NCBI GenBank assembly: GCA_024103355.1
Contig: JAGFIU010000010.1
Coordinates: forward strand, 62,001-126,000
DNA length: 64,000 nucleotides
Direction: 5' to 3'
From: Bacteroidota bacterium
GTDB taxonomy: Bacteria > Bacteroidota > Bacteroidia > NS11-12g > UBA955
A model generated the notes under the pieces. It was given only the letters and a program-made list of their open reading frames with translations, was not told the origin of the DNA and did no database searches. This document shows, piece by piece, positions 1-64,000 of the stretch (positions within the stretch are counted from its first letter, which is position 1; each line of letters opens with the position of its first letter). A program made the translations under genes and the position numbers.

Positions 1-269
1 CCGGTAAAATCAACTTTTGTTACAATTCCATAACGCACATCGGTACCCAACCTTTCAGCTTGTTTTTTAAACTGATTCATCATTTCCGGTCCCATAACCC
101 CATCAGGATATCCGGGGAAGTTCTCTACTTCTGTGGTAATAGTTAACTGACCTCCGGGTTGAAGTCCTTCGTAAAGAACGGGTTTCAAGTCTGCCCTTGC
201 TGCATAAATTGCTGCTGTGTAGCCGGCCGGACCTGAACCAATAATTAAACATTCTACTTTTTCTGCCAT
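1..269 (-). CDS. trxB: thioredoxin-disulfide reductase, N-terminal part (cut by window edge)
   Basis: The first 89 residues read as the FAD-binding start of thioredoxin reductase, which uses NADPH to reduce thioredoxin in the cytoplasm. The sequence opens [16 protein letters not shown], with the dinucleotide-binding motif GSGPAG at residues 11-16, followed by [17 protein letters not shown], a block typical of TrxB. The ATG is at 269 and a TAnnTTTG promoter box lies 23 nt before it. The active-site CxxC and the NADPH domain lie outside the window. Related flavoproteins such as AhpF share this start, but the short N-terminus fits TrxB. Confidence 0.93.
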
Positions 270-292
270 TTTGTTCTATTTTTTATACGATG

Positions 293-300
293 CAAAGATA
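293..300 (-). promoter_or_regulatory. -7 promoter box for trxB
   Basis: On the minus strand the bases read TATCTTTG followed by C, a full match to the Bacteroidota sigma-A -7 element TAnnTTTG, 23 nt before the trxB ATG. No clear -33 TTG was found. Confidence 0.55.
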
Positions 301-367
301 CTAAAACAAAGCCTTTTTTGCTCCGGATTTACTCGTTGAATCTCAATCCTTATAGAAATATAAATCT

Positions 368-928
368 CTATTCTCCCCCTATCATTTTAGAGGTTATTCC
401 TTTCTTTTGGGAATGCTCTGCAAGCAAAACACCTGCTAAGTGTAGTAAAATAAAGATGGGAAACCACCAAATCCCCAATTTATGAATGTCTTCAATTCCT
501 TCTTTATATGAAGCAAGAAAGCCTTTTTCGAGACAAATACCTGTGAATGCCTGAACTGCAATAAAAGCATAGAAATAAACATAAGTCAGTCCTTGAAATC
601 TTTCTTTGAGTGAAATATTGCTTTTAAAAGGATTGGGGAAACGAATTCCTTTAACCAGCATATAAATTATTCTTGCTAAAAATGCAAAAATGACTACGTG
701 GGCAAAAACCTCATGCCATTGCCACATCGGCTCTCGCAATGTCTTATAAACTGCTTTCATTTGGTCTTTGCTTGCCTCAATGCCATTTTGTTCAAAAGCG
801 TTCATTACCGCCTTTTTTCCCATCCATTCCATTCTCAGAAAACCTGTAGCAAATTGAATAGAAACAGCTATTGCTAATATCCAATGAATGAGTCTGTGAA
901 GAAATGTAAATTTAGATTGTGAGTTCAT
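368..928 (-). CDS. cytochrome b561-type membrane cytochrome
   Basis: A 186-residue inner-membrane protein resembling the bacterial cytochrome b561 / Ni-hydrogenase cytochrome b family, which passes electrons between quinone and a partner. Four hydrophobic helices can be seen. Histidines that could bind heme are H11 and H15 (FLHRLIHW), H72 and H77 (WHEVFAH), and two in the C-terminal third (DIHKLG and LLHLAG), as expected for two b hemes. The ATG is at 928. It is the last gene of a leftward group with a VIT transporter and a His-rich lipoprotein, 12 nt after the transporter. The electron donor or acceptor cannot be told from sequence. Confidence 0.78.
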   Translation of the reverse strand: MNSQSKFTFLHRLIHWILAIAVSIQFATGFLRMEWMGKKAVMNAFEQNGIEASKDQMKAVYKTLREPMWQWHEVFAHVVIFAFLARIIYMLVKGIRFPNPFKSNISLKERFQGLTYVYFYAFIAVQAFTGICLEKGFLASYKEGIEDIHKLGIWWFPIFILLHLAGVLLAEHSQKKGITSKMIGGE

Positions 929-940
929 AATAATTGTATT

Positions 941-1648
941 TTAGATGTTTACACCAAAAACATATCCCACTAATGCAGACAATCCCATCGCGATAGTTCC
1001 CCAAATAACAATGCGCAGAATTGCTTTACCGATCTTAGCTCCACCTGCTTTTGCCGAAACAGCACCCAAAATTATTAATGCTATGATGGTTATTCCATAA
1101 AGCAAAACTTCAAGATGTTGTATGGTTCCAAAAATTGCTACTAATAAGGGTAGAGAACCTCCCGCAATAAAGGAAGCTCCAGAGGCCAATGCAGCTTGTA
1201 AAGGGTTTGCCTGGTTCATTTCATTGATTCCCAATTCATCTCTCACGTGTGCGGCAAGCACATCATACTCGGTCAACTCTTTTGCTACTTGTAGTGCAGT
1301 TTCTTTTTTCATACCCCGCTTTTCGTAAATCTGAGCGAGTACTTTCAGTTCGAGTTCGGGCATTTCTTCCAACTCTTTTCTTTCTCTTTCGATATCTGCT
1401 TTTTCAATATCGGTTTGAGAACTCACAGAAACATATTCTCCTGCCGCCATAGACAATGCACCCGCAACAACACCTGCAAGTGTTGCCAAAATAATAGATT
1501 GATGATCTGCACCGGCACTCACTACACCGATGGAAAGACTAGTGACCGAAATAATTCCGTCATTTGCTCCCATAACTGCAGCTCTCAGCCAATTACTGCG
1601 CTGAATATAGTGCGTATCTAAATAGTTGTCTATATTAAGATTGTCCAA
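941..1648 (-). CDS. VIT1/CCC1-family metal transporter
   Basis: A 235-residue protein with the layout of the VIT/CCC1 family, which moves Fe2+ or Mn2+ across membranes. The first helix carries MGANDGIISVTSL, and the second carries AGALSMAAGEYVSVSSQ, the family signature. A charged cytoplasmic segment rich in Glu (about residues 80-145, IERERKELEEMPE) matches the metal-binding linker. Three more helices follow. The start is probably TTG at 1648, because no ATG lies before residue 26 and the family N-terminus (YIQRSNWLRAAVMG) needs this region. It lies 21 nt after the His-rich lipoprotein gene, so the two may share a transcript. Whether the substrate is iron or manganese is not visible. Confidence 0.87.
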   Translation of the reverse strand: MDNLNIDNYLDTHYIQRSNWLRAAVMGANDGIISVTSLSIGVVSAGADHQSIILATLAGVVAGALSMAAGEYVSVSSQTDIEKADIERERKELEEMPELELKVLAQIYEKRGMKKETALQVAKELTEYDVLAAHVRDELGINEMNQANPLQAALASGASFIAGGSLPLLVAIFGTIQHLEVLLYGITIIALIILGAVSAKAGGAKIGKAILRIVIWGTIAMGLSALVGYVFGVNI

Positions 1649-1669
1649 GAGCTGTTGTGAATTAATCTG

Positions 1670-2143
1670 TTATTGAAAATATTGGTGAAACTCCAAATAA
1701 GAAGCATGAATCTTATGAATCAAAGCTATTGCTTCTGCATTATCATCTTCTTCCTCTAATTCTTTGACTAATTCTAAATGTGGATGCAACCATTTGTGTA
1801 ATTCATCATGGCTTTTGCCATCCATTGTGCAACTCTTAATCAGATTTTGGTTTTGTCCATCAAGGTCTTTGGCAAGTTTTTTATAGTCAGTGCTGTTTTC
1901 ATTGATATATTTTTCTACCAATGCTTCACCATTGATAATAAATGGTTTCATTTCCTCATTTACCTTCCATTTTTCTCCGTTATTGAGTTCGATGGTTTCG
2001 GAATCTTCTTCTGAATCGTGGTGGTGTTCTGCATGTTCTTCCATGTCTTCATGTTCGTGCTCTGTATCTTTGCTTGTGTTATTGGCACAACTAAAGAACA
2101 TGAAACTCATTGCTGTTGTAAGTATTAAAAATGTTTTTTTCAT
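1670..2143 (-). CDS. His- and acid-rich lipoprotein, unknown function
   Basis: A 157-residue predicted lipoprotein with a signal peptide ending in FFSC (Cys19). After the lipid anchor comes a low-complexity stretch of about 25 residues made almost only of His, Glu and Asp (HEHED, EEHAEHHHDSEED), which could bind metal ions outside the inner membrane. The C-terminal part is helical with a motif CTMDGKSHDELHKWLHPH and more His near the end. I do not recognise a characterised family. It comes first in a leftward group followed by a VIT metal transporter and a b-type cytochrome, which suggests metal binding or delivery. That role is inference from composition and position. Confidence 0.72.
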   Translation of the reverse strand: MKKTFLILTTAMSFMFFSCANNTSKDTEHEHEDMEEHAEHHHDSEEDSETIELNNGEKWKVNEEMKPFIINGEALVEKYINENSTDYKKLAKDLDGQNQNLIKSCTMDGKSHDELHKWLHPHLELVKELEEEDDNAEAIALIHKIHASYLEFHQYFQ

Positions 2144-2209
2144 GATGTTGTTATTGTTTATATTTAGAATTGAAAACTATTTCCGTTAAATTTATTTGCC
2201 TTCATTGGC

Positions 2210-3211
2210 TTACCCAATCACACAATAGTCACCCAAACTAAACTCTTTTATCTCTCCATTGATTTCGGTATGATTTCCTATCATAGAGTTTGTAAAAGTG
2301 ATATTTTTAATAGAAGAATGGGTTTGTATAATGCTATTGCTGATTTTGGAATTAGTGATTTTGGCATTGGCTCCAATTGAGACATAAGGGCCAATTTCGC
2401 AATTGGAGAGTTGCACACCTTCAGCAATAAAACAAGGTTCAATAATTTTGACATCGGATGCAAATCTATTATCCGCGATTTTTACATTTTGTGCATTGTT
2501 GATAAGCACTCGTTGGTTTGTGTAAACGGTGGCATTCTTATTTCCGCAATCTAACCATTCTTCAACTCTGCCGGGCACAAACTGCAATCCTTTGGCCTTC
2601 ATGTTTTCTAATGCATTGGTAAGTTGATACTCGCCTTTTTCCTTTATATCGTTGTCAATCAGATATTGCAGTTCGTTTTTGAGGTTGTTTCCGTCTTTGA
2701 AATAATATATTCCGATAATTGCCAAATCAGAAACAAAGTGCTGTGGTTTTTCAATAAAGTCAGTAATTACACCATTGTCATTTAATTTAACAACACCAAA
2801 AGCACGCGGGTCTTCTACAGAATGCACCCAAATCATCCCATCTTTGTTTCTGTCAAAATCAAACTTTGCTCTAAACAAAGTATCGGCAAAGGCAATAATA
2901 ACTTCACCCTCAAGTGCTTGTTTAGCACAGAGAACCGCATGAGCTGTTCCGAGTGCTTCATTTTGATAGCAGATAGTGCCTTTTGCACCAATGCTTTCAG
3001 CAATATTCAAGAGTGTATTTTCAGTTTCTTTGCCAAAATCACCAATGATATAGGCAACTTCTTCAATTTTTTCACCACAAATTTCTGCGATATCTTCAAC
3101 CAATCTTTGTACAATAGGTTTTCCGGCTATTGGAATCAGCGGTTTAGGTACTGTCAAAGTGTGTGGTCTCATTCTTTTGCCTTGACCCGCCATAGGAACA
3201 ATTATCTTCAT
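2210..3211 (-). CDS. NDP-sugar nucleotidyltransferase (glucose-1-phosphate thymidylyltransferase-like)
   Basis: A 333-residue sugar-1-phosphate nucleotidyltransferase. The N-terminus has the nucleotide-binding signature GQGKRMRPHTLTVPKPLIPI (about residues 9-28), followed by NEALGTAHAV and an FADTLF active-site stretch. The last 90 residues look like a left-handed beta-helix (repeats such as IEPCFIAEGVQLSNCEIGPYVSIGANAKI), as in GlmU and long RmlA-like enzymes. It lies 26 nt downstream of dut and the flippase, so it probably supplies an activated sugar for the same surface polysaccharide. The nucleotide and sugar cannot be fixed from sequence; dTTP or GTP with glucose or mannose phosphate are the likely options. 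It is not a duplicate of rfbA at 9.1 kb, which lacks the beta-helix. Confidence 0.82.
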   Translation of the reverse strand: MKIIVPMAGQGKRMRPHTLTVPKPLIPIAGKPIVQRLVEDIAEICGEKIEEVAYIIGDFGKETENTLLNIAESIGAKGTICYQNEALGTAHAVLCAKQALEGEVIIAFADTLFRAKFDFDRNKDGMIWVHSVEDPRAFGVVKLNDNGVITDFIEKPQHFVSDLAIIGIYYFKDGNNLKNELQYLIDNDIKEKGEYQLTNALENMKAKGLQFVPGRVEEWLDCGNKNATVYTNQRVLINNAQNVKIADNRFASDVKIIEPCFIAEGVQLSNCEIGPYVSIGANAKITNSKISNSIIQTHSSIKNITFTNSMIGNHTEINGEIKEFSLGDYCVIG

Positions 3212-3237
3212 TTTATCTTTCTGTTGCTTATTAAATT

Positions 3238-3672
3238 TTATTTTCCTGTATGTCCATACCCTCCTGCACCTCTATCGGTTTGGCTAAGAGATTGGGTTGC
3301 TTTCCAATTGATTTGAGTTACTTTAGAGAAAATGACTTGTGCTATCCGCTCACCATTTTTGATAGTAAAAGTGTTGTCAGAATGGTTTATGAGTAGCACT
3401 TTGATTTCTCCTCTATAGTCGCTATCAATGGTTCCGGGAGAGTTAAGTACGGTAATTCCGTGTTTGAATGCCAATCCGCTTCTGGGTCTAATTTGCGCCT
3501 CCATGTCCTGGGGTAATTCAAAGAATAACCCGGTAGGAATTAGTGCAGTTTTGCCGGCAGGAATTTCTATTTCATTTTCTAAAAAAGCCATTAAATCCAT
3601 TCCGGCAGAACCGGTTGTTTGATATTGAGGGAGAGGGTTGTTGGAGTTATTAATTACTTTTACTTCTGTCAT
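3238..3672 (-). CDS. dut: dUTP diphosphatase
   Basis: A 144-residue trimeric-type dUTPase, which hydrolyses dUTP to dUMP and keeps uracil out of DNA. All five motifs can be read: AGMDLMA, PRSGLAFKHG, GTIDSDYRGEIKV with the catalytic Asp, GERIAQVIF, and the C-terminal RGAGGYGHTG loop that closes over the nucleotide. The final motif has His where many family members have Ser or Phe-Ser. The ATG overlaps the stop of the flippase gene by four bases (ATGA), so translation is probably coupled. Its place between a flippase and a sugar nucleotidyltransferase looks like operon hitch-hiking rather than shared function. Confidence 0.95.
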   Translation of the reverse strand: MTEVKVINNSNNPLPQYQTTGSAGMDLMAFLENEIEIPAGKTALIPTGLFFELPQDMEAQIRPRSGLAFKHGITVLNSPGTIDSDYRGEIKVLLINHSDNTFTIKNGERIAQVIFSKVTQINWKATQSLSQTDRGAGGYGHTGK

Positions 3673-5144
3673 GACTTTTTGAAAATTCGCACAAAATTAG
3701 GATTTTTATCGGGTCTTTCAACCAACCAAAAGAAGATACAATATACTAAAGCGGCAAGTATAATTTGATAACCATGTGGTGTTGCCAAATAAAACCAAAT
3801 GCAAATGATTGCAAGCAAAGCAAAGTTGAGTATAAGTTTTCCATAAGAATATGGAACCGGATAGTATTTTTCACCCACAATAAAACTTATTACCGTCATA
3901 CCGAAATATGCCCCTAAGGTAGCCCAAGCAGAACCAACAAAACCTAATTTAGGAATTAGGACTACGTTTAACACAATGGTTAAGCCTGCTCCCAGAGAAG
4001 CAATGATTCCTCCCATCATGGTTTTGTTTGAGAGCTTATACCAAATAGAGAGGTTGTAATACACTCCTAAAAACAAGTTTGCCAACAAAAGTAATGGCAC
4101 AATCAGAAGGCCGCGTCCATCCATAAAATATTCTTTATTTCTAATTAATATTTTTGCAATAATGGGAAGGAAAACCAATGTCAAAATGAGTATAAAACCA
4201 CAAACCCACACAAAATAATCCATAACCTGAGCATAGGTTTTTTGAGGATTTTGGTTCTTTGCATGGTTAAAAAAGAAAGGTTCTGCTGCATATCTGAAAG
4301 ACTGAATAAAAAGGGTAATCACAAGGCTTATTTTATAAAATGCACTATAAATACCTACTTCTGAATCTGCAATGTCCTGAGGGAGCATAAATTTAAGCAA
4401 AATTCTATCCAAGGTTTCATTAACAATACCGGCAAAACCAACTAAAATAAGCGGTAAACCATAAGCCAGCATTTGTTGCCATAGGTGTTTGGGTATTTTT
4501 ACTCTATTTTTTATAACAATGGGGAGTAAGAGAATAAAAACAAAAGCACTTGAAGCAAGGTTTGACCAAAAAATATAGCTAATAAAATAGGGTTGAGGGT
4601 CGAAAGAAATAAGGTTATTGTGATATGCCCATAAAAATCCGGGTATGAGAATCAGGTTGAGACCAATATTGAGAAATATACCGGCAAGTTTTATCATCAC
4701 ATACTTTTTTGATTTTTCTTGTTGTCGTAGCCATGCAAATGGGATTGCAGAAAGCGCATCAAGCAATAAAAACCCTGCCAACAACCTGAAAATCACTGCC
4801 TCATTTTCATAATTCATAATGTTGGCTAACTGATTTGAAAACAATAAACCCACTGCCGTGAGTATTATTCCCGCTATTAAAACGGATTTGAAAGCTACTG
4901 CAAATGACTTCTTTTCACCAACTTCGGTTCTGGCAAAATTGAAAAATGCGGTTTCCATTCCATGGGTATAAACAACATTCAAGAATGAAGCTAAGGTAAA
5001 TACCACAGTTACAATTCCATACTGTGCTGCAGAGGTCAAATAAGCTGTATATAGCGGTAGCAAAAGCACATTGATAAATCTTCCAACAATATTGGAAACA
5101 CCATAGGTCAGAGTCTGAGCCGCTAATTTTTTTATTGATGACAA
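3669..5144 (-). CDS. polysaccharide flippase, Wzx/MATE-like
   Basis: A 491-residue polytopic membrane protein of about 12-14 helices, resembling the RfbX/Wzx branch of the MOP superfamily, which flips lipid-linked sugar units across the inner membrane. The N-terminus SSIKKLAAQTLTYGVSNIVGR followed by LLLPLYTAYL is typical of this branch. The start is probably TTG at 5144: no ATG occurs before residue 60, and the family normally begins here. It sits 20 nt after the PHP phosphatase gene and overlaps dut by four bases. With Wzc-like, Wza-like and Rml genes next door it points to a Wzx/Wzy-dependent pathway, although no polymerase (Wzy) gene is in this stretch. Confidence 0.85.
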   Translation of the reverse strand: MSSIKKLAAQTLTYGVSNIVGRFINVLLLPLYTAYLTSAAQYGIVTVVFTLASFLNVVYTHGMETAFFNFARTEVGEKKSFAVAFKSVLIAGIILTAVGLLFSNQLANIMNYENEAVIFRLLAGFLLLDALSAIPFAWLRQQEKSKKYVMIKLAGIFLNIGLNLILIPGFLWAYHNNLISFDPQPYFISYIFWSNLASSAFVFILLLPIVIKNRVKIPKHLWQQMLAYGLPLILVGFAGIVNETLDRILLKFMLPQDIADSEVGIYSAFYKISLVITLFIQSFRYAAEPFFFNHAKNQNPQKTYAQVMDYFVWVCGFILILTLVFLPIIAKILIRNKEYFMDGRGLLIVPLLLLANLFLGVYYNLSIWYKLSNKTMMGGIIASLGAGLTIVLNVVLIPKLGFVGSAWATLGAYFGMTVISFIVGEKYYPVPYSYGKLILNFALLAIICIWFYLATPHGYQIILAALVYCIFFWLVERPDKNPNFVRIFKKS

Positions 5145-5164
5145 GTGGAACTACTAATTTTGGT

Positions 5165-5908
5165 TCAAAGTAAAGGCTTTTTTATGTTCTCTACTCTGTT
5201 CCAATCAATCATTGAAAAAGCTTTTGAGTTCCAGACTTTGGGCAATAAATTCAGGTGTTTCAGACTATGTGCATCGGTGGATAAAAAGTGGTATAAATTT
5301 TTTTCAATCAACCATTCCACAAATTTTTTGCTGATTGCTGAATAATAACCAATGAAAGATAACAAATTGAGTTGAAACTTAATTCCTGTGCTAAAAACTT
5401 GTTCTGCCAATTCAAAATTATTGTGAAAATACACATATCGGTCCGGGTGCGCAAATACAGGGGTATAGCCATTAGCGAATAATTCAAAAATAATTTCATG
5501 AAGATTTTTTGGTATGTTCAAAAACCCGGTTTCTATAAGAACATGATTTCCTGAGAAGGTTAATAATGGTTCTTTGTTTTTTAGTTTTTGAATAAACTTT
5601 TCATCAATAAAATATTCTGCAGCAAAGTCTATGGAAAGAGGAATCTCAAATTGATTCAACTCTTCTTGCAATAAGTCTCTTTGTTTTTTGATATTGATTG
5701 CATTATTATCATAGAAATTTGAAATAATATGCGGAGTGCAAGTAATGTGAGAGTACCCTAATTCCACATATTTTTCAGCCATTTTCAATGAATTTTCGAG
5801 TGAGTTTGAGCCGTCATCTAATCCAAACAGCAGATGGTCATGCATATCCCAACTGAGTGGTGATTTTTCGTTTTTATTTCTATTGAAAAAGGAAGCAAAA
5901 AAACTCAT
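5165..5908 (-). CDS. CpsB/YwqE-type PHP-domain tyrosine phosphatase
   Basis: A 247-residue PHP-fold protein like CpsB, YwqE and Wzb-analogous phosphatases, which remove phosphate from the tyrosine cluster of the partner BY-kinase. Metal-ligand motifs visible are WDMHDHLLFGLDDGS near residues 20-34, ITCTPHI around residue 57, FAHPDRY near residue 155, and STDAHSLKH near residue 213. The family usually has DxHxH with Ser between the two His; here it is D-M-H-D-H. The ATG overlaps the stop of the kinase gene by four bases, the expected pairing for kinase and phosphatase. Loss of function is unlikely because every metal ligand I can place is present. Confidence 0.87.
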   Translation of the reverse strand: MSFFASFFNRNKNEKSPLSWDMHDHLLFGLDDGSNSLENSLKMAEKYVELGYSHITCTPHIISNFYDNNAINIKKQRDLLQEELNQFEIPLSIDFAAEYFIDEKFIQKLKNKEPLLTFSGNHVLIETGFLNIPKNLHEIIFELFANGYTPVFAHPDRYVYFHNNFELAEQVFSTGIKFQLNLLSFIGYYSAISKKFVEWLIEKNLYHFLSTDAHSLKHLNLLPKVWNSKAFSMIDWNRVENIKKPLL

Positions 5909-8313
5909 TTTCTTCTTAAGAGTCTATTAATAAAACTCCTTTTTGATTTTTTATCTTCATCATAATATCCATATCCGTAACCGTAGCCGTAGCCATAACC
6001 ATAGCCGTAGCCGTAGCCATATTTACTTCCTACCTTAATGTCATTAATAACAACAGAAAGTTTATTCAGTTTTTTACTTGCATATAATTTATTGACATTG
6101 GAAATGGTGTTTTTGTGGGAATAACCGGAACGTATAACATAGACCGAGAGATCGGTTTTTGTCATAATAGTACTAGCATCCGTAACCAGACCGATAGGCG
6201 GAGTATCTACCATTACAACATCATAGTGTTCAAAGAGTGAGTATATAAGTTGGTCAAACTCTTTTCTGAGTATTAATTCTGAAGGATTAGGAGGAGTAGG
6301 TCCGGATGTGATAAAATCAAGGTTTGCAATTCTAGTTTTTTGTATTGCATCTTGCCATTTTGTTTGTCCAACAAGAATAGTGCTTATTCCGGATGTATTT
6401 GCGACATTAAAACCAATATGAATTTTGGGTTTGCGCATATCAAAATCGAGGATAACAACCCTTTTTCCACTCAATGCGGTAATAGCAGCATAATTGATTG
6501 CAAACATGGTTTTTCCCTCTCCGCTGACGGTAGAAGTAACAGCAATAAAATGATTGGGTTTTTCTTCCAAAATAAAATCGGCATTCGAACGAATGGTTCT
6601 GAGTGCCTCGCTAATAGATGACTTTGGATTGTGGTCAACAATCAGGGTAGAAGCATCCATTTTTTTCTTGTAGGATGGTACTAATCCTAAAATAGGGGCA
6701 TGAATCTTTTTCTCAACTGCCTTTGGATCGAGGACAAGATTCATCATCATATATCTTGATACAATTAAGAGTATTCCCGGAATAATTCCTCCAATCAAAA
6801 AGTACGACCAAATTTTATTTTTATCCGGATGTATGGGTTCATATGAAGAGATAGCAGCACTGAGAATTGTGAACTCAGGTACTGTTCCTGCTTTTGATAT
6901 TTGAAATTCAATATGCTTATCCAAAAGTGATAAATAGAATTTCTCATATAGACTTTGATAGCGTTTTAATTTATTTAGTTCGGTTTCTAGGCTGGGTAGT
7001 TCATTAAAGGAACTTTTTAACTCAATAATTTTGGCATTGATATCTGTAATTTTTGTAACTAATGAGTTCTTATACTCGATAACATAATCTAGCAATTGAG
7101 ATTTAATTATTGAGATTTCTAAATCAATTTTTTTGAAAGGAGTTGTGGTGGTTTTATTAGAAATTTTGAGCAGTTCTCTCTGCTTATACAGCTCATTGAG
7201 TTTATTGATTCCATCTGTAATTTGTGAATTTTCTATTCCCAAAATCAGAGGAAAAACATTGTCTTTAACTGCGTCTTGTTGAATAAAGTCAAGAATATCT
7301 TCTACCTGTCTTTTTTGGATTTCAAGTAGTGCCATTTTATCTTCTTGTTCTTGTGACTTCTGAATAATAGTAGTAAACTCAGAGCCGGGATCGGATGTTT
7401 TATTATTCCTTACAAATTGCTCTATCTCCTTTTCTGAATCATCTAATTTTTTTGAGGTTTCTTGCAGTTGGTTTTCTAGGAATGCTATGGTCTGTTCTTG
7501 TGAAGCTTGTTTTCTAGCCAATGAATGTTTCAAATAAACAGTATCAAAAGCATTGACAATAGCGATTGCTTTTGCTCTATTAAAATCTGTAAACTCAATG
7601 GAAATTGTTCTTGCCTCTTTAACAGCGGTATTAGCCTCTAATCCTGCTTTTAAATAAGAAATCAAAGAGGGTTTACTATTAATTCTAAAATAGTACTCTT
7701 TCTGATTACCCATTCCACCCACAAAATCGTGATTCCAAACTAAGGCAAATTTTAACCCTTTAATTTCAATTAGATTTCCAATTTTATAAACTGCCGCTTC
7801 TTTATCATTTTCAATCGTTGATAATTCAAATTTTGAATCAGAAATAAATGTAACGTAGTAATTAATATCTTCGATTACTGATTTATCTCCGGATATAATC
7901 TTTACTTCAAATGGGTTTGTACGATATAATTCCGTAGTGAGAATATTTCCAATAGCGTAGTATGAAATTCCTATATCAAGATAATCTGCAACTTCTTGAG
8001 CAACAAGAGAAGATTTTATAAGCTCTGTTTCCCCCACTAAGTTATCAATTTGTTTGGTAAATGGGGTTGCCACGTTGCCCATTCCAATATCAGCCGCTTC
8101 TGATTGAACATCTAATTTGATAAGAGAAGATGCTTTGTAAACGGGTTGTGCATAGCGTAGATAGTAGTAACATGCTGTAACAGAAATGAACAAAAAGACA
8201 ATTATCCAAATTATGGATTTCTTAATAACAAGAATCAGTCTGAATAATTCAATTCCTTCAAACCCAGAGTCCTCATCTTTTGATTGTATTTCTTTTAATT
8301 CGTATTCTTGCAT
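5905..8313 (-). CDS. Wzc-like polysaccharide co-polymerase and BY-type tyrosine autokinase with a Tyr-Gly repeat tail
   Basis: An 802-residue inner-membrane protein combining a Wzz chain-length domain with a bacterial tyrosine kinase. A helix near residues 30-50 and a second near residue 500 enclose a long periplasmic coiled-coil part. The cytoplasmic kinase has Walker A SGEGKTM, Walker A' VVILDFDMRKP and Walker B VVMVDTPPIGL. The tail is unusual: nine consecutive Tyr-Gly pairs and a final Tyr-Tyr, then a basic end (SFINRLLRRK). In Wzc proteins a C-terminal tyrosine cluster is autophosphorylated and controls chain length, so the repeat probably serves that role. Flanked by its likely phosphatase (four-base overlap) and the Wza-like exporter (15 nt upstream). 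Confidence 0.93.
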   Translation of the reverse strand: MQEYELKEIQSKDEDSGFEGIELFRLILVIKKSIIWIIVFLFISVTACYYYLRYAQPVYKASSLIKLDVQSEAADIGMGNVATPFTKQIDNLVGETELIKSSLVAQEVADYLDIGISYYAIGNILTTELYRTNPFEVKIISGDKSVIEDINYYVTFISDSKFELSTIENDKEAAVYKIGNLIEIKGLKFALVWNHDFVGGMGNQKEYYFRINSKPSLISYLKAGLEANTAVKEARTISIEFTDFNRAKAIAIVNAFDTVYLKHSLARKQASQEQTIAFLENQLQETSKKLDDSEKEIEQFVRNNKTSDPGSEFTTIIQKSQEQEDKMALLEIQKRQVEDILDFIQQDAVKDNVFPLILGIENSQITDGINKLNELYKQRELLKISNKTTTTPFKKIDLEISIIKSQLLDYVIEYKNSLVTKITDINAKIIELKSSFNELPSLETELNKLKRYQSLYEKFYLSLLDKHIEFQISKAGTVPEFTILSAAISSYEPIHPDKNKIWSYFLIGGIIPGILLIVSRYMMMNLVLDPKAVEKKIHAPILGLVPSYKKKMDASTLIVDHNPKSSISEALRTIRSNADFILEEKPNHFIAVTSTVSGEGKTMFAINYAAITALSGKRVVILDFDMRKPKIHIGFNVANTSGISTILVGQTKWQDAIQKTRIANLDFITSGPTPPNPSELILRKEFDQLIYSLFEHYDVVMVDTPPIGLVTDASTIMTKTDLSVYVIRSGYSHKNTISNVNKLYASKKLNKLSVVINDIKVGSKYGYGYGYGYGYGYGYGYGYYDEDKKSKRSFINRLLRRK
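5962..6021 (-). repeat. hexanucleotide tandem repeat coding for Tyr-Gly tail of the Wzc-like kinase
   Basis: Sixty bases coding for 20 residues: nine TAY-GGN pairs and then two TAT codons. The units are degenerate (TAC or TAT; GGC, GGT or GGA) but several neighbours are identical, so slippage that changes the number of units in whole codon pairs is possible. All copies stay in frame. Confidence 0.9.
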
Positions 8314-8328
8314 TTAAGATAACAATTA

Positions 8329-9111
8329 TTATTTAAGCCTGTCAATTAAAAGGTATAGGGTCACCAATGAATTTAGCATATAAAAAACTTCTCTATACTC
8401 GCTTAACCCTTCTGTGAATGGCCTTCTCACAGGTTCAATATAAACAATATCATCAGGTTTGATGTTGATAATGGTGTTTTTCATGTCTTCAACGGTTCTG
8501 AGGTTTACTACCGTTATTTCAGGGTTTTTCAAATCACCTCTTACAATCCTAATATTATAAGCGCGTGCATCATTGCTAATTCCGCCATATAAGGCAATGA
8601 TCTCCAGCAAACTTGTGTTATAATTCACAAGAGGTATGATTTTACTTCCATTTCCGCCTAACACAATGACTCTTTTGTTAGTTACCCTAGAAATTACATA
8701 TACTTGATTGTAGAATTTTTCATAGCTTGTTGAGAGCAAACTATCTAATTCGGAGATTTTTAATCCTGCGATTTTAAACTTTCCTATCACAGGGAAAAAG
8801 CAGAATCCTGATTCAGAAATTTCATATTCTGGCCTGCCAGAATTGACTGTTTGGTTGTCAGTTGGTGCGGAAGAATTTGCAGAAACCAAATTTCCGGATG
8901 GATCAATGATAGCTTCTCCTAAGTTGGTATATATACTGTATTGAATTTTGTCTCCCGGTCTAAGTTTGTATTCATCTACAACCTTCTTGTATTCTGCACT
9001 CCAATTAATATCAGAAGTTTTGGTTTTGAGCATTACATTGGATGTGTACTTTTTGCAACTGCTCAAAGCAAACACAAATATGAATATTAATATGGCAGCA
9101 ATTTTTCTCAT
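8329..9111 (-). CDS. Wza-like polysaccharide export lipoprotein
   Basis: About 260 residues. A lipoprotein signal (IFVFALSSC) is followed by a polysaccharide export domain ([16 protein letters not shown]) and an SLBB-like part ([17 protein letters not shown]). The family forms the outer-membrane channel through which capsule or exopolysaccharide leaves, working with the Wzc-like kinase 15 nt downstream. I chose the second ATG at 9111 because it overlaps the rfbA stop as ATGA, the same four-base pattern as the neighbours; an ATG two codons earlier at 9117 is also possible. The C-terminus ends in one hydrophobic stretch ([15 protein letters not shown]), which could be a membrane helix. Confidence 0.88.
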
Positions 9112-9983
9112 TTCCATTGTTTGTTCTTTAGGAGGTTTAACAAATATATTCCGTAACCTGATTTTTCAAGTGGTTTTGCAACATTTTGTAACTGTTCATC
9201 ATTAATAAAACCCATTCTCCAAGCAATTTCTTCTATACAGCCTATTTTTAATCCTTGTCTTTCTTCAATAACTTGAACAAATTGTCCTGCTTGCATCAAT
9301 GATTTGAATGTTCCGGTGTCCAACCAAGCTGTTCCTCTGTGCATTAGACCCACTTTCAGTTTTTTTCTTTCCAAATAGATTTTATTTACATCTGTAATTT
9401 CGTATTCTCCTCTGGCAGAAGGCTTTAGTGATTTGCTGATTTCAACAACATGGTTGTCATAAAAATACAATCCCGGAACTGCAAAATTGGATTTCGGATG
9501 GATGGGTTTTTCTTCAATAGATACTGCTGTCATATTGTTATCAAACTCAACTACCCCATATCGTTCGGGGTCAGAAACATGGTATGCAAAGACAATACCT
9601 CCATCGGGGTCTTTGCAGGATAATAACAAATTTTGAAGGCTTTCACCAAAGAAAATATTGTCTCCTAAAATCAAGGCAACTTTATCATTTCCAATAAATT
9701 TTTCTCCAATCACAAATGCTTGAGCCAAGCCATTGGGTATCTCTTGCTGAGCATATTCAAAACTACATCCCAAAGCATGTCCGTCTCCTAATAGTTTTTT
9801 AAACAACGGCAAATCATGGGGTGTACTGATTATCAATACTTCTCTAATACCCGCCATCATCAATACAGACAAAGGGTAATAAATCATTGGCTTGTCATAA
9901 ACCGGCATCAATTGTTTACTAATAGCCAATGTAAGTGGGTGAAGTCTTGTTCCTGAGCCTCCGGCTAGTATTATCCCTTTCAT
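9108..9983 (-). CDS. rfbA: glucose-1-phosphate thymidylyltransferase
   Basis: About 291 residues, the length of short RmlA enzymes, which make dTDP-glucose from dTTP and glucose-1-phosphate. Visible signatures are [18 protein letters not shown] at the N-terminus, [25 protein letters not shown] around residue 107, and EIAWRMGFI near the end. The ATG at 9983 gives the classic N-terminus; a TTG three codons upstream falls inside the promoter box and is rejected. It lies downstream of rfbB, with its own promoter box in the 25-base gap. Genes for RmlC and RmlD are not in the window, so the final sugar is unknown. Confidence 0.96.
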
Positions 9984-9989
9984 CGGGCG

Positions 9990-9997
9990 CAAATTTA
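9990..9997 (-). promoter_or_regulatory. -7 promoter box for rfbA
   Basis: Minus-strand TAAATTTG followed by C, a full TAnnTTTG match only 6 nt before the rfbA ATG. This suggests an internal promoter in the polysaccharide cluster and a transcript with almost no leader. Confidence 0.6.
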
Positions 9998-10008
9998 CAT
10001 TTATTTGA

Positions 10009-11064
10009 TTATCTGTTACTATATTGGACCTTGTAGTAGTTCTTGTAGGCTCCGCTTGTTACGTTATTTAGCCATTGTAGATTATTGAGATACCAATCAA
10101 TGGTTTTTGAAAGTCCTTGTTCAAAATTAACGGAAGGTTTCCAGCCAAGCTCTGTCATCAACTTTGTTGAATCTATTGCATATCTGAAATCATGCCCTGC
10201 TCTGTCCTTAACATAAGTAATCAGTTTTTCTGAACTATGTGGTTTTCTTGCGAGTTTTTCATCCATCAATTTACACATCAGATGCACCAAATCAATATTC
10301 TTCCATTCGTTGTTTCCACCAATATTATAAGTCTCGCCTATTTTGCCTTTGTGAAAAATCACATCTATGGCTCTTGCATGATCTTCTACCCAAAGCCAAT
10401 CACGGACATTTACTCCTTTTCCATATACCGGAAGAGGAAGATTGTTTTGAATATTGTTAATAAAAAGCGGTATTAGTTTTTCAGGGAATTGGTGTGAACC
10501 GTAGTTGTTTGAACAGTTTGAGACCACAACAGGAATACCAAATGTTCTGTGATATGCTCTCACAAAATGATCGGAAGAAGCCTTTGAGGCTGAATAAGGA
10601 GAGTTGGGTGAATAGGGTGTTGTTTCAACAAATTTTCCTTCATTTTCGAGTTCACCATAAACTTCATCGGTAGAAATGTGGTAGAACAAGCCATTGCTAA
10701 TATTTCCGAATTTTTTAAATGCTTCGAGCAAAATTGCCGTTCCCAGAATGTTGGTTTTTAAAAATTCCAAAGGAAAAAGAATAGATCTATCCACATGAGA
10801 TTCTGCTGCAAGATGAATAACTCCGTCAAACTTGTGTTTTTCGAATAGTTCTGCAATAAATACTTCATCGGTAATATCGCCTTTAACAAAAGTGTAATTG
10901 GGAGCATTTTCGATGTCTGTTAAATTCTCCAAATTACCGGCATAAGTAAGTTTATCAAGATTAAAGATGGAATATTGAGGATATTCTTTAACAAATCTTC
11001 TTACAACGTGTGAACCAATAAAACCGGCACCTCCGGTGATGAGTATTTTTTTTTGGTTGTTCAT
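10009..11064 (-). CDS. rfbB: dTDP-glucose 4,6-dehydratase
   Basis: A 351-residue extended short-chain dehydrogenase. The NAD-binding motif GGAGFIGSH is at residues 11-19, the STDEVYGE block holds the catalytic Thr-Asp-Glu, and YSASKAS holds the catalytic Tyr and Lys. Length and motifs match RmlB, which turns dTDP-glucose into dTDP-4-keto-6-deoxyglucose. It directly precedes rfbA in the leftward cluster. A minus-strand TAAATTCG (one mismatch from TAnnTTTG) lies about 8-15 nt before the ATG and may be its promoter. Confidence 0.96.
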
Positions 11065-11126
11065 TGAAATAGCAGTGCGAATTTAAGGATTTGCCTTGTT
11101 TTAATCTTTGTAAAAAAGAAACCGAG

Positions 11127-11567
11127 TTATTTTCTTTTAAAGATAAATGTATAATTATCCGGCCCGCTTGTCATCTTCATATTTAACTCAGACTCCGTAA
11201 CCTTCTGAAGTTCATATCTCTCAATGTCATTATTATAATATGTAATAGTAAGTTGGGTTTTGTCTTTGTTTAAATCGTAATTACCCGGAACGTTGGCACC
11301 TCCTCGGTTGATTGTACAAGTTTTATTTACATTAAAAACTATATCGAAGTTTTGTTGTGCAGAGAGATATGAACTCGTAACATCTGCTCCACCTAAAGTA
11401 ACTTTATTGACTGTCCAACTACCAATTAAGAGTGAGTCAACCGGTTGGTTAGATTTTTTATCATCTGTCTGCTCCTTGTTTTCATCTTTTTTGCATGAGG
11501 ATAGACTTGTACCAAAATAAGTCATAACTGATAATAGCATCAGAATTGAAAGAATTTTCTTTGTCAT
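11127..11567 (-). CDS. lipocalin-like lipoprotein
   Basis: A 146-residue predicted lipoprotein: the signal peptide ends SLSSC (Cys24) and is followed by a Lys/Asp/Glu/Gln-rich linker. The mature part starts LIGSWTVNKVTL and continues with alternating strands and NYTFIFKRK at the end, the pattern of the lipocalin-like domains found in many Bacteroidota lipoproteins. Ligand and role are unknown. It has its own promoter box 22 nt upstream. Confidence 0.65.
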   Translation of the reverse strand: MTKKILSILMLLSVMTYFGTSLSSCKKDENKEQTDDKKSNQPVDSLLIGSWTVNKVTLGGADVTSSYLSAQQNFDIVFNVNKTCTINRGGANVPGNYDLNKDKTQLTITYYNNDIERYELQKVTESELNMKMTSGPDNYTFIFKRK

Positions 11568-11589
11568 ATTGATTAATTATTTAGGTTGC

Positions 11590-11597
11590 CAAAAGTA
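11590..11597 (-). promoter_or_regulatory. -7 promoter box for the lipocalin-like lipoprotein
   Basis: Minus-strand TACTTTTG followed by G, a full TAnnTTTG match, 22 nt before the ATG at 11567. No convincing -33 element was identified. Confidence 0.5.
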
Positions 11598-11626
11598 ATA
11601 AATAGTTTCTGATAATGATAGATTAT

Positions 11627-12511
11627 CTACTCTTTAACTTTCACTAAAAATATTTCATATATAACGGTTGCATAAGGAGGAACCAGATTTGCAACGCCAT
11701 ATTCGCCAAAGGCTAAATCAAAAGGAACAACAAAAGTAGCCTTTTCTCCTTCATGCATTTGCAGCAACATATAATTCATGGCTTCCGGTTTTATTTGCTC
11801 GTCACCAACAATGAATTTAGCACGTCCTCCTGCAAGATAGGAGTTAACAAATTCAGCTCCATTTTCAAGCAGAGTACCTATGTAATGAAATTCTACCTCA
11901 TCTCCAATTTTTACTTTCTTTGCTTGTTCTTTGCGGTCAGTTATATAGTATCTAATTCCATTTTCCAGTTTAGAGTCTTTCCAATCTCGGGCTTTGAAAA
12001 AGCTATCAATCTTACCAACTTCACTGACTAATCTTTCATACCTTTCTCTATTCTTGATTGCTTCATAATCTTGTGCATTCACAATTTTTTCAAGTTTAAT
12101 GATAAACGTCAAAAAAGAGCCGGCTTTAATATTAGAAGGGAGTTGTGTTTCTCCCCTTGTTTTGAGATAAAAAGAATCGGCTGAAATTAAAAAAGCCATA
12201 CTATCTCCCTCGGACATCATAGCCAATGCACTGAAAATATCTCCACCTTTGAACTGCGGTTCTTGTAATTCGATTTTATCTTGTCTTCGCAAATCGTTAT
12301 AAGTACTGAAAAGCAGACTGTCGTTTTCGGTCTTGATTATATAATTAATAAACAAAATTTGTCCTATTTGAGGGAGTACCTTGCTGTCACTTCTATAAAG
12401 GTATTTGAACTGTAACCCATCATTTGTTTTTTCAAATCCTGCTCTATTGCCGCATGATAAGGCAAAAAGGGTTGTTATAACTATGATTGCTAATTGGCGT
12501 TTTGTTGTCAT
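11627..12511 (-). CDS. FKBP-type peptidyl-prolyl isomerase lipoprotein with two FKBP-like domains (GldI-like)
   Basis: A 294-residue predicted lipoprotein with lipobox ALSC (Cys20). Two FKBP-like halves can be seen: residues about 45-145 (VLPQIGQILFINYII, then GGDIFSALAMMSEGDSMAFLI) and about 195-292 (VKIGDEVEFHYIGTLLENG, then LLQMHEGEKATFVVPFDLAFG and VPPYATVIYEIFLVKV). The second half is closer to an active FKBP; the first is divergent. Such proteins fold exported clients in the periplasm; GldI of gliding Bacteroidota is a lipoprotein of this type. The start codon shares one base with the NrnA stop (TAATG), so translation is likely coupled. The link to gliding or T9SS is inference. Confidence 0.78.
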   Translation of the reverse strand: MTTKRQLAIIVITTLFALSCGNRAGFEKTNDGLQFKYLYRSDSKVLPQIGQILFINYIIKTENDSLLFSTYNDLRRQDKIELQEPQFKGGDIFSALAMMSEGDSMAFLISADSFYLKTRGETQLPSNIKAGSFLTFIIKLEKIVNAQDYEAIKNRERYERLVSEVGKIDSFFKARDWKDSKLENGIRYYITDRKEQAKKVKIGDEVEFHYIGTLLENGAEFVNSYLAGGRAKFIVGDEQIKPEAMNYMLLQMHEGEKATFVVPFDLAFGEYGVANLVPPYATVIYEIFLVKVKE

Positions 12512-13509
12512 TATAGTTGGTCTTTATATTCGGTTAAACTTTTCTTAAACGTTGAAATTACATTTTCAAGTGTATCATTGCTGTTTGCTCCGGCTGCATT
12601 GATATGTCCGCCTCCTCCAAAGAGTTTCTTTGCCAATGCATTGACATCAAAACTTCCTTTGGAGCGGAAACTCATTTTTACCATAACGGTTCGGTCGATT
12701 ATCAAAGCAGAAAGTTTGATTCCATCTATTCCTAAACCATAATTAACCAGCCCTTCAGTGTCTCCGGTTTTAACTTGAAATCTATTCAAATCATCTTTGG
12801 TCAGATAGATTATCACTGTGTTGAATTCTTTCAAAACTTCCATACGCTCTAATAGCGCAAACCCAATCAACCTTAGCCTATTTTCAGAAAAGCTATCAAA
12901 AACAAAAGAATGAATATCAGCCGGAATAATACCTGTTTTGAGCAATTCCGCCACAATAAGATGTGTTTCTGTATTAACACCTCTAAATCTAAATCCTCCC
13001 GTATCTGTCATCATGCCAGTATAAATACAAGCTGCAACCTTATCATCTATTTTTTTCGCATAACCCTCGCTATCAATCAACTTATAAATTAACTCGCAGG
13101 TAGAGGTGGCTTTTGAATCCCACCATTGCATATCGTCAAATGAATGTGGTTCTTGATGATGGTCTATCAAAATTTTGAAAGCCTTCGATTTTTCAACCTC
13201 CACTCCCATTTCATCAATTCTTGAAAGTTTATTGAAATCCAGACAAAAAATAAAATCTGCATTACGAACCAATTCATTACACACACTTTGTTTTTGTTCA
13301 TAAATCAATACATTATCATTACCGGGTAACCAAGCTAAGAAATCTGCATAATCAGTGGGTGTAATAACTGTTGAGTGGATTCCTAAGTTTTTTAAAAAAT
13401 TATATAAAGCCAAGGTAGAACCCATTGCATCACCATCGGGTTTTCTGTGAGTTGTAATCACAATATTCTTGGATTCTGATTTGAGGATTGTGGAAATAAG
13501 CTGACTCAA
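12511..13509 (-). CDS. DHH-family phosphoesterase, NrnA-like (nanoRNase / pAp phosphatase)
   Basis: A 332-residue DHH/DHHA1 protein resembling bifunctional oligoribonuclease and pAp phosphatase NrnA, which degrades very short RNAs and recycles pAp. Motifs in order: THRKPDGDAMGS, FCLDFNKLSRID, LIDHHQEP, GMMTDTGGFRF, and the C-terminal GGGGHINAAGA of the DHHA1 domain. The start is probably TTG at 13509: no ATG occurs before the first motif, and a TAnnTTTG box lies 20 nt upstream. It is the first gene of an operon with the FKBP lipoprotein. Confidence 0.9.
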   Translation of the reverse strand: MSQLISTILKSESKNIVITTHRKPDGDAMGSTLALYNFLKNLGIHSTVITPTDYADFLAWLPGNDNVLIYEQKQSVCNELVRNADFIFCLDFNKLSRIDEMGVEVEKSKAFKILIDHHQEPHSFDDMQWWDSKATSTCELIYKLIDSEGYAKKIDDKVAACIYTGMMTDTGGFRFRGVNTETHLIVAELLKTGIIPADIHSFVFDSFSENRLRLIGFALLERMEVLKEFNTVIIYLTKDDLNRFQVKTGDTEGLVNYGLGIDGIKLSALIIDRTVMVKMSFRSKGSFDVNALAKKLFGGGGHINAAGANSNDTLENVISTFKKSLTEYKDQL

Positions 13510-13529
13510 AGTGCGATTTTTTGATGTTG

Positions 13530-13537
13530 CAAAAGTA
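13530..13537 (-). promoter_or_regulatory. -7 promoter box for nrnA-like gene
   Basis: Minus-strand TACTTTTG followed by C, a full TAnnTTTG match, 20 nt before the TTG start at 13509. It supports that start over any upstream extension. Confidence 0.55.
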
Positions 13538-13645
13538 GTATTTAGACATTGATTTGAAAACGGGATAAAATTTTAGATACTAAGCGTAAAAGTTCAAGTT
13601 ATGATTCTACATGAACAAAGAAAAAAGTACCTAAACCCCGGTTTA

Positions 13646-14383
13646 TCAACTCAAAAATGATGCTTTTGCAAAAACATCTAATTCGGGAACTTCTACCAAC
13701 GCATCTTTAATGTTGTGACGACTTCCTTGCCATTTAACAGTTCCTTTGTAAATGAAAGCCACTTTGTCGGCAGTATCAAAAACAGATTTCATATCGTGTG
13801 AGTTAATCACAGTAGTTATTTTAAATTCTTCTGTAATATCTTTCAGTAACTCATCAATCACACGAGAGGTTAACGGGTCCAAGCCTGAATTTGGCTCATC
13901 ACAATATAGGTATTTGATATTAAGTGCAATTGCTCTTGCTATTCCCACTCTTTTTTTCATTCCCCCGCTGATTTCTGCCGGAAACTTTTTATTTATATTG
14001 TCTAAGTTTACTCTTTTCAAACAAAAATTAACCCGGTCAAGAATATCGGTTTTATTCATATTTGAGAGCATTTTGAGAGGAAATCCAACATTTTCTTCGA
14101 CTGTTAGCGAGTCAAACAAAGCGGTTCCCTGAAACAACATTCCGATTTCCTGCCTTACTTGCCTGACCTCATCTTCATTTTTTGCCAAAAAATCTCTACC
14201 ATCATACAAAATACTTCCGGAATCCGGTTTTACCAATCCAACCATACATTTCATCATCACACTCTTTCCACCACCAGAAGAACCAATCACATAATTTAAT
14301 TCACCGGCATTGAACTCAATATTGATATCATTCAGTACTTTAATACCTTCAAAGGACTTGTTTACGTGTTGTAATTCTATCAT
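13646..14383 (-). CDS. MlaF-like ABC transporter ATPase (lipid transport)
   Basis: A 245-residue ABC ATPase resembling MlaF / TTG2A, which powers phospholipid movement between the two membranes. Walker A GSSGGGKS is at residues 34-41, the signature ISGGMKKRVGIARA lies near residue 138, Walker B YLYCDEPNSGLDP follows, and the switch His is in INSHD. The SGGMKKR form of the signature is typical of the Mla group. The gene starts 8 nt after the MlaE-like permease. No MCE-domain (MlaD) gene lies within the cluster here. Confidence 0.88.
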   Translation of the reverse strand: MIELQHVNKSFEGIKVLNDINIEFNAGELNYVIGSSGGGKSVMMKCMVGLVKPDSGSILYDGRDFLAKNEDEVRQVRQEIGMLFQGTALFDSLTVEENVGFPLKMLSNMNKTDILDRVNFCLKRVNLDNINKKFPAEISGGMKKRVGIARAIALNIKYLYCDEPNSGLDPLTSRVIDELLKDITEEFKITTVINSHDMKSVFDTADKVAFIYKGTVKWQGSRHNIKDALVEVPELDVFAKASFLS

Positions 14384-14391
14384 TTAGAAAG

Positions 14392-15141
14392 TTATTTAAG
14401 AAGAAGTTGAGCCAAAATATAATCTGCAAACAATACCATCACACAACTGAACACAACAGCTCTGGTACTAGAAGTTCCGACCTCGAGCGCTCCACCTTGT
14501 GTATAAAAGCCCTGGTAAGCAGAAATAGAGGTGATAATAAACGAAAATGATATAGCTTTTAAAATAGAGAAGAAAACTACAAACCCTTTAAAAGTTTCTC
14601 TCGCACCATAGAGAAATTCTTCACTGGACAGTGCACCGGTAAGTTCTCCGGCTGTAATACCACCCCATATACTGAGTGTAATAGAGATTATATTAAGCAT
14701 TGGGAACATTAATAAAGCAGCAATAATCTTAGGCATTACCAAATATCCAGAAGCATTGATTCCCATCACTTCCAATGCGTCAATTTGCTCTGTTACTCTC
14801 ATTGTCCCAATCTCAGAAGCTATATGCGAACCAACTTTCCCCGCCAAAACTAAGGACATTATCGTTGGAGATAGCTCTAAAATAGAAGAATCACTTACTA
14901 TCTGCCCTATGATTGATGCCGGTACAAATGGGGACACAAGCTGATAAGCTGTCTGAACAGTAGTAACTGCTCCAATAAATACAGAAATGATTGCAACAAT
15001 AGGCAAGGAACCAATTCCAATATTATTCATCTCCTCAAAGACCCTACTAAGAAAGATTCTAGTTTTTTCCGGTTTTGAAAACATACTTCTTAGAAAAAGT
15101 ACATATCTTCCGAGATGATAGATATAATTGTATTTCATCAT
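14392..15141 (-). CDS. MlaE-like ABC transporter permease (lipid transport)
   Basis: A 249-residue permease with the MlaE family layout: hydrophobic helices, the central ELSPTIMSLVLAGKVGSHIASEIGTM block with the conserved Glu, and TEQIDALEVMG. It would form the membrane part of a complex with the MlaF-like ATPase encoded just downstream. Two adjacent ATG codons exist; the first, at 15141, is used here. The gene diverges from the SDR gene across 47 bases, in which a minus-strand TAATTTCG (one mismatch from TAnnTTTG) may be its promoter. Confidence 0.9.
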   Translation of the reverse strand: MMKYNYIYHLGRYVLFLRSMFSKPEKTRIFLSRVFEEMNNIGIGSLPIVAIISVFIGAVTTVQTAYQLVSPFVPASIIGQIVSDSSILELSPTIMSLVLAGKVGSHIASEIGTMRVTEQIDALEVMGINASGYLVMPKIIAALLMFPMLNIISITLSIWGGITAGELTGALSSEEFLYGARETFKGFVVFFSILKAISFSFIITSISAYQGFYTQGGALEVGTSSTRAVVFSCVMVLFADYILAQLLLK

Positions 15142-15176
15142 TAGGATTGAGTTTGCGAAATTAGAGAGTTTCTGAT

Positions 15177-15184
15177 TATTTTTG
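15177..15184 (+). promoter_or_regulatory. -7 promoter box for SDR gene
   Basis: TATTTTTG, a full TAnnTTTG match, ending only 4 nt before the ATG at 15189. The transcript would start at or next to the start codon. Confidence 0.55.
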
Positions 15185-15188
15185 AAAC

Positions 15189-15893
15189 ATGAATAAAACA
15201 GCAGTAATTACGGGTGGGACAAAAGGAATTGGCAAGAGTTTGGTAAAGGTTTTTGCAAAAGAAGGGTTTGAAATTGTTACCAATAGCCGTAACACAAAAG
15301 AACTGTTGGAGCTTCAAAAGGAAGTTGAATCAGAGACCGGAAATACTATTCATATTTATCAAGCTAATTTTGAATTTAAAGAACAAGTATTGGCATTTGG
15401 AGATTTCATTGAACAAACTCTTCCTCAAGTTAATGTGCTTATTAATAATGCAGGGATTTTTCTTCCGGGCGAAAGTACCAAAGAAGAAGAAGGGGTTTAT
15501 GAAAAAGAAATTGCCATCAATCTTTCAGCGCCATATTATCTGGTCAGAAAACTACTTCATTTATTAGAAAAAAGCAAAGATGCCTATATATTTAATATGT
15601 GTTCAACTGCATCCATCACATCCCACACAAACGGAGGTTCTTATAGTATCAGCAAGTACGGACTTCTTGGTTTTACCAAAGTTTTAAGACAAGAACTTAA
15701 ACACTCCAAAATAGGCGTTACCGCACTTATGCCCGGTGCAACATTGACCAATAGTTGGGCTGAAACAGATTTACCTCCCGAAAGATTTATGAAATCCGAT
15801 GACATAGCCCAATTTGTTTTAACTGCTTGGAAAACCAGAACTCATACTGTGTTGGAAGAAATTGTTATGCGTCCCTATTTGGGTGATATTTAA
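15189..15893 (+). CDS. short-chain dehydrogenase/reductase
   Basis: A 234-residue classical SDR. The NAD(P)-binding motif TGGTKGIG is at residues 8-15, NNAG lies around residue 89, a catalytic Ser is in NMCSTAS, and YSISK supplies Tyr and Lys near residues 155-159. The family reduces ketones or oxidises alcohols; many members act in fatty-acid or sugar metabolism. Substrate cannot be told. It is one of only two rightward genes in the left half of the window and is transcribed away from mlaE. No downstream terminator is evident. Confidence 0.82.
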   Translation: MNKTAVITGGTKGIGKSLVKVFAKEGFEIVTNSRNTKELLELQKEVESETGNTIHIYQANFEFKEQVLAFGDFIEQTLPQVNVLINNAGIFLPGESTKEEEGVYEKEIAINLSAPYYLVRKLLHLLEKSKDAYIFNMCSTASITSHTNGGSYSISKYGLLGFTKVLRQELKHSKIGVTALMPGATLTNSWAETDLPPERFMKSDDIAQFVLTAWKTRTHTVLEEIVMRPYLGDI

Positions 15894-16082
15894 ATATAAT
15901 TTGAGCCTTCTTATCAAAAATTATTTGAAAATTCAATGAATCAGAAAGGGTACTTCTTTCTTTTATAAGTCATACTCACAACCGCTTTTAATAATGATTC
16001 ATGTATTAAACATGTAAGATCGAATATTTCAAGAACACCACGAATACAAGGTCATTTCCTCCTCTCCTAAAAAGACAGAGTG

Positions 16083-16110
16083 TTTGTTAAAAACAAAATA
16101 TATATATTTG
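16083..16110 (+). promoter_or_regulatory. promoter of the T9SS cargo gene (-33 and -7 elements)
   Basis: TTTG at 16083-16086 and TATATTTG at 16103-16110 (followed by CAAC) are separated by 16 nt. Both match the Bacteroidota sigma-A pattern. The ATG lies 20 nt after the -7 box, and an upstream TTG-type start at 16080 is rejected because it would precede the promoter. Confidence 0.7.
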
Positions 16111-16130
16111 CAACTTCAAAGAAAAACAAT

Positions 16131-17783
16131 ATGAAAAAAGTATTTTTATCGTTAGCAATTATTTTGGGACTTTCGTTTTTAACAAAAGCCCAAAACAACA
16201 CAAACGTAATAACTTTAGATAACAATCCACACCGTTATCAGGTTATTGACAATGGAGACTTTTCACAAAGATTTAAACAAAATAGTAACCGTAGAGAGGC
16301 AGGAGGTTGGTATCAATTTGCAGGTGATTATGCGAATGCAAATGGACTTTCTTATAACCCATATGTGGTTTTTGTTTTCCCTGATAGCGTTCACATTATG
16401 TACGAAGACCAACTAGGTAGATCTTTTACTCAATTAATCGGTACTGTTTTTGATCCAAAGGATAAAGTTTTCATTGACGAGAACACAGGTACACCAAGAT
16501 ATTTCAGTCGTTGGACTAACTACACACTTGATTCTATTTATTGGAGCCAAGCCTATATTCGCCAAGTAGATTCTATGGATGTTGTTAATTCTGTTTACGC
16601 TACTGCAACCATAACAGTTCTTGACTATACTCAGCTTTCAACTGCAGAATTATCCATTGGAGTTGCTCCTATGTTCACCACTTTAACCCAAGGTTCAGAA
16701 TGGAATGCAGCCGGAGACAATTATGCTACAGCAACTTCAATCAAAGATGCACTTGTAGCTGCAGGTTATACAGCAACCGTTGTTGACAGTATCATCACTG
16801 TCCAAGCAAAAGTAATCGGTGTTGCCGGTAACTCTTATGTTGTTTCTTCAAATGATGCTTCATTAGAAATTACAAATCAATTTGCAGGTGGCGGAGACAA
16901 TGTAACAAAAGTTGAAATTGTTGATACTCTATATATTCAACACTTTACTGGTGAAAGCAATAATATAGAAATACGTGGTCTCAATTTCCAAAATGATGCA
17001 CAAACATACTATGCCGGAATGCCTGCTATCGAAAACTACGTTCCTTCTACCATTATGAATACCGGTGCATATAGAACAGATACTATTTTTCTTACAAAAG
17101 ATATGCAAGATTCTATTACTGAAGATTTGAAATTTAGATCTAGAAGTTTAGTTATCGGTGTTGGAAAACAAATAACAGGTAGTAATAATATCCCTAACAC
17201 TCTTTATGCAGTTTCTTTCCTATTCAAACCTATGAAGAAATACACATTTAATGATACATTAATTTCATTGGACAAAGATGTTACTGTTAGCAACAAACAT
17301 AATTTGTTAGGTATCTCTTATTATGCACAAGATGGACAAACACTAAGAATTGTTGATGCAGAATCAATTAATAATATGTTTGCTACACAAAGTGATTTGA
17401 GGTATGGTGCTGCGGGTCAGGGTGGTTGGAAATCATATCGTCCTTTCTTACAAGGTTTCTCCGGAACATTTTTCCATGCTACTCCCGGAAGCAACCTTGA
17501 TGTTTTTACACCTAATGCCGGTGGTTATGGCATGGGCGATGCTTATCCAAACCCAACTGACAATGCTATAAGTTTTGCTGTTCCTTTTTCAATTGGTGCT
17601 GCTCAAACTGTAACATTCATAGTTAAAGATATTACCGGTAGAACTGTTAAAACTGTTAGTGCAGACTATGCTGCAGGAAATAATTTTGTTGAAATTGAAA
17701 CTATCGGACTTAATGCCGGTGTTTATTTCTACACAATGAATACTGAAAATTATAGCGCAACAGGTAAAGTGATTATTAAGTAA
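16131..17783 (+). CDS. secreted protein with T9SS type A sorting domain and a phage-structural-like module
   Basis: About 550 residues. A signal peptide (KKVFLSLAIILGLSFLTKA) precedes a long region I cannot assign. Around residues 156-259 the pattern (ATATITV, a run of Thr/Ala, SIKDALVAAGYTATVVDSII, VIGVAGNSYVV, FAGGGDNVT) looks like the small beta module often seen in phage and virion-type structural proteins. The C-terminal 85 residues (DAYPNPTDNAISF, then VKDITGRTVKTV and AGVYFYTMNTENYSATGKVIIK) form a type A sorting domain, so the protein should cross the outer membrane by the type IX system and be anchored or released. It stands alone between its own promoter and a strong terminator. Function is unknown. 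Confidence 0.85.
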   Translation: MKKVFLSLAIILGLSFLTKAQNNTNVITLDNNPHRYQVIDNGDFSQRFKQNSNRREAGGWYQFAGDYANANGLSYNPYVVFVFPDSVHIMYEDQLGRSFTQLIGTVFDPKDKVFIDENTGTPRYFSRWTNYTLDSIYWSQAYIRQVDSMDVVNSVYATATITVLDYTQLSTAELSIGVAPMFTTLTQGSEWNAAGDNYATATSIKDALVAAGYTATVVDSIITVQAKVIGVAGNSYVVSSNDASLEITNQFAGGGDNVTKVEIVDTLYIQHFTGESNNIEIRGLNFQNDAQTYYAGMPAIENYVPSTIMNTGAYRTDTIFLTKDMQDSITEDLKFRSRSLVIGVGKQITGSNNIPNTLYAVSFLFKPMKKYTFNDTLISLDKDVTVSNKHNLLGISYYAQDGQTLRIVDAESINNMFATQSDLRYGAAGQGGWKSYRPFLQGFSGTFFHATPGSNLDVFTPNAGGYGMGDAYPNPTDNAISFAVPFSIGAAQTVTFIVKDITGRTVKTVSADYAAGNNFVEIETIGLNAGVYFYTMNTENYSATGKVIIK

Positions 17784-17796
17784 TCATCTTTTTATC

Positions 17797-17840
17797 ATAA
17801 CAAAAAAGGCTTCCCACAGATGGGAAGCCTTTTTTGTTAT
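17797..17840. terminator. strong bidirectional intrinsic terminator
   Basis: A perfect 19-base inverted repeat: 17797-17815 pairs with 17822-17840 around a 6-base loop (ACAGAT). The core GGCTTCCC/GGGAAGCC is flanked by A6 on one side and T6 on the other, so it gives a U-tract in both directions. It separates the rightward T9SS gene from the leftward lipoprotein gene at 17856. Confidence 0.95.
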
Positions 17841-17855
17841 ATAGCTACAAAGAGA

Positions 17856-18398
17856 TTATTTCAACTCAAATGTATTCAAGATTGATTCAACCGTTTCCTT
17901 AAACTGTGAAAAGGCAGAGTCTTCAACAGTAACAGTTAATACAAATGCTTTCATGTTTTTGACCCAATACCTTTGAACAAACCTCAAATGATAGTTGTTT
18001 TGGTCAGCTGTAAATTCAACATTATGATATTCCTCATTACCCGACTTAACCCTTTTGCTCTCAATCATGGTTGCATTGGGTATTATTTCTAAGATTTGTT
18101 CTTCTGAAATATTAACAAATTCATTTAAATCCATATTCAAATCACTTAAATCCTGAATCATTAAATTGATGTTTGTTCTAAACTGAGAAGAAGAACCCTG
18201 ATTGGGTGCAAACAAAACAAAGGTTGAACCCATGGCACCATTTTGGTTTAATTCCCAGTCCTGCGGATATTGAATTTTGAATTGAGATTCTTCTATAGTC
18301 TTCCAATCCTGTCTAACATTATCTGTCTTTGATTGATTTTGTCCGCATGATATCAATATGCAAGCGAGGGTAATTAATACGGTCAGTGTTTTTGTCAT
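17856..18398 (-). CDS. PsbP/DcrB-like lipoprotein
   Basis: A 180-residue predicted lipoprotein with lipobox LISC (Cys18). The mature part (FKIQYPQDWELNQNGAMGSTFVLFAP, later NISEEQILEIIPNATMIESKRVKSGNEEYHNVEFT, and a final helix ending ILNTFELK) resembles the PsbP/DcrB/DUF1795 fold found in periplasmic lipoproteins. The biochemical role of these proteins in Bacteroidota is not known. It has its own promoter box 41 nt upstream, and its transcript probably ends at the shared terminator. Confidence 0.68.
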   Translation of the reverse strand: MTKTLTVLITLACILISCGQNQSKTDNVRQDWKTIEESQFKIQYPQDWELNQNGAMGSTFVLFAPNQGSSSQFRTNINLMIQDLSDLNMDLNEFVNISEEQILEIIPNATMIESKRVKSGNEEYHNVEFTADQNNYHLRFVQRYWVKNMKAFVLTVTVEDSAFSQFKETVESILNTFELK

Positions 18399-18439
18399 AG
18401 TTTTTAATTTTTAGATTATTGATTAATTGGGTCTGCGGA

Positions 18440-18447
18440 CAAATCTA
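18440..18447 (-). promoter_or_regulatory. -7 promoter box for the PsbP/DcrB-like lipoprotein
   Basis: Minus-strand TAGATTTG, a full TAnnTTTG match, 41 nt before the ATG at 18398. Confidence 0.45.
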
Positions 18448-18509
18448 ATCAAAAACGGTTTTGGATATAATTTATTCAAAAAAGCAGGATTTGCTTGTAA
18501 ATGGAATGT

Positions 18510-19895
18510 TTACTCTAATACTCCAATAAATGTTATTACAAAAAAATAAATGAGTAAAATTGAGACAATATTCATAAAAAAGCCGGCTCTAATCATGTCT
18601 TTGATTTTTATTTCACCACTACTAAAAACAATTGCATTTGGCGGTGTTGCAACCGGAAGCATAAAAGCACAACTGGAGGCAATTGCTGCTCCCACTAATA
18701 ATGAAAGAGGAGAAAGCTGCAATGAGTAGCTTATGGAGTAAAGTATAGGCAAAACTATACTTGCTGTGGCTGTATTTGATGTAATTTCAGTAAGAAAATT
18801 AATCGCTGCAATGATTATCAATAAAATAATCAAGGGATAAAAGTGAGTGTTTGCAAATTGTTGGGCAATCCAACGTGTGAGATCGGTTTCTGAAAAACCT
18901 TTTGCAATTGCTAATCCTGCTCCAAAAATTAATAAAACATCCCAAGGCAATGCTTTGGCAGTATTCCAATTCATTAACTTGTCTTCATTTTGTCCTGAGG
19001 GAATCAAAAACAAAATAATAGCTCCAACCATTGCAATGAGTGTGTCATCCAATTCGGGTATTAATTTATTCCATAAAAAAGTTCGTGTTATCCAAAAAAA
19101 AGCAACTCCAAGAAACACTATCAAAACCCTCTTCTCGGGAGCAGTGATTTTTCCCATAGATTCAGTATTTAACAAAACACTCGAACTCTTTTCTCTCTTA
19201 AGGTTTCTACTCAAAAACCACCAACAAACTATTAATAGAATGATGCTGAAAGGTGTTGCAAAAATCATCCAATGAAAAAAAGATATTTCAATACCTGCAA
19301 ATTCTTTCAATACTCCGGCCATAATGATGTTTGGCGGTGTGCCAATCAGAGTTGCCATTCCTCCGATAGAAGCAGCATAGGCAATGCCCAACATCAAACT
19401 TTTTCCAAAATGTTTATCGGATTTAAATTGCATCGCTACTGACATCCCTATAGGAAGCATAATAACGGTAGTCGCAGTATTTGAAATCCACATCGATATG
19501 AATGCTGTAGCAATCATAAAACCCAATAACACACTGCTTTCTCTGGTTCCTATTTTTTTTATAATATTGAATGCTATTCTTTTGTGAAGATTCCATTTCT
19601 CAATTGCCAAACCTATTATAAAACCGCCCATAAACAAGAAGATAAATGGGTTTCCATACTCAGAAGCTGTGGCTTTTAGTGATATCGCACCGGATAACGG
19701 AAACAATACAATGGGTAACAAAGATGTAATGGCAAGCTCTGTTGCTTCTGTTATCCACCAATAAGCAATCCAAATTGTGCTTGCCATAAGAGCCTTACCT
19801 TCATGCGAAAGCCCCTGAATTTCAGCAAAGTAAACAAGTAAAAAGAGCAAAGGACCAACAAAAAGATTGAATATACGATAATACCTTTTATCCAT
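18510..19895 (-). CDS. SLC13/DASS-family sodium-anion symporter
   Basis: A 461-residue membrane transporter with about 11-13 helices. It shows the DASS marks: IAYWWITEATELAITSLLPIVLFP near the N-terminus, SNTATTVIMLPIG (first SNT-type substrate motif), GTPPNIIMAG, then in the second half TSNTATASIVLPI and ATPPNAIVFSSG. These two SNT repeats bind sodium and the anion. Family members take up dicarboxylates, citrate or sulfate with Na+; the substrate cannot be chosen here. It is monocistronic, with a promoter box 10 nt before the ATG. Confidence 0.9.
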   Translation of the reverse strand: MDKRYYRIFNLFVGPLLFLLVYFAEIQGLSHEGKALMASTIWIAYWWITEATELAITSLLPIVLFPLSGAISLKATASEYGNPFIFLFMGGFIIGLAIEKWNLHKRIAFNIIKKIGTRESSVLLGFMIATAFISMWISNTATTVIMLPIGMSVAMQFKSDKHFGKSLMLGIAYAASIGGMATLIGTPPNIIMAGVLKEFAGIEISFFHWMIFATPFSIILLIVCWWFLSRNLKREKSSSVLLNTESMGKITAPEKRVLIVFLGVAFFWITRTFLWNKLIPELDDTLIAMVGAIILFLIPSGQNEDKLMNWNTAKALPWDVLLIFGAGLAIAKGFSETDLTRWIAQQFANTHFYPLIILLIIIAAINFLTEITSNTATASIVLPILYSISYSLQLSPLSLLVGAAIASSCAFMLPVATPPNAIVFSSGEIKIKDMIRAGFFMNIVSILLIYFFVITFIGVLE

Positions 19896-19905
19896 TTGAG
19901 AAAGG

Positions 19906-19913
19906 CAAATGTA
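19906..19913 (-). promoter_or_regulatory. -7 promoter box for the SLC13 symporter
   Basis: Minus-strand TACATTTG followed by CC, a full TAnnTTTG match, 10 nt before the ATG at 19895. Confidence 0.55.
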
Positions 19914-19986
19914 TAGAAAAGCAAGCTAAAAGTGAATGAAAGGGAAAGGCATACTTCTATGAAATAGCGATACCTCTTTGAGAGAA

Positions 19987-21486
19987 TTACTCCGGTCGCA
20001 TTTGAGGGAAGAATAATACTTCCTGAATACTATTTTGGTTCGTCAGCATCATGGTCAGGCGGTCAATCCCTATTCCTAAACCGGATGTTGGCGGCATTGC
20101 ATATTCTAATGCTCTCAAAAAATCTTCATCTAATGGCATTGCTTCATCATCACCTCTGCCGGCTAATCTTAGTTGGTCTTCAAATCGTTCACGTTGGTCA
20201 ATCGGGTCATTGAGCTCTGAATATGCGTTTGCTATTTCTTTACCGTTTACAAATAATTCAAACCGTTCTACAAGTCCTTCTTTGCTTCTGTGTTTTTTGG
20301 TCAAAGGACTCATTTCAATTGGGTAATCCGTAATAAATGTTGGTTGTATATAGTGGTGTTCACATTTTTCACTGAAAATTTCATCCACTAATTTTCCTTT
20401 CCCCATGCTTTCATCTACTTCAAGACCTAATTTTTTGCATGTTTCACGTAGTGCATTTTCATCCATGGTACTGATATCAATACCTGTATGTTCTTTGATT
20501 GCATCATACATTGTGATTCTTTTATACGGACGAGCAAAACTGATAATGTTATTTCCAACGTTTGCTTCTGTTGTTCCGTTCACATCAAGGGCTGCTTTTT
20601 CGAGCATTTCTTCAACAAAGTTCATCATCCAGTTGTAGTCCTTGTATGCAACATAAATTTCGAGTCCGGTAAACTCGGGGTTATGTGTGCGGTCTATTCC
20701 TTCATTTCTGAAGTTTTTTGCAAATTCATAGACTCCTTCAAAACCTCCTACAATTAATCTTTTTAGATATAATTCATTTGCAATACGCAGATACAAAGTC
20801 ATATCCAAAGCATTGTGGTGAGTGATAAAAGGGCGCGCTGCTGCTCCACCATGTATGGGTTGCAAAATTGGTGTTTCAACTTCTATATAACCGTGTCCGT
20901 TAAATGTTTCTCTGAGCGATTGAACCAATTTACTGCGTTTAATAAATGTGTCTTTAACCTGAGGGTTTACAATCAAATCAACATAGCGCATCCTATAACG
21001 CAATTCAGGGTCTGTAAAAGCGTCATGTATAATCCCGTCTTTTTCTTTAGGTAATGGCAACGGATTAAGAGATTTTGATAAGAGTTGAAACTCTTTGACA
21101 TGAACAGAAATCTCTCCTGTTTGTGTTGTAAAAACATGTCCTTTAACACCAATAATATCTCCTATATCAAGCCACTTTTTGAATAAATCATTATACATCA
21201 TTTTATCTTCACCGGGGCAAATCTCATCACGATTAAAATATAGTTGTATTTTTCCTGTGCTATCTTGCAAAACCGCAAAAGATGCTTTTCCCATTATCCT
21301 GCGAGTCATTAAACGTCCGGCAATAGATACGCTTTTATACTCTATTTTATTGTTTTCATAATTGCTCAAAATATCTTGTGCAGATGTATTCACCTCATAC
21401 TCTGCTGCAGGATATGGGTCTATTCCTGCTTTTCTTATTTCTTCTAAAGCCTGTCTTCTAAGTAGCTGATGTTCGTTCAGTTCCAT
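19987..21486 (-). CDS. lysS: lysine--tRNA ligase (class II)
   Basis: A 499-residue class II LysRS, which charges tRNA-Lys. The N-terminal OB-fold ([22 protein letters not shown]) binds the anticodon. The catalytic part shows motif 2 ([23 protein letters not shown]), [32 protein letters not shown], and motif 3 ([13 protein letters not shown]), ending in the classic FPQMRPE. The length is the usual one. The ATG is at 21486, with a promoter box 18 nt upstream. Confidence 0.98.
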
Positions 21487-21504
21487 TGATGAAATTTAAG
21501 GGTG

Positions 21505-21512
21505 CAAATATA
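21505..21512 (-). promoter_or_regulatory. -7 promoter box for lysS
   Basis: Minus-strand TATATTTG followed by CACC, a full TAnnTTTG match, 18 nt before the lysS ATG. Confidence 0.6.
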
Positions 21513-21566
21513 AGAGTGAAAGAAAGATAAAAGAAGACGGAATGTTTTTTAGGTAATTGTTAATTA

Positions 21567-23186
21567 TTACAACTTAATTTCAGCATCTCCGTCCCAGCCT
21601 TTTTTTACCTCAATTGGCTTGGTTATTTTCAAAATTGTTTCGGCTTGTGTTTTGTTTGTTATATCTCCTGTATCCCAAATTCCATTAGCGTTTTTGTCCG
21701 CTATTATTCTCAATGAATATGAGCCGGGTAGAATATTAGGTAAAACTAAAATGCTGTCTTCTTTTTTCAAATACCGATAAAATTTTTCATTGTTATATGT
21801 TATCTCGATAATGAGTTCTGTGTTTAGAAAGGCTTCGCTTATGCGATTGAATTTGAGTTCATAATTGCTCATTATTCTCTTTTCAGGCACTTCTTTTACA
21901 AATGTTTGTGGCTTTTTATTCCAAAAAGTGTCTCCATAACGAATAGCACTGTCACCAAGTTTTATTTCATATTTTTTCCCTTCTTGGAAAGGATATAAAA
22001 CATGAATTTCATGGTTTTTAAAGGTTATTTTCGGTTGGATATTCAAGGTGTCGTAATTTATTGAAACCTTAGATGTGTCTATGGATTGAATAATATGATT
22101 GCTTGTTATTTTATAAACAGAATCATCCCGAAAACAGATATCTTGCTTAGAAGCAAAGAACCTTAAGGGCATAATCTTTTTAGGCATCACAAGTGAATCA
22201 CTTAAATAGAGATTTTCACCCTTAGTATTCTGCACACGGAGTTGAAAAGAGTCCATGTCATTTATAAAAACCAACAAAGTATCATTATTATTCAGAGATA
22301 ACAAAGATGCTCCGGCCATAGTTTTCACAATAGGTGATGGATAAAAAACATTGTCCTGCCACTGAAGTGAAATTTGTCCTGAATTATCTGCAATAGAACT
22401 TTTAAATACTTTCTTACCTTTAACAAAATAAGGAAAAGCATAGAAGACATCCGGTTCTGAATGGGAGATGTTTTTTTGTGAAGAATCTGTTGTTTCTTCT
22501 GTTTGTGAGTACTTTACAACAATCTGTGTATCAGTAAAACCCAAATATTCTCCTTGGTCTGCACTTTTATTTGAATTTTGATCATCTAAAAAATAAAGAT
22601 AATATTTTGCCGGTTTTAACCCTTGAAAAACAAAAAAACCTTGTGAATTAGTTTTGGTCTGATATTGTGCTTTGACAGGAAAAAAACTTGAATCGGAAAA
22701 AGGTTTCTCCGATAAATATACAAATGCAGATTTGAGTACTTCTTCTTTGTCTGCAAGAACAATTTTTCCTGAATACTCAGCAGAATCTATTTCTTCTCCG
22801 GTTGAAAATGTGATAGTAAAATTTTCCAACACATTCCCTTCATTAATATCCTTGATACTTTTTCCAAAATTAAAAGTATAAGTAGAATTGGGTTCAAGAG
22901 TATCTTTCCACTCTATTATAGCCTTTTTCCCGGAGATTTTTGATGTTGGTTTATATTTCAGCGGTGGTGAAACTATCAGTTCATTATTCAGATTATCTAT
23001 TGAAATATATTCATCAAAAGTGAGTTTGATATAAGATTTTTGGTAGGACGTTTGGTTGTTAGCAGGCTCTGACCCTGTAATTTTTGGTGGTTTTTCATCT
23101 TTAGGTCCTCCCGTTGGGGCAAGCATATTGGCGCAACCCCAAAGAAAAATAAAGAAAGGAAAAAGGTAGAAAGATTTTAGCTTCAT
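21567..23186 (-). CDS. Ig-like (Big_5/SbsA-type) domain lipoprotein
   Basis: About 539 residues. A lipoprotein signal (FFIFLWGC) is followed by APTGGPKDEKPPKITGSEPANNQ and ITLTF-like strands: the Big_5 / SbsA Ig-like domain used by many Bacteroidota surface lipoproteins. A carboxypeptidase-like or SdrD-like strand block (GFFVFQGLKPAKYYLYFLDD) lies near residue 190, and a second (PGSYSLRIIADKNANGIWDTGD) near the C-terminus. I chose ATG at 23186, two bases after the mnmG stop; a TTG two codons earlier would overlap mnmG. Function is unknown, though a structural cell-surface role is likely. Confidence 0.78.
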   Translation of the reverse strand: MKLKSFYLFPFFIFLWGCANMLAPTGGPKDEKPPKITGSEPANNQTSYQKSYIKLTFDEYISIDNLNNELIVSPPLKYKPTSKISGKKAIIEWKDTLEPNSTYTFNFGKSIKDINEGNVLENFTITFSTGEEIDSAEYSGKIVLADKEEVLKSAFVYLSEKPFSDSSFFPVKAQYQTKTNSQGFFVFQGLKPAKYYLYFLDDQNSNKSADQGEYLGFTDTQIVVKYSQTEETTDSSQKNISHSEPDVFYAFPYFVKGKKVFKSSIADNSGQISLQWQDNVFYPSPIVKTMAGASLLSLNNNDTLLVFINDMDSFQLRVQNTKGENLYLSDSLVMPKKIMPLRFFASKQDICFRDDSVYKITSNHIIQSIDTSKVSINYDTLNIQPKITFKNHEIHVLYPFQEGKKYEIKLGDSAIRYGDTFWNKKPQTFVKEVPEKRIMSNYELKFNRISEAFLNTELIIEITYNNEKFYRYLKKEDSILVLPNILPGSYSLRIIADKNANGIWDTGDITNKTQAETILKITKPIEVKKGWDGDAEIKL

Positions 23187-23188
23187 TA

Positions 23189-25054
23189 TCAACGTCCAAA
23201 ATAAACCAATAAAACTGAAATATCTGCCGGAGAAACACCGCTGATTCTACTGGCTTGTCCTAAGGTTTCGGGTTTAATTTTACTTAACTTCTGTCTTGAC
23301 TCACTACTGAGAGAGGTTATTTTACTATAATCAAATTCAGGATTTAGCTTAACATTTTCTAAGCGTTTAATTTTATCTGCCGTTTCTTTCTCTTTTTCAA
23401 TATACGATGCATATTTTAGGCTGATTTCAGTTTGAACCACATCATCTTCCGGCAATTGTCCGATAATTCTATTCAATGACTCAATAGACTTCAGATTTTC
23501 ATTGCTTAGCTGCGGTCTCAATAATATTTTGGAAGCTTTGATTTTTTGTTCTACCGGAGGGGTTCCGAGTTCTATCAAAATCGGGTTTATCTCTTCCGGA
23601 GTAAGATTCTGTTTATCTAGCTCTTTTGTTAAACTTTCAACATTTTTTAATTTTTCTTCTAGTCTTCTTTCGCGCGATTCATCTGCTAAACCTATTTTTC
23701 TTCCAATGGGTGTCAATCGAATATCCGCATTGTCTTGTCTCAACAAAATTCTGTATTCTGCTCTTGAGGTAAACATCCTATATGGTTCATCAGTTCCTTT
23801 ATTGATTAAATCATCAATTAAAACACCAATATAAGCATCAGATCGGTTGAGTATAAGGGGCTCATTTTCATTATTTTTATTATGTGCATTAATACCGGCA
23901 ATCAATCCTTGACAAGCGGCTTCTTCATAACCCGTTGTGCCGTTAATTTGTCCTGCAAAATACAGATTATCAATTATTTTAGTTTCCAAACTCATTTTTA
24001 ATTGAGTAGGTGGAAAATAATCATATTCAATTGCATAGCCGGGTCTAAACATTTTAGCATTTTCAAAACCCTTTATCTGTTTCAGTGCTCTTTGTTGTAT
24101 TTCTTCAGGCAAAGAAGAAGAAAATCCATTGATATACACTTCGATTGTATTCCAACCTTCCGGTTCAACAAAAATCTGATGTCTTGATCTCTCAGCAAAT
24201 CTGTTTATTTTATCCTCTATAGAAGGGCAATATCGCGGTCCCAGACCATGAATATCTCCCGCAAACATAGGGCTGTCAACGAATCCTTCTCTTAAAATAT
24301 CGTGTACCGTTTGGTTTGTATAAGTAATAAAACAGCTTCTTTGGTGTGTTAGCGGTTTGGTTTCATCAGAGAAAGAAAATTTTCCCGGGTTCTCATCACC
24401 TTTTTGTTCTTCCAAAACAGAATAATCAATTGTTCTACCGTCAAGTCTTGGTGGGGTACCGGTTTTCATTCTACCTGACTCAAATCCAAGAACTTCAAGG
24501 CTTGCGGTAATTCCGGTAGATGCTTTCTCTCCCATTCTGCCACCACCATAGTTTTTTCTGCCTATATGTATTCTTCCATTTAGAAATGTTCCGCTCGTAA
24601 CAATTACAGATTGAGAATAAATAGTGAGTCCCATTTGGGTTTTAACTCCCGTAACTCTATTGTTCTCAGTCAATATTTCTGTAACAGAGTCCTGGAAAAA
24701 ATCAACGTTGGAGTTTCGTTCCAATGTCAATCTCCATTCTTCACTAAATCTCATTCTATCGCTTTGTGCCCTGGGGCTCCACATGGCTGCTCCTTTAGAA
24801 CGATTTAACATTCTAAACTGAATCATTGTTTTATCGGTAATAATGCCAGACATTCCTCCTAAAGCATCTATCTCCCTGATAATCTGTCCTTTAGCCACAC
24901 CCCCCATCGCTGGATTACAACTCATTTTTGCCATTACTTCCATGTTCATTGTGATAAGCAATACCTTTGAACCGAGTTTAGCTGCTGCATGAGCAGCCTC
25001 ACAACCCGCATGTCCGGCTCCCACAACAATTATATCATATTTATCAAATTTCAT
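23189..25054 (-). CDS. mnmG: tRNA uridine-5-carboxymethylaminomethyl modification enzyme MnmG
   Basis: A 621-residue FAD enzyme that, with MnmE, builds the cmnm5 group on wobble U34 of several tRNAs. FAD-binding GAGHAGCEAA starts at residue 12, followed by MSCNPAMGGVAKGQI, TGTFLNGRIHIG, FEVGRMKTGTPPR-type block (SGRMKTGTPPRLDG), and DIHGLGPRYCPSIEDK. The C-terminus (QASRISGVSPADISVLLVYF) binds MnmE and tRNA. Full length. The next gene starts 2 nt after its stop, so the pair is probably co-transcribed. mnmG is a frequent neighbour of oriC in other phyla; here it is 9 kb from the candidate origin. Confidence 0.98.
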   Translation of the reverse strand: MKFDKYDIIVVGAGHAGCEAAHAAAKLGSKVLLITMNMEVMAKMSCNPAMGGVAKGQIIREIDALGGMSGIITDKTMIQFRMLNRSKGAAMWSPRAQSDRMRFSEEWRLTLERNSNVDFFQDSVTEILTENNRVTGVKTQMGLTIYSQSVIVTSGTFLNGRIHIGRKNYGGGRMGEKASTGITASLEVLGFESGRMKTGTPPRLDGRTIDYSVLEEQKGDENPGKFSFSDETKPLTHQRSCFITYTNQTVHDILREGFVDSPMFAGDIHGLGPRYCPSIEDKINRFAERSRHQIFVEPEGWNTIEVYINGFSSSLPEEIQQRALKQIKGFENAKMFRPGYAIEYDYFPPTQLKMSLETKIIDNLYFAGQINGTTGYEEAACQGLIAGINAHNKNNENEPLILNRSDAYIGVLIDDLINKGTDEPYRMFTSRAEYRILLRQDNADIRLTPIGRKIGLADESRERRLEEKLKNVESLTKELDKQNLTPEEINPILIELGTPPVEQKIKASKILLRPQLSNENLKSIESLNRIIGQLPEDDVVQTEISLKYASYIEKEKETADKIKRLENVKLNPEFDYSKITSLSSESRQKLSKIKPETLGQASRISGVSPADISVLLVYFGR

Positions 25055-25076
25055 CTTTATCTGGTTTCACGTGAAA

Positions 25077-25505
25077 CTAATATTTCATTGCAAATTTCAT
25101 AACATAAAAGTTTTCTTCGCGTTTCATTTCTTTTCTCTCTTCTTCGGTTGTATCATTAAAACCGCATAAATGAAGACAACCGTGAAAAATCACTCTAAGC
25201 AGCTCTTTGTGATAAGTTACATTATATTTTTTTGCATTAGATGCAACCATTTCCGAACTTATAAAAAGTTCAGCTTCTATAGGTTCATTTTCTTCGGAAT
25301 AGGAGAATGTAATAATGTCAGTATAATAATCATGGTTTAGAAAATTTTGATTGATTTCCAACAATGCTTCATCAGTTAAAAGAGTTATTGTAATTAAGGT
25401 GTATTTTTTCTTGTGGTCGTTCATTATGGCGTCTATTCCTGTTTTATAAACATCTTCAACAGATTTTGGAAACTCAAGGTCATATGTGTTGTTTAGTTCT
25501 ATCAT
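25077..25505 (-). CDS. ybeY: endoribonuclease YbeY (rRNA maturation)
   Basis: A 142-residue YbeY-type metalloprotein involved in 16S rRNA 3' end maturation and ribosome quality control. The metal motif is FHGCLHLCGFND around residues 109-120. Two zinc ligands are the usual His, but the third position is Asp instead of the His of H3xH5xH. From memory, other Bacteroidota YbeY proteins have a similar Lys-Asp or Asn-Asp pair here, so this is probably a lineage form and not a broken gene. It lies 22 nt upstream of mnmG and 4 nt downstream of the T9SS type B protein. Confidence 0.9.
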   Translation of the reverse strand: MIELNNTYDLEFPKSVEDVYKTGIDAIMNDHKKKYTLITITLLTDEALLEINQNFLNHDYYTDIITFSYSEENEPIEAELFISSEMVASNAKKYNVTYHKELLRVIFHGCLHLCGFNDTTEEERKEMKREENFYVMKFAMKY

Positions 25506-25509
25506 GGTA

Positions 25510-27291
25510 TTAATCTATCAAATAAAAAGTTCCTTTAAATTCAACGGCTTCTCCCAGTTCACCTTTAATTTTTGCAAAATAAATATAGGTTCCGGATTGA
25601 CAAAACTCTCCTGCACTATCGCGCCCATCCCAACCTTTTAATACGTTATGCGTCTCAAATATTTTCTCTCCCCAGCGATTATAAACCTGAAGAATAGAAG
25701 CATTGTTTTCTTCAATAATTCCAATTCCTACCGGCCCAAAGGTGGTATTAATTCCACGAGGAGCAAATGCATTTGGAAAATAAATAGCCAAATCTCTAAT
25801 AAAACAAAAAGAGTTTGAAAACGCAGTGTCTTGTCTTCCAAAAACATTAATATCATTTTCTATAGCTGAAACTACATAGCATAATTTATATGCATATTCT
25901 TGATGTTGATATACATCGAAAGATGTTGTTTGATTAGGATTTAAAACATCTATTAAATTCCAAGTTCCACGTGGAAAGATTTTTAGTCCGTATTGCTTAT
26001 GTACCTGATATTGTCCTGTTGTTTTTGCAAAAGTTGAATAGCTATTCCATGTTAATTCTGATTCTATTGATTTTTCTTCAACATTTAAAAGAATAGAATT
26101 TGATATTGGACTTGAGTCTTGTGGAATTACATAACCACATTCATCTTTATGAGTAATCTGATAATAATAAATAGTTGAATTTACTTCAACAGCTGTATCA
26201 ATAATAGAAATAGAGCCGGGAAAATCTTTTGCTTCATAGCTCTTATAAATAGAAAAGTGTGTGTTATCACTTGATTTTAACAAATTGATTGTTCCTGTCT
26301 TAAGTTTGCTCATAAAGTCAATTTGTATCTGTTGAGACTCAGTAACAGAAACTTTATAAATATTGTTTATTGCTCCCGTAGGTATTGGGGTTTCAAAACA
26401 AATTCTGTTTGATGTGCTGGTAACTCCTGAATCACTTATCATTTGAATTAGAACACAATATCTTCTTCCGGATTCTAAGTTTTCAATCTTAAAAGAATCG
26501 GTATTTGCATTAAGGGTTGCTTCGATTTGATAGTTTATAAATGAGTCGGGGCTTACTTTTATTAAGTAATTTTTAACATTAACTCCATGATAATGAGACC
26601 ATTGCAATGAAATTACTCTGCCACAAGTATCAAAACTTCCATTTAAAAAAATGGTATTGAGTCCATTTGAAATTGGTGAAGTATTTCCACAGCTGTCATA
26701 AGTTGCAAGAGCATATTTTTCAGACTGTTTTTCCGGGTTTCCATACAATGAATCCATAAAGAAATGTCCGAAAGTATCAGTTAATAACACATTGTTGTTA
26801 TCCATATAGTAAACGAAAAAACCCTTACTATCCTTTGCCGGATGAGGCTTCCAGCCCATGATTGTTTTTTGCGTTATTAAATCAACGCTTACGGAATCCA
26901 ACTCCCACTCTACAGGTTGTTCTACATCAACTTTCACGGTATCTGACACTAAAGAATCTGTGCCATTACATGCATATCGAGTTACAATGAAGAACTCCCA
27001 CTCTTTATTGTTTTTAAGTTTAATAGTTGCTGTAGATTGATTTAAAATGTTTTCGGAAGCAACAAATTCATAAAGAGATGATGGTTCGTCTCTACCGTAT
27101 ATTTGATAAGAAACAAAAGAACCACAGCTATCTGCAAAGGGAATCCATTTAATTGTTGCAGTAGAGTCTGATTTGTTTAAACATACTCCGGTTATATGGA
27201 CAGGTTTGTCTATCCCTAAAATTTGGTTTAAACTTACTATAAACAAAAAGAGAATAATAGTAAATTGCCTTATGAATTGGGTCCTGACCAC
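25510..27291 (-). CDS. fibronectin-type-III-like surface protein with T9SS type B (CHU_C) sorting domain
   Basis: A 593-residue secreted protein. A signal peptide (FTIILFLFIVSLNQILG) precedes four or so fibronectin-III-like repeats with typical interaction segments (ATIKWIPFADSCGSFVSYQIY, then ISLQWSHYHGVNVKNYLI). The final 90 residues (LAIYFPNAFAPRGINTTF, LQVYNRWGEKIFETHNVLKGWDG, SGTYIYFAKI, GEAVEFKGTFYLI) form the gliding-motility-associated C-terminal domain, the type B signal for T9SS export. The start appears to be GTG at 27291, overlapping the M16 gene by 22 bases; no ATG lies nearby. Likely a cell-surface adhesin or scaffold, which is inference. Confidence 0.85.
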   Translation of the reverse strand: MVRTQFIRQFTIILFLFIVSLNQILGIDKPVHITGVCLNKSDSTATIKWIPFADSCGSFVSYQIYGRDEPSSLYEFVASENILNQSTATIKLKNNKEWEFFIVTRYACNGTDSLVSDTVKVDVEQPVEWELDSVSVDLITQKTIMGWKPHPAKDSKGFFVYYMDNNNVLLTDTFGHFFMDSLYGNPEKQSEKYALATYDSCGNTSPISNGLNTIFLNGSFDTCGRVISLQWSHYHGVNVKNYLIKVSPDSFINYQIEATLNANTDSFKIENLESGRRYCVLIQMISDSGVTSTSNRICFETPIPTGAINNIYKVSVTESQQIQIDFMSKLKTGTINLLKSSDNTHFSIYKSYEAKDFPGSISIIDTAVEVNSTIYYYQITHKDECGYVIPQDSSPISNSILLNVEEKSIESELTWNSYSTFAKTTGQYQVHKQYGLKIFPRGTWNLIDVLNPNQTTSFDVYQHQEYAYKLCYVVSAIENDINVFGRQDTAFSNSFCFIRDLAIYFPNAFAPRGINTTFGPVGIGIIEENNASILQVYNRWGEKIFETHNVLKGWDGRDSAGEFCQSGTYIYFAKIKGELGEAVEFKGTFYLID

Positions 27292-28553
27292 GTATAAATT
27301 AACGATTTTGAGTCTAAATAATTTTGTGCTGCTTGTAGTATTTGTTCAGGTGTTAACTGATATATTTTTTTTCCTAAGATATTATACCACTCAATTGTTT
27401 GGTTTGTTTCTAACAAAGTAAAATGCCTTTCGGAATAAGACAAAAAATCATCAAAAAGGCTTTGTAGATTGCCGAGATAATAATTTTTAGCAGTTTCAAA
27501 CTCTTGCGTTCCGATAAGTTTATTTTGTAATAATTGAAACTCTTTAAGAATCTCTTGTTTTACTTCTTTTGCCTTGTCAACATTAATATCACCGGAAATT
27601 TCTATAAAGGCATTTTCTGCATAGTTTATAATTCTGCTTGAAACTCCGTAGGTCCATCCCTTTTCTTCGCGAATATTCTTCATAAGCCTTGAACCAAAAT
27701 AACCACCTAAAATTAGGTTTAAAAATGCGATATCAATATAGTCTTTTGCATTTCTTGGAGCTACTTCCAATCTTGCTTTAAATGAAGCTTGATTTGCGTT
27801 TGAAAGTTTAAAAAACGTATTGGTTATTGAGGGTAATTCTTTAACAAACTCAATTGGTTTTGCAGAAAAGGAAATTTCGTCAGTAAGTTTGTGTTTGAAA
27901 AGTGTTTCTAGGACATTAAATTTGGATTTTAATTCCGGTGATGAGCTTAGAATTATAAACATTTTAGAAAAGTTTTTTCTAAACTCATCCAAAAGCATTT
28001 CACGTGAAACGAGGTTATAATCATCTTCTTGAGTGGGTTTGCCTAAAATCGACTGTTCTCCAAACCAAAGTTTATTAATCAGTGAAGCGCATTGATAAGT
28101 TGTTTTTTGTTGTTGAACTCTGAAGTTATTGATTTTCTGCTTCTTAAGAATTTTAAGTTCATCTTCTGGAAAGTTTGAATGGTTTACAGCTTCTGCAATA
28201 AGGTTTATGATTTCTTCAAAATATCTGTTCAAACCATATACAGTAAGAACGGTTTTATAGTAGCTTGTAGCGATATTGGTATAAGACCCGTAGAAATCAA
28301 GGTTTTCATTGAGTTGTTGGGCAGAATACTTTTCGGTTCCCGACAAAAGCATCTCTCCGCAGATTATGCCCGACTTTGCGCTTATACCGTTTCCTATACC
28401 TGCATTAGGAAAAACAATATCCAATCTAAAAACGTCTGTATCTTCTTTAAAGAACCCAAAGATTCCTTTTGACACTTTTTGAGGGTTTGTTAAAACGGGT
28501 AAAGAAAGAGGATAAACCCGCGGTTCTATTTTTCTGAAATCTTGGTTGCTCAT
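27270..28553 (-). CDS. M16 peptidase family protein, non-catalytic subunit
   Basis: A 427-residue M16 (insulinase/pitrilysin) protein that lacks the zinc motif: where HxxEH would lie, the sequence reads GIICGEMLLSG. It keeps the C-terminal R...Y pair (SRLMKNIREEKGWTYGVSS), which in two-subunit M16B peptidases sits on the non-catalytic partner and shapes the active cavity. It overlaps the catalytic M16 gene by four bases (ATGA) and the next gene by 22 bases. I infer that the two form one heterodimeric peptidase. Confidence 0.88.
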   Translation of the reverse strand: MSNQDFRKIEPRVYPLSLPVLTNPQKVSKGIFGFFKEDTDVFRLDIVFPNAGIGNGISAKSGIICGEMLLSGTEKYSAQQLNENLDFYGSYTNIATSYYKTVLTVYGLNRYFEEIINLIAEAVNHSNFPEDELKILKKQKINNFRVQQQKTTYQCASLINKLWFGEQSILGKPTQEDDYNLVSREMLLDEFRKNFSKMFIILSSSPELKSKFNVLETLFKHKLTDEISFSAKPIEFVKELPSITNTFFKLSNANQASFKARLEVAPRNAKDYIDIAFLNLILGGYFGSRLMKNIREEKGWTYGVSSRIINYAENAFIEISGDINVDKAKEVKQEILKEFQLLQNKLIGTQEFETAKNYYLGNLQSLFDDFLSYSERHFTLLETNQTIEWYNILGKKIYQLTPEQILQAAQNYLDSKSLIYTWSGPNS

Positions 28554-29797
28554 TTTCTTTCTCTGCTAAGATAATTTAGGGTTACACTTCTTTCCTTTGT
28601 TAAAAAATTCATTGCAAAGTCTCTCACATCATTTACGGTAACAGAACGGATGAATTTCGGTTCATTGTTTATGATTTCAATATCTCCAATATTTTTTGAA
28701 AGACACAATGCCATTGCAACATTCAAAACTTGCAACATACCGAACTGGTAGGCGGTTTCAGCTTTATTATTTACTTTTTGCAATTCATTATCGGATAGAT
28801 TTCCTTCTTGTTTAAGAGCTTCTATTTGCTCCCATATAGCATCAGAAGCTTTTTCCGGTGTGACTCCGGGGTTTGTTCTCCCTTGAATAATAAAAGAGCC
28901 TTCACCGGCTTCTCCAGAGACATACGCTGAAATTGAATTAAATATGTTTTGTTTTCTAACCAAATTGTCAAAAAGTCTTGAGGATTCGGCTCTTCCTAAA
29001 ATATCAGAAAGCAAATCTGCTGCATAATATCTTTTATCGGTTCTTGAAACTGATTTAAAGGCGATTGCAATCATATCCTGAGGCACATCCTCGTAAACTG
29101 TTTCTATAACGGCTGCTTTTTGTTCATTTTCCTTTGGGTAAACATTGGGGTTGGTATTTCCAGCCGGAATTGGTGAAAACCATTTGCTACAAAGTTCTTT
29201 TGTTCTCTCTAAAGTAATATTTCCGGCTACGCACATGATTGCATTAGAAGGATTATAAAACTTTTTGAAAAAAGATTTGATGTCATTAAGATTTGTTTTC
29301 TCAACATGACTAACGTCTTTTCCTATTGTTGCCCACTGATACGGATGGTTTTTATATATCAGAGGTCTGAGTTTTAGCCAAAAATCGCCATACGGCTGAT
29401 TAAGATATCTTTGTCTGAACTCTTGAACAACGACACCTTTTTGTACGTCTAAGGCTTCTTGTTTAAAAGATAATGACAACATTCTATCAGACTCTAACCA
29501 AAAAGCAGTTTCTATGTTTTCTGCGGGTACAGTTTGATAATAATTAGTTATATCAGTATTTGTAAATGCATTGTTTGTACCGCCAGCCTTTTGCAAAGGG
29601 GTATCAAACTCGGGGATATTAGCAGAGCCGCTAAACATCAAGTGTTCAAACAAATGTGCCAAGCCGGTATGGTTTGGATCCTCGTCTCTTGAACCCACAT
29701 TATAAAGGACATTTAATATGGCAAGAGGGGTTTTTGAATCGTGATAATGAATTACCTTTAAACCATTATCCAAAACAAATTCTGAGTACTTAATCAT
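28550..29797 (-). CDS. M16 zinc peptidase, catalytic subunit
   Basis: About 415 residues. The inverted zinc motif HLFEH is at residues 48-52, with the third ligand in VVVQEFRQRY about 75 residues further on. M16B peptidases degrade short peptides or process exported proteins. The ATG at 29797 gives a normal start (MIKYSEFVLDNGLKVI); a TTG six codons upstream is rejected because it lies within or before the promoter. No signal peptide is seen, so the location is probably cytoplasmic. First gene of a two-gene unit with its non-catalytic partner. Confidence 0.93.
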   Translation of the reverse strand: MIKYSEFVLDNGLKVIHYHDSKTPLAILNVLYNVGSRDEDPNHTGLAHLFEHLMFSGSANIPEFDTPLQKAGGTNNAFTNTDITNYYQTVPAENIETAFWLESDRMLSLSFKQEALDVQKGVVVQEFRQRYLNQPYGDFWLKLRPLIYKNHPYQWATIGKDVSHVEKTNLNDIKSFFKKFYNPSNAIMCVAGNITLERTKELCSKWFSPIPAGNTNPNVYPKENEQKAAVIETVYEDVPQDMIAIAFKSVSRTDKRYYAADLLSDILGRAESSRLFDNLVRKQNIFNSISAYVSGEAGEGSFIIQGRTNPGVTPEKASDAIWEQIEALKQEGNLSDNELQKVNNKAETAYQFGMLQVLNVAMALCLSKNIGDIEIINNEPKFIRSVTVNDVRDFAMNFLTKERSVTLNYLSRERK

Positions 29798-29804
29798 TCG
29801 GGCG

Positions 29805-29812
29805 CAAAGGTA
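29805..29812 (-). promoter_or_regulatory. -7 promoter box for M16 peptidase operon
   Basis: Minus-strand TACCTTTG followed by CGCC, a full TAnnTTTG match, 7 nt before the ATG at 29797. Confidence 0.55.
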
Positions 29813-29832
29813 CAAAATAGCACAGAAATTAA

Positions 29833-29880
29833 CTGTTATATAAGACCTATTTCAATGATTAATAATAACCGTTATAACAG
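29833..29880. promoter_or_regulatory. cluster of palindromes upstream of the M16 operon
   Basis: CTGTTATA at 29833-29840 and its inverse TATAACAG at 29873-29880 are 32 bases apart. The right arm overlaps the perfect palindrome GTTATAAC (29871-29878) and ATAACCGTTAT (29865-29875). It could be an operator upstream of the M16 promoter box. AT-rich palindromes also arise by chance, so this is weak. Confidence 0.25.
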
Positions 29881-29928
29881 ATAAATTTCTTTCTTACCCG
29901 ACTTTATAAAGTTGACAACAATGAAGTC

Positions 29929-30516
29929 TTATTTTTCAATTGCATCAACAAGCTCCTTGTCAAATGGTTTGGTAGAAGACCCAAAATAATGAATCAATAC
30001 GCCATTTTCATTAACCAAAAACTTGTTAAAATTCCATTTAACTTCAAAATCTGAAAGTCCGTTTTTGTTTTCATTACAAAGCCAAGAGTATAGAGGGTGT
30101 TGGTTTTCACCTTTTACGTCAAGTTTTTCTGTTAATAGAAATGTTATACCATAGTTCACACTACAGAACTCTTTTATTTCCTTAGCTGTTCCGGGCTCTT
30201 GTTTGCCAAATTGATTACAGGGGCAGCCTATTATCACAAGTTTATCTTGATATTTTTCATGAAGTTTTTGTAAATCTTCATATTGTGGAGTAAATCCACA
30301 CTTGGATGCAACATTCACAAAAAGAATTTTTTTTCCTTTGAAATCATTTAGATCTATGACATTGCCATCCAATGATTTTATTGAGATATTTTGGTCATAA
30401 AGTGCTTTGCCTTGGATTTTTGTGTTGTCTATCATAAGTTCTTTACTTTTTCCTGTAAAACAAGATGCTAAAAATAAGAGTATTCCCAATGTAATAATAT
30501 TAAAAATTGTATTCAT
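29929..30516 (-). CDS. glutathione peroxidase-family lipoprotein
   Basis: A 195-residue thiol peroxidase of the GPx fold. The N-terminus is a lipoprotein signal (LLFLASC, Cys19). The peroxidatic Cys is Cys73 in VNVASKCGFT; a second Cys pair follows in IIGCPCNQFGKQEPG, with the conserved Gln at 102, and the Trp-Asn of the active site is in VKWNFNKF. It would reduce hydroperoxides using thioredoxin or a similar donor, at the cell envelope if the lipobox is used. It lies downstream of rpoD but beyond its terminator, and I found no clear promoter in the 39-base gap. Confidence 0.88.
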   Translation of the reverse strand: MNTIFNIITLGILLFLASCFTGKSKELMIDNTKIQGKALYDQNISIKSLDGNVIDLNDFKGKKILFVNVASKCGFTPQYEDLQKLHEKYQDKLVIIGCPCNQFGKQEPGTAKEIKEFCSVNYGITFLLTEKLDVKGENQHPLYSWLCNENKNGLSDFEVKWNFNKFLVNENGVLIHYFGSSTKPFDKELVDAIEK

Positions 30517-30526
30517 AATTGAACAA

Positions 30527-30551
30527 AAAAGGGAGCTGCTTGCTCCCTTTT
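30527..30551 (-). terminator. intrinsic terminator after rpoD
   Basis: Arms 30527-30536 and 30542-30551 pair perfectly (four A-T pairs plus GGGAGC/GCTCCC) around a 5-base loop. On the minus strand the stem is followed by a run of T from the A tract at 30525-30530. It lies directly after the rpoD stop. Confidence 0.88.
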
Positions 30552-30555
30552 CATA

Positions 30556-31419
30556 TTATCCTAAATAACTTTTTAGAATTTTGCTCTTTGATGATTTTCT
30601 AAGTCTTCTAAGGGCTTTTTCTTTAATCTGTCTAACGCGTTCTCTGGTCAATCCTACTTTTTCGCTGATATCTTCCAAAGTGTGTGCAGGACCTCCATCT
30701 AAACCATAGTAGTATTTTAACACATCCCTCTCTTTGTCTGAAAGAGTGCTGATTACGCGGTTAATTTCTTTTTGAAGAGATTCGTTCAACAAAGGAGAGT
30801 CGGGATCCGGTTCGTCATTGTTGTCCAATATTCCCAAAAGGGTATTGTCTTCTCCTTCAGTCAAGGGGGCATCAATTGACAAATGGCGGCCGGATGATTT
30901 GAATGCATTCTCTACTTCAACTACTGAAATATCCAATTCTTTGGCTATTTCCTCAGATGTTGGTGGTCTTTCCAACTCTTGTTCAAGTTTTGCTGCTGCT
31001 GCTGCAATTTTTCCTATTGAACTTACTTTGTTTAGCGGGAGTCTTACAATTCTTGATTGGTCAGCAAGCGCTTGCAAAATGGATTGACGAATCCACCAAA
31101 CTGCGTAAGAAATGAATTTGAAACCTCTGGTTTCATCAAATCTTCTGGCAGCTTTTATCAAACCGAAGTTTCCTTCGTTAATAAGGTCTCCTAAGGTCAA
31201 TCCCTGGTTTTGATATTGTTTTGATACAGAAACCACAAATCTTAAGTTGGCATTCACCAATTTTTCTAATGCTTTTTGGTCTCCTTCTCTTATTCTTCTG
31301 GCAAGTTCCACTTCTTCTTGAGCATCAATCATTGGAACTTTACTGATTTCGTTTAGATATTTATCAAGGGATTTATTTTCCCTATTGGTAAACTGTTTAC
31401 TTATCTTGAGTTGTCTCAT
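30556..31419 (-). CDS. rpoD: housekeeping RNA polymerase sigma factor (RpoD/SigA)
   Basis: A 287-residue sigma-70 protein, short as usual for the Bacteroidota primary sigma factor because region 1.1 is missing. Visible parts: region 1.2 ([14 protein letters not shown]), region 2 ([54 protein letters not shown]), region 3 ([24 protein letters not shown]) and region 4 ([27 protein letters not shown]). In this phylum it reads TAnnTTTG/TTG promoters, which appear many times in this window. The gene is single, with a promoter about 70 nt upstream and a terminator right after it. Confidence 0.97.
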
Positions 31420-31487
31420 TCTTACTTGTTATAATTTGTATTTTAGGTTGAATAAAACTTTTTTGGGGTGCTTTTAATGCAAGGGTG

Positions 31488-31495
31488 CAAATTTA
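31488..31495 (-). promoter_or_regulatory. -7 promoter box for rpoD
   Basis: Minus-strand TAAATTTG followed by CACC, a full TAnnTTTG match, about 68 nt before the rpoD ATG. This gives a longer leader than most genes here. Confidence 0.55.
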
Positions 31496-31515
31496 GTAAT
31501 TTTATTAACTCGATT

Positions 31516-32661
31516 TTATTTTGCTATTACTTTAATTTTTCTTGCTTTATCAGCCTTCTCAAACAGGGTAGTTTTGTCTTTTGCCAATATGGTTATATGT
31601 CCTAATTTGCGATGAGGACGGCTTTCGGTTTTGCCATAAAGATGTATGAAAAATCCGGCTTCTTTGCTTAATTCTTCAGGAATTTCTAACTGATATTTCC
31701 CACTAAAATCTTCCGGACCTACAATATTTATCATTGCTCCCGGACAAATTAATTCGGTATTGCCTAAGTTCATTCCCAACAAAATACGGTTAAGCTGTTC
31801 AAACTGTGATGTATAACAAGCTTCGATGGTGTGATGTCCGGAATTATGCGGTCTCGGTGCTATTTCGTTTACCATAACCTCACCATCTTTTACAAATAAT
31901 TCAACAGCAAATAATCCCGGTGATTTGAAAGATAATGCTGATTTTTCTGCAATTTCTCTGCACCTTTTCAGCGTTTCTCTGTCCATGTCAACTTCTGTAT
32001 GCAGAAACATTACAAGATTACTAACCGGGTCAAATTCCATAGCAACCGGTGGATAGGTTCCTGAATTCCCATGTTGGTCAACTGCTACAATTACAGAAAT
32101 TTCTGTTATATCTTCAACAAATTGTTCCAAGAGAGTGTTTTCTGTGTCAAAAGGTCTAGCTCCGTCAATTATTTCTTGTTTTGTGAGTATTTCTACTCCT
32201 TTGCCGTCATAGCCGCCTTTCCTTGATTTTACTACAATTTTTTCTCCTCTAAATAATTCTAATTTTTCTGTCCAATCTTTCTCTTCTTTTAAATTACAAA
32301 ATACAGGAATAGGAATATTGTGTTTTTCAAAATATTCATTCTGAATACCTTTATCATTGATGATTTTAAGAACCGATGGCTTGGGTAAAATTTGTTTTCC
32401 TTCTTTTTCTAATTCTGCGATTGCTTCTGTGTTTATATGTTCAATTTCATAAGTTAAAACATCAGAAATTTCTGCAAGTTTCCTAATATCTTCAGCAGAT
32501 TTTAGGCTTCCTTCTATAAAAGTTCCTCCTTGAAGTGAACAAGGAGAGCCTTTTGCATCTAAAAAATTATATTTTATTATCCATGGTGAACCCGCTTCTG
32601 ACATCATTTTACCAAGCTGGCCACCGCCTATAATTCCAATTCTTTTTTCTGAGGGAAGCAT
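31516..32661 (-). CDS. purK: 5-(carboxyamino)imidazole ribonucleotide synthase
   Basis: About 381 residues. The N-terminal GIIGGGQLGKMM and the ATP-grasp core (KSRKGGYDGKGVEI, LLEQFVEDITEISVIVAVD, NEIAPRPHNSGHHTIEACYTSQFEQ) identify PurK, which uses ATP and bicarbonate to carboxylate AIR in purine synthesis. The ATG at 32661 is preferred to a TTG two codons upstream. It follows pheS by 9 nt and is probably co-transcribed with it. The PurE partner is not in the window. Confidence 0.96.
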   Translation of the reverse strand: MLPSEKRIGIIGGGQLGKMMSEAGSPWIIKYNFLDAKGSPCSLQGGTFIEGSLKSAEDIRKLAEISDVLTYEIEHINTEAIAELEKEGKQILPKPSVLKIINDKGIQNEYFEKHNIPIPVFCNLKEEKDWTEKLELFRGEKIVVKSRKGGYDGKGVEILTKQEIIDGARPFDTENTLLEQFVEDITEISVIVAVDQHGNSGTYPPVAMEFDPVSNLVMFLHTEVDMDRETLKRCREIAEKSALSFKSPGLFAVELFVKDGEVMVNEIAPRPHNSGHHTIEACYTSQFEQLNRILLGMNLGNTELICPGAMINIVGPEDFSGKYQLEIPEELSKEAGFFIHLYGKTESRPHRKLGHITILAKDKTTLFEKADKARKIKVIAK

Positions 32662-32670
32662 ACACAAAAG

Positions 32671-33684
32671 TTAAAAGGGTGTAAACTGCGAAAGAAACCT
32701 AACATCATTATAAAACATTGTTCTGATGTCTTTTATACCGTATTTCAGCATAGCTATTCTATCAACTCCAAGACCAAAAGCAAAACCTGAATATTGCTCT
32801 GTATCAATTCCTACATTTTTCAAAACATTGACATCAACCATACCGCAACCCAATATTTCCAACCAACCGGTTCCTTTTGTCAATCTATAATCTTCTTCTG
32901 TTTCTGTTCCTAAAAAAACATCCATTTCTGCACTGGGTTCAGTAAAAGGAAAGTAGGATGCTCTAAATCTTACCGGCAAATCTTTTCCAAAAAATTCTCT
33001 TACAAAGAAATAAAGTGTTTGTTTTAAATCAGCAAAACTTACATTCTTGTCAACATAAAGTCCTTCTATCTGATGAAAAAAACAATTTGATCTGGCGGAT
33101 ACATCTTCATTTCTGTAAACTCTACCCGGACAAATAACCCTTACTGGCGGATTTTCTCTTTCCAAAACCCTGATTTGTACAGAGGAAGTATGTGTTCTTA
33201 TTGCAAAATCATCTTCTACAAAAAAAGTATCTTGCATATCTCTTGCCGGATGGTTTTCTGCAAAATTCAGTGCTGAAAAATTGTGGTAATCATCCTCTAT
33301 ATCAGGTCCTTCTTCTGTTGAAAAACCTATTCTTGAAAAAATATCGCTTATTTCTTTCATAACAGCAGAAATTGGGTGTTTTCCTCCAAAAGAAATGCTG
33401 TTTACAGGAAGAGATAAATCTTTAGATTTATCTTGATTTCCATCTTTATTCTCAAATTTTTCTTTTGCTTCCTCCCATTTCAACCTTGCCCTTTCTTTTA
33501 ATGTGTTTAACTCCTTTCCTACCTCTTTTTTTAATGAATTGTCAATAGTTCTAAAATCATCAACAAGTTCATTCACCAACCCTTTTTTAACTAAAAATTT
33601 CAGTCTGAAATCCTCGTTTGATTTTGCTGAATCTATCACGAATTCTTCGACTTGTTTCAAAACTGACTTTATTTTCTCAATCAT
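32671..33684 (-). CDS. pheS: phenylalanine--tRNA ligase alpha subunit
   Basis: A 337-residue PheRS alpha chain. The N-terminal coiled coil (residues 1-85) binds tRNA. Class II motifs follow: HPISAVMKEISDIFSRIGF, DTFFVEDDFAIRTHTSSVQIR, FHQIEGLYVDKNVSF, FTEPSAEMDV and GFAFGLGVDRIAMLKYGI. It pairs with PheT, encoded elsewhere, to charge tRNA-Phe. It is the last leftward gene before the long gap and the first from the candidate origin on that side. Promoter box 22 nt upstream. Confidence 0.97.
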   Translation of the reverse strand: MIEKIKSVLKQVEEFVIDSAKSNEDFRLKFLVKKGLVNELVDDFRTIDNSLKKEVGKELNTLKERARLKWEEAKEKFENKDGNQDKSKDLSLPVNSISFGGKHPISAVMKEISDIFSRIGFSTEEGPDIEDDYHNFSALNFAENHPARDMQDTFFVEDDFAIRTHTSSVQIRVLERENPPVRVICPGRVYRNEDVSARSNCFFHQIEGLYVDKNVSFADLKQTLYFFVREFFGKDLPVRFRASYFPFTEPSAEMDVFLGTETEEDYRLTKGTGWLEILGCGMVDVNVLKNVGIDTEQYSGFAFGLGVDRIAMLKYGIKDIRTMFYNDVRFLSQFTPF

Positions 33685-33706
33685 TTTCTTGTTTTGTTAG
33701 AGAGCG

Positions 33707-33714
33707 CAAAAATA
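33707..33714 (-). promoter_or_regulatory. -7 promoter box for pheS-purK
   Basis: Minus-strand TATTTTTG followed by CGC, a full TAnnTTTG match, 22 nt before the pheS ATG. It bounds the non-coding region on its left side. Confidence 0.55.
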
Positions 33715-33720
33715 ACCAAG

Positions 33721-34189
33721 CTTTTGTTTTTTGCTGATTTAATAAAACGGTTGCTTCAAAAACGTTTCTAACAATTTAAAATAATAAAAATGAAATTTAA
33801 ATTTACTTTTGATTAGTTACCGATGTGAATAGTGGTAAAACTTATTTTTAATGGAATTTGATAAATTGGAAATAAACAAGTCATCAACATAAAAAATAGC
33901 TTAGAACTATTGAAAATTCATATTACCAACAATTTTATGAACCAGTGAATAAAGATAAATGTGGGTCTTTTTTTATCTATAATCATTGTGAGTTCTGTGT
34001 ATGTATCTGAGATTTTAATCCACAAGAATTAACACAAGAAATTTTTATCTTACGCAAAATGTTACTTATCCAAACTTATCCCCATGTATTCACAAGCTTT
34101 GTTTGTAACTATGGTAATGCTATATTTAGCAAGGTATTTACCATTTAAAAGTAAAACGGATTAATATTTGCCGTACAGAAAACAGAAAT
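33721..34189. other. candidate chromosomal replication origin (non-coding, DnaA-box-like sites, AT-rich)
   Basis: The long gap between divergent genes pheS and a lipoprotein gene holds no ORF or RNA that I can see. It contains six 9-mers one mismatch from TTATNCACA: 33824-33832 and 33944-33952 (inverted), and 34016-34024, 34066-34074, 34076-34084 and 34086-34094 (direct). A stretch near 33770-33810 is almost pure A/T. Gene direction flips here: 30 of 32 genes to the left run left and 19 of 28 to the right run right, as expected when forks leave this point. In many Bacteroidota oriC is not next to dnaA. This is inference, because no skew calculation or binding data were available. Confidence 0.5.
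34066..34094 (+). promoter_or_regulatory. triplet of DnaA-box-like 9-mers
   Basis: Three direct 9-mers stand one base apart: TTATCCAAA (34066-34074), TTATCCCCA (34076-34084) and GTATTCACA (34086-34094). Each is one mismatch from the DnaA box TTATNCACA. The regular 10-base spacing, about one helix turn, puts all three on the same face of DNA. Confidence 0.45.
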
Positions 34190-34840
34190 ATGAGAACCGT
34201 TTTCATTTTATTAGGATTGTTCCTTTTGTTGTCTTGTTATCAGGAAAACCATTATTACAACACAAAAGAATACACAGAAAAAACAGACTCTCTCCAAAAA
34301 AGAATTGAAGAATTGGAAAGCCTAATAGAAGTAAAGAGAACACCAGAAAAACAACCAAAAGAAGAAGAAGTAAAAATACCAACCAAACCAAAAATAAAAG
34401 AAAAGAAAGTAATCCCCAAAAAAATAGTTCAGGAAAAAGACACAAACACAATCTTTTTTAAAAATGGCGGAATCTCGGTGACATACGGGATAAAAAGAGA
34501 CAGCCGTCAGCTCATCAGGATATATGACGGTAAAGGAAATATTTTATTTAAGTTTGAAAATATTCAACTGAGTTATCAGGTTAATACAACATTATGTTTT
34601 AGAGAAAACAACTCAGTAAAAGCAGCAGAAACAAGTATGAACCCGGGAGCAAGTATGTATTGGTATGAAACCTATTATACTTTTGATACAGACAATCAGC
34701 CATTGACAAAAATTGAAAAACGTTTGCCCTCAATGACAATAGAAGATGCTATGGGAGAAAAATATTTTTGGAACAAAAACACTAAAAAATGGATTAAGCA
34801 AGAGATTATTATCGAAACAAATCCCATACCTAGTCAATAA
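34190..34840 (+). CDS. lipoprotein with short coiled coil and basic linker, unknown function
   Basis: A 216-residue predicted lipoprotein: lipobox LLLSC (Cys16), a short coiled-coil segment (DSLQKRIEELESLIEV, about residues 33-48), a Lys/Glu/Pro-rich linker (residues 49-80), then a C-terminal domain of about 130 residues (FFKNGGISVTYGIKRDSRQLIRIYD, ASMYWYETYYTFDTDNQPLTKIEKRLPSM) that I cannot assign. A near-consensus AATATTTG box lies 19 nt upstream. It is the first rightward gene after the candidate origin and converges with yggS. Confidence 0.65.
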   Translation: MRTVFILLGLFLLLSCYQENHYYNTKEYTEKTDSLQKRIEELESLIEVKRTPEKQPKEEEVKIPTKPKIKEKKVIPKKIVQEKDTNTIFFKNGGISVTYGIKRDSRQLIRIYDGKGNILFKFENIQLSYQVNTTLCFRENNSVKAAETSMNPGASMYWYETYYTFDTDNQPLTKIEKRLPSMTIEDAMGEKYFWNKNTKKWIKQEIIIETNPIPSQ

Positions 34841-34854
34841 GTGGCAAAAAGTAT

Positions 34855-35568
34855 TTAATGCCAAACTTCTTTGCCTGGAATTCTGTTACCAAAAACAGCT
34901 GAACCAACCCGAACCATATTAGATCCTTCCTCAATAGCTATCTCTATATCATGAGACATACCCATAGAAAGGAGCAAAGAATCAATCCCCTCAATCCCAT
35001 CACCCAAAACCCTGTCCCTCGTCTCTCTCAATAATCTCAAACAAGGACGCATTATTTCAAGGTCGGAATCCAACAGACCAATGGTCATAAGCCCTTTAAT
35101 TTTAAGTGTTTCAAATGGTTTTAGTGCTTTGATAAAAGATATTGTTTTATCGGGAGCAATACCAAACTTACTGTCTTCAGCAGAAGTATTAATTTGAATA
35201 AAAACATCCATGTTTTTACCCAGATTTTGTAAACGCCTGTCCAATTGTTCTGCCAACTCCAACCTATCTAATGATTGAATGCAATTGGCATATTTAATAA
35301 CCTCTTTAACTTTATTGGTTTGTAAATGTCCTATAAAATGCCGCTCAATATTCAACTTTGATAACACCCCATCTTTATCTTTGAGTTCCTGAACCTTATT
35401 TTCTCCAATTAACTTTTCACCGGCACCAATAGCTATTTTAATCCTTTCAGCAGAAACTGTTTTTGTTGCCAATAATAGTCTTACATCTTTTGAGTCTCTA
35501 CCGAACTTTTTGCAAGCATTTTCAATACGTTTATGAACAACACCAAGATTGTGAATAATATCTTCCAT
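34855..35568 (-). CDS. YggS/PLPBP-family pyridoxal-phosphate homeostasis protein
   Basis: A 237-residue PLP-binding protein of the YggS / PROSC family, which holds pyridoxal phosphate and affects amino- and keto-acid balance without a known reaction. The cofactor Lys is Lys36 in RLLLATKTVSAE. Further family blocks are IGENKVQELKDK, RHFIGHLQTNKVK, VFIQINTSAEDSKFGI, GLMTIG and SMGMSHDIEIAIEEGSNMVRVGSAVFG. Full length. It has a promoter box 8 nt before the ATG and is the first leftward gene on the right of the gap. Confidence 0.93.
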   Translation of the reverse strand: MEDIIHNLGVVHKRIENACKKFGRDSKDVRLLLATKTVSAERIKIAIGAGEKLIGENKVQELKDKDGVLSKLNIERHFIGHLQTNKVKEVIKYANCIQSLDRLELAEQLDRRLQNLGKNMDVFIQINTSAEDSKFGIAPDKTISFIKALKPFETLKIKGLMTIGLLDSDLEIMRPCLRLLRETRDRVLGDGIEGIDSLLLSMGMSHDIEIAIEEGSNMVRVGSAVFGNRIPGKEVWH

Positions 35569-35576
35569 AACACCCG

Positions 35577-35584
35577 CAAAGGTA
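35577..35584 (-). promoter_or_regulatory. -7 promoter box for yggS-like gene
   Basis: Minus-strand TACCTTTG followed by CGGG, a full TAnnTTTG match, 8 nt before the ATG at 35568. Confidence 0.55.
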
Positions 35585-35718
35585 TTTAATTAAGAGCGTG
35601 TAATAATATCAACACGATAAAATAGAGATTGATATACAAAACAATCATTGTGTTAAGACATCACACAATAACAAAAACAAGAAAAGAATTCACTAGTCTT
35701 TTTTTCCTCATATTTACT

Positions 35719-35726
35719 TAGTTTTG
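35719..35726 (+). promoter_or_regulatory. -7 promoter box for the DUF47-PiT operon
   Basis: TAGTTTTG followed by CACC, a full TAnnTTTG match, 20 nt before the ATG at 35747. The -33 region is T-rich but has no clear TTG. Confidence 0.5.
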
Positions 35727-35746
35727 CACCAATCAAAAAATGCCTT

Positions 35747-36394
35747 ATGGGTTTTTCTTTAAATAATATTTTTCAATTTTTTGTTCCCAAAGACAAGAAG
35801 TTCTTCCCCTTATTTGAGCAAGCAACCACAAAACTTGTGAGTCTGACATCAAGTTTAAACGAAGCTGCAAATGCTTCGGTTGAACAAAGAGAAATGTATT
35901 TTCAACAAATTGTAGAATTAGATGCAGAGATAGAAAAAATCACCCACAAAACACTTTTGGAGCTAAGCAAAAACTTTCTCACGCCCTTTGACAGAGAAGA
36001 TATACACGCATTAATTACTTCTATTGACGGAGTTACCGACTTTATGCACGACTCTGCAAGTAGAATGAGGATGTATCAGGTTGAAAAAATAACTAAACCC
36101 ATAAAAAAACTCACTGAAATAAATTTTGAAGCCACACAACTTATAGCAGATTGCGTTAGCGAATTAAAAGATCACAGATTTGAAAGAGTTGCAGTAAACT
36201 GCAAGAAAATCAATAAATTGGAAACAAAAGCAGATGAAATATTTGATAAAGCCATCGAAAAGCTTTTTGAAAACGAAACAGATGCAAAAAAAATAATTCA
36301 GTACAAAGAAGTACTTTCTGCACTTGAATCAGCAACAGACAAGTGTAAAAGTGTTTCAAATATTTTAGAAGCAATTTCAGTCAAATATTCATAG
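35747..36394 (+). CDS. DUF47 (PhoU-like) phosphate-transport accessory protein
   Basis: A 215-residue helical protein of the DUF47 / PhoU-like family, which usually sits next to PiT transporters and is thought to regulate them. Family segments include FFPLFEQATTKLVSLTSSL, FDREDIHALITSIDGVTDFMHDSASRM and ALESATDKCKSVSNILEAI. It lies 9 nt upstream of the PiT gene, in the classic pair. No membrane segment or signal peptide is seen, so it is cytoplasmic. Confidence 0.93.
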   Translation: MGFSLNNIFQFFVPKDKKFFPLFEQATTKLVSLTSSLNEAANASVEQREMYFQQIVELDAEIEKITHKTLLELSKNFLTPFDREDIHALITSIDGVTDFMHDSASRMRMYQVEKITKPIKKLTEINFEATQLIADCVSELKDHRFERVAVNCKKINKLETKADEIFDKAIEKLFENETDAKKIIQYKEVLSALESATDKCKSVSNILEAISVKYS

Positions 36395-36403
36395 AAAAGT
36401 ATA

Positions 36404-37465
36404 ATGGAGTTATACCTGTTAATTTCCGTCATTATTTTAGCCTTTATTTTTGATTATATAAACGGATTTCATGATGCTTCAAACTCTATTGCAACTATTG
36501 TTGCTACACGCGTTTTAACCCCATTTCAAGCAGTATTATGGGCAGCATTTTTTAACTTTGTTGCATATTTTATTTCTCTGTATTGGATTGGGGAGTTTAA
36601 GATTGGTAATACTATTGCAAAGACGGTTAACCCTGATTTTATTACATTAGAAGTAATTCTTGCAGGATTGCTAGCTGCTATTTCTTGGAATTTAATTACA
36701 TGGAAGCTAGGTATACCATCATCTTCATCACATACTCTGATTGGAGGATTTATGGGCGCTGCTTTGATGCATGCCTTTATGTCCGGAGGGGATATGGCAA
36801 TGGTTGTAAATTATGCTAAAGTAATTCCAATTATTCTATTTATATTTCTTGCACCCAATATTGGATTAGTAATAGCATACTTTATTACTGTAGCAATTTT
36901 GTGGATTTGTCGCAAAGCATCACCTCACAAAGCTGAAAAGTGGTTTCGAAGTTTACAACTCGTGTCCTCTGCGCTCTTTAGTTTAGGTCATGGAGCCAAC
37001 GATGCTCAAAAAGTTATGGGAATTATTGGTGCAGCTGTTATTTATTTCCATGTACAAGCCGGTGATGCAGAATGGATAAATGCGCCCAACCAGTTTGAAC
37101 ATTTTGTTGAGGAATGGGGGTGGGTGCCCCTTACAAGTTTTGTAATTATTGGACTTGGAACAATGTCCGGAGGTTGGAGAATTATTAAAACAATGGGTTC
37201 TAAAATCACAAAAGTAACATCGCTTGAAGGGGTAGGTGCAGAAACTGCCGGTGCTATAACTCTTTATGTGTCAGAACACTTTGGAATACCGGTTTCAACC
37301 ACCCATGTTATTACCGGTAGTATCATTGGTGTTGGTGTAACAAAGCGCGTTTCCGCAGTGCGTTGGGGTGTTACAATTAAACTTTTGTGGGCATGGATTT
37401 TAACTATCCCCGTTTCTGCTGTAATTGCAAGTATTATTTTTGTATTTATCAACGCATTAGTCTGA
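36404..37465 (+). CDS. PiT-family inorganic phosphate transporter
   Basis: A 353-residue membrane protein with about 10 helices. The two PiT signatures can be read: GFHDASNSIATIVATRVLTPFQA near residue 20 (listed here in parts: GFHDASNS then VATRVLTP) and GHGANDAQKVMGIIG near residue 195, with GIPSSSSHTLIGG and GIPVSTTHVITGSIIGVG as the matching inner repeats. PiT proteins import metal-phosphate with H+ or Na+. Operon with the DUF47 partner. A palindrome CCTTAAGG follows the stop but no clear terminator. Confidence 0.94.
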   Translation: MELYLLISVIILAFIFDYINGFHDASNSIATIVATRVLTPFQAVLWAAFFNFVAYFISLYWIGEFKIGNTIAKTVNPDFITLEVILAGLLAAISWNLITWKLGIPSSSSHTLIGGFMGAALMHAFMSGGDMAMVVNYAKVIPIILFIFLAPNIGLVIAYFITVAILWICRKASPHKAEKWFRSLQLVSSALFSLGHGANDAQKVMGIIGAAVIYFHVQAGDAEWINAPNQFEHFVEEWGWVPLTSFVIIGLGTMSGGWRIIKTMGSKITKVTSLEGVGAETAGAITLYVSEHFGIPVSTTHVITGSIIGVGVTKRVSAVRWGVTIKLLWAWILTIPVSAVIASIIFVFINALV

Positions 37466-37541
37466 TCCTTAAGGGTGGATGCAGGGTTTATATAAAACTC
37501 ATTTTGCTAACAATCCGCAATAGGGTATATGACAAATAGCT

Positions 37542-37943
37542 TTATTTTGGTTTTACTACCTCAACTCCTAAATTATTAATAAAACCGAACTTCCCGTCCA
37601 CTTCCACCATAGCCCAGTTTTTCTTATGTTCATCAAAATAATATATCTTATCATATTTAGGTTTCACGATTTCATTACCTAAAGTATTGATAAAACCGTA
37701 CTTGCCATCAAGCTCTACTAAAGCCCAACTTTTATAATACCCACCAAAATAATGTATCTTATCATATATAGGTTTCACGATTTCATCTCCTAAATTATTG
37801 ATAAAACCGTACTTGCCATCAAGCTCCACCAAAGCCCAGTCTTTATAATAATTACCATAACTACCGATGACTTCATAACCTGATTGTGCTTTTGCAAACG
37901 TTGCAACAAAAGCAGTCAATAAAATTAAAATTGTCTTTTTCAT
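37542..37943 (-). CDS. WG-repeat protein
   Basis: A 133-residue exported protein: signal peptide ending in FAKAQS, then three tandem copies of the WG (KWG) repeat, each 37 residues, with the core WALVELDGKYGFINNLG and VKPKYDKIYYF linkers. The third copy stops right after EVVKPK, in the middle of a unit, so the gene may be a shortened relative of longer WG proteins. WG repeats form beta structures and occur in surface or signalling proteins; no catalytic residues are visible. Lies in an accessory stretch with the SLOG-like protein. Confidence 0.8.
   Translation of the reverse strand: MKKTILILLTAFVATFAKAQSGYEVIGSYGNYYKDWALVELDGKYGFINNLGDEIVKPIYDKIHYFGGYYKSWALVELDGKYGFINTLGNEIVKPKYDKIYYFDEHKKNWAMVEVDGKFGFINNLGVEVVKPK
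37554..37880 (-). repeat. 111-bp tandem repeat (three WG-repeat units)
   Basis: The DNA repeats every 111 bases; for example the same AT-rich 8-mer recurs at 37691 and 37802. Copies two and three on the minus strand are nearly identical over long runs, indicating recent duplication. All copies are in frame. Confidence 0.8.
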
Positions 37944-38117
37944 ACGCTTGTTATTTTAGTTGATGATAGATTTTTAACACTATCCCTGAATCGAATAATT
38001 GAACAAAACTTTAAATTGCAGGAACAGCAGTTCAAAGATAGAAAATATTAATAACTCATCACAATTCTTTTTAATCAGCACATAAAACCAACCGTGTTTA
38101 TTCAGGGTGTTTTTCTA

Positions 38118-38660
38118 TCAAGACAGCCAATCAAACCAAACTCTTTGGTCTATATAAGGCACTTTGTTTTGTTTGCACACATTGACGGTATGGCCGGTTC
38201 CGCCAGAATCCGGGTCGGATAAATCAAGATAAAAAAAACCAAAACTTGCCGGTCGGATTTTATCAGTGCCTATTACTTTAATTGTATCTCGAAGTATATA
38301 AGCAGCTTTCATAGTTATATTGCTTTTTTTACCGGAGATATAGTGGTTGATGGTTCTATCCAAATTTTTATATGTCTTTGATTGATTTACTACTTCCGGA
38401 AAGTTTGCCAAATTGATATCGTCCAATGAAAAAGTCTCATGTGCTTTATTGGTCTTTTTTCTATGACCTGAATACGGAATAATCACTTGCAATCTTTTAC
38501 TGTCAATTGAAACTACTCCGTCAGAAAAATATTGGTCTGCACCTTCAGCATTACCACTTCTAAAAATCATTTTCTTTGTTTTGGATGCAAGCAATCTTCC
38601 GAGTGCAATCAGTTTTTCTTTGTCTTGTTCCAAAACCTTTCTTTTGCCTTCAAGAAGCAC
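38118..38660 (-). CDS. SLOG-like (Rossmann-fold nucleotide-binding) protein
   Basis: A 180-residue protein resembling the SLOG / DprA-LOG superfamily, seen in FRSGNAEGADQYFSDGV (about residues 33-49), the LQVIIPYSGHRKK stretch, and SDPDSGGTGHTVNVCKQNKVP near the C-terminus, which would line a nucleotide pocket. Members often bind or act on nucleotide-derived ligands, and some work in phage defence or stress. The start looks like GTG at 38660; the frame stays open for 12 more codons upstream but without ATG, so the true start is uncertain. No operon partner: WG-repeat gene 3', 569-base gap 5'. Confidence 0.65.
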   Translation of the reverse strand: MLLEGKRKVLEQDKEKLIALGRLLASKTKKMIFRSGNAEGADQYFSDGVVSIDSKRLQVIIPYSGHRKKTNKAHETFSLDDINLANFPEVVNQSKTYKNLDRTINHYISGKKSNITMKAAYILRDTIKVIGTDKIRPASFGFFYLDLSDPDSGGTGHTVNVCKQNKVPYIDQRVWFDWLS

Positions 38661-39229
38661 AATGGAATCTTTCTTATCATATTTCGTTGAGTCGTTTTAT
38701 AATTAGCCGGTTAAATAGAACACAATAATATGGTTTTATAAACAAAACTATCCTACCCTTTTTCTTTATCATCACTGATTTGTAGAAACAGAGTTTATAC
38801 AAATCAAAATATGTAGTATCTATTCATAATTTATAAAATCAAAAAATGATAGAAAACGAAAAAATGTATTTGTACAAAAACACATATTAATATTAGTATC
38901 TCAAAAAATCATTGGTCCTAATAACATTGTTTGAAATAACGATTTGTAACTAATAACAACCTCTTTTGCAGCACTATTCGTCTTATGGTGTATCAATTGA
39001 GAATGTTGAAAGGAAAAAATACGAAATCTTGCGTATTTATCAATGAAAAAATAACTTCATTTTTGTACCCTTTTTTTAAGTCATTAACCATACAAACCAA
39101 TGAATTATTTTACTGCTGAAGATATTGATGTGTTTTATAGATTCTTTTTGACAAAGAGTCATTTATTAAAGTATTTATTTTCAGGCTATTAAAAATAATC
39201 CTTTCTTTGCATTTATTTCAAATATAAGT
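38661..39229. other. 569-base gap with no recognised gene
   Basis: AT-rich sequence between the SLOG-like gene and the glycosyltransferase. I see no RNA gene, terminator or repeat. It holds one small ORF at 39100-39192 and weak inverted motifs such as TAATATTA. One 9-mer (TTATACAAA) is a mismatch away from a DnaA box but is isolated. It may be a remnant of a lost gene. Confidence 0.5.
39100..39192 (+). CDS. possible small ORF, 30 codons
   Basis: An ATG at 39100 opens 30 codons rich in aromatic residues (starting MNYFTAEDIDVFYRFF, ending YLFSGY) before TAA. It lies 38 bases before the glycosyltransferase start. I recognise no family, there is no clear promoter, and the codon composition matches random AT-rich DNA. 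It could be a leader peptide, a fragment of a lost gene or nothing. Confidence 0.2.
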   Translation: MNYFTAEDIDVFYRFFLTKSHLLKYLFSGY

Positions 39230-40354
39230 TTGGAGAATATAAAATCAAAAAAGACCGTTTGCCAACTCAGTTCATTGCATTATGCAACCGATACACGCAT
39301 CTTTTATAAATATGCACTGAGCCTGTCAACCAAATACAAGGTTGTGGTGGTCGGAGTGCACCCGCAAAAAGAGGAGATAAATGGGGTACTTATTATACCT
39401 TTCAGAGAGTATAAAAGCAGGGTTTTTAGGATTTTTACATCATGGTTTCTTATGTTTTTCAAAGCGTTGAAAATCAAAGCAGACCTCTACCATATTCACG
39501 ACCCGGAGTTGATGCCTTGCGCAATTCTATTGAGGGCAATTGGAAAAAAGGTGATAGTCGATGTACACGAAAACATTGCCGAAGACATTTTTGATAAGGA
39601 ATGGATAAAAAACAAAAGAATCACCTACTCTATTTTTGACAGGATTGAACATATTGCTTGCAAAAAATCTCCCGTTGTATTGGCAGAAGCATCCTATTTG
39701 AAACGCTATGAAAAATTTGCACCTGACATCACACAGATTTATAACTATGTAGAACCCGATTTTTTCCGACAATTTCAAAGTAACGATAGAGACCCCTTAC
39801 ATCTTTTTTATATTGGTATCATACTCGAGAGCAGGTGTATAGCAGAAATTATGGATGCTATGAAGGTTCTACACGAACGCAACTTTCCGGTTCATTTTCA
39901 CTGTGTGGGCAGACTATATACTCGTATAGAAAACTTGATAATGACACACAAGCATTACGAAGAACTTAAACCCTACTTGCATTTTTATGGTAGAAAAAAC
40001 CTGGAGGAAGGCTATATAGTATCAAAACAATGCGGAATAGGTTTGTGTTTAATTAAGCCCATGAAAAATTCGGTTGAATCAAAACCCACCAAACTTTTTG
40101 AGTACATGGCATGTGGCTTACCTATCATTACAAGCAATTTTCCATTGTATCGGCAATTGGTTGAAGACACCCAAACCGGACTGACAGTAAACCCCGAATC
40201 AGTTTCAGAAATTTCTGATTCAATTCAAAGGCTGATTCAAGACAAAGAATTGACAAAAAGATTTGCTCAAAATGGAAATTTCTCAGCACAGAAATTATAC
40301 AATTGGGAATCAGAGAGGGTGAAACTCCTTGATTTATATGCTAAACACGTTTGA
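39230..40354 (+). CDS. GT4-type glycosyltransferase
   Basis: A 374-residue glycosyltransferase of the GT-B fold, GT4 group. Marks are LSSLHYATDTRIFYKYA at the N-terminus, YHIHDPELMPCAILLRA, VIVDVHENIAEDI, and the donor-binding block SVESKPTKLFEYMACGLPIITSNF with the conserved EYMACG-type segment. It would transfer a sugar from an NDP donor to a glycan or lipid; the target is unknown. The start is probably TTG at 39230 since no ATG is near. The stop is 88 nt before rplM, which has its own promoter. Confidence 0.87.
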   Translation: MENIKSKKTVCQLSSLHYATDTRIFYKYALSLSTKYKVVVVGVHPQKEEINGVLIIPFREYKSRVFRIFTSWFLMFFKALKIKADLYHIHDPELMPCAILLRAIGKKVIVDVHENIAEDIFDKEWIKNKRITYSIFDRIEHIACKKSPVVLAEASYLKRYEKFAPDITQIYNYVEPDFFRQFQSNDRDPLHLFYIGIILESRCIAEIMDAMKVLHERNFPVHFHCVGRLYTRIENLIMTHKHYEELKPYLHFYGRKNLEEGYIVSKQCGIGLCLIKPMKNSVESKPTKLFEYMACGLPIITSNFPLYRQLVEDTQTGLTVNPESVSEISDSIQRLIQDKELTKRFAQNGNFSAQKLYNWESERVKLLDLYAKHV

Positions 40355-40386
40355 AAAAATGTTTACAAAATAATTTTTAAAGTTCA

Positions 40387-40418
40387 TTTGTTTAGTATTT
40401 ATAGTCTTTCTATATTTG
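40387..40418 (+). promoter_or_regulatory. promoter of the rplM-rpsI-rpsB-tsf operon
   Basis: TTTG at 40387-40390 and TATATTTG at 40411-40418 (followed by CAACC) are separated by 20 nt: both Bacteroidota sigma-A elements with good spacing. This is the clearest promoter in the window. Confidence 0.8.
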
Positions 40419-40442
40419 CAACCCCAAAAAAATAGGTTAGAC

Positions 40443-40892
40443 GTGAATACCCTGAGCTACAAAACAATATCAGCAAATTCGGCTACAGTAAACAAGAGGT
40501 GGTTTATTGTGAATGCAGAAGGCCAAAATTTAGGAAGAATCTCTTCTCAAATTGCAAGTGTTCTAAGAGGCAAAAACAAGCCCGACTTCACACCTCATGT
40601 GGATTGCGGAGACTATGTAATTGTTATCAATGCAGAGAAGGTGCAAATTCCTGACGGAAGAATGACACAAAAGGAATACATTACTTATTCCGGTTACCCC
40701 GGTGGTCAAAGCATAACCACCCCACAAGAGTTGTTAAAAAAGAAACCTTATGCTCTTATTGAAGAAGCTGTAAGAGGTATGTTACCTAAGAACAGACTAG
40801 GAAGAAAAATGTTTCACAACATGTTTGTTTATGTAGGAAATGAGCACCCTCATCAAGCTCAAAAACCCGAAGAATTAAAATTTGATATCTAA
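40443..40892 (+). CDS. rplM: 50S ribosomal protein L13
   Basis: About 149 residues from a GTG start at 40443, giving the typical L13 N-terminus (NTLSYKTISANSATVNKRWFIV). Extending further upstream would enter the promoter. Family blocks include GQNLGRISSQIASVLRGKNKP, FTPHVDCGDYVIVINAEKV, and GMLPKNRLGRKMFHNMFVYVG. L13 is an early-assembly protein of the large subunit. First gene of the operon with S9, S2 and EF-Ts. Confidence 0.97.
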   Translation: MNTLSYKTISANSATVNKRWFIVNAEGQNLGRISSQIASVLRGKNKPDFTPHVDCGDYVIVINAEKVQIPDGRMTQKEYITYSGYPGGQSITTPQELLKKKPYALIEEAVRGMLPKNRLGRKMFHNMFVYVGNEHPHQAQKPEELKFDI

Positions 40893-40899
40893 AAAATAA

Positions 40900-41286
40900 A
40901 TGGAAGCAATCAACACCATAGGAAGAAGAAAATCCTCAATCGCAAGGATTTATTTTAAACCCGGTAAAGGACAAGTTAAAATTAACAGCAAAGAGCTAAA
41001 AGAATACTTTCCTGTTGCAACTCACCAAAACATGGTGACATTACCACTTTCACTTCTTAACGCAAACGAATCTTATGATATAGATGTAAATGTTTCAGGA
41101 GGCGGAATTACCGGTCAGGCAGATGCAATTAAATTAGCAATTGCGAGAGCTTTGTGTGAAATAGACCCCGAGAATCGTCCGGTTCTTAAACAACACAAAC
41201 TGCTAACCAGAGACCCTCGCATGGTTGAAAGAAAGAAATTCGGCCAAAAGAAAGCAAGAAAAAGATTCCAATTCTCTAAACGTTAA
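40900..41286 (+). CDS. rpsI: 30S ribosomal protein S9
   Basis: A 128-residue S9. The start IGRRKSSIARIYFKPGKG and the end LTRDPRMVERKKFGQKKARKRFQFSKR are diagnostic; the basic C-terminal tail ending KR reaches the decoding site. It starts 7 nt after rplM, in the usual L13-S9 pair. Confidence 0.98.
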   Translation: MEAINTIGRRKSSIARIYFKPGKGQVKINSKELKEYFPVATHQNMVTLPLSLLNANESYDIDVNVSGGGITGQADAIKLAIARALCEIDPENRPVLKQHKLLTRDPRMVERKKFGQKKARKRFQFSKR

Positions 41287-41296
41287 GATTATTATA

Positions 41297-42058
41297 ATGT
41301 CACAAATAAGCACAAAAGATTTATTAGAAGCAGGTTGTCACTTTGGACACCTTACCCATAAATGGAGCCCTAAGATGGCACCCTATATTTTTATGGAAAA
41401 AGACGGCATTCACTTGATTGACCTCAACAAAACACTTGTTAAATTGGAAGAAGCCAAACAAGTTGTTAAAAACATGGTGAAATCAGGAAGAAAAGTCCTT
41501 TTTGTAGCTACAAAAAAACAGGCTAAAGAAATTGTTGCTGAAGCAGCAAAATCTGTTGATATGCCTTATGTTACTGAAAGATGGCTTGGAGGTATGCTAA
41601 CCAATTTTGCTACCGTTAAGAAGTCTATCAAAAAAATGCAGACTATCGAAAAGAACATAAAAGACGGAACTTTTGAAGCTTTGGCTAAGAAAGAAAGATT
41701 GGTTCTTTCAAGAGAACATGAAAAACTCTCAAGATTCTTTACCGGTATCGAAAATATGCACAAACTGCCCGCATTGATTTTCATAGTTGATGTGAAAAAA
41801 GAGCATATTGCAGTTGCTGAGGCATTAAAACTTAATATCCCGACAATTGGTATGGTGGATACAAATTCAGACCCTACAAAAATTGATTATGTAATCCCTT
41901 CCAATGACGACTCTGCAAATTCAATTCAGTTTATTGTAAATCAAATTGTTGAAACAATAAAAGAAGCTGCAATAGAACATAAAGCAGAGAAGGAAGAAGA
42001 AGTTGCTAAGAAAAAAGCAGAAAAAGATTCTGCACAAGAATTAGAGGCTGAGGCTTAA
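41297..42058 (+). CDS. rpsB: 30S ribosomal protein S2
   Basis: About 253 residues. The ATG at 41297 is chosen because it gives the S2 N-terminus (ISTKDLLEAGCHFGHLTHKWSPKM); a longer frame upstream overlaps rpsI. Further S2 blocks: FMEKDGIHLIDLNKT, VTERWLGGMLTNFATVKKSI, VDVKKEHIAVAEALKLNIPTIGMVDTNSDP. A charged tail (EEEVAKKKAEKDSAQ) ends the protein. Confidence 0.98.
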   Translation: MSQISTKDLLEAGCHFGHLTHKWSPKMAPYIFMEKDGIHLIDLNKTLVKLEEAKQVVKNMVKSGRKVLFVATKKQAKEIVAEAAKSVDMPYVTERWLGGMLTNFATVKKSIKKMQTIEKNIKDGTFEALAKKERLVLSREHEKLSRFFTGIENMHKLPALIFIVDVKKEHIAVAEALKLNIPTIGMVDTNSDPTKIDYVIPSNDDSANSIQFIVNQIVETIKEAAIEHKAEKEEEVAKKKAEKDSAQELEAEA

Positions 42059-42114
42059 TAGCTTCTCCATAGTTTTGATATTATATTATTTTCATTTAAA
42101 GTATTTATTCATCT

Positions 42115-42951
42115 ATGACAACAATAAGTGCATCTGAGGTTAATAAACTCAGACAAGTAACAGGAGCAGGTATGATGGATTGCAAAAAAGCCCTTGTAGA
42201 AGCAGGTGGTGATTTTGATAAGGCCATTGAACTGCTTAGAAAAAAAGGACAAAAGATTTCATTAAACAGAGCCGACAGAGAAGCTCAGGAAGGAGCCGTT
42301 ATTGCGATTACATCTGCGGATAATAAAACCGGAGTAATCATTGAACTTAATTGTGAAACAGACTTTGTGGCTAAAAATGCCGACTTTGTTGCTTTTGCCA
42401 TAGAAATTGCAAATCTTGCACTAAACAACAAACCTTCTGATATTGCTGCGCTTAAATCACTAACCATTGGTAATCTTACCTTGGAGCAAAGGATTTTAGA
42501 AGAAATTGGAAAAACAGGAGAAAAATTGGATATCTCTTCTTATGAAATATTGGATGGAAACAATATTGTTTCTTATATCCATGCCGGTAACAGAATTGGA
42601 GTATTAGTTTCTTTGACAAACCCACATTCTGAAGCAAACGCAGTAGCAGGAAAAGATGTTGCAATGCAAATTGCTGCAATGAACCCAATTGCTCTTGATG
42701 AAAACTCCGTTCCTGAAGATGTTAAGCAAAGAGAAATCAATGTAGGAAAAGAGCAAGCAATTCAGGAAGGAAAACCGGCTGAAATGGCTGAGAAAATTGC
42801 TATGGGAAGACTTTCCAAATTCTATAAAGAATACACTCTTGTGAATCAGGAATTTGTTAAAGACTCTTCCAAAACTATCAAGAAAATGTTAGCTGATACA
42901 GAACAAAACCTCGCAGTCGTTGGTTTTAAACGTGTTGGCTTAGGTGCATAA
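42115..42951 (+). CDS. tsf: translation elongation factor Ts
   Basis: A 278-residue EF-Ts, the nucleotide exchange factor of EF-Tu. The N-terminal UBA-like domain (VNKLRQVTGAGMMDCKKALVEAGGDFDKAIELLRKKG) and ELNCETDFVAKNADF are clear, followed by two core repeats with IAAMNPIALDENSVP. It follows rpsB by 56 bases and ends the ribosomal operon at a strong terminator. Confidence 0.98.
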   Translation: MTTISASEVNKLRQVTGAGMMDCKKALVEAGGDFDKAIELLRKKGQKISLNRADREAQEGAVIAITSADNKTGVIIELNCETDFVAKNADFVAFAIEIANLALNNKPSDIAALKSLTIGNLTLEQRILEEIGKTGEKLDISSYEILDGNNIVSYIHAGNRIGVLVSLTNPHSEANAVAGKDVAMQIAAMNPIALDENSVPEDVKQREINVGKEQAIQEGKPAEMAEKIAMGRLSKFYKEYTLVNQEFVKDSSKTIKKMLADTEQNLAVVGFKRVGLGA

Positions 42952-42969
42952 TTAATTAAGAAAAACTTG

Positions 42970-42996
42970 AAAAGCTCCCAAAGGAGCTTTTTTTTT
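42970..42996 (+). terminator. intrinsic terminator after tsf
   Basis: Arms 42970-42978 and 42983-42991 pair (AAAAGCTCC with GGAGCTTTT) around a CAAA loop, followed by a T tract to 42996. It divides the ribosomal operon from pyrH. Confidence 0.9.
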
Positions 42997-43024
42997 GCCT
43001 AATCTTTCAACCACTATAAACAAC

Positions 43025-43738
43025 ATGACAAAATTCAAAAGAATCCTTCTTAAACTCAGCGGAGAATCATTGATGGGAAATAACAATTTTGGTATTGACC
43101 CAAACATTTTAGAGCAATATGCCAACGAAGTAAAATCAGTGGTAGACTTGGGTGTGGAGGTTGCCATTGTGATTGGAGGAGGCAATATTTTCAGAGGGGT
43201 TCAAGGGGTTCAAAAAGGACTTGCAGACAGAGCACAAGCCGACTATATGGGAATGCTGGCAACTGTTATTAATGCCATGGCTTTGCAAGGTGCCTTAGAG
43301 AAAATAGGACTTTCAACAAGGTTGCAATCTGCCATCAAAATGGAACAGATATGCGAACCGTTTATTCGCAGAAAAGCTGTCAGACACCTTGAGAAAGGAA
43401 GGGTTGTTATTTTTGGTGCAGGCACAGGAAATCCATACTTTACAACTGATTCTGCGGCTTCTTTAAGAGCTGTTGAGATTGAAGCAGATGTGATTCTAAA
43501 AGGAACTCGTGTGGATGGCGTTTATTCAGCAGACCCCGAAAAAGACGCTTCAGCAACCAAATTTGATAATATCAGTTTTGCAGAGGTTTACAGCAAAGGA
43601 TTGAATATTATGGACCTTACTGCTATCACTCTTTGCAAAGAAAACAACTTGCCTATTTTAGTGTTTGATATGAATAAACCCGGGAATCTGCTTAAATTGA
43701 TGAAAGGAGAAGCTGTCGGAACTTTGGTTTCACAATAA
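43025..43738 (+). CDS. pyrH: UMP kinase
   Basis: About 237 residues, an amino-acid-kinase-fold UMP kinase that makes UDP. Marks: [73 protein letters not shown]. The ATG at 43025 gives the normal start; an earlier TTG in frame overlaps the terminator. It lies in the common tsf-pyrH order, but is separated by the terminator. frr, usually next, is replaced here by ung. Confidence 0.97.
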
Positions 43739-43748
43739 TAACAATGTC

Positions 43749-44423
43749 ATGTCAGTAATAAAACTGCATGAATCTTGGCTCAAATTTCTTGAAAAAGAGT
43801 TTGATACCGATTATATGAAAAACCTCAGAGCCTTTCTTCTACAGGAAAAAGCAGCAGGAAAAACAGTCTATCCTCAGGGAAATCAAATCTTTGAAGCACT
43901 TAATTTAACGCCTTTTAACAAAGTAAAAGTTCTTATTCTTGGCCAAGACCCTTATCACGGTGTAGGACAGGCGCATGGATTGAGTTTTTCTGTTCAGGAC
44001 GGTGTCAAATTTCCTCCATCACTTCAAAATATCTTCAAAGAGCTTGGTGCAGATTTAAACATTCCATTTCCTCGTTCCGGAAACTTGACCAAGTGGGCAG
44101 AACAAGGAGTACTCTTGCTCAATGCCACTTTAACAGTCAGACAATCAGAAGCCGGTTCTCATCAAAACAAAGGCTGGGAACTGTTTACTGACAAGATTAT
44201 CAGAACGGTTAGCGAACAAAAATCAAATGTCGTTTTTCTGCTTTGGGGAAAATTCGCTCAAGACAAAGCCACTTTGATAGACAGCCAAAAACATCTCGTT
44301 TTGATGGCATCGCATCCTTCGCCATTTTCGGCAGATAGAGGATTCTTTGGTTGCAAGCATTTTTCCAAAACCAATGAATATCTCATCAATAATAATATTG
44401 CCCCGGTTGATTGGAGATTGTAA
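43749..44423 (+). CDS. ung: uracil-DNA glycosylase
   Basis: A 224-residue family-1 UDG, which removes uracil from DNA. The catalytic Asp67 lies in [18 protein letters not shown], the catalytic His in [17 protein letters not shown], with KVLIL and LLLNATLTV also typical. It lies 10 nt after pyrH and is probably co-transcribed. With dut at 3.2 kb the window carries both uracil-exclusion genes. Confidence 0.97.
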
Positions 44424-44483
44424 TTGTTAAATCAAATCGCAAATTCTATTGACAAACAGCAAAATAGAATGCAGAAATTTATA

Positions 44484-44491
44484 TACTTTTG
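44484..44491 (+). promoter_or_regulatory. -7 promoter box upstream of the SAM riboswitch
   Basis: TACTTTTG followed by CAACC, a full TAnnTTTG match, 30 nt before the first paired base of the riboswitch. Transcription from here would include the whole aptamer. Confidence 0.6.
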
Positions 44492-44521
44492 CAACCGATT
44501 TCGGTCATTCACATAAGAAAT

Positions 44522-44621
44522 GTTATCAAGAAAGGTGGAGGGAATGGACCCTGAGAAACCTTGGCAACCTCTTTTTTTAAGAAAGGTGCTACATTCTACT
44601 CAATTCGTTGAGAGAGATAAC
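44522..44621 (+). promoter_or_regulatory. SAM-I (S-box) riboswitch aptamer
   Basis: The leader matches the S-box pattern: GTTATCAAGAAAGGTGGAGG (44522 on), then GGACCCTGAGAAACC and GGCAACC, then AAGGTGCTAC and a hairpin CTCAA-TTCG-TTGAG, closed by GATAAC at 44616-44621 which pairs with GTTATC at 44522-44527 (P1). The conserved GGTGGAGGG, GAAACC and GGCAACC blocks match well. S-box RNAs sense S-adenosylmethionine. Upstream of metH-metF, so it should lower methionine synthesis when SAM is plentiful. No obvious U-tract terminator follows, so control may act on translation or on an unusual stem. Confidence 0.92.
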
Positions 44622-44627
44622 CCAACA

Positions 44628-44656
44628 ATCAAGACATTCCAAAGCACTTCTTGATA
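44628..44656 (+). promoter_or_regulatory. possible expression platform of the SAM riboswitch
   Basis: TCTTGATA at 44649-44656 can pair with ATCAAGA at 44628-44634 (7 pairs) or with TATCAAGA at 44524-44531 (8 pairs), the 5' strand of P1. The two pairings exclude each other, so this could be the switching helix. It ends 27 nt before the metH ATG. Confidence 0.45.
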
Positions 44657-44682
44657 GCATTTCAAAACAGAAAAAATTTGAA

Positions 44683-47600
44683 ATGAAAATTAAAAAGAAG
44701 TTAACGGATTTATTACAACAAAGAATACTCATACTTGATGGTGCTATGGGCACTATGATTCAACGCTATAAACTTTTAGAAGAGGATTATAGAGGGGAAC
44801 GATTTAAGGATTGGAAACATTCGCTCAAAGGCAATAATGATTTGCTTTCGATTACGCAGCCTCAGATTATAAGTGCAATTCATAGGGAGTATTTGGCAGC
44901 CGGTTCTGATATCATCGAAACCAATACTTTTTCATCCACAACCGTAGCAATGGCAGATTATCACATGGAGGAATTGGTTTATGAACTTAATTATAATTCA
45001 GCAAAAATTGCACGTGAAGCCTGTGATGAATTTACTGCAAAAAACCCATCTAAACCCAGATTTGTTGCCGGTGCAATAGGACCCACCAACAGAACAGCCT
45101 CTTTGTCTCCCAATGTGAATGATCCCGGATTTCGTGCCATAACTTTTGAAGAATTACGCAAAGCATATAAACAACAAGCAGAAGCACTCTTAGATGGCGG
45201 TGCGGATATATTGCTTGTAGAAACAATCTTTGATACTTTGAATGCAAAAGCAGCTTTGTTTGCTATAGACCAAATTCAAGAAGAAAGAGACATTGATATT
45301 CCTATCATGGTTAGTGGAACCATTACGGATGCCTCAGGGAGAACACTTTCAGGACAAACCGCAGAAGCATTTTTGATATCAATTTCACACCTTGATTTAT
45401 TGAGTGTGGGTTTCAATTGTGCCTTGGGTGCAAAACAACTGACACCCTATCTGAAAACGATTGCAAACAAAACGGAATATTTCACCTCTGTTTATCCCAA
45501 TGCAGGACTGCCTAATGCTTTTGGTCAGTATGATGACACACCGGAATATATGTTGGAGCAGGTTAAAGAGTATGTGGACAAAAGTTTGGTCAATATTCTT
45601 GGTGGCTGCTGTGGCACAACTCCGGCACATATCAAAGCTTTTGCTGACTTTGTTGATTCAAATGCGTACAAATTGAGGAATCCAAAACAAAAATCACAAG
45701 AAAATGCTAAAGTTAAACCATTGAGACTTTCCGGACTCGAACCATTGGTAATCACGTCAGAGTCAAATTTTATCAATGTAGGTGAAAGAACCAATGTAGC
45801 CGGTTCAAAAAAATTCCTCAGACTGGTTAAGGAAGAAAAATATGCCGAGGCATTAGATATAGCAAGAGAACAAGTTGAAGGTGGTGCACAAATTCTGGAT
45901 GTAAACATGGATGACGGGTTGCTTGACGGGGTGAATGCAATGATTAAATTTCTTAACCTGATAGCTTCTGAACCTGATATTGCCAAAATACCGTTGATGA
46001 TTGATTCTTCTAAATGGGAAATATTGGAAGCCGGATTGAGAGTAGCACAAGGAAAATGTGTTGTTAACTCCGTTTCTCTCAAAGAAGGAGAAGAAAAATT
46101 CATCAAAGAAGCCACTATTATCCGAAGGTATGGTGCTGCAATGATTGTGATGGCATTTGATGAAATCGGACAAGCAGATAACTATCAGAGAAGAATCGAG
46201 ATTTGTAAACGCTCTTACGACTTGTTGGTTAACAAAGTTCATTTTCCTCCGGAAGATATCATCTTCGATTTGAATATTTTTCCTGTTGCAACGGGTTTGG
46301 AAGAACACAAGAGAAATGCCTTGGATTTTATTGAAGCAACAAGATGGGTCCGTCAAAATTTACCCTTTGTTTCCGTCAGTGGCGGTGTGTCTAACGTTTC
46401 TTTCTCATTCAGAGGAAATGACACAGTACGAGAGGCTATGCATTCCGTTTTCCTTTATCATGCAATCAAAGCCGGGATGAACATGGGAATCGTAAATCCC
46501 TCATTGCTTACAGTATATGATGATATTCCCAAAGAACTGTTGGATTTGGTTGAGGATGTGATGCTCAATCGCAGAGAAGATGCCACAGAGCGACTATTGG
46601 AATATTCAGAAAATGTAAAATCGGTTAAAAAAGAGAAAACGGAAGACCTAGCTTGGAGAAATGAGGATGTTCAAAGTAGAATCACCCATGCTTTGGTAAA
46701 AGGAGTTGACAAGTACATTATTGAAGATGTAGAAGAAGCAAGAATTCAATCACCCAAACCTTTAGATGTTATTGAAATCAACCTGATGAATGGAATGGGA
46801 GTGGTAGGAGATTTATTTGGGAGTGGAAAAATGTTTTTACCTCAGGTGGTAAAATCAGCGCGGGTGATGAAAAAAGCAGTAGCATATCTACAACCCTTTA
46901 TTGAAGCTGAAAAAGACAATACAAAGCCCTCAGCAGGAAAAATTGTGATGGCAACCGTAAAAGGTGATGTTCATGATATTGGCAAGAATATAGTATCGGT
47001 TGTTTTGGGGTGTAATAATTACGAAATAGTGGATTTAGGCGTTATGGTACCCTGTGAAAAAATTATTCAGACTGCGATTGATGAAAAGGCAGATGCCATT
47101 GGCCTGAGCGGTTTGATTACTCCGAGTTTGGATGAAATGATACATGTAGCTTCTGAGTTAGAAAGAAAAAACATTAAGCTGCCTTTGCTCATTGGCGGAG
47201 CTACAACATCCAAAGCACATACTGCTGTCAAGATTGACCCGGCATATTCACAAACTGTGGTTCATGTCAATGATGCTTCCAGAGCGGTTGGTGTAGTTTC
47301 AAATCTTATCAATAAAGAGAAATCATCAGATTATGGTTTGGAAATGAAAAAGGAATATGCAGCTTTCAGGCAACAATTTCTAAACCGAAGGAGTAACAAA
47401 GAGTATATTTCTTTGGAATATGCAAGAGAAAATCGCTATAAGATTGATTTTAAGAAAGAAGATATTGTTAAACCCAAGCATTTGGGAATTACAATCATTG
47501 AAGACCAGGATTTAGAAAAACTATTGCCATTCTTTGATTGGTCACCTTTTTTCAGAAGTTGGGAACTTCATGGTAAATTTCCTGAAATATTGGAAGATGA

Positions 47601-48369
47601 AAAAATCGGAAAACAAGCCCAAGAGGTTTTTAAAGATGCACAAGCCATAGTTGAGGATATTATCAAAAATAAAAGGTTAAAAGCACGGGCAATATTTGGG
47701 TTATTTTCTGCAAACTCCGTCAATGATGACCTCTATGTCAAAGATGAAAAGGGAAACAAAACAGCAAAATTTATAACCCTTAGACAACAGTATAAAAAAT
47801 CGGATAACAGCTATTTGGCCTTGGCGGATTTTGTTGCACCGGAAGAAAGCGGATTGACTGACTACATGGGTTGTTTTTGTGTAAGTGCCGGCTTTGGAAC
47901 CGAAGAAATGGTTGCTGAATACAAAAACAAACTGGATGACTACAACGCAATCTTGGTACAGGCATTGGCAGACCGTTTCGCTGAAGCTTTTGCAGAATAT
48001 TTACATCACCAAGTAAGGACTAACTATTGGGGATATGCTCCTGCGGAGAGTTTGAGCAATAAAGAAATTATACAAGAATCCTATCAGGGAGTTCGTCCTG
48101 CACCCGGATATCCTGCATGTCCCGACCATTTGGACAAACGGACAATTTGGAATTTACTTCAAGTAGAAGAAAAAATTGGAGTTCAACTGACAAAAGGATT
48201 CGCAATGTGGCCGGCTGCTAGTGTGAGCGGATATTATTTTGCACACCCTATGAGCAAATATTTTGGAGTAGGAAAAATTCAAAATGACCAGTTTCAGGAT
48301 TATTTGAAACGCAGGGAAATCTCAGAAGAGGAGGCAAGAAAATGGCTGAATGCCAATCTTGCTGATTAA
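44683..48369 (+). CDS. metH: cobalamin-dependent methionine synthase
   Basis: About 1,228 residues, full-length MetH. In order: homocysteine domain ([13 protein letters not shown] near residue 15, zinc Cys in SVGFNCALG and [10 protein letters not shown]), methyltetrahydrofolate domain ([15 protein letters not shown]), cobalamin cap and B12 domain ([25 protein letters not shown]) and the SAM-binding activation domain ([26 protein letters not shown]). It methylates homocysteine to methionine with B12. The ATG at 44683 is preferred over an earlier start inside the riboswitch. In operon with metF 14 nt downstream. Confidence 0.98.
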
Positions 48370-48383
48370 TACAAACACAGACA

Positions 48384-49340
48384 ATGAAGATAACAGAACA
48401 TATAAAAAACGCAAAAGGAAAAACACTTTTTTCTGCTGAAATAGTGCCGCCTACCAAGGGTACAAGTATCGAAGACTTATACAAGAATATTGACCCTTTA
48501 ATGGAGTTTAAACCACCTTTTATTGATGTTACTACATCAAGAGAAGAATATGTGTTTATTGAGCGCGGAAACGGATTGATGGAGAGAAAAATTACCCGTA
48601 TGAGACCCGGTACCATTGGTATTTGTGCGGCTATTCAACATAAGTATAATGTGGACACTGTCCCCCATGTTCTTTGCGGTGGTTTTACAAAAGAAGAAAC
48701 AGAGTATCTTTTGATTGATTGCCTTTATTTGGGTATTGATAATGTGATGGCACTTAGAGGAGATGCCATGAAAGGTCAAAATCATTTTCAACCCACAGAA
48801 GGAGGACACGCTTACGCTAAAGATTTGGTGAGACATATCAATGATTTGTGTGATGGCAAATACCTCAGCGGAGAGATTACACACGAATACAACAATCGCT
48901 TTTGTATCGGAGTTGCGGGTTATCCCGAAAAACATATAGAAGCCCCATCACTTCAATATGATTTACAAAAACTTAAGGAAAAAGTAGATGCAGGCGCCCA
49001 TTATGTGGTTACACAAATGTTTTTTGAAAACAAAAAACTCTTTAGGTTCGTTGAACAAGCACGTGCAATCGGAATCAATGTGCCCATTATTCCGGGTATC
49101 AAACCCATTGCAACAAAAAACCATCTTAAAATGCTTCCAAAAGTCTTTAAAATTGATTTGCCTGAAGAACTGATCAAAGAAGTTGAATCAGCAAAAGACA
49201 ACAATACTATCAAACAAATTGGTATTGAATGGGCTGTTAATCAATGCAAAGAACTCATTAATTTCGGAGTTCCGGTTTTGCACTTTTATTCAATGGGAAA
49301 GAGTGACAATATCAAACAAATTGCAAAAGAGGTTTTTTAA
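48384..49340 (+). CDS. metF: methylenetetrahydrofolate reductase
   Basis: A 318-residue FAD-dependent MTHFR, which makes the 5-methyl-THF used by MetH. Blocks: FSAEIVPPTKG with the catalytic Glu, VPHVLCGGFTKEETEYLLIDC, LGIDNVMALRGD, FCIGVAGYPEKHIE, GAHYVVTQMFFENK and VPIIPGIKPI. Length is typical. It is the second gene after the SAM riboswitch, so both steps of methyl transfer are controlled together. Confidence 0.97.
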   Translation: MKITEHIKNAKGKTLFSAEIVPPTKGTSIEDLYKNIDPLMEFKPPFIDVTTSREEYVFIERGNGLMERKITRMRPGTIGICAAIQHKYNVDTVPHVLCGGFTKEETEYLLIDCLYLGIDNVMALRGDAMKGQNHFQPTEGGHAYAKDLVRHINDLCDGKYLSGEITHEYNNRFCIGVAGYPEKHIEAPSLQYDLQKLKEKVDAGAHYVVTQMFFENKKLFRFVEQARAIGINVPIIPGIKPIATKNHLKMLPKVFKIDLPEELIKEVESAKDNNTIKQIGIEWAVNQCKELINFGVPVLHFYSMGKSDNIKQIAKEVF

Positions 49341-49378
49341 TATCTGAAAACAGGCTTCAAAATGTTAAAAGCTAAAAC

Positions 49379-51235
49379 TTATTGCACATTCCCCTGACCT
49401 TTTAGGTAGCGGTACCGGTTTCTGGCTTCAAATGAATACAAACTGCCGCTATAGTCGAGCAAGAGTTTTTCATAAGTTTCAATGGCTTTTTGTTTGTTGT
49501 TCAACCTGAAATCATAGAGTCTTGCGAGCGATATCAATGCATCATCAGCCAAAATATCAAAATAATATTTCTGTATCAGGTCTTGGTAGTAACTCACTGC
49601 GGAGTCAATATTCCCGGTCTTTTCGGCTATTTTAGCTTTTAGAAAAAGTATATCGTCAGAGAGTTCGTTGTATTTGATTTTTTTCTGCAAAGAATCCAAC
49701 TCTGCAATACTCTCGGAAATCTTGTTTTGATATAAAAGAAACTCTGCTTTTGCATATTGTTTTAAGGCTTCATCAGAAGTATCCAAGCCTGTATTTTCAA
49801 TGATTTGCAAAGAAAGTTCTATCGCGTTGTTTGAAATCAGTTGTGTAGTAGCACCTTTAAGCACTTCCAACTGTGTTAATGCCCACTCAAAGTCGCCTCT
49901 GAAATAACATAATCTTGCGAATTTGAAACGCGCTTCCTGACCAAGAGGATCATTGGCAAAATCTGTTTCTATCTGTTTGTAAAGCAAATGGGCTTCCCAT
50001 TCTTCTCCGGCAATCAGATAAGCATCAGCCAATTTAAGTTTTGCAGCACCTCTCTGAACTTTAGAGATAGAGGCATTATCAATATAATTTTTTATCTCGT
50101 CAATGCCCTTTTTGGGTTGATTCAAATAGTTGATATAAAGGTCTGCAAGATCAAGACGGGCATTCTCGGCACCCGGCAAATAACCTCTGTCATTGAGAAA
50201 AGCTATATAATCTTGTGCAAGTTTTTCCAGCTCTTGTTTGCCGGCACCGCTCCCTTTTTGGATTTTAAGCAAACGGGTTTTGAGTAAACCACTCACAGCA
50301 TTGTTGTAAAAATAAAAATCCTTGCCTCGTTCAGCCAAGTTTTCATAACACTTAATAGCTGTGCCATAAGCCTCATTGTCCAAACATACTTGTGCAAGTT
50401 CTATTAAATCCCTTCCGGTTTTGCCGGTTCTCAAGTCTAAAGCACGGATTTGCAAAAAGGCACCTTCCCAATCTTTTTGTTGAACAAATGTCCAAAACAA
50501 CAATTCCTGATAGGCTTCATTATCCGGATTTTTTTGCAAACGGGAAATCAACTCTTTTTTCAGTTGTTCAAAGTGTTTATCTTCAGTCAGATAGAGTTGT
50601 AATCTGGATTTTACTTGTTCAAGATAAAAAGTGTTAAACTCAAGATAATCAAGAAACTCACTGAAAACCGCTCCGTATTCTCCTTTAGAAGCATACAAAT
50701 CTGCCAATTCCATAGCATAAGAACGCTCGTTTTGATTGTATTTTCGAGCTTCCAGATAAGTCTGAATAGCAAGATCGATATAGCCTCTCTTATTAAAGGC
50801 TGTTGCTAATTGAGGTGCTTGTCCCTTGTAGTAAATCTTTGTATCCTTTATCAATTCCTCAAACACTTTTTGTGATTTTTTGGATTCACCGGATTTATCC
50901 AAAGTCCAGCCGTAGTCAACTTTGATTGATGGGTTATCAGGAAATTTTTTTGATTGTTTTTGGGTAAATTTAACAGCATCCTTATAGTTTTCAAGCTTTA
51001 TCAAGCATTGTAAATAATTTTCGTAATAAGTGTAAGAATATCGGTTTTTGTTCAGTAACTCTTCATACAGCTCTAATGCTTTTTCATATTCACCCGAAGC
51101 AAAATAGGTGGCAGCAAGTTTTTCTTTGTTATCATTGGGGTTTGTTTGGGCAACAATGTTTTGTAAACCCGACAAAGTCAGGAATAAAAACAAGATACAA
51201 TGTTTGCCATAAATAGCCAATGATTTCAATAGCAT
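49379..51235 (-). CDS. tetratricopeptide-repeat protein, secreted or envelope
   Basis: A 618-residue protein with a signal peptide (CILFLFLTLSGLQNIVAQ) and about 12-14 TPR helix pairs, for example AATYFASGEYEKALELYEEL, GRDFYFYNNAV-type breaks, AFLLYQNKISESIAELDSL and ISLARLYDFRLNNKQKAIETYEKLL. TPR arrays bind partner proteins; in Bacteroidota such periplasmic TPR proteins occur near T9SS or cell-division genes. No catalytic residues. It starts directly at the nfu stop and is probably co-transcribed with it. Partner unknown. Confidence 0.83.
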   Translation of the reverse strand: MLLKSLAIYGKHCILFLFLTLSGLQNIVAQTNPNDNKEKLAATYFASGEYEKALELYEELLNKNRYSYTYYENYLQCLIKLENYKDAVKFTQKQSKKFPDNPSIKVDYGWTLDKSGESKKSQKVFEELIKDTKIYYKGQAPQLATAFNKRGYIDLAIQTYLEARKYNQNERSYAMELADLYASKGEYGAVFSEFLDYLEFNTFYLEQVKSRLQLYLTEDKHFEQLKKELISRLQKNPDNEAYQELLFWTFVQQKDWEGAFLQIRALDLRTGKTGRDLIELAQVCLDNEAYGTAIKCYENLAERGKDFYFYNNAVSGLLKTRLLKIQKGSGAGKQELEKLAQDYIAFLNDRGYLPGAENARLDLADLYINYLNQPKKGIDEIKNYIDNASISKVQRGAAKLKLADAYLIAGEEWEAHLLYKQIETDFANDPLGQEARFKFARLCYFRGDFEWALTQLEVLKGATTQLISNNAIELSLQIIENTGLDTSDEALKQYAKAEFLLYQNKISESIAELDSLQKKIKYNELSDDILFLKAKIAEKTGNIDSAVSYYQDLIQKYYFDILADDALISLARLYDFRLNNKQKAIETYEKLLLDYSGSLYSFEARNRYRYLKGQGNVQ

Positions 51236-51793
51236 TTAAATTTCTGCTTCGACCGCTTGTACTTCCGGAACCATGCGTTTGAGCAGGCTCTCAATTCCGG
51301 CTTTCAGTGTAAAGGTAGAAGACGGACAACCGCTGCATGAGCCTTTCATTACAACCGTAACAATGCCGTCTTTAAAAGATTTGAAGGAAATAGCACCGCC
51401 ATCCATTTCAACAGCCGGCTTAACATGGTCATCCAATAATTGTTTAATCTTAAAAACCACTTCACTCTCATGCTCTTCGCTCATTTCTTTTGACTTGGAA
51501 ACAATTTGAATTCCACTTTCTATTAGTTTTTTAACAGAATCCTTGATTACAGGAGCAAGTTCACGCCAATCTGCTTGAGGTTTTTTGGTAATAGAAACAA
51601 AGTTATTCATAATAAAAACCCCTTCTACATCGGGATTTTCAAAAAGTGCCAATGCAAGAGGCGAGTCTGTTGCTTCTTCTTTTGTTCTAAAATCGGCACT
51701 GTCATTTGGTAATATCATTTTGTTGAGAACGAATTTCAAAGATTCGGGGTTGGGTGTTCCTTCAACAAATACGCTAATCGAATTCTGAGTCAT
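51236..51793 (-). CDS. Nfu-type iron-sulfur cluster carrier
   Basis: A 185-residue protein with an N-terminal Nfu_N scaffold domain (ISVFVEGTPNPESLKFVLNK) and a C-terminal NifU-like domain. Two Cys in GSCSGCPSSTFTLKAGIE hold an Fe-S cluster. Nfu proteins carry clusters from the assembly machine to targets. The TPR gene follows with no gap. Promoter box 26 nt upstream. Confidence 0.93.
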   Translation of the reverse strand: MTQNSISVFVEGTPNPESLKFVLNKMILPNDSADFRTKEEATDSPLALALFENPDVEGVFIMNNFVSITKKPQADWRELAPVIKDSVKKLIESGIQIVSKSKEMSEEHESEVVFKIKQLLDDHVKPAVEMDGGAISFKSFKDGIVTVVMKGSCSGCPSSTFTLKAGIESLLKRMVPEVQAVEAEI

Positions 51794-51819
51794 TATAATG
51801 TGTTTATTTTATTGACTTG

Positions 51820-51827
51820 CAAAGATA
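51820..51827 (-). promoter_or_regulatory. -7 promoter box for nfu
   Basis: Minus-strand TATCTTTG followed by CAAG, a full TAnnTTTG match, 26 nt before the ATG at 51793. Confidence 0.55.
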
Positions 51828-51995
51828 ATACACAAATGGATTCTAATTACCTCAAACGATTGTCAATAAACCTCAGTTTGTCGAAGTATGGTGTTGGGAT
51901 AAAGGTTGAACGGATTAGCATTAATGAGTTGAAGAGAAAACTATAAACCGATTTCTTGCACATGAAAACGCTTTAGGAAAATTATTTACTCTCAA

Positions 51996-52003
51996 TATCT
52001 TTG
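51996..52003 (+). promoter_or_regulatory. -7 promoter box for the outer-membrane protein gene
   Basis: TATCTTTG followed by CC, a full TAnnTTTG match, 12 nt before the ATG at 52016. A TTG start inside the box is rejected. Confidence 0.55.
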
Positions 52004-52015
52004 CCGCTGTCAAGT

Positions 52016-52831
52016 ATGCGTGTTTCTGTTAAGCCGGTATTACTGTTTCTGATTCTATTATTTGGATTGGGAACAACGCTGTTTTCACAAACACCGGGCA
52101 AAAAATCACGTGCACAAAACAAGCGCTTAACTACAGAACCGCACTTGCCGGTTGTTCAAATAGATTTTAATTATGCATTTCACCAACCTATGGGACTGCT
52201 TAACGAACGCTTTACAAACTTTAATGGCGTTGGAATAGGTGCGAGTTACAGATGGGAGAGTAAAGTGCTTGTCGGATTCAATTTTGGTGCAATGTGGGGT
52301 GGAGGAGTCAAGGAAAACAATACATTAGATTCACTTATTGGACCCTCCGGAAATCTCATTGACAACAATGGAAATTTGGCAATTATCAGACTTTTTTCTC
52401 GAGGCTATCACACCGATGCATTTGTAGGATATTTATTGAACACAAGAAAGAAAAATCCTAATTCAGGCTTTATTTTCAGGGTAGGTGCAGGTTATTTGGA
52501 ACACAAAATCAAGTATCAACACACTCTGAATATTATGCCTCAATTAGAGAACGGAATGTACAAAGGATATGACAGGCTCACAAGCGGTTTTATGCTTACA
52601 CAGTTTGTTGGTTATCAATATAGTTCCTATCTAAAGAGAATTCATTTTTGGGGTGGAATTGAGTTATCTGAAGGTTTTACTAAAAACCGAAGGGGTTTTA
52701 ACTACGATACACGACAATTTGATACAAAACTCAGAAAAGACAACCTGCTTACATTTAGAATCGGCATTATGATACCCATATACCGATACGGCAGAGGAGA
52801 AAAAGAAGGAACAGAAATTTATTTTGATTGA
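52016..52831 (+). CDS. outer-membrane beta-barrel-like protein
   Basis: About 271 residues. A signal peptide (VLLFLILLFGLGTTLFSQ) is followed by a basic linker and strands with alternating hydrophobic residues (VVQIDFNYAFHQPMG, VGIGASYRWESKVLVGFNFGAMW, GFIFRVGAGYLEHKIKY, LTFRIGIMIPIYRYGRG), typical of a small outer-membrane barrel of 8-10 strands. Function unknown. The waaA start lies 1 nt after its stop, so the pair is co-transcribed, suggesting a role near lipid A or the outer membrane. Confidence 0.72.
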   Translation: MRVSVKPVLLFLILLFGLGTTLFSQTPGKKSRAQNKRLTTEPHLPVVQIDFNYAFHQPMGLLNERFTNFNGVGIGASYRWESKVLVGFNFGAMWGGGVKENNTLDSLIGPSGNLIDNNGNLAIIRLFSRGYHTDAFVGYLLNTRKKNPNSGFIFRVGAGYLEHKIKYQHTLNIMPQLENGMYKGYDRLTSGFMLTQFVGYQYSSYLKRIHFWGGIELSEGFTKNRRGFNYDTRQFDTKLRKDNLLTFRIGIMIPIYRYGRGEKEGTEIYFD

Positions 52832-52832
52832 T

Positions 52833-54047
52833 ATGTTTGGACTGTTTTATCGCATAGGAATTGAACTGTACTTTTTATTGGTACGAATTGTTTCAATTTT
52901 TAACAAGAAAGCAGCTCTGTTTATTAACGGAAGAAAAAACACTTTTCCTTCACTCCAAACATTAACAACCAAATCAAGCGAAAGAATCTGGTTTCATTGT
53001 GCATCCTTAGGGGAATTTGAGCAGGCAAAGCCAATCATTGAAAAACTTAAACAACAGAAACCGGAGGTTTTTATTGCAATCTCATTTTTTTCTCCTTCAG
53101 GATATGAAATTGCCAAAAACTACAAACATGCTGAATGGGTTGGATATTTACCTAAAGACACAACATCAAATGCCAAAAAATTCATCCAATTACTGCAACC
53201 GGACAAAGCCGTTTTTGTTAAATATGAAATCTGGTATTTTTTCTTAAAAGAGCTCCATAAACAAGGAGTTGCAACTTATTTGGTTTCTGCAAAATTCAGA
53301 AAAGGGGGGTTGCTCAACCCGTTTATTAAACCTTATTTTTTGCCTTTGCTCAAAGGCATCAGGAAGATTTATCTGCAAGACAACAGCTCTTATATTATTC
53401 TCAAAAATGAAGGGTTGACGCAAATAGAACTTTCAGGTGACACAAGGGTTGACAGGGTTTTGGCTATTTCAAAACAAGAATTTGATATCAGTCGTTTTGA
53501 AGAATTTACCAAACAATCCAAAATACTGATTGGCGGAAGTACATGGCATCAAGAGGAGAATCTTCTGTTTGAAGCGATGAAAAAACTGCCGCCATTTGTC
53601 AAACTAATTATTGCACCGCACGATATCAAGAGAAGTGCTGATATACAAAAGAAGTTTTCAAAGTTTGGAGCAGTCTTGTATTCACAATGGAATCAGGATG
53701 CAAACACAAGAGTTTTGGTAATTGACAGTATTGGAGAATTATCAAAACTTTATCGCATAGCAGGAATTGCGTTAGTAGGCGGGGGATTCAATAATGCGCT
53801 TCACAATATTTATGAACCGGCTGTTTACGGAATACCGGTTATGTATGGTAACAATGCACCAAAGTATCCTGAAGCCGAGTTGTTTGCTCAAAAAGGAATC
53901 GGATTTCCTGTTAGAACCTCCGGTGAAATATACAACCATACATTGGCTGCCAATTCAATATATAAAGAGATTAAAAACAAATCCTCGCTATTTTTCAATG
54001 AAAACAAAGGTATTTGTCTTAAAATTTCAACCGAATTATTAAGCTGA
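52833..54047 (+). CDS. waaA: 3-deoxy-D-manno-octulosonic acid transferase
   Basis: About 404 residues, a GT-B enzyme that adds Kdo from CMP-Kdo to lipid IVA. Marks: IWFHCASLGEFEQAKPIIE with the catalytic Glu, FFSPSGYEIAKN, VFVKYEIWYFFL, and GIALVGGGFNNALHNIYEPAVYG near the C-terminus. The ATG at 52833 gives the normal N-terminal membrane anchor (FGLFYRIGIELYFLLVRIV); a TTG three codons before is rejected. Its presence shows that the organism makes lipid A with Kdo. Confidence 0.95.
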   Translation: MFGLFYRIGIELYFLLVRIVSIFNKKAALFINGRKNTFPSLQTLTTKSSERIWFHCASLGEFEQAKPIIEKLKQQKPEVFIAISFFSPSGYEIAKNYKHAEWVGYLPKDTTSNAKKFIQLLQPDKAVFVKYEIWYFFLKELHKQGVATYLVSAKFRKGGLLNPFIKPYFLPLLKGIRKIYLQDNSSYIILKNEGLTQIELSGDTRVDRVLAISKQEFDISRFEEFTKQSKILIGGSTWHQEENLLFEAMKKLPPFVKLIIAPHDIKRSADIQKKFSKFGAVLYSQWNQDANTRVLVIDSIGELSKLYRIAGIALVGGGFNNALHNIYEPAVYGIPVMYGNNAPKYPEAELFAQKGIGFPVRTSGEIYNHTLAANSIYKEIKNKSSLFFNENKGICLKISTELLS

Positions 54048-54097
54048 TATTGTTTTTGTCAGAACAGTAAGCATCTGGTTTTTTAACCCAAATTCCT

Positions 54098-54105
54098 TAT
54101 CTTTG
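54098..54105 (+). promoter_or_regulatory. -7 promoter box for DUF3127 gene
   Basis: TATCTTTG followed by CATG, a full TAnnTTTG match, 26 nt before the ATG at 54132. Confidence 0.55.
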
Positions 54106-54131
54106 CATGACTTTACGAACAAAACATTATC

Positions 54132-54554
54132 ATGGAATTAACAGGAAAAATTATCAAAGTATTACCTATGCAGTCCGGAACAAGTGCCAAAGGAGAATGG
54201 AGAAAACAAGAATTTGTGATTGAAATACCCGGAACATATCCCAAAAAAGTTGCCCTTACTGCTTGGAATGAAAAAGCACAAGAAGTACAATCCCTTGGTT
54301 TGGGACAGGAAATAAAAGCTCAAATTGACATAGAGTCAAGAGAATACAATGACAGATGGTACACAGATATCAGAGCTTGGAAAATTGAAAAAGCAAATGC
54401 TTCTTCAAGCAGTTCAACACCTTCCTCAAACCCTGCTAACAATACAAATCCTGCAAGCACCGGTTCTCCCTTTGATTCAGCTTCAGAATCAGGCAATGAC
54501 CCTTTTGGAAGCAATGACCCTTCTCAAAATCAGGAAGACGATTTGCCATTCTGA
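54132..54554 (+). CDS. DUF3127 protein (small OB-fold-like, Bacteroidota)
   Basis: A 140-residue protein. The first 88 residues (MELTGKIIKVLPMQSGTSAKG, EWRKQEFVIEIPGTYPKKVALTAWN, IKAQIDIESREYNDRWYTDIRAWKIEK) match DUF3127, a Bacteroidota domain that looks like an OB fold. The rest is a Ser/Asn/Pro-rich tail ending in an acidic SQNQEDDLPF, much like the acidic tip of single-stranded DNA-binding proteins (ends ..DDLPF). So an SSB-like nucleic-acid role is plausible, but I know of no proof. Monocistronic between promoter and terminator. Confidence 0.85.
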   Translation: MELTGKIIKVLPMQSGTSAKGEWRKQEFVIEIPGTYPKKVALTAWNEKAQEVQSLGLGQEIKAQIDIESREYNDRWYTDIRAWKIEKANASSSSSTPSSNPANNTNPASTGSPFDSASESGNDPFGSNDPSQNQEDDLPF

Positions 54555-54575
54555 TAAAGCAGTTATAAAGCATTT

Positions 54576-54607
54576 AAAAAGAGGAGCACGAGGGTGTTCC
54601 TTTTTTG
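54576..54607. terminator. bidirectional intrinsic terminator
   Basis: GGAGCAC (54583-54589) pairs with GTGTTCC (54594-54600) with one G-T pair and a 4-base loop. An A-rich tract precedes and a T6 tract follows, so it can act for the rightward DUF3127 gene and the leftward glycosyltransferase. Confidence 0.82.
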
Positions 54608-54612
54608 TTTTG

Positions 54613-55572
54613 TTACATTCTCATTTTTATTAAATCACGTATTGTCTCAATATCAGCCCATTTGAATTTAGTCAAATAAACGATAGAATGATAATAACAG
54701 GCTTTCAAAACCTGATAACTGTATAGGGCTTTCAAATACTTTTTGTTTAAACCCAATACGTTGATTTTGTTTGATTGATAAACTAATTGCAGAAGATTAA
54801 GTGCTTCATTGATTTCTTTTTTATCACATAATCTAATATCCCTTAAAAACTTATTCAAAGACAAGATTTGTTCGTCTTGACAATGTATATCCAAGGATTG
54901 CAATTTTTGTTTTTGGACATAAAGTTGTTCTTGTGTATGGTGATCAAAATCCGGTTTATAAGAGGAATGAACAAGGCGATATTTTGCCAAAGGTTTACGG
55001 ATTATCTCCGGACTGCCTTTTTGTACCAACTTCCACAGATAATCAAAATCCTGAATGCGTTTGAGAAATAAATCGAAGCAGATACCCTCATACTTTCTTG
55101 CCATACAGGAACTGAAAAAAACAGGTTGTTTAAAGAAAAGAACATGCTTGAGTAATTTTGGATTATTGGGAAAATGTGTGGAATAGCAATGATGTTCATC
55201 AAAAACTACTACATCCGAAAAACAGACACTGCACAAAGGATTATCAGAGAGAAACTGCACTTGTATCTCAATTCTGTCGGGATTGGCAATATCATCGGCA
55301 TCGAGCCATGCAACAAGAGAACCTCGGGATTTTTCCAACAACTCATTTCTAGAAGCAGGAATTCCTAATCTTTGGGAGTGTTTAATCACGACAATGCGTT
55401 TGTCATCAAAGGATTGAATAATAGATTCGGTATTGTCGTCAGAGCCGTCATTGCAAATCAGCAGCTCAAAAGTAGGATAGCTTTGTTCAAGAACAGATTG
55501 TATAGCATCAGCAATAAATTTTTCTCCGTTGAAAACAGGCATCAGAACCGAAACCAAAGGAGTGTTTTGCAT
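54613..55572 (-). CDS. family 2 glycosyltransferase
   Basis: A 319-residue GT2 enzyme with the GT-A fold. Marks: VSVLMPVFNGEKFIADAIQSVLEQSYP, ELLICNDGSDDNTESII, LGIPASRNELLEKSRG, and LVAWLDADDIANPDRIE with the DxD metal site. It would add sugars to a glycan at the membrane. Starts directly after the rlmB stop, so it is probably co-transcribed with it although the functions differ. Substrate unknown. Confidence 0.9.
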   Translation of the reverse strand: MQNTPLVSVLMPVFNGEKFIADAIQSVLEQSYPTFELLICNDGSDDNTESIIQSFDDKRIVVIKHSQRLGIPASRNELLEKSRGSLVAWLDADDIANPDRIEIQVQFLSDNPLCSVCFSDVVVFDEHHCYSTHFPNNPKLLKHVLFFKQPVFFSSCMARKYEGICFDLFLKRIQDFDYLWKLVQKGSPEIIRKPLAKYRLVHSSYKPDFDHHTQEQLYVQKQKLQSLDIHCQDEQILSLNKFLRDIRLCDKKEINEALNLLQLVYQSNKINVLGLNKKYLKALYSYQVLKACYYHSIVYLTKFKWADIETIRDLIKMRM

Positions 55573-56322
55573 TTATTGAGATTGTTTGAAAACTTCGTAG
55601 GCTAAAATACCGGCAGCAACGGAAACATTGAGGCTGTCCAAATCTCCTGAACGCGGAATTTGAATATGCTCATCGCAGAGTTTGAGAATAGAATGGGAAA
55701 TACCTTCATCCTCAGACCCCATAACCAAAGCAATCGGTGCGCTCAAATCGCAATCCCAAACGGGTTTTTCCGCTTTTTCAGAAGCTCCGACAATTCTCAA
55801 ACCGGAATGTTTCATAAAAAAGACTGCTTGTTTGAGTACATGAGTTCTGCAAACCGGAATTTTGAGCAATGCACCTGCAGAAGCCTTCACGGCTTCATCA
55901 TTAAAACGAGCATTGCCTCTTGCCGGAATAACCAAAGCATGAAACCCCAAAAAGAGTGCGGTACGAGCAATGGCACCAAAATTTCGCACATCGGTTACAC
56001 CGTCCAAAACCATAATCTTTGGTGATTCACCTTTTTCGATGATATCGGGAATCAAATTTTCAATATCGCCATAGGCAACAGGACTAATATAAGCTACAAC
56101 GCCCTGATGATTGCGGGTGTTTGAGATTCGGTCAAGTTTTTGGGAAGGTACAACAAAGCAAGGAATCTTCAAACCCCTGCTTTTTTTGATTATTTCCTTT
56201 ATCCCTTGAGCGGCTATATCGTCCTTTACAAAAATCTTTTCAACATTATCAGGATTTCCAAGCGCTTCTTCAACAGGGTGAATGCCATAAATGACCAGAT
56301 TGTCTTTGTTTTGATGTGCCAT
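55573..56322 (-). CDS. 23S rRNA 2'-O-methyltransferase RlmB-like (TrmH/SpoU family)
   Basis: A 249-residue SpoU-family methyltransferase. The N-terminal RNA-binding domain (LVIYGIHPVEEALGNPDNVEKIF) is followed by three SPOUT motifs: LDGVTDVRNFGAIARTA, ALVMGSEDEGIS and SLNVSVAAGILAYE. Closest to RlmB, which methylates G2251 of 23S rRNA; TrmH-like tRNA enzymes are the alternative. Start ATG with a promoter box 8 nt upstream. Confidence 0.9.
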   Translation of the reverse strand: MAHQNKDNLVIYGIHPVEEALGNPDNVEKIFVKDDIAAQGIKEIIKKSRGLKIPCFVVPSQKLDRISNTRNHQGVVAYISPVAYGDIENLIPDIIEKGESPKIMVLDGVTDVRNFGAIARTALFLGFHALVIPARGNARFNDEAVKASAGALLKIPVCRTHVLKQAVFFMKHSGLRIVGASEKAEKPVWDCDLSAPIALVMGSEDEGISHSILKLCDEHIQIPRSGDLDSLNVSVAAGILAYEVFKQSQ

Positions 56323-56330
56323 CAGCGGGA

Positions 56331-56338
56331 CAAATGTA
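56331..56338 (-). promoter_or_regulatory. -7 promoter box for rlmB-like gene
   Basis: Minus-strand TACATTTG followed by TCCC, a full TAnnTTTG match, 8 nt before the ATG at 56322. Confidence 0.5.
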
Positions 56339-56352
56339 GCAGATTTGAAGGG

Positions 56353-56679
56353 TTAATGAGATACAATTTTCAGACCCACAATAGAAGCAATCAATGTTAC
56401 CAAGAAGAACAAACGCCAAAAATCAGTGGGTTCATCAAAAACAAAAATCCCCATCAATACAGTGCCAACAGCCCCAATACCCGTCCAAACGGCATAAGCA
56501 GTGCCGATTGGAAGGGTTTGTGTTGCTTTGACTAACAGAATCATACTGATAGTAAGCGAAACGAAAAATCCAATATACCACCAAAATGCTTCCATTCCTG
56601 TAGTTTCTTTAGCCTTGCCCAAACAAGATGCAAAACCCACTTCAAATAAGCCTGCAATGATGATGATGATCCAATTCAT
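56353..56679 (-). CDS. SMR-family small exporter (Gdx/SugE-like)
   Basis: A 108-residue membrane protein with four helices, the SMR size. The coupling Glu13 is in IAGLFEVGFASCL, and the third helix LPIGTAYAVWTGIGAVGTVLMGIFVF fits the Gdx/SugE clade better than EmrE. Gdx members export guanidinium in exchange for H+; others export quaternary ammonium. The ATG at 56679 is chosen because a longer upstream frame adds a non-SMR tail. Located 58 nt after crcB, with its own promoter box. No guanidine riboswitch is seen. Confidence 0.87.
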   Translation of the reverse strand: MNWIIIIIAGLFEVGFASCLGKAKETTGMEAFWWYIGFFVSLTISMILLVKATQTLPIGTAYAVWTGIGAVGTVLMGIFVFDEPTDFWRLFFLVTLIASIVGLKIVSH

Positions 56680-56706
56680 TATGAATTTGTTTGCAGCAAA
56701 AGTCAG

Positions 56707-56714
56707 CAAAATTA
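56707..56714 (-). promoter_or_regulatory. -7 promoter box for the SMR gene
   Basis: Minus-strand TAATTTTG followed by CTG, a full TAnnTTTG match, 27 nt before the ATG at 56679, in the short gap after crcB. Confidence 0.5.
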
Positions 56715-56737
56715 ACGGGAATAAGAAATGAAAATGG

Positions 56738-57112
56738 CTACTTCTCAACAAGCCACAAACCGAATAATACGGCTGCAATTCCAAGTGCAATACTCAGAAT
56801 CGTGTAGGTTGCAAAATTCAGGTATTGACCATCGTGCAGCAAACGAACATTGTCGGAGGCAAAGGTGGAGAAAGTTGTATAAGCACCGCAAAATCCTGTT
56901 ACAAAAAACAATCTCCAATCTACATTAAACCATTCAGTTTGTTCCAGCAGGCCAAACGCTATTCCAATCAATAAACAACCCAATACATTAACAGTAAAAG
57001 TTCCAAACGGAAAGGCAGAAGGAATAAGGCGGGTAGCAGCCATATCGGTAAGAAACCTGCCAATACTTCCCAAAGCACCTCCAATTCCGATGATTAAAAT
57101 TGCTCTCAGCAT
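56738..57112 (-). CDS. crcB: fluoride exporter CrcB/Fluc
   Basis: About 124 residues with four helices, the size of a single-copy Fluc channel, which works as a dual-topology dimer to let F- out of the cell. Marks: GGALGSIGRFLTD, FPFGTFTVNVLGCLLIG with the conserved Asn, and TGFCGAYTTFSTFASD, which lines the fluoride path. ATG at 57112; a TTG eight codons upstream falls in the promoter and is rejected. No fluoride riboswitch is visible upstream. Confidence 0.93.
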   Translation of the reverse strand: MLRAILIIGIGGALGSIGRFLTDMAATRLIPSAFPFGTFTVNVLGCLLIGIAFGLLEQTEWFNVDWRLFFVTGFCGAYTTFSTFASDNVRLLHDGQYLNFATYTILSIALGIAAVLFGLWLVEK

Positions 57113-57133
57113 GAACTTGATGAATTTTAGCAG

Positions 57134-57165
57134 CAAAAGTATTGAAGCCCTTCTGTATTTTTCAA
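57134..57165 (-). promoter_or_regulatory. promoter of crcB (-33 and -7 elements)
   Basis: On the minus strand TTG (57165-57163) and TACTTTTG (57141-57134) are 21 nt apart, both matching the Bacteroidota pattern. The box is 21 nt before the crcB ATG. Confidence 0.6.
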
Positions 57166-57272
57166 CATTATAAAAGGAGGAAAGAAAAAAGTCAATAATT
57201 GAGGGCTGTTTTCTGCAACAAAACTGTGAATAACAACAAGGAGTAGAAGTGTATTAAACCTTGTAATTGGCT

Positions 57273-57280
57273 TATTTTTG
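57273..57280 (+). promoter_or_regulatory. -7 promoter box for purD
   Basis: TATTTTTG followed by CAAT, a full TAnnTTTG match, only 4 nt before the purD ATG. Confidence 0.6.
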
Positions 57281-57284
57281 CAAT

Positions 57285-58562
57285 ATGAATATACTCATCT
57301 TGGGAACAGGAGCAAGAGAGCACGTATTTGCATGGAAAATTAGTCAAAGTCCTCTGTGTACCAAGCTATATATTGCAAGCGGAAATGCAGGGACAGCACA
57401 ATACGGAACCAATATCAATATCAGCCCGACAGATTTTGAATCTATCAAAGTTTTTTGTATAGAAAAAAATATCGAATTGGTAATACCGGGCAATGAAGAC
57501 CCTTTGGTACTGGGTATCACCGACTATTTGGAAAAAGAGATTAAAAATATCAAGGTAGCAGGACCTTCAAAAAAGGGAGCACAACTTGAAGGAAGTAAAG
57601 ATTTTGCAAAGGAATTTATGATAAAACACAATATTCCAACCGCACGTTTTTCAACCTTCACAAAATCAACCATCAATCAGGCATATCAATTCTTAGAAAC
57701 CCTCAATGCACCTTATGTATTGAAAGCAGACGGACTTGCTGCCGGAAAAGGAGTATTAATCTGTGGCTCATTGGAAGAAGCCAAAAAGAATCTCTATGAA
57801 ATGTTGGAAAACAACAAATTCGGAAAAGCTTCAGAAAAAGTAGTGATTGAAGAGTTCTTAACCGGAATAGAACTTTCATGTTTTGCACTGACGGATGGAA
57901 AAAATTATGTTTTGTTGCCTGAAGCAAAAGATTATAAACGTATCGGAGAGGGAGACACAGGGCTTAATACAGGCGGAATGGGAGCCGTATCTCCGGTGCC
58001 GTTTGCCAACAAAACGTTTATGTATAAGGTCGTTAATAAAATTATTAAACCCACCATAGCCGGAATCAAAAAGGACAAATTGAATTACAAAGGATTTATC
58101 TTTTTCGGGTTGATTAATTACATGGGAGAACCTTATGTGATTGAATATAACGCCCGTATGGGAGACCCTGAAACAGAAGTAGTGATTCCGAGAGTGGAAA
58201 ATGATTTGGTTGAATTGCTCTTGGCAAGTTGTACCAAATCCCTTGATAAATGCAAAATTAAAATCAAAAAAGAGTATGCCACAACCGTGTTTACTGTAAG
58301 CGGAGGCTATCCTGAAGAATACAAAAAGGGAATGGAAATCACCGGTTTTGAATACCTAAAGGACTGCATACCTTTTCATGCAGGTACGCAAGAATCAGAC
58401 GGCAAAATTGTAACCTCAGGAGGAAGGGTTATTGCATTTACTGCCTTAGATAATAGCTTACTGGATGCCTTGTTAAAATCATATAAAGCCGCACATACTA
58501 TCACTTTTCAAGGCAAATATTACCGCACTGATATTGGAAAAGATTTGTTAGACTACCTATAA
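57285..58562 (+). CDS. purD: phosphoribosylamine--glycine ligase
   Basis: About 425 residues, an ATP-grasp enzyme that makes GAR in purine synthesis. Marks: MNILILGTGAREHVFAWK at the start, VIPGNEDPLVLGITDYL, APYVLKADGLAAGKGVLIC, DTGLNTGGMGAVSPVPF, and VIEYNARMGDPETEVVIPRV. The ATG at 57285 matches the family N-terminus. DUF502 gene starts 6 nt after its stop. purK is at 31.5 kb. Confidence 0.97.
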   Translation: MNILILGTGAREHVFAWKISQSPLCTKLYIASGNAGTAQYGTNINISPTDFESIKVFCIEKNIELVIPGNEDPLVLGITDYLEKEIKNIKVAGPSKKGAQLEGSKDFAKEFMIKHNIPTARFSTFTKSTINQAYQFLETLNAPYVLKADGLAAGKGVLICGSLEEAKKNLYEMLENNKFGKASEKVVIEEFLTGIELSCFALTDGKNYVLLPEAKDYKRIGEGDTGLNTGGMGAVSPVPFANKTFMYKVVNKIIKPTIAGIKKDKLNYKGFIFFGLINYMGEPYVIEYNARMGDPETEVVIPRVENDLVELLLASCTKSLDKCKIKIKKEYATTVFTVSGGYPEEYKKGMEITGFEYLKDCIPFHAGTQESDGKIVTSGGRVIAFTALDNSLLDALLKSYKAAHTITFQGKYYRTDIGKDLLDYL

Positions 58563-58568
58563 TTTCTC

Positions 58569-59138
58569 ATGGACAAAAACGATAAAACATCTCATTTTAC
58601 AAACAAACTTCTCACTTGGTTTTTTAGAGGGTTATTAATTGTACTACCACTTTCACTCACAGTTTATCTGTTAATTTCAATCTTTACATGGTTAGACGGT
58701 TTGCTCGGATTCAAACATACAGGATTGGGTATTTTATTGCTTTTGTTGATTATCATTGTTATAGGGATGTTTGGCACTAGCCTTATCACAAAACCTTTTA
58801 TCAATCTGTTGGAAACCCTGATTGAAAAAACACCGGGTATCAAACTGATTTACACCTCAATCAAAGATTTGTTAGAGGCATTTGTTGGAGATAAAAAGAA
58901 ATTTAACAAACCGGTGATGATAAATGTTGAAGGAGAGTCAGTTTATAAAATCGGATTTATTACATCCGAAAGCCTGAAAGACTTGCACATGGAAGGTTTT
59001 TGTTCGGTTTATATTCCTTTTTCTTATACTTTTTCGGGACATTTGTATATTGTCCATACCAGCAAAATAAAGCCGATAGACGGCAACCCCGCAGACTTGA
59101 TGAAGTTTGTGGCTTCCGGTGGTGTTACACAGTTATAA
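58569..59138 (+). CDS. DUF502 membrane protein
   Basis: A 189-residue protein of the DUF502 family. Two helices lie near residues 16-40 (FFRGLLIVLPLSLTVYLLISIF) and 53-70 (LGILLLLLIIIVIGMFG), then a cytoplasmic or periplasmic part with TPGIKLIYTSIKDLLEAFVG and a final domain. The family is widespread but has no firmly known role. It is in an operon with purD and ends at a strong terminator. Confidence 0.88.
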   Translation: MDKNDKTSHFTNKLLTWFFRGLLIVLPLSLTVYLLISIFTWLDGLLGFKHTGLGILLLLLIIIVIGMFGTSLITKPFINLLETLIEKTPGIKLIYTSIKDLLEAFVGDKKKFNKPVMINVEGESVYKIGFITSESLKDLHMEGFCSVYIPFSYTFSGHLYIVHTSKIKPIDGNPADLMKFVASGGVTQL

Positions 59139-59153
59139 CAGAACTACATAGAC

Positions 59154-59195
59154 AATAAAAAAGGGTTTTCGAAAAGTCGAAAACCCTTTTTTATT
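59154..59195. terminator. strong bidirectional terminator next to tRNA-Val
   Basis: Perfect 19-base inverted repeat: 59154-59172 pairs with 59177-59195 around AAAG. A6 and T6 tracts flank a GGGTTTTCGA/TCGAAAACCC core, so it can end both the DUF502 transcript and the leftward tRNA. Its last base is also the last base of the tRNA CCA end. Confidence 0.94.
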
Positions 59196-59272
59196 GGTGG
59201 GAGTTATAGGATTCGAACCTATGACCCTCTGCTTGTAAGGCAGATGCTCTGAACCAACTGAGCTAAACTCCC
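59195..59272 (-). tRNA. tRNA-Val (anticodon TAC)
   Basis: Read on the minus strand, GGGAGTT pairs with AACTCCC to form a 7-bp acceptor stem, followed by the discriminator A and an encoded CCA (59197-59195). The D arm has AGCTCAGTTGG, the anticodon stem TCTGC/GCAGA encloses CTTACAA with anticodon TAC (valine, codon GUA), and the T arm shows GGTTCGAATCC. No intron. Without CCA the gene is 59198-59272. Confidence 0.97.
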
Positions 59273-59445
59273 TGATAAATTGCTTTTTTTTAAAGAACTA
59301 CCCTTGAATAAGGGGCTGCAAATATAAAACTGTAATTCTAATTCCAAAAAAAAATTTCAGATATTAAATTGGCTGTTGAATTGTGTATTAGTTTTTTTAC
59401 GCGAACACTACTCTTGTGTTGTTTTGCGTTTTCTTATCAATACAG

Positions 59446-61965
59446 ATGTTAAGATTAAAAAAAGCGCTTAAGCTTATTGGGATATCGCTCTGCATACTCG
59501 CTGTTTCGCTTACGGCAACAGTGTATTTGCTATCCGATAAAATACAAAAGGTGCTGCTGAAAGAAATCAATGAACAACTTGCAGTTGAAGGCTCTTTCAA
59601 AAAATTAGAGGTTACTTTTTGGAAAACTTTCCCAAAAGTGGGTTTGCGTATGGAAAATCTGACACTCAAAGAATCAACTCCCTTGTTGAATAAATATATG
59701 ATGGAGGCTGATGTGTTTTATCTTCAATTTAATTTAATGGAAGCTGTTTTTGGAAAATATGAATTAGAAAAGGTTTCAGCTGATGATTTGGTGATAAGAC
59801 TTGCTGTAAAAGGAGCTAAAGAAAATTATATGCTCTTTAAAAATGACAATACCGACTCTATCAATGACAAAAGAATCAAAATAGACCTGAAAGCAATAAG
59901 CCTGAGAAATGCACTGATTGAATATCATGACTTAAAAGATACAACGACCATTATTTATGACTTTGAAAAAATCAAATCCAAAGGAGAAATAGAAACAGAT
60001 AAAGTGGATTTTAAATTTGAGGCTAAGGGAAAAGGAAAAACCTTTGTAATTTCAAATGATACATTGCCCATTGATAAAACAACTTCTTTGGATGCTAGAA
60101 TAACTTATCAGATTGAAGAAGAACAACTATCCATCAAAAACGGAACTCTAAACATTGACAATTCCGGTTTTGGAGTAGAGGGACTCTTTGTTTTTGCAGA
60201 CAAAGATTCTATGGATTTGCGCTTTGAATCACAAGGAAGCAAAATCAGTAAAATTGCCGAATTACTGCCCAAAGAGATTGGAAGCAGTTTGGGAAGTTTA
60301 AAATCCGAAGGTGAATTCAGTATCCAAGCCAGAATTGCAGGGAGTTTCAATGGTGATAATATTCCGACAACAGACGCAAAAATTATAATAAAAGATGGAA
60401 AATTATTTCCCAAAATAGGTCAAAAGCCTATGGAAAAAATCAATTTGAATGCCAACGTTCTTTTTGGTAAAAACAAGGAATATATTCAGATTCCTGTATT
60501 TAATTTCAAGATGGGAGAACATACATTTAGTGGAAATTTTGATTTGAATGGTTGGGATGACCCGTATATTGACGGCAGATTTTTGGGAAAAATTGATCTC
60601 GGATACCTGCACGACCTTTTTGATTTGGAGGATGTTGAGCTTTCCGGATTGTTGAACTGTGATTTTAATATCAAAGGAAAAATCTCTGAACTAAGCAGTG
60701 GAAAACAGTTTCAAGAAAGCGGTCTTTGGGGAGCGATGCAATGGAACAAAGTGTCATTTATAAGCAAACAAGAGCTTCTGAAAGATTGGATACTGACAGA
60801 GTGTGACGCAGATTGGAAGATGAACGGGAACAGAATTTCGGCAAATAATGTCACCGGCAAAATCAATGATGGGAATTTCAAAATGAACATTGCACTTGAC
60901 CATTTTCTGCCCTATCTATTTGACAATGTAAAATCAGAGATATTTGCAGATATTGTTGCGGATAAAATTGTTTTGCCCCTCTCTCTAACCGGTCAAGAAG
61001 AGCCCAATGGCGATGAGGAAGATACAACAGACTTGTTTGCCATGTTTCCCGAGAATATCGTCTTTGATTTGACTTTCAATATTGATGAATTTGAATCACA
61101 AAAACTTTCTATTTCAAAATTCAAAGGTTCAATGTTTGCAAATGAAAAACAAATTAGATTTTCTAATGCTTCCGGAGAATGTGTTGAAGGACTTTTTGAA
61201 ACTTCAATTTTACTTAAAAAGCGTGAAGATAATACACTGTTTAGCAATATCGATCTGAATGGGAAAGGATTTAATATTTATAAGCTCTTCAAAACCTTCG
61301 AAAATTTTGGACAAGATGAGATTACACAAAATAATTTGGAAGGCAAGTTAGATATCAACACTCAAATGGTTATAATACTAGGTAGAGATGGTTCATTTTC
61401 AAAAGAAAACCTTTATGCATTTTCAGAACTCTCAATAATAAATGGGGTGCTAAAGAACTATGAACCAATGAAATCCTTATCAGATTATGCAGAAATTTCA
61501 GAACTAGAAAACATAAAATTTGGGACATTAACTAATACCATTGAAATTAAAGACGGTGAAATTAATTTTCCGTTTATGGATATGAGTAATAGCATTTTAA
61601 ATATAAAAATTAAAGGAAATCACAAGTTCGACAACTATATGGATTACACCTTTAGAGTAAGGCTCTCTGATGCACTCGCTGCAAAGTATAATTTTCGTTC
61701 AAAGAGAAATAAAGATGAGTTTGAAGACTTAGGGAATAAGGGAGTTGCCATATATGTAAGAATGACCGGTTATCCGGATAATTTGAAATTTAAAGTTGAA
61801 AAAGTAGGAATGAAACCTATTATAACAAAAGAGTCGGTTAATCAAGAAATAAATAGCGCTAGGGAAGAGTTCAAACAAACTATAAAACAAGAGTTTTCTA
61901 TCGAAAATAGAGAAGAGAAAAAACGACAAGAGGCTCAAAATGAGAAGGTTGATTGGGATGAATAA
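59446..61965 (+). CDS. AsmA-like envelope protein
   Basis: About 839 residues. A single N-terminal helix (LIGISLCILAVSLTATVYLL) anchors a long part of repeating beta-strands with typical AsmA/DUF748-like patterns (LLKEINEQLAVEGSFKKLEVTFWKTFPKVGLRMENL near the start, later FSGNFDLNGWDDPYIDGRFLGKIDL and the conserved C-terminal LKNYEPMKSLSDYAEISELENIKFGTLTN). The family forms long periplasmic bridges that move lipids to the outer membrane. Start ATG at 59446; a near-consensus TTGTTTTG box lies 19 nt upstream. Tail is charged (EEKKRQEAQNEKVDW). Confidence 0.83.
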   Translation: MLRLKKALKLIGISLCILAVSLTATVYLLSDKIQKVLLKEINEQLAVEGSFKKLEVTFWKTFPKVGLRMENLTLKESTPLLNKYMMEADVFYLQFNLMEAVFGKYELEKVSADDLVIRLAVKGAKENYMLFKNDNTDSINDKRIKIDLKAISLRNALIEYHDLKDTTTIIYDFEKIKSKGEIETDKVDFKFEAKGKGKTFVISNDTLPIDKTTSLDARITYQIEEEQLSIKNGTLNIDNSGFGVEGLFVFADKDSMDLRFESQGSKISKIAELLPKEIGSSLGSLKSEGEFSIQARIAGSFNGDNIPTTDAKIIIKDGKLFPKIGQKPMEKINLNANVLFGKNKEYIQIPVFNFKMGEHTFSGNFDLNGWDDPYIDGRFLGKIDLGYLHDLFDLEDVELSGLLNCDFNIKGKISELSSGKQFQESGLWGAMQWNKVSFISKQELLKDWILTECDADWKMNGNRISANNVTGKINDGNFKMNIALDHFLPYLFDNVKSEIFADIVADKIVLPLSLTGQEEPNGDEEDTTDLFAMFPENIVFDLTFNIDEFESQKLSISKFKGSMFANEKQIRFSNASGECVEGLFETSILLKKREDNTLFSNIDLNGKGFNIYKLFKTFENFGQDEITQNNLEGKLDINTQMVIILGRDGSFSKENLYAFSELSIINGVLKNYEPMKSLSDYAEISELENIKFGTLTNTIEIKDGEINFPFMDMSNSILNIKIKGNHKFDNYMDYTFRVRLSDALAAKYNFRSKRNKDEFEDLGNKGVAIYVRMTGYPDNLKFKVEKVGMKPIITKESVNQEINSAREEFKQTIKQEFSIENREEKKRQEAQNEKVDWDE

Positions 61966-62060
61966 TAGAATCTTTTCACCTTTATTTGCCATAGAAAAAT
62001 ATTGTGGTATGAATTTTGAAAATTTGATTTAAAAATTCGTTCACCCCAAAAAAAAACAAT

Positions 62061-64000
62061 ATGAAAAATATTACTATTTCTACCCTCAAGGGTATTGCTC
62101 TAACAATTTTTACTTCTTTTATCCTTACACCGAATATAAATGCACAAGAGCAACTTGACTTAATCAATTCCAATTTTTCTGCTCCAAATGCTGTTTATCT
62201 TAACCCTGCAAATATTGCTACCCCTGCAAACATTGCTTATATTAATCTGTGGTCAAGAGGAATTGGATTTCAAAATGATTTTATGAAATACAATGCTCCG
62301 TTCAAAATAAATAAATGGGCTAATGGCAGAGTCCCTGATCAATATATGAACTATGATAAGGTAGATTTTAAACAATCTTGGCTTCAACCTTTAGGACTGA
62401 ATGGAAATAAGAAAGACTTTAATTTTAGTCAAGATATTCGAGCTTTGTCTTTGATGCTTCCGGTTTCATATAACACCTTTATTTCTCTCAATCTCCGCCA
62501 AAGAACAGGAATTCAAATTATGGGTATGGACGAAGATCTTGCAAGGATTGCACGCTATGGAATCAATAATTCCAAGATGGATTTATTTGGGACAGCAACC
62601 AATCAGTTGCAATATGGCAAAAGCCTCGGTACAAACAAAGGATTTAAAGCTCATTTTGAGTCTTGGCAGGAGTATAGTTTTTCCTTAGGTGGAGTAATGC
62701 ACGAAGACAAAAATCATATACTTTCGGGAGGATTTACACTCAAATACTTAAGAGGTATGGGAGCCGGTCATCTTAGCAGCAGTGATTTGAAGTTTACTGT
62801 CGATAACGGTGATTCCATCACATTTAACTCAGGAAGCGTTGATTATGCTCACACATCAGAGGTTGCTATGATGCGCCCTTTGCTTATTCCTTTGGATTGG
62901 TTCGACCAAGTTACAACAGGACACGGTGTTGGAATTGATCTTGGTATTAATTGGATAAAGAAAAGAAACCGCAGTTCGTTCAAACACAGTAATTTCTGGG
63001 ATTGGGGTTGTGACTATTATCAACAATATGACTGGAAACTCGGTGCGGCTCTTATGGATTTAGGGTTTATTCAACATGGAAAAGGAGTCAAATCTTATGA
63101 TGTTGACTTCTCTTCACCTTTTGGGTTAGGAGTGAGAAGCGGGATGTTTACAGGTTTTGGAAATACATATCGTGATGGGTTTGATGATTTTGATAATGAT
63201 GTAATTAACAAACTGCCATCAAGTACTGTAACGGAAAAGAATACTTTTACAACAACGCTTCCGGCCGCATTCACAGCACAAGGAGATTTCAGACTTGGCA
63301 ACAGAACTTATTTGGGAATCAATTACCAGCAAAGTATAAAACCTACAACATCACATGGTTTAAACGCTCCCAATTTTATTTCTTTTATTCCCAGAATAGA
63401 AGGTTATTTTGCCGAAGCAGCACTTCCCATAACGGTTTCCAATACTTTTAAAACCATCAATGTTGGTTTTTTTGCCAAACTTTGGATTTTTCATATTGGC
63501 TCAGACAACTTGGGTGGTTTGTTAAATTTAAGTTCCAACAAATCATTTACCGGAGCATCTCTCTATGGAGGATTCTCCTTACCGGTGCCGTATTGTACAG
63601 GAGGTTCTTGGTTTGAACACAAAACAGAAAGAAAAATAATTACTTACCCAGAAGAAGAAAAACCCAAACAAAAACCTGAAGAAGAACAAAAACCAGATTC
63701 TACTCAAGTTCAAAAACCTGATACCGTTTTTGTTATGGTAAAAGATACCGTTCCTGTGCAAGATACTTCTTGGAAGAAAAAGGAGCAGGAATATATAGCC
63801 AAACAAAAGGAGTTAGAAAAACGTATTGATGACTTGGAGAAAAACAAACCCGGTGTTAAAACCGATTGTTTAGATTGTGAAAGAAATCTGCGAAATGAAA
63901 GAAATGAAAATGATAGAATTCGCAGAGATCTTAACTACGAAAAAGACAAGAACAACAACTTGCAAAGAGAAAATATTACACTCAGAGATAAGTTAAGGGT
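62061..64000 (+). CDS. DUF5723-type outer-membrane protein, 3' end outside window
   Basis: At least 646 codons, still open at the end. A signal peptide (GIALTIFTSFILTPNINAQ) precedes FSAPNAVYLNPANIATPANIAYINLWSRG, the usual start of DUF5723 / PorV-like barrels in Bacteroidota, then many amphipathic strands with aromatic girdles up to about residue 500. After that comes a Lys/Glu/Pro-rich linker and a coiled coil (KEQEYIAKQKELEKRIDDLEKN, then NLRNERNENDRIRRDL), which in relatives leads to an OmpA-like peptidoglycan-binding domain. That domain would lie beyond the window. No exact promoter match upstream. Confidence 0.8.
   Translation, partial: MKNITISTLKGIALTIFTSFILTPNINAQEQLDLINSNFSAPNAVYLNPANIATPANIAYINLWSRGIGFQNDFMKYNAPFKINKWANGRVPDQYMNYDKVDFKQSWLQPLGLNGNKKDFNFSQDIRALSLMLPVSYNTFISLNLRQRTGIQIMGMDEDLARIARYGINNSKMDLFGTATNQLQYGKSLGTNKGFKAHFESWQEYSFSLGGVMHEDKNHILSGGFTLKYLRGMGAGHLSSSDLKFTVDNGDSITFNSGSVDYAHTSEVAMMRPLLIPLDWFDQVTTGHGVGIDLGINWIKKRNRSSFKHSNFWDWGCDYYQQYDWKLGAALMDLGFIQHGKGVKSYDVDFSSPFGLGVRSGMFTGFGNTYRDGFDDFDNDVINKLPSSTVTEKNTFTTTLPAAFTAQGDFRLGNRTYLGINYQQSIKPTTSHGLNAPNFISFIPRIEGYFAEAALPITVSNTFKTINVGFFAKLWIFHIGSDNLGGLLNLSSNKSFTGASLYGGFSLPVPYCTGGSWFEHKTERKIITYPEEEKPKQKPEEEQKPDSTQVQKPDTVFVMVKDTVPVQDTSWKKKEQEYIAKQKELEKRIDDLEKNKPGVKTDCLDCERNLRNERNENDRIRRDLNYEKDKNNNLQRENITLRDKLR

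Follow-up and report, generated by a model that had tools for sequence, protein, structure and literature searches.

The DNA analysed here, hereafter the window, is a stretch of 64,000 nt (C15:62001-126000) of an uncultured Bacteroidota genome that comprises 2.3 Mb in 60 contigs. At positions 33685-34189, the window contains a non-coding, AT-rich gap of 505 bp (26% G+C, 74% A+T), bordered by two genes that read away from it. On the left is pheS (32671-33684, minus strand), which encodes the phenylalanyl-tRNA synthetase alpha chain (PF01409, E 2.9e-97) and has its start codon at 33684. On the right, the next ORF (34190-34840, plus strand) encodes a 216-aa protein with a lipoprotein-like N terminus and no Pfam match. 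Gene direction changes at the gap: approximately 29 of the 31 genes to its left are leftward, and about two thirds of those to its right are rightward, which bears out the flip reported in a first-pass annotation of the sequence (30 of 32 leftward, 19 of 28 rightward).

Exactly six sites in the gap lie within one mismatch of TTATNCACA (DnaA-box-like sites, hereafter boxes); no exact match to TTATNCACA was found in the gap, each of the six carrying one mismatch. The boxes occupy both strands. Two are on the minus strand: CTATTCACA at 33824-33832, the most conserved box, which faces an AT-rich stretch, and TTATTCACT at 33944-33952, where a genome of the same genus has an exact TTATTCACA. The remainder are on the plus strand, comprising TAATCCACA at 34016-34024 and a triplet with exact 10 bp spacing at 34066-34094 (TTATCCAAA at 34066, TTATCCCCA at 34076 and GTATTCACA at 34086). 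The first-pass annotation had listed six one-mismatch 9-mers in a 505-base non-coding gap, three of them in a 10-base phase, and all were found where it had placed them. It had also expected about one such 9-mer by chance, and this was right, since simulation of the gap with a first-order Markov model yielded 1.10 ± 1.03 boxes and none of the 500 runs reached six. The gap is the densest spot on the 204-kb contig, and the sole position with six boxes in 505 bp. A cluster of boxes in non-coding DNA beyond chance, as seen here, is characteristic of a DnaA-dependent oriC. The second-best spots, at ~8.1 kb and 22.1-22.6 kb, lie within coding sequence and were judged to be chance occurrences.

An AT-rich element beside the boxes, another feature of oriC, was recognized by composition only. 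The 50 bp of highest A+T content in the gap are 33760-33809 (88% A+T), in agreement with the AT-rich stretch that had been noted near 33770-33810, and we define 33760-33823, on composition, as a candidate unwinding element. The most conserved arrangement in the region is the 33824 box and then AT-rich DNA, separated by a short spacer that reads TCGG here and CAGC in many relatives; the 28 bp around this box are identical in the same-genus genome. A Bacillus subtilis-type basal unwinding system, as judged by DnaA-trios, was considered and rejected. With a loose definition of the trio motif (3'-GAT-5'), the window has a run of two only, and the longest runs beside the conserved box in 68 relatives averaged 3.46, against 3.44 in shuffled sequences.

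Nucleotide skew was computed over the whole 204-kb contig. The cumulative AT-skew minimum (window position 33740) and the cumulative purine-skew minimum (33698) both fall at the gap, and the cumulative GC-skew minimum lies 5.1 kb to the right of it, at 39337. The first-pass annotation had named a GC-skew minimum far from the gap as grounds for refuting its reading; this check, run on the contig and on stretches of two relatives, did not refute it. The AT and purine skews are not independent of the argument from gene direction, because both track gene direction as well as replication. We nevertheless count a skew minimum among the origin features found, on the basis of the AT and purine minima of this contig and a GC minimum in a relative (described below), with the contig's own GC minimum 5.1 kb off.

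The gene mnmG (gidA) is a classical neighbour of replication origins, and CACGTGA forms the core of parS, to which the segregation protein ParB binds. In the window, mnmG lies at 23189-25054 on the minus strand (PF01134, E 7.6e-163, at C15:85867-87036). Only four TTNCACGTGNAA sites occur in the 2.3-Mb genome, three of them at window positions 25065-28009, 6-9 kb from the gap: parS-like palindromes TTTCACGTGAAA directly upstream of mnmG (25065-25076), and TTCCACGTGGAA (25965-25976) and a second TTTCACGTGAAA (27998-28009) near it. A ParB gene is also encoded in the genome. Origin-proximal parS, as found here, is common but not universal among DnaA-dependent origins. The mnmG gene adjoins oriC in Escherichia coli and Yersinia (PMC10225481), and parS is located most often near the origin (PMC7333895). 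Of seven relatives checked, all but G001 have pairs of parS sites at 4-8 kb from pheS. In about 19 relatives (L067, L071, L073, L085, L099 and others), a GTTTCACGTGAAAC-like parS palindrome is located within the origin gap; in the window and several relatives parS is instead at or near mnmG, a few kilobases from the gap.

The genome encodes one DnaA (PF00308, E 5.5e-62), in which the C-terminal DNA-binding motif GGRDHSTVIHA is intact, so a cognate initiator for the boxes is present. Its gene is not beside the gap: dnaA is on contig C41, not C15. Adjacency to dnaA is common but not universal among origins, and is therefore not required of an oriC. The region upstream of dnaA was examined as a rival origin and rejected, since its 3.5 kb contain no more than five one-mismatch boxes, which do not cluster.

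A non-coding gap, mostly of 300-480 bp, is also present upstream of pheS in other members of the order and in neighbouring lineages, and its length, composition and box layout are conserved. In these genomes mnmG is followed, in some after an intervening methyltransferase gene, by an Ig-like lipoprotein gene, the gap and pheS; mnmG and the methyltransferase were identified by eye from C-terminal sequences, without a family search. The last 400 bp of 84 distinct gaps contain 230 boxes, versus 86 ± 7 in shuffled sequences and 42 in coding stretches of equal length from 79 loci. Relative to pheS, boxes recur across relatives on the minus strand at approximately -400 to -385 and -340, and on the plus strand at approximately -280 and -140. 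The six sites of the window (-410, -400, -390, -340, -268 and -148) belong to the same position classes: same-strand sites recur at about -410 to -385, where the triplet lies, and the 34016 box occupies the recurrent position near -340. The 33824 box is the most widely kept, with a site within one mismatch of NTATNCACA at about -175 to -95 in 68 of 85 relatives. An unbiased 7-mer search of 85 gaps recovered ATCCACA in 46 (8 expected) and ATTCACA in 49 (13 expected), as well as the parS core CACGTGA. Among 40 loci of the class, mostly from other families, a long box-rich gap at pheS was present only in G065 (five boxes) and G151 (seven boxes), which indicates that the link to pheS is lineage-specific and not general to Bacteroidia; G217 has four boxes without a gap. 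The motif TGCGACAT occurs in 21 of the 85 pheS gaps (L055, L070, L079, L083, L093 and others), in several of them as two inverted copies some 28 bp apart. The window does not contain it, and it corresponds to no site known to us.

Skew was also read in stretches of two relatives. G039, which belongs to the same taxonomic order, has a contig of 2,408,626 bp (matched to record JAGYJG010000001.1, locus L051). In the 360 kb around pheS, its cumulative GC-skew minimum is at 2,107,903, 102 bp upstream of the pheS start at 2,108,005, whereas parS sits 4 kb off. In 20 samples along the contig, GC skew was mostly negative from approximately 1.44 to 2.04 Mb and positive beyond pheS, and a clear switch from negative to positive was found only at pheS. 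The GC-skew minimum and the sign change together place the G039 origin in the gap homologous to that of the window. The G039 gap has four boxes and denser spots exist elsewhere, so it could not have been found by box count alone. The dnaA gene of G039 (C1:1256951) is 851 kb from pheS, on the terminus side, near the turn of GC skew from positive to negative.

In G001, the same-genus genome, the homologous gap contains seven boxes, including an exact one; nowhere else in 240 kb are there more than four. The skew minima of G001 are scattered over 178-231 kb, with the gap at 212 kb and with those of AT and purine skew at 178 kb, nearer to parS than to pheS. Within C4:173000-212250, the parS sites are 36-39 kb from the pheS gap and several skew turns lie between them, which suggests that G001 carries a rearrangement next to the origin.

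Taken from sequence, these observations make it highly likely that the 505-bp gap is the chromosomal oriC of this Bacteroidota genome and that it is of the DnaA type. The first-pass proposal that forks start at the gap thus gains support from the AT and purine minima of the contig, the GC minimum of G039, the boxes conserved in ~85 relatives and the parS cluster. The origin is very probably of the ordinary bacterial kind, located in an unannotated place distant from dnaA. As predicted here, the arrangement mnmG-parS-oriC-pheS is specific to this part of Bacteroidia.

The strongest competing explanation, which we nonetheless consider improbable, is that the origin lies nearby, in the mnmG/parS segment at 23-28 kb or at about 39 kb, and that the gap's boxes serve to titrate DnaA or in regulation. 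The contig GC-skew minimum at 39337, the parS cluster at 25-28 kb, and the position of the G001 AT and purine minima close to parS and not to pheS would all fit such an arrangement. Against this, neither the contig nor the 240 kb of G001 contains an equally dense box cluster, the GC minimum of G039 is at pheS and not at parS, and among relatives the gap is conserved in length, composition and box arrangement.

Still less probable, in our judgement, is that the gap serves pheS as a long regulatory leader (an attenuator, an RNA element or a DnaA-controlled promoter) and has no origin function. The gap immediately precedes pheS as the gene is read, and a length of ~300-480 bp is conserved, which would suit a leader. 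However, the gap matches no Rfam family and the pheS-sense strand showed no unusual RNA folding (z -0.81), which makes an RNA leader unlikely; furthermore, the boxes are on both strands, most other Bacteroidia families sampled do not have such a gap at pheS, and the skew minima and parS clustering would be left unexplained. A chance cluster at a random change of gene direction, to which the single mismatch in every site and the 74% A+T content of the gap might point, is excluded in practice by the simulations, by the conserved box excess in 84 relatives and by the G001 gap, which alone in 240 kb exceeds four boxes.

Computation showed the clustered boxes and their conservation, together with the skew minima and the grouping of parS sites, and from these we infer DnaA binding and initiation at the proposed oriC. 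DnaA, made from a gene on another contig, would bind the boxes, with the triplet at 34066-34094, the 34016 box and the opposite-facing 33944 and 33824 boxes jointly nucleating a DnaA complex. The complex would open the AT-rich DNA at 33760-33823 beside the 33824 box, and helicase loading would follow. Two forks would then depart, one leftward through pheS and mnmG, the other rightward through the ribosomal-protein genes rplM and rpsB, and tsf. The parS sites at mnmG may then be what the Par proteins move into the daughter cells first.

The proposed origin resembles the E. coli type, located between mnmG (gidA) and mioC, in being a non-coding gap of a few hundred base pairs with DnaA boxes in both orientations, an AT-rich stretch on one side, mnmG within ~9 kb and no directly adjacent dnaA. 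Unlike E. coli oriC, it is flanked by pheS and a lipoprotein-like gene and contains no exact TTATNCACA, and its genome has both parS and ParB; E. coli is not known to have a chromosomal parS. With the B. subtilis oriC and its basal unwinding system it shares a conserved box that faces an AT-rich stretch across a short, less AT-rich spacer, but it differs in having no DnaA-trio run above chance and no adjacent dnaA. The features used here (skew minimum, boxes and indicator genes) are the same as those by which Ori-Finder and DoriC origins are scored. In Ori-Finder 2022 the indicator genes depend on lineage, because species differ in the genes adjacent to their origins (PMC10225481). In a literature search of mainly open-access papers, we found no description of a pheS-adjacent origin in Bacteroidetes.

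If our assignment is correct, the origin is now fixed for an uncultured Bacteroidota lineage in which a search beside dnaA would mislead: this usual shortcut would miss the origin because it adjoins pheS and is distant from dnaA. A correct origin is needed for estimates of growth rate from read depth, for chromosome maps and for studies of gene position, and the layout conserved in ~85 relatives offers data for modelling origin anatomy specifically in Bacteroidota. We speculate that, in a large uncultured part of Bacteroidia, the origin settled into the arrangement mnmG-parS-oriC-pheS as dnaA was displaced to a distant site (on the terminus side in one relative), and that opening may proceed without DnaA-trios through a conserved box, short spacer and AT-rich element of its own; this broader model is a tentative one, with a fairly low chance of being right.

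Elsewhere in the window, a SAM riboswitch (44520-44623, 79.8 bits) was identified directly before metH, which encodes the B12-dependent methionine synthase and is followed by an MTHFR gene.
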